This document shows positions 1-5,871 of a stretch of 5,871 bases of DNA, piece by piece. The notes below the pieces were generated by a model that saw only the letters and a program-made list of their open reading frames with translations, was not told the DNA's origin and made no database searches. The stretch's first letter is position 1. Every line of letters begins with the position of its first letter. Source of the stretch: Halanaerobiales bacterium (GTDB lineage Bacteria; Bacillota_F; Halanaerobiia; Halanaerobiales; DTU029). The DNA lies in assembly GCA_016278415.1 (NCBI GenBank), contig JADQBV010000286.1:1-5871 (forward strand), read 5' to 3'. A program made the translations under genes and the position numbers.

Positions 1-595
1 TGTGTCCAGCTATAGTCAAAAAGTCTACTCCCAGCTCATTTACCTTTGTCGGGATCTTACCTACTGATTGTGCAGCATCTGTATGGAGTAAAACTTCATG
101 CCTTTTACTAATCCTACTTATTTCTTCAATAGGCTGTATTATTCCAGTTTCATTATTAGCATGCATTATAGTTATTAAAATTGTTTGATCAGTTATAGCA
201 TTTTCAACATCCTCAGGAATTACCATTCCATATTTATCCACTGGTAGATATGTAATCTCATACCCTAGCTTTTCTAAAAACTTACAGGGATTTAAAACTG
301 CAGGATGTTCAATTTCTGAAGTTATAATATGATTACCCTTATTATGATAGGAATAAGCAGCACCTTTAATGACCATATTGTTTGATTCACTACCACCACT
401 TGTAAATATTATTTCTTTTGTTGTACAATTTAGTAGTGATGCCACCCTAGCTCTGGCTTCTTCTACGGCTTTTTTTGCTTTAATTCCTAGTTCGTGACTG
501 CTTGACGGATTGCCAAAGTTTTCAATCATTGTTTCCATTACTTCTGCTACTTCCTTAGCTATTGGAGTTGTCGCATTATAGTCAAGATATATCAT
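1..595 (-). CDS. Cysteine desulfurase (NifS/IscS family), N-terminal part, runs off the left edge
   Basis: This is a PLP-dependent enzyme that takes sulfur from L-cysteine as an enzyme-bound persulfide, for Fe-S clusters or thio-modifications. The 198 visible codons start MIYLDYNATTP, the classic opening of the family. Next come TSGGSESNN (65-73, PLP phosphate region), the EHPAV histidine (H97, stacks on PLP), HANNETG (145-151) and HTDAAQS (171-177, with the PLP-binding Asp173 and Gln176). The visible part ends TIAGH, and the next base starts what should be the PLP lysine codon. That lysine, the catalytic-cysteine loop and the C-terminus lie outside the window. The ATG follows an AAGGAGG site by 6 nt. 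The gene sits 33 nt after the CGGC gene and is probably its operon partner. Family assignment is very secure. Whether it is the housekeeping copy or a dedicated one cannot be told. Confidence 0.96.
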   Translation of the reverse strand, partial: MIYLDYNATTPIAKEVAEVMETMIENFGNPSSSHELGIKAKKAVEEARARVASLLNCTTKEIIFTSGGSESNNMVIKGAAYSYHNKGNHIITSEIEHPAVLNPCKFLEKLGYEITYLPVDKYGMVIPEDVENAITDQTILITIMHANNETGIIQPIEEISRISKRHEVLLHTDAAQSVGKIPTKVNELGVDFLTIAGH

Positions 596-628
596 AATTA
601 GCCTCCTTAATTATTATTCACTTACTTA

Positions 629-961
629 TCAATGTGTATAATCTATGATTTTTATTTTTTTACCTAGTTTTTTCGAAATTGCATCTTGCATTTCTTTAGC
701 ATGTGGACAGGGAAATCCAATTGGTGTACCTTTCTTAATACATGAAGCCAATGCAATAGTATCTGCACCTCTTTTTACCATTTCAGCAGCCCTAGTTACT
801 GCTTTTTTTCCCGGACAGCCACCACATGTATTTACACCAACTATTTCAATATCCTCTTCAACACCTTCAAAAGCAATTTTTTTCTGTGCCATAACTTTAA
901 AACAGGTAGTTGCTGGACACATATCCTCGGTCTGTAAACACCTTATTAATCCTACTTTCAT
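629..961 (-). CDS. CGGC-domain protein (small Cys-rich, putative metal-binding)
   Basis: A 110-residue soluble protein with seven cysteines: C8, C15, C20, C46, C49, C74 and C85. The name-giving NTCGGCPG motif spans about residues 44-51, and further cysteines sit in RCLQTEDMCPATTC (7-20), ASCIKKG and FPCPHA. This matches the CGGC domain family (PF08821 as I recall it), full length and with no signal peptide or membrane segment. The family is thought to bind metal, but no reaction is established that I know of. The ATG is preceded by an AGAGAGG-type site with about 9 nt spacing. The gene starts 42 nt after the ArsR stop and ends 33 nt before the cysteine desulfurase, so the three look like one transcript. 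A role in metal or sulfur handling is inferred from cysteine content and neighbours only. Confidence 0.88.
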   Translation of the reverse strand: MKVGLIRCLQTEDMCPATTCFKVMAQKKIAFEGVEEDIEIVGVNTCGGCPGKKAVTRAAEMVKRGADTIALASCIKKGTPIGFPCPHAKEMQDAISKKLGKKIKIIDYTH

Positions 962-1003
962 TATAGTATGCCTCTCTCTCTAAATATTCTGCCTTGATTT
1001 ATT

Positions 1004-1324
1004 TTAGATATCCTGTAATAAACTTAAGTCCTTTTTCATATTTTCTATCATTGCTTCCCTCATAATGGAACAGGCATTAATAATTTTCCTGTTAGCTATG
1101 CTATAATATATATTTTTACCCTCCCTACGGGTATTGACAATACCTTTTTTACGCATTATTGATAAATGCTGCGAAACATTTGTTTCCCTGATATTCATCT
1201 TATCGGCAATTTCTTCTACACACAATTCTTCCTGACCCAATAAAAACATAATCTCCAGTCTTTTAGGATTGGCCAATACTTTGCAAAACTCAGCATGATA
1301 TTTATATAATTGTTTTTCATCCAT
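1004..1324 (-). CDS. ArsR/SmtB-family repressor, first gene of the CGGC-cysteine desulfurase operon
   Basis: A dimeric winged-helix repressor. With the ATG at 1324 it has 106 residues starting MDEKQLYKYH. A GTG at 1348 would add eight residues, but no Shine-Dalgarno precedes it and it nearly abuts the leader palindrome. The ATG itself has only a weak purine stretch upstream. Visible parts are the CKVLANPKRLEI signature of the first helices (14-25), the recognition helix around NIRETNVSQHLSIMRKKG (44-61), the wing REGKNIYYS (67-75) and a C-terminal dimer helix. Cysteines are C14, C35 (ELCVEEI, at the position used by inducer-binding cysteines in ArsR proteins) and C85. There is no CxC. The two separated cysteines recall the dithiol arrangement of persulfide-sensing relatives such as SqrR/BigR, which would suit an operon with a cysteine desulfurase. 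That sensing role is inference; the family is certain. Confidence 0.93.
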   Translation of the reverse strand: MDEKQLYKYHAEFCKVLANPKRLEIMFLLGQEELCVEEIADKMNIRETNVSQHLSIMRKKGIVNTRREGKNIYYSIANRKIINACSIMREAMIENMKKDLSLLQDI

Positions 1325-1349
1325 GAAAAAACACCGTCCCTCTTTCACC

Positions 1350-1363
1350 TTCGAATATTTGAA
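1350..1363. promoter_or_regulatory. Probable ArsR operator in the leader (14-bp palindrome)
   Basis: The minus strand reads TTCAAATATTCGAA, with 6 of 7 base pairs symmetric. It extends upstream into CATATTCAAATA, which resembles the ATATTCAAATA half-sites of low-GC ArsR operators. It lies just downstream of the predicted transcription start and just before the regulator's gene. Binding there would make the regulator autoregulated. Assignment rests on position and symmetry. Confidence 0.5.
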
Positions 1364-1376
1364 TATGTTATGTAAA

Positions 1377-1405
1377 AATATATCATATTAACTCTATTTA
1401 GTCAA
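1377..1405 (-). promoter_or_regulatory. Sigma-A-type promoter for arsR-CGGC-cysteine desulfurase
   Basis: On the minus strand, TTGACT (1405-1400) is followed by a 17-bp spacer and TATATT (1382-1377). A TG at the extended -10 position adds strength. Transcription should begin near 1370. The -35 box starts 1 bp after the stop codon of the upstream ArsR gene, so the two ArsR genes need not share a transcript, although no terminator separates them. Confidence 0.75.
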
Positions 1406-1406
1406 C

Positions 1407-1709
1407 TTAATCTAAACTACAATCATCTATATGCTCTTTACAAGATTCATTAATAATATCCTCAATATCTCCAGCCACTTTTAGTAAATTCTCTTTCTTA
1501 ACCACATAATGAACATAATACCCTCTCTTCTCACCCATTACCAGGTCAGCCTCTCTCAATATTTTTAGGTGTTGAGAGACGGCAGATTCTGATATCTCTA
1601 GTTTCCTGGCCAGAGCCTTAACACAAAAATTATTATGCAAAAGGAGTTTTATAAGATTTAAGCGATTTTCATCCGCAATAGCCTTTAATTTTTTTGTTAA
1701 ATCATCCAT
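1407..1709 (-). CDS. ArsR/SmtB-family metal-responsive repressor, 100 aa
   Basis: A winged-helix repressor of normal length. It has an N-terminal IADENRLNLIKLLL helix (11-24), a helix-turn-helix with CVKALARKLEISESAVSQHLKILREADLV around residues 29-57 and a wing GEKRGYYVHYVV (59-70). The C-terminal helix ends in C90-x2-H93-x3-C97, a plausible metal site at the dimer edge; C29 is the only other cysteine. It lacks the CVC motif of the ArsR at 4851-5180, so it probably senses a different ligand. The ATG follows AGGTGA with close spacing. It lies about 285 bp downstream of the split permease pair with only an ABC-gene remnant between, and has its own promoter. It is a candidate regulator of the pair, but no shared operator proves this. 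Family certain, inducer unknown. Confidence 0.94.
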   Translation of the reverse strand: MDDLTKKLKAIADENRLNLIKLLLHNNFCVKALARKLEISESAVSQHLKILREADLVMGEKRGYYVHYVVKKENLLKVAGDIEDIINESCKEHIDDCSLD

Positions 1710-1732
1710 ATTATCACCTAATACTTTCTTTT

Positions 1733-1765
1733 AAAAGATAAGAAAATTGTATCATATAATCTTTT
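1733..1765. promoter_or_regulatory. Inverted repeat around the -10 box, possible autoregulatory operator
   Basis: The arms AAAAGAT (1733-1739) and ATCTTTT (1759-1765) are perfect inverted copies separated by 19 bp. They bracket the -10 hexamer of the downstream ArsR promoter. The arms are AT-rich and short, so chance is a real alternative. Confidence 0.35.
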
Positions 1766-1774
1766 TAAAATAAA
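1746..1774 (-). promoter_or_regulatory. Extended -10 promoter for the arsR gene at 1407-1709
   Basis: On the minus strand, TGATACAAT gives an extended -10 with hexamer TACAAT (1751-1746). The hexamer 17 bp upstream is only TTTATT (1774-1769), a poor -35, so recognition would rely on the extended -10. Its start site would leave a leader of about 30 nt. Confidence 0.5.
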
Positions 1775-1793
1775 CTTAAGCAATATCACCACT

Positions 1794-1931
1794 CTATTTT
1801 AAATACAATTCCTGATATAATCGATTATTTTCCATCAACTCCTGATGGGTACCGATTCCGCTTATATTACCTTTTTCAAGTACAGCTATTCTATCAGCCT
1901 TCTTTAAAACTGAAAAGCCGCGGGCAATCTA
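1794..1931 (-). pseudogene. Remnant of an ABC-transporter ATPase gene (C-terminal end only)
   Basis: A 44-codon open stretch reads IARGFSVLKKADRIAVLEKG, then NISGIGTHQELMENN, RLYQELYLK and a stop. This is the very end of an exporter-type (MsbA/LmrA-like) nucleotide-binding domain. Its normal form has IAHRLS followed by xxxADRIxVLxxGxIxExGTHxELLxxxGxYxxL. Here the switch histidine of IAHRLS has become Arg and the motif reads IARGFS. The stretch is closed upstream by an in-frame TAG (1931-1929), and nothing ABC-like continues above it towards 1994. Walker A, Walker B and the signature motif are absent. It therefore looks like the decayed tail of a deleted gene, lying between the split permease genes and the downstream ArsR. 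There is no start codon or ribosome site. Recognition of the family is firm; that it is dead is nearly certain. Confidence 0.85.
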
Positions 1932-1994
1932 ATAGCAGCCTAATATATCAAAATTAAAATCAATTGAATAAACTTTTAAGATATAATCTTATAC

Positions 1995-2519
1995 TTAAGA
2001 ACTTTTTTCTAAAATAAAATCTCTTTTATCTAAATATTTCCCCAACCAGATAGAGCTTAATATAATTAAGGGTAAAGAAGTAAATAATCTTATCATAGTA
2101 AACTTGATTCCCAAAAAGGATGATTCAAAAAGAGTCATTGGAATCCTTGTTAATGCTGCAGCACCAATATATGTAAAAACAATACTATACTTAGCCCCTT
2201 TCTGATAAAGAGAATATGCCACTGGAAAAGCTACATATGTTCCTCCCACAGTAGTACTTGCCAGTATTATTGCCATTAGAAAACCTTTAAACCCAGAATC
2301 TTTGCCAAAATGCTTTTCAATTGATTTCTTCTTAACCCATACTTCGAATAATCCAATTAATATAAATGCACATGGTAGGACCTTCAGCATACCAAAGGTA
2401 AATTCAGTAAAATTATCTTTTATTAATAATCCTGGCTCAAACCTAGTCAAATATGAAATTAATAAAAATCCTAAAAATATAGAAAATATAATTATATTCG
2501 ATCTATTTTTGCTGCTCAA
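1995..2519 (-). CDS. Half-size permease B of the ArsP/YraQ (DUF318) type
   Basis: A 174-residue inner-membrane protein with about five hydrophobic segments (roughly 9-24, 42-61, 79-103, 112-128, 140-160). The core ASTTVGGTYVAFPVAYSLYQKG (87-108) followed by a G-A-rich helix ending in TRIP matches one repeat of PF03773 permeases. Full members have two such repeats in about 330 residues, as in the gene at 3428-4423, so this is one half. It lacks the CSC motif of that protein and has a single cysteine (C50). The start is TTG, placed immediately after the TAG of half-size permease A with no gap. Its GGGGAGGT site lies inside the upstream gene, 7 nt before the TTG. The two are surely translationally coupled and probably form a heteromeric transporter. 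Substrate unknown; thiol-reactive metalloid or organometalloid export is the family-based guess. Confidence 0.88.
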   Translation of the reverse strand: MSSKNRSNIIIFSIFLGFLLISYLTRFEPGLLIKDNFTEFTFGMLKVLPCAFILIGLFEVWVKKKSIEKHFGKDSGFKGFLMAIILASTTVGGTYVAFPVAYSLYQKGAKYSIVFTYIGAAALTRIPMTLFESSFLGIKFTMIRLFTSLPLIILSSIWLGKYLDKRDFILEKSS

Positions 2520-3002
2520 CTAAATTACCTCCCCGTAGATAAGTCCAATAATCAAGGTTATAACTACTGCAATGATAAAACTTATTACATTTCTCAAGAT
2601 CGTAACTTTTGTTCCTAGGTATTCTTTTTCTACTGGATAGGTCAAGACCCCTACCAGCATTAATGTAGTTGTAAAGGCAGCTATATTCATATAACTAACA
2701 CCTTTTTCCAATAAAATACCACCTAGAGGGAAGGCTATGAATCCCGGCATCATAGTAATTGAACCAAATAAGAGACCAGCAAATAGTCCATATACTCCAG
2801 AACTTTCACCTAAATACTTAACAATAACTTCATCTGGAACAAAATATAGAATAAATGAAACCAGGATAAGCATCTTTAAAAATGCTGGTAAAATTTTAAT
2901 TATCTTCTTTAAAGCTATTTTTAGTGCTTTTTTTGTCTTATTAAAATTAAAGATTGAAGATGCAATTAATGCTACACCCGTAAATATGTATAAAATAGTC
3001 AT
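2520..3002 (-). CDS. Half-size permease A of the ArsP/YraQ (DUF318) type
   Basis: A 160-residue membrane protein with about five hydrophobic stretches (about 3-18, 37-56, 71-96, 105-122, 137-158) and a basic first loop (22-36). The central GSITMMPGFIAFPLGGILLEKG (80-101) is the counterpart of TPFCSCSSVPIFIGFIEAG in the full-length permease at 3428-4423. The proline and hydrophobic frame are kept, but both cysteines are absent; this protein has no cysteine at all. That argues that transport in this pair does not use a CxC thiolate site. The ATG follows AAAGGAG by about 7 nt. The gene starts 30 nt after the Cys/His-rich miniprotein frame and its stop abuts the TTG of permease B, so it is the middle cistron of a three-gene operon. 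Family assignment is good; substrate is not known. Confidence 0.88.
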   Translation of the reverse strand: MTILYIFTGVALIASSIFNFNKTKKALKIALKKIIKILPAFLKMLILVSFILYFVPDEVIVKYLGESSGVYGLFAGLLFGSITMMPGFIAFPLGGILLEKGVSYMNIAAFTTTLMLVGVLTYPVEKEYLGTKVTILRNVISFIIAVVITLIIGLIYGEVI

Positions 3003-3032
3003 ATAATTCTCCTTTCAAGAGGCCAAATATTC

Positions 3033-3152
3033 TTATTCTTCTTTACATGGATGTTTATTCTCATCACCATGACACTCTTCAATTTGTTCCGGACTACATT
3101 CTCCAAGTTAACTTTTAAGTTTCTCAGGATGTTGACATTCTTTTTCAGCCAT
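3033..3152 (-). pseudogene. Cys/His-rich miniprotein gene (39 codons) interrupted by an in-frame TAA
   Basis: From the ATG at 3152 the frame reads MAEKECQHPEKLKS, then TAA (3110-3108), then LGECSPEQIEECHGDENKH, PCKEE and a final TAA. The two parts are in the same frame. If read through they give 39 residues with four cysteines (6, 19, 27, 36) and three histidines (8, 28, 34) in a CxHP...C...CH...HPC pattern, clearly metal-ligand-like and highly charged. A GGGAGG site lies about 13 nt upstream, rather far. The frame sits directly behind a consensus promoter and 30 nt before permease A. It resembles short uncharacterised proteins I associate with such permeases, but I cannot verify that here. 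A one-base change (AAA to TAA) would explain the stop. It may be a fresh pseudogene, a sequencing error or a variant. UAA is not a selenocysteine or pyrrolysine codon, so recoding is unlikely. Confidence 0.7.
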
Positions 3153-3183
3153 TATGTAATTCAAACCTCCCTTCTGTTCTCTT

Positions 3184-3211
3184 ATTTAATTTAGTATTTG
3201 ATTAATTAAAT
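3184..3211. promoter_or_regulatory. Inverted repeat after the -10 box, probable operator of the split-permease operon
   Basis: The arms ATTTAATT (3184-3191) and AATTAAAT (3204-3211) are perfect inverted copies separated by 12 bp. They begin at the -10 hexamer and cover the expected transcription start, a position where a bound ArsR dimer would block RNA polymerase. The gap contains TCAAATA (minus strand), also found in the leader palindrome at 1350-1363. The arms are pure A/T, so evidence is moderate. Confidence 0.45.
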
Positions 3212-3237
3212 TATAATACTCTTATTCCATTTGTCAA
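3210..3237 (-). promoter_or_regulatory. Consensus sigma-A promoter of the miniprotein/split-permease operon
   Basis: On the minus strand, TTGACA (3237-3232) and TATAAT (3215-3210) are both perfect consensus hexamers separated by 16 bp. Transcription should start near 3203, about 50 nt before the miniprotein ATG. A promoter this strong usually needs repression, which fits the inverted repeat immediately downstream. Confidence 0.8.
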
Positions 3238-3323
3238 GAAAGAGAACCATTGTATACCAAATTTATAATAATAATTCTTCCATAAAAAGCCATGCAAATG
3301 CCATATACCATAGGCATATAGTA

Positions 3324-3360
3324 AAGGTGTTACTTCATTTTCATAATGAAGTAACACCTT
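3324..3360 (-). terminator. Perfect 16-bp hairpin after the permease operon, possible terminator
   Basis: Arms AAGGTGTTACTTCATT (3324-3339) and AATGAAGTAACACCTT (3345-3360) pair without mismatch around a 5-nt loop. The hairpin starts about 67 bp after the permease stop and lies before the promoter of the next operon, where a terminator is expected. On the minus strand the following bases are TACTATA, so the U-tract is poor, and the plus-strand side has none. It may be a weak intrinsic terminator, an RNA-stabilising 3' hairpin or a small palindromic element. Confidence 0.5.
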
Positions 3361-3427
3361 CTCACTCTTATTATTAAAGTATATATCCTTTTTTCTACCT
3401 AGAGGCTGTTTGTTTGTGTTATATATA

Positions 3428-4423
3428 TTACACAAGTGTGTGAGCTATAAGATTAAATAGATAACCAACTATAATAATCGCTACGCCTGTTATAGTTACA
3501 AATATAGCGATAAGTTTAGGTTTAATTACTTTTCTCAATAAAATCATTGCAGGTAATGATAAAGCAGTTGTAGCCATCATAAAAGATAAAGCAGTCCCAA
3601 TTCCAACACCCTTACTAATTAGAGCCTCGGCTATAGGTATCGTCCCAATTGCATTTGAATACAGCGGTATCCCAATTATTACACCAACAAAGACTGCCAA
3701 GGGATTATCCGGTCCAGCGTATTTAGCTAATACTGGAGCCGGTGCCCAACCGTGAATAACTGCTCCTATTCCAATACCAATTAATAAATAAATCCAGACA
3801 CGCCCGACTATTTCCTTTACATTTTCCCAAGCAAAATTAATTCTTTCTTCACGGGATAAGACTTCAACTTCACTATCTCCCATTTCAATCTGATATACAT
3901 ATTCTTCAACCTGATCCTCTAGGTTGAATACACCTATTAAAATTCCTCCTACTATACCAATTAACACCCCGGTCAAAACATAAATACCAGCAATTTTCCA
4001 GCCGAAAGCAGCCAGAAGAACAGCGAAAGCAGCTTCATTAACTATAGGTGAGGTTATTAAAAAGGAAAAGGTAACACCAAGGGGTATCCCGGCTTCTATA
4101 AAACCTATGAATATTGGTACAGAAGAGCAAGAACAAAAAGGTGTAACAATACCTAATAAAGAAGCCATAATATTCCCAGTTACTCCACTAAATCTTTCTA
4201 ATATTTTTTTTGTTCTTTCAGGTGGGAAATAACTTCTAATATAAGATATTCCAAAAATCATTATTCCCAACAGTATAATAATTTTAATTGTGTCATAAAG
4301 AAAAAAATGAATACTGGAGCCCAATCTTGTCATTATAGATATGCCAAAAAGTTTTTCTACTAATAATTCCATTAATTTATCTAGCCATACAAAAATATAT
4401 CTCACCTCCAAAGGATTCAACAC
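3428..4423 (-). CDS. Full-length permease of the ArsP/YraQ (DUF318, PF03773) family
   Basis: An inner-membrane transporter of up to 331 residues with about eight hydrophobic helices. It has two internal repeats. The first contains TPFCSCSSVPIFIGFIEAG (94-112) with C97 and C99, then FLITSPIVNEAAF; the second contains GIPLYSNAIGTIPIAEALISKG (251-272). A charged cytoplasmic loop (about 168-200) joins them. ArsP members export trivalent organoarsenicals, and the two-cysteine motif suits a thiophilic substrate, but the actual substrate is not shown. The gene follows an ArsR and a CxxC thioredoxin, a common arrangement for this family. The longest frame starts at a GTG (4423) that has no ribosome site. 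A perfect GGAGGTGA (4409-4402) lies inside it, 8 nt before codon 10, an ATT (4396). The true start is therefore uncertain: GTG, that ATT, or the ATG of codon 18. A hairpin follows the stop. Confidence 0.92.
   Translation of the reverse strand: MLNPLEVRYIFVWLDKLMELLVEKLFGISIMTRLGSSIHFFLYDTIKIIILLGIMIFGISYIRSYFPPERTKKILERFSGVTGNIMASLLGIVTPFCSCSSVPIFIGFIEAGIPLGVTFSFLITSPIVNEAAFAVLLAAFGWKIAGIYVLTGVLIGIVGGILIGVFNLEDQVEEYVYQIEMGDSEVEVLSREERINFAWENVKEIVGRVWIYLLIGIGIGAVIHGWAPAPVLAKYAGPDNPLAVFVGVIIGIPLYSNAIGTIPIAEALISKGVGIGTALSFMMATTALSLPAMILLRKVIKPKLIAIFVTITGVAIIIVGYLFNLIAHTLV
4402..4409 (-). promoter_or_regulatory. Shine-Dalgarno site inside the annotated permease start
   Basis: The minus strand reads GGAGGTGA, a near-perfect complement of the 16S 3' end. 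It lies downstream of the GTG at 4423 and is spaced 8 nt (from GGAGG) from an in-frame ATT at 4396. No in-frame ATG, GTG or TTG is correctly spaced from it. The ATG in GTATGG nearby is out of frame and stops after three codons. Confidence 0.6.
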
Positions 4424-4511
4424 TCTACGGCATTTAAGTAATTAAATAGAGTAATTTAGTTCTTTACTTTAGTTTTCTAATTAACCTTATTAATTATATC
4501 TACCATGTATT

Positions 4512-4745
4512 TTACTCAAACCAAGATTTGATATCTTTAGCAGATGGAACTTTCCCGCCAGATTTCTTTTCTCCATCAACAATTACTGCTGGTGTCATCA
4601 TTACACCACGGCTGATAATCTCATCTATATCTTCAACTTTTATAACTTCAGCATCTACACCTAAATTTTTTATTTCTTTTTTAATTAATTCTGTTGTTTT
4701 TTTACACTTAGCACATCCAGTTCCCAATACCTCAATTTTTTTCAT
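4512..4745 (-). CDS. Small thioredoxin-like redox protein (redox-active disulfide protein 2 type)
   Basis: A 77-residue cytoplasmic thioredoxin-fold protein of the thioredoxin_3 kind (PF13192, TIGR00412). It opens MKKIEVLGTGCAKC, giving the CxxC redox pair C11 and C14. It then has an amphipathic helix, a VEVIKVEDIDEI-like strand-helix region and MMTPAVIVDG (about 49-58), whose TP is the cis-proline loop facing the active site. There is no signal peptide. Length is normal for the family, which lacks the first strand-helix of classical thioredoxin. The ATG follows GGAGTGA by about 8-10 nt. It lies between an ArsR and a permease, so a likely job is to reduce or hand over a thiophilic metal(loid) to the exporter or regulator. 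This is inference; the fold is clear. Confidence 0.93.
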   Translation of the reverse strand: MKKIEVLGTGCAKCKKTTELIKKEIKNLGVDAEVIKVEDIDEIISRGVMMTPAVIVDGEKKSGGKVPSAKDIKSWFE

Positions 4746-4850
4746 AAGTAATTCACTCCTTTATATTTTGTAATTTTTCTCAAAATATTATCAAGTAATA
4801 ATTTTACCCCAATATTCAAACCAATTCAATTTTTACTATAAATTAAACAT

Positions 4851-5180
4851 TTAATCTCCGAATAATTGTTCCTGACGTTTCTCTAAATCAGCTTTTAAAA
4901 TATTATCAAGACATTGAAAAAAGCTATTAACACATGGTGTTCTTAGAAAATAGTTTACATTCAACCCATCTTTTTTAGAATCTATTATTCCTGCGTTTTT
5001 TAAGACAGCTAAATGCTTTGAAACAGAAGATTGACTTACATCTAAGAATTCTGTCAGTTCACAAACACAGCGGTCACCATCTTTTGATAAAATATCAATA
5101 ATCTCCAGTCGAGTGTCATGAGCTAAGGCCTTTGCAATATTGGCTCTTGCCTTATAAATGTCTTTGTTAATAACTTTCAC
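4851..5180 (-). CDS. ArsR-family repressor with Cys-Val-Cys inducer motif
   Basis: A winged-helix repressor of about 109 residues. It has ANIAKALAHDTRLEIIDIL (13-31), then DRCVCELTEFLDVSQSSVSKHLAVLKNAG (36-64) with C38 and C40 at the start of the helix-turn-helix, a short wing (KKDGLNVNYFLRT) and a C-terminal helix carrying C83 and C90. The CVC pair sits where E. coli-type ArsR proteins bind As(III)/Sb(III), so arsenite-class induction is the best guess. C83 or C90 could complete the site. It heads the operon with the thioredoxin-like protein and permease and should repress it through the palindrome at 5235-5260. The frame opens with GTG at 5180, but the AAGGGAG site touches that GTG. It is better spaced (8 nt) for codon 4, an ATT at 5171, giving INKDIYKARANI. 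The start is therefore uncertain by three residues. Confidence 0.94.
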   Translation of the reverse strand: MKVINKDIYKARANIAKALAHDTRLEIIDILSKDGDRCVCELTEFLDVSQSSVSKHLAVLKNAGIIDSKKDGLNVNYFLRTPCVNSFFQCLDNILKADLEKRQEQLFGD

Positions 5181-5234
5181 TCCCTTCTTTTAACATGTAA
5201 AATAGATCAACTTATAAATTTATATTTCTTTATT

Positions 5235-5260
5235 ACTATATTACCATATGGGAATATAGT
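5235..5260. promoter_or_regulatory. 26-bp near-perfect palindromic operator over spacer and -10 box
   Basis: Outer arms ACTATATT and AATATAGT are perfect inverted copies, and the centre holds CCATATGG, itself a perfect palindrome. In all, 12 of 13 base pairs are symmetric. It covers the whole 17-bp spacer and the -10 hexamer of the ArsR-thioredoxin-permease promoter, so a bound dimer would exclude RNA polymerase. It is the strongest operator candidate in the window, presumably for the ArsR encoded just downstream. Confidence 0.8.
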
Positions 5261-5266
5261 TGTCAA
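5238..5266 (-). promoter_or_regulatory. Sigma-A promoter of the arsR-thioredoxin-permease operon
   Basis: On the minus strand, a perfect -35 TTGACA (5266-5261), a 17-bp spacer and TAATAT (5243-5238) with a TGG extended -10. Transcription should start near 5231, leaving a leader of about 50 nt before the ArsR start. No other promoter of this quality lies before the thioredoxin or permease genes, which supports one transcript. Confidence 0.82.
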
Positions 5267-5443
5267 AAAATCTTTTTAAGTCTCAAGTCAATCCTATCCT
5301 CTATTACTATAAAACATCAAGTAAAGTACGTAACCCCAAGTTACATGTTATAATCTATCATAATATTCAATGTCCTTTTATGTATATCTATAATTCATAC
5401 ATAAATATAATACATTGTCATCAAATTTTTAAAACTAGGATTT

Positions 5444-5871
5444 TTAATTCCAATTTTCTTCATTAAAAACTTTTATACCATTTTTAGCTAGAAAATCTGC
5501 TGTTACCCCGTTACCTTCGATAAATTTACCACTAAATGTACCATCATATATCTTTCCATAACCACATGATGGACTTCTCTGCTGTAATATGGCTTTTTCA
5601 ATTCCAATAATCTTACATATTTCCAATGTTTTTTCTGCACCCTTTAAAAAGGAATCTGTATGTTCATTACCAGACTTATCAATAACTTTTTGTTTTTCAT
5701 CGCTTGTTTCTATAATCTCACAAGGTTCTCTTGGTATTGGCAAATCTCCAAGGACTTCTGGACAAACAGCAATCGCTTCCCCATTTTCTATTAATTCTAA
5801 TAGTCTTTTATCCAACGTATTTTCCCCATTATATCTACAATTAACCCCAACTAAACACGCACTAATTAGAT
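5444..5871 (-). CDS. DUF523 / TudS-type desulfurase, start just beyond the right edge
   Basis: This is a short Fe-S protein family (PF04463). Its studied member TudS removes sulfur from 2-thiouracil using a [4Fe-4S] cluster held by cysteines. The visible 141 codons begin LISACLVGVNCRYNGENT, the expected family N-terminus. They continue LDKRLLELIENG, then VCPEVLGDLPIPREPCEI, the FLKGAEKTLEI helix, RSPSCGYGKIYDGTFSG and a C-terminal NGVTADFLAKNGI. Conserved cysteines are seen in SAC, NCRY, VCPE and SPSCG, so the cluster ligands appear intact. A TTG at 5815 could be mistaken for the start, but the frame continues open through conserved residues to the edge, so only about 2-4 codons are missing. 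It is separated from the ArsR operon by about 180 bp. Its natural substrate here is unknown; sulfur or thiolated-base metabolism is the family-based guess. Confidence 0.92.
   Translation of the reverse strand, partial: LISACLVGVNCRYNGENTLDKRLLELIENGEAIAVCPEVLGDLPIPREPCEIIETSDEKQKVIDKSGNEHTDSFLKGAEKTLEICKIIGIEKAILQQRSPSCGYGKIYDGTFSGKFIEGNGVTADFLAKNGIKVFNEENWN

What the first reader, a model, noticed from the sequence alone, without database searches (positions are those of the whole stretch)
3033..3152. Cys/His-rich miniprotein upstream of a split permease, broken by one TAA
The same frame before and after the TAA keeps a CxHP...C...CH...HPC ligand pattern, and the unit sits between a consensus promoter and two membrane genes. 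It looks like an unnamed small metal-binding partner or chaperone of the half-size permeases, recently inactivated or miscalled by one base (AAA to TAA). Standard gene callers would miss it because of its length and the stop.
Basis: partly seen in the sequence, partly recalled or inferred. Interest (0 to 1): 0.75.

Follow-up and report, generated by a model that had tools for sequence, protein, structure and literature searches.

The report
Broken miniprotein of ArsR-linked exporter operons
A 39-codon gene cut by one stop turns out to be a damaged copy of a large, unnamed family of tiny cysteine/histidine-rich proteins that often sit beside, overlap or join ArsR-type switch genes next to exporters in many anaerobic microbes.

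Summary
Minus strand 3152-3033 holds a 39-residue frame with one TAA (3110-3108). Both pieces match a family of mostly intact 37-51-residue proteins that no Pfam, NCBIfam or PDB search here named; a profile search counts 2354 proteins (120 shown). In 22 loci ArsR and miniprotein share one open frame, and 18 of these keep a ribosome site and ATG for the miniprotein, against 7 of 132 control ATGs. Two relatives keep the window's layout intact: miniprotein, half-permease A, half-permease B, ArsR. Of 44 clear half-permease pairs, 5 have the miniprotein, all among the 7 with this ArsR. So it goes with the ArsR operon, not with the permease as such. The window copy is probably decaying; two operons of relatives lack the gene, and 2 of 117 loci have stops inside it. 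Metal binding is inferred, not shown.

The parts
3210..3237 (-). sigma-70 type promoter TTGACA-16-TATAAT
   Evidence: 12 of 12 consensus bases; of 7 related operons printed, 5 have TTGACA at this place, L169 and L155 a near match
3185..3210 (-). possible ArsR operator: imperfect palindrome starting at the last base of the -10 box
   Evidence: L143, L144, L145, L159 and L169 have arms of 10-11 of 11 here (0-2 of 200 shuffles reach it); the window has only 9 of 11 (48 of 200 shuffles), and L150, L155 and L011 are no better than shuffles either
3166..3171 (-). ribosome-binding site GGGAGG, 13 bases before the ATG
   Evidence: read from the sequence
3111..3152 (-). N-terminal piece of the miniprotein, 14 codons
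   Evidence: 16.1 bits to the family profile on its own
3108..3110 (-). in-frame TAA
   Evidence: stops inside the frame are rare in relatives: L006 and L094 of 117 loci checked, with L043 unclear
3033..3107 (-). C-terminal piece of the miniprotein, 24 codons and stop
   Evidence: 41.9 bits to the family profile on its own
2520..3002 (-). half-size PF03773 permease A
   Evidence: matches at E <= 1e-6 in 48 of 59 genomes of the class of G001
1995..2519 (-). half-size PF03773 permease B
1794..1928 (-). 44-residue C-terminal remnant of an ABC exporter ATPase
   Evidence: 57% identical over 44 residues to the exporter upstream of the operator in L159, E 7e-15 in a search of four loci
1407..1709 (-). 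ArsR-type repressor of the miniprotein-linked kind
   Evidence: 136.9 bits to a profile of 76 miniprotein-linked ArsRs built without the window, against 74.4 and 69.6 for the other two ArsRs of the window

Best explanation
The feature is a TAA-interrupted, probably decaying copy of an unnamed family of Cys/His miniproteins. Intact members are accessory ligand-binding proteins of ArsR-linked (sometimes PadR-linked) exporter operons. Proposed mechanism: when a soft metal(loid) ion or a reactive sulfur species appears, ArsR leaves its operator, the operon is expressed, and the miniprotein binds the ion through about four Cys and one or two His, tuning ArsR and buffering or passing on the ion while the exporter removes it. 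In fused genes the module is the C-terminal tail of ArsR and is probably also made free from an internal start. Shown by sequence: the family, the neighbours, overlap and fusion, kept ribosome sites, a shared promoter layout. Inferred: metal binding, which ion, regulation by ArsR, and that the window copy does not work.
For: Family. At positions that the search pattern did not fix, 82 aligned members keep the first Cys in 80, the late His in 79 and the last Cys in 80; position 2 is Cys in 63 of 81. ArsR just upstream in 76 of 118 loci: 22 in one frame, 31 overlapping in another frame, 22 apart, 1 start unclear. Ribosome site before the miniprotein ATG in 18 of 22 one-frame loci against 7 of 132 control ATGs. 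A profile-based sample gives 33 loci, 19 with ArsR and 3 with PadR upstream; 10 of the 33 were already in the first sample, leaving 23 new: 12 ArsR, 2 PadR, 9 neither. In the class of G001, 9 of 59 genomes have the miniprotein and 24 of 59 this ArsR type, and all 9 lie among the 24 (one-sided p = 1.0e-4). Intact copies of the window layout: L145 (= L162) and L169. The window's own ArsR at 1407-1709 is the linked type. Next genes on the same strand are often exporters.
Against: 42 of 118 loci show no ArsR upstream (7 of these have under 300 bases of upstream sequence), and some lie after SecF, zinc-ribbon or methyltransferase genes, so the link is not universal. The next gene is on the opposite strand in 36 and absent in 12 of 118 loci. 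The window palindrome is not better than shuffles (48 of 200). Neither predicted structure gives a confident fold for the miniprotein: mean pLDDT 69 alone, 38-55 per block in the fusion. No metal was tested. Loci and genomes share descent, so the p values are too small.
Confidence: 0.6

Rival explanations
1. Exporter chaperone: the miniprotein hands the ion to the transporter (as recalled for ArsD or CopZ), and ArsR is only the common switch.
For: Exporters often follow: of 70 same-strand next genes, 26 ABC ATPases, 5 TauE, 2 ArsP_1 at E 1e-5; half-permease A in 4 of 118 loci by phmmer.
Against: The transporter type varies while ArsR stays; 22 loci join the module to ArsR in one frame; joins to transporters were not searched for. 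Among 44 clear half-permease pairs, the 37 without this ArsR have no miniprotein.
Confidence: 0.2
2. Metallothionein-like sink: an induced, free ligand trap, as SmtA is under SmtB (recalled).
For: Small, Cys/His-rich, linked to an ArsR of SmtB-like sequence and fold; tandem repeats of the unit occur; one of 72 members matches a Pfam metallothionein model, PF05522, at the noise-level E of 0.35.
Against: A conserved PEQI-x-x-CHG core and few Cys are unlike a plain sink; fusion to the regulator.
Confidence: 0.15
3. Not metal but thiol chemistry: the Cys set senses or carries persulfide or another soft ligand.
For: The linked ArsRs have a Cys at the start of helix 3 in 74 of 76, and most of the 21 fused ones aligned have a tail Cys; TauE follows in 5 of 70; SqrR is among the fold matches.
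Against: Conserved Cys-His and His-x-Cys pairs point to metal; I recognised no sulfur-oxidation enzyme among the neighbour clusters printed, which I named by eye only.
Confidence: 0.15
4. The window gene is intact and the TAA is a sequencing or assembly error.
For: Promoter, ribosome site, six ligand residues and both permease frames are kept. The other stop-bearing copies (L006, L094) are from metagenome assemblies too.
Against: The near-invariant residue next to the stop is also changed, the palindrome is weaker than in five relatives, and two operons of relatives lack the gene.
Confidence: 0.2

Closest known systems
SmtA/SmtB (ArsR-type repressor with a small metallothionein; recalled)
   Same: a small Cys/His protein linked to an ArsR/SmtB-fold repressor; SmtB is the best PDB sequence match of the window ArsR, E 2e-10
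   Different: different sequence pattern; beside or in one frame with the regulator and often followed by exporters; no metallothionein match above noise
ArsD in ars operons (recalled)
   Same: small Cys protein in an operon with ArsR and an efflux system
   Different: ArsD is not among the 3 Pfam families listed for the 72 members; ArsD is recalled as more than twice as long
PF03773 (ArsP_1) permeases and the SaoE and SO_0444 efflux models
   Same: the window's half permeases and its full-length permease at 3428-4423 match PF03773
   Different: the miniprotein occurs more often beside other exporters; the NCBIfam scores of the full-length permease are far under the cut-offs, 111 against 325 and 106 against 300 bits
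SqrR/BigR/HlyU thiol-sensing ArsR proteins
   Same: ArsR fold; HlyU and SqrR structures are among the fold matches of an ArsR-miniprotein fusion
   Different: I recall no such miniprotein in their operons; of those papers I saw only the search listing with the start of the abstracts

Membership tests
Regulator-linked Cys/His miniprotein family (unnamed, defined here) | Cys, about 12 residues, C-[ST]-PEQI-x-x-C-H-G-x4-H-x-C | tested here: met
   52.5 bits for the read-through, stop as X, to a profile without the window
Regulator-linked Cys/His miniprotein family (unnamed, defined here) | one uninterrupted frame | tested here: not met
   TAA at 3110-3108: a broken member
Regulator-linked Cys/His miniprotein family (unnamed, defined here) | linked ArsR nearby (usual, 76 of 118 loci, not universal) | tested here: met
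   ArsR at 1407-1709, 136.9 bits; order as in L145 and L169
Metallothioneins (Pfam) | match to a Pfam metallothionein model | tested here: not met
   one of 72 members, PF05522 at E 0.35
ArsD | match to the Pfam ArsD model | tested here: not met
   not among the 3 families listed for 72 members at E <= 1
Named families in general | match in Pfam-A, NCBIfam or PDB sequences | tested here: not met
   best Pfam E 0.13, no NCBIfam at E <= 1, best PDB E 0.21 to short PEQ repeats; the profile holds the window's X-bearing sequence as one of 72 rows
ArsR/SmtB repressors (for window 1407-1709) | HTH_5 and metalloregulator models | tested here: met
   PF01022 E 8.5e-14; NF033788 78.1 bits, cut-off 55
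Metal-binding protein | binds a metal ion | not testable with these tools
   only the ligand pattern is seen

The most novel reading that the evidence does not exclude
One widespread two-product gene: an ArsR repressor whose frame runs on into a metal trap, from which the free trap is also made by an internal start, so that the same module works as the regulator's tail and as a loose ion carrier. Elsewhere the same pair is split, overlapped or rearranged around interchangeable exporters.
Probability: 0.35. Interest if true: 0.78.

Novelty: new variant of a known kind. Interest (0 to 1): 0.62.

Why it matters
A family with 2354 counted proteins, found in bacteria and archaea (titles), has no Pfam or NCBIfam match here; in the part of the lists shown, the source names are mostly absent or 'hypothetical protein'. 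Its tie to ArsR by neighbourhood, overlap and fusion gives a direct, testable handle on what many uncharacterised ArsR-exporter operons respond to. The window copy shows how such a short gene can be lost while its operon stays.

Tried and rejected
Recoding of TAA: most stops flagged by the genome search lie before the start or at the end of the frame (checked in 46, 49, 73). But stops inside the frame do occur: L006 (two TAA inside) and L094 (one TAA) of 117 loci checked, L043 with an unrecognisable N-terminal part, L072 with a TGA between two tandem units, and a 16-residue remnant in G015 (L134). They lie at different places, which looks like decay or assembly error, not recoding; recoding is not strictly excluded. 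Viral contigs: no exact pattern match. Plasmids: no match to P0002 at E 0.01; of 4 plasmid records with a half-permease A match I fetched 3 (L001-L003), and the miniprotein pattern does not occur in them. AlphaFold of the miniprotein: too weak to use; the fusion model gives only the ArsR fold. Papers: the string SPEQIKECHG gave 0 papers; some searches gave 1, 3 and 0 papers, none of which by title or abstract start is about this family; I opened no paper. The library lacks most subscription journals. Three loci scored as in-frame by the first script (L041, L047, L074) are in another frame; the overlap counts were replaced by those, which use one ATG rule.

Full report
What is there. The finding's coordinates hold a small frame on the minus strand: ATG at 3152, 14 codons, TAA at 3110-3108, 24 further codons and a stop ending at 3033. 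A GGGAGG lies 13 bases before the ATG, and a 12-of-12 promoter at 3237-3210. Downstream are two half-size PF03773 permeases, then a remnant of an ABC exporter and an ArsR gene. A hairpin within 3319-3368 (-24.0 kcal/mol) separates this unit from the full-length permease gene upstream, so the unit is probably transcribed on its own (inference).

It is a real gene family. The 42-residue query had 5 candidates, all with E <= 10, the best at 6.6e-13, 74% identical over the whole query. A profile of 72 sequences (66 locus peptides, 5 proteins and the window's read-through with X) counts 2354 proteins at E <= 0.01 among 4212 candidates, of which 120 are shown. The best Pfam E for any of the 72 is 0.13, and none matches an NCBIfam family at E <= 1. 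That pattern fixes two Cys and one His by construction. Of the positions it does not fix, the first Cys is kept in 80, the late His in 79 and the last Cys in 80 of 82 aligned members, and position 2 is Cys in 63 of 81. Those 82 were chosen from 109 loci with a usable start; the 27 left out were tandem, long, near-duplicate or dropped without a fixed rule.

Its regular neighbour is a repressor. In 76 of 118 loci an ArsR-type gene lies upstream on the same strand, its end at most 348 bases from the motif. With one ATG rule, 22 share one open frame, 31 overlap in another frame, 22 are apart and 1 is unclear. In 20 of the 76 the ArsR stop falls at the same base, 17 before the motif, inside the miniprotein's Leu-Lys codons. 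Of the 22 one-frame cases 18 keep a ribosome site before the miniprotein's ATG, 3 do not and 1 has no ATG in range; of 132 ATG codons inside the ArsR genes 7 have such a site. Of 42 loci without ArsR, 7 have under 300 bases of upstream sequence.

A second look by profile: 19 of 198 and 10 of 149 genomes had matches. Merged, these are 33 loci: 19 with ArsR upstream, 3 with PadR, 11 with neither (the G002 locus is read from L104). Ten of the 33 were already in the first sample, so only 23 are new: 12 ArsR, 2 PadR, 9 neither. The ArsR profile was seeded from the first sample. In the class of G001, 9 of 59 genomes have the miniprotein and 24 of 59 the window's ArsR type at E <= 1e-22; all 9 are among the 24, p = 1.0e-4. 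Genomes share descent, so such p values are too small.

The exporter varies. For the 118 loci the next gene is on the same strand in 70, opposite in 36, absent in 12 (genes are mechanical frames). Of the 70, 26 match ABC ATPases, 5 TauE, 3 ABC-2 membrane and 2 ArsP_1; half-permease A follows in 4 of 118 loci by phmmer. Starting from half-permease A instead, 60 loci were fetched (30 from each of two searches). 5 have the miniprotein, 8 the linked ArsR, and the 5 lie within the 8 (Fisher 1.0e-5). Not all 60 are half-size pairs: 44 are clear pairs, of which 7 have ArsR and 5 the miniprotein, and 0 of the 37 without ArsR have it (p = 1.9e-5). Flanks are about 1.5 kb and some are cut by contig ends. 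G002, the centre of one search, and G004 were known carriers, so the sample is not fully independent.

The window's operon in relatives. L145 (same place as L162) and L169 have the order promoter, palindrome, intact miniprotein, half-permease A, half-permease B, ArsR. The window's ArsR at 1407-1709 scores 136.9 bits against the linked-ArsR profile; the other two window ArsRs score 74.4 and 69.6. L159 and L155 keep promoter, operator region, permease and ArsR but no miniprotein; in L155, whose permease A part is 74% identical to the window's, the two half permeases form one hybrid frame. The palindrome in L169 is TTTAATTAAGT-n4-ACTTAATTAAA, beginning at the last base of the -10 box, and L144, L145 and L159 have nearly the same. 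The window has TTTAATTAATC-AAAT-ACTAAATTAAA there; its symmetry alone is not significant, nor is that of L150, L155 and L011.

Is the stop real? Undecided. Against a simple miscall: the residue after the stop is Leu where 78 of 82 members have Pro, the palindrome is weaker than in five relatives, and relatives have lost the gene. Other broken copies exist: L006 and L094 of 117 loci checked, and a remnant in G015. For a miscall: everything else is kept. As the window reads, only the 14-residue N-terminal piece can be made, as the second piece holds no ATG, GTG or TTG in frame.

How it may work. The linked ArsRs have the fold of CzrA, SmtB, HlyU and SqrR and a Cys at the start of helix 3 in 74 of 76. 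With Cys at position 2, three conserved Cys further on, Cys-His and His-x-Cys, the miniprotein looks like a soft-metal or thiol ligand set; this is inference. Because the regulator recurs and the exporter changes, I place its action first on the regulator or on the shared ion, and only second on the exporter. AlphaFold does not help: mean pLDDT 69 alone and 38-55 per block over the module in the fusion.

Verdict. The window copy is a broken member; the family is the finding. It resembles SmtA under SmtB, or ArsD, in role (recalled), but met no family test for either.

Noticed in passing
window 1794-1928: 44-residue C-terminal remnant of an ABC exporter ATPase between half-permease B and ArsR; L159 has a homologue running up to the operator region, so the cluster seems rearranged.
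   Followed up: partly
window 3428-5180: A second resistance-like unit: ArsR (4851-5180), ArsE/MTH895-type thioredoxin (4512-4745) and full-length PF03773 permease (3428-4423); the window holds three ArsR genes in 5.9 kb.
   Followed up: partly
L220, L221, L240: The miniprotein follows a PadR-family regulator; in L221 and L240 its N-terminus is rich in Cys and His.
   Followed up: partly
L033, L068, L099, L110, L078, L236, L237, L238: Tandem units: two copies of the miniprotein motif in one frame.
   Followed up: no
L004, L008, L015, L017, L018, L095 and others: ArsR and miniprotein overlap in different frames, 25 of 31 overlaps by 43 bases or more, with the ArsR stop at one fixed place in 20; the ATG-TGY start of the miniprotein gives the ArsR tail a Cys in the other frame.
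   Followed up: partly
L155: The two half permeases form one shortened hybrid frame of 207 residues, apparently by internal deletion.
   Followed up: no
L151: The miniprotein motif ends a 140-residue-plus frame whose upstream part is itself Cys/His-rich; two ABC exporter genes follow.
   Followed up: no
L006, L094, L134: Further broken or remnant copies of the miniprotein, with stops at other places.
   Followed up: partly
L228, L230: The miniprotein lies after a zinc-ribbon gene (PF09723) with extra Cys at its end.
   Followed up: no
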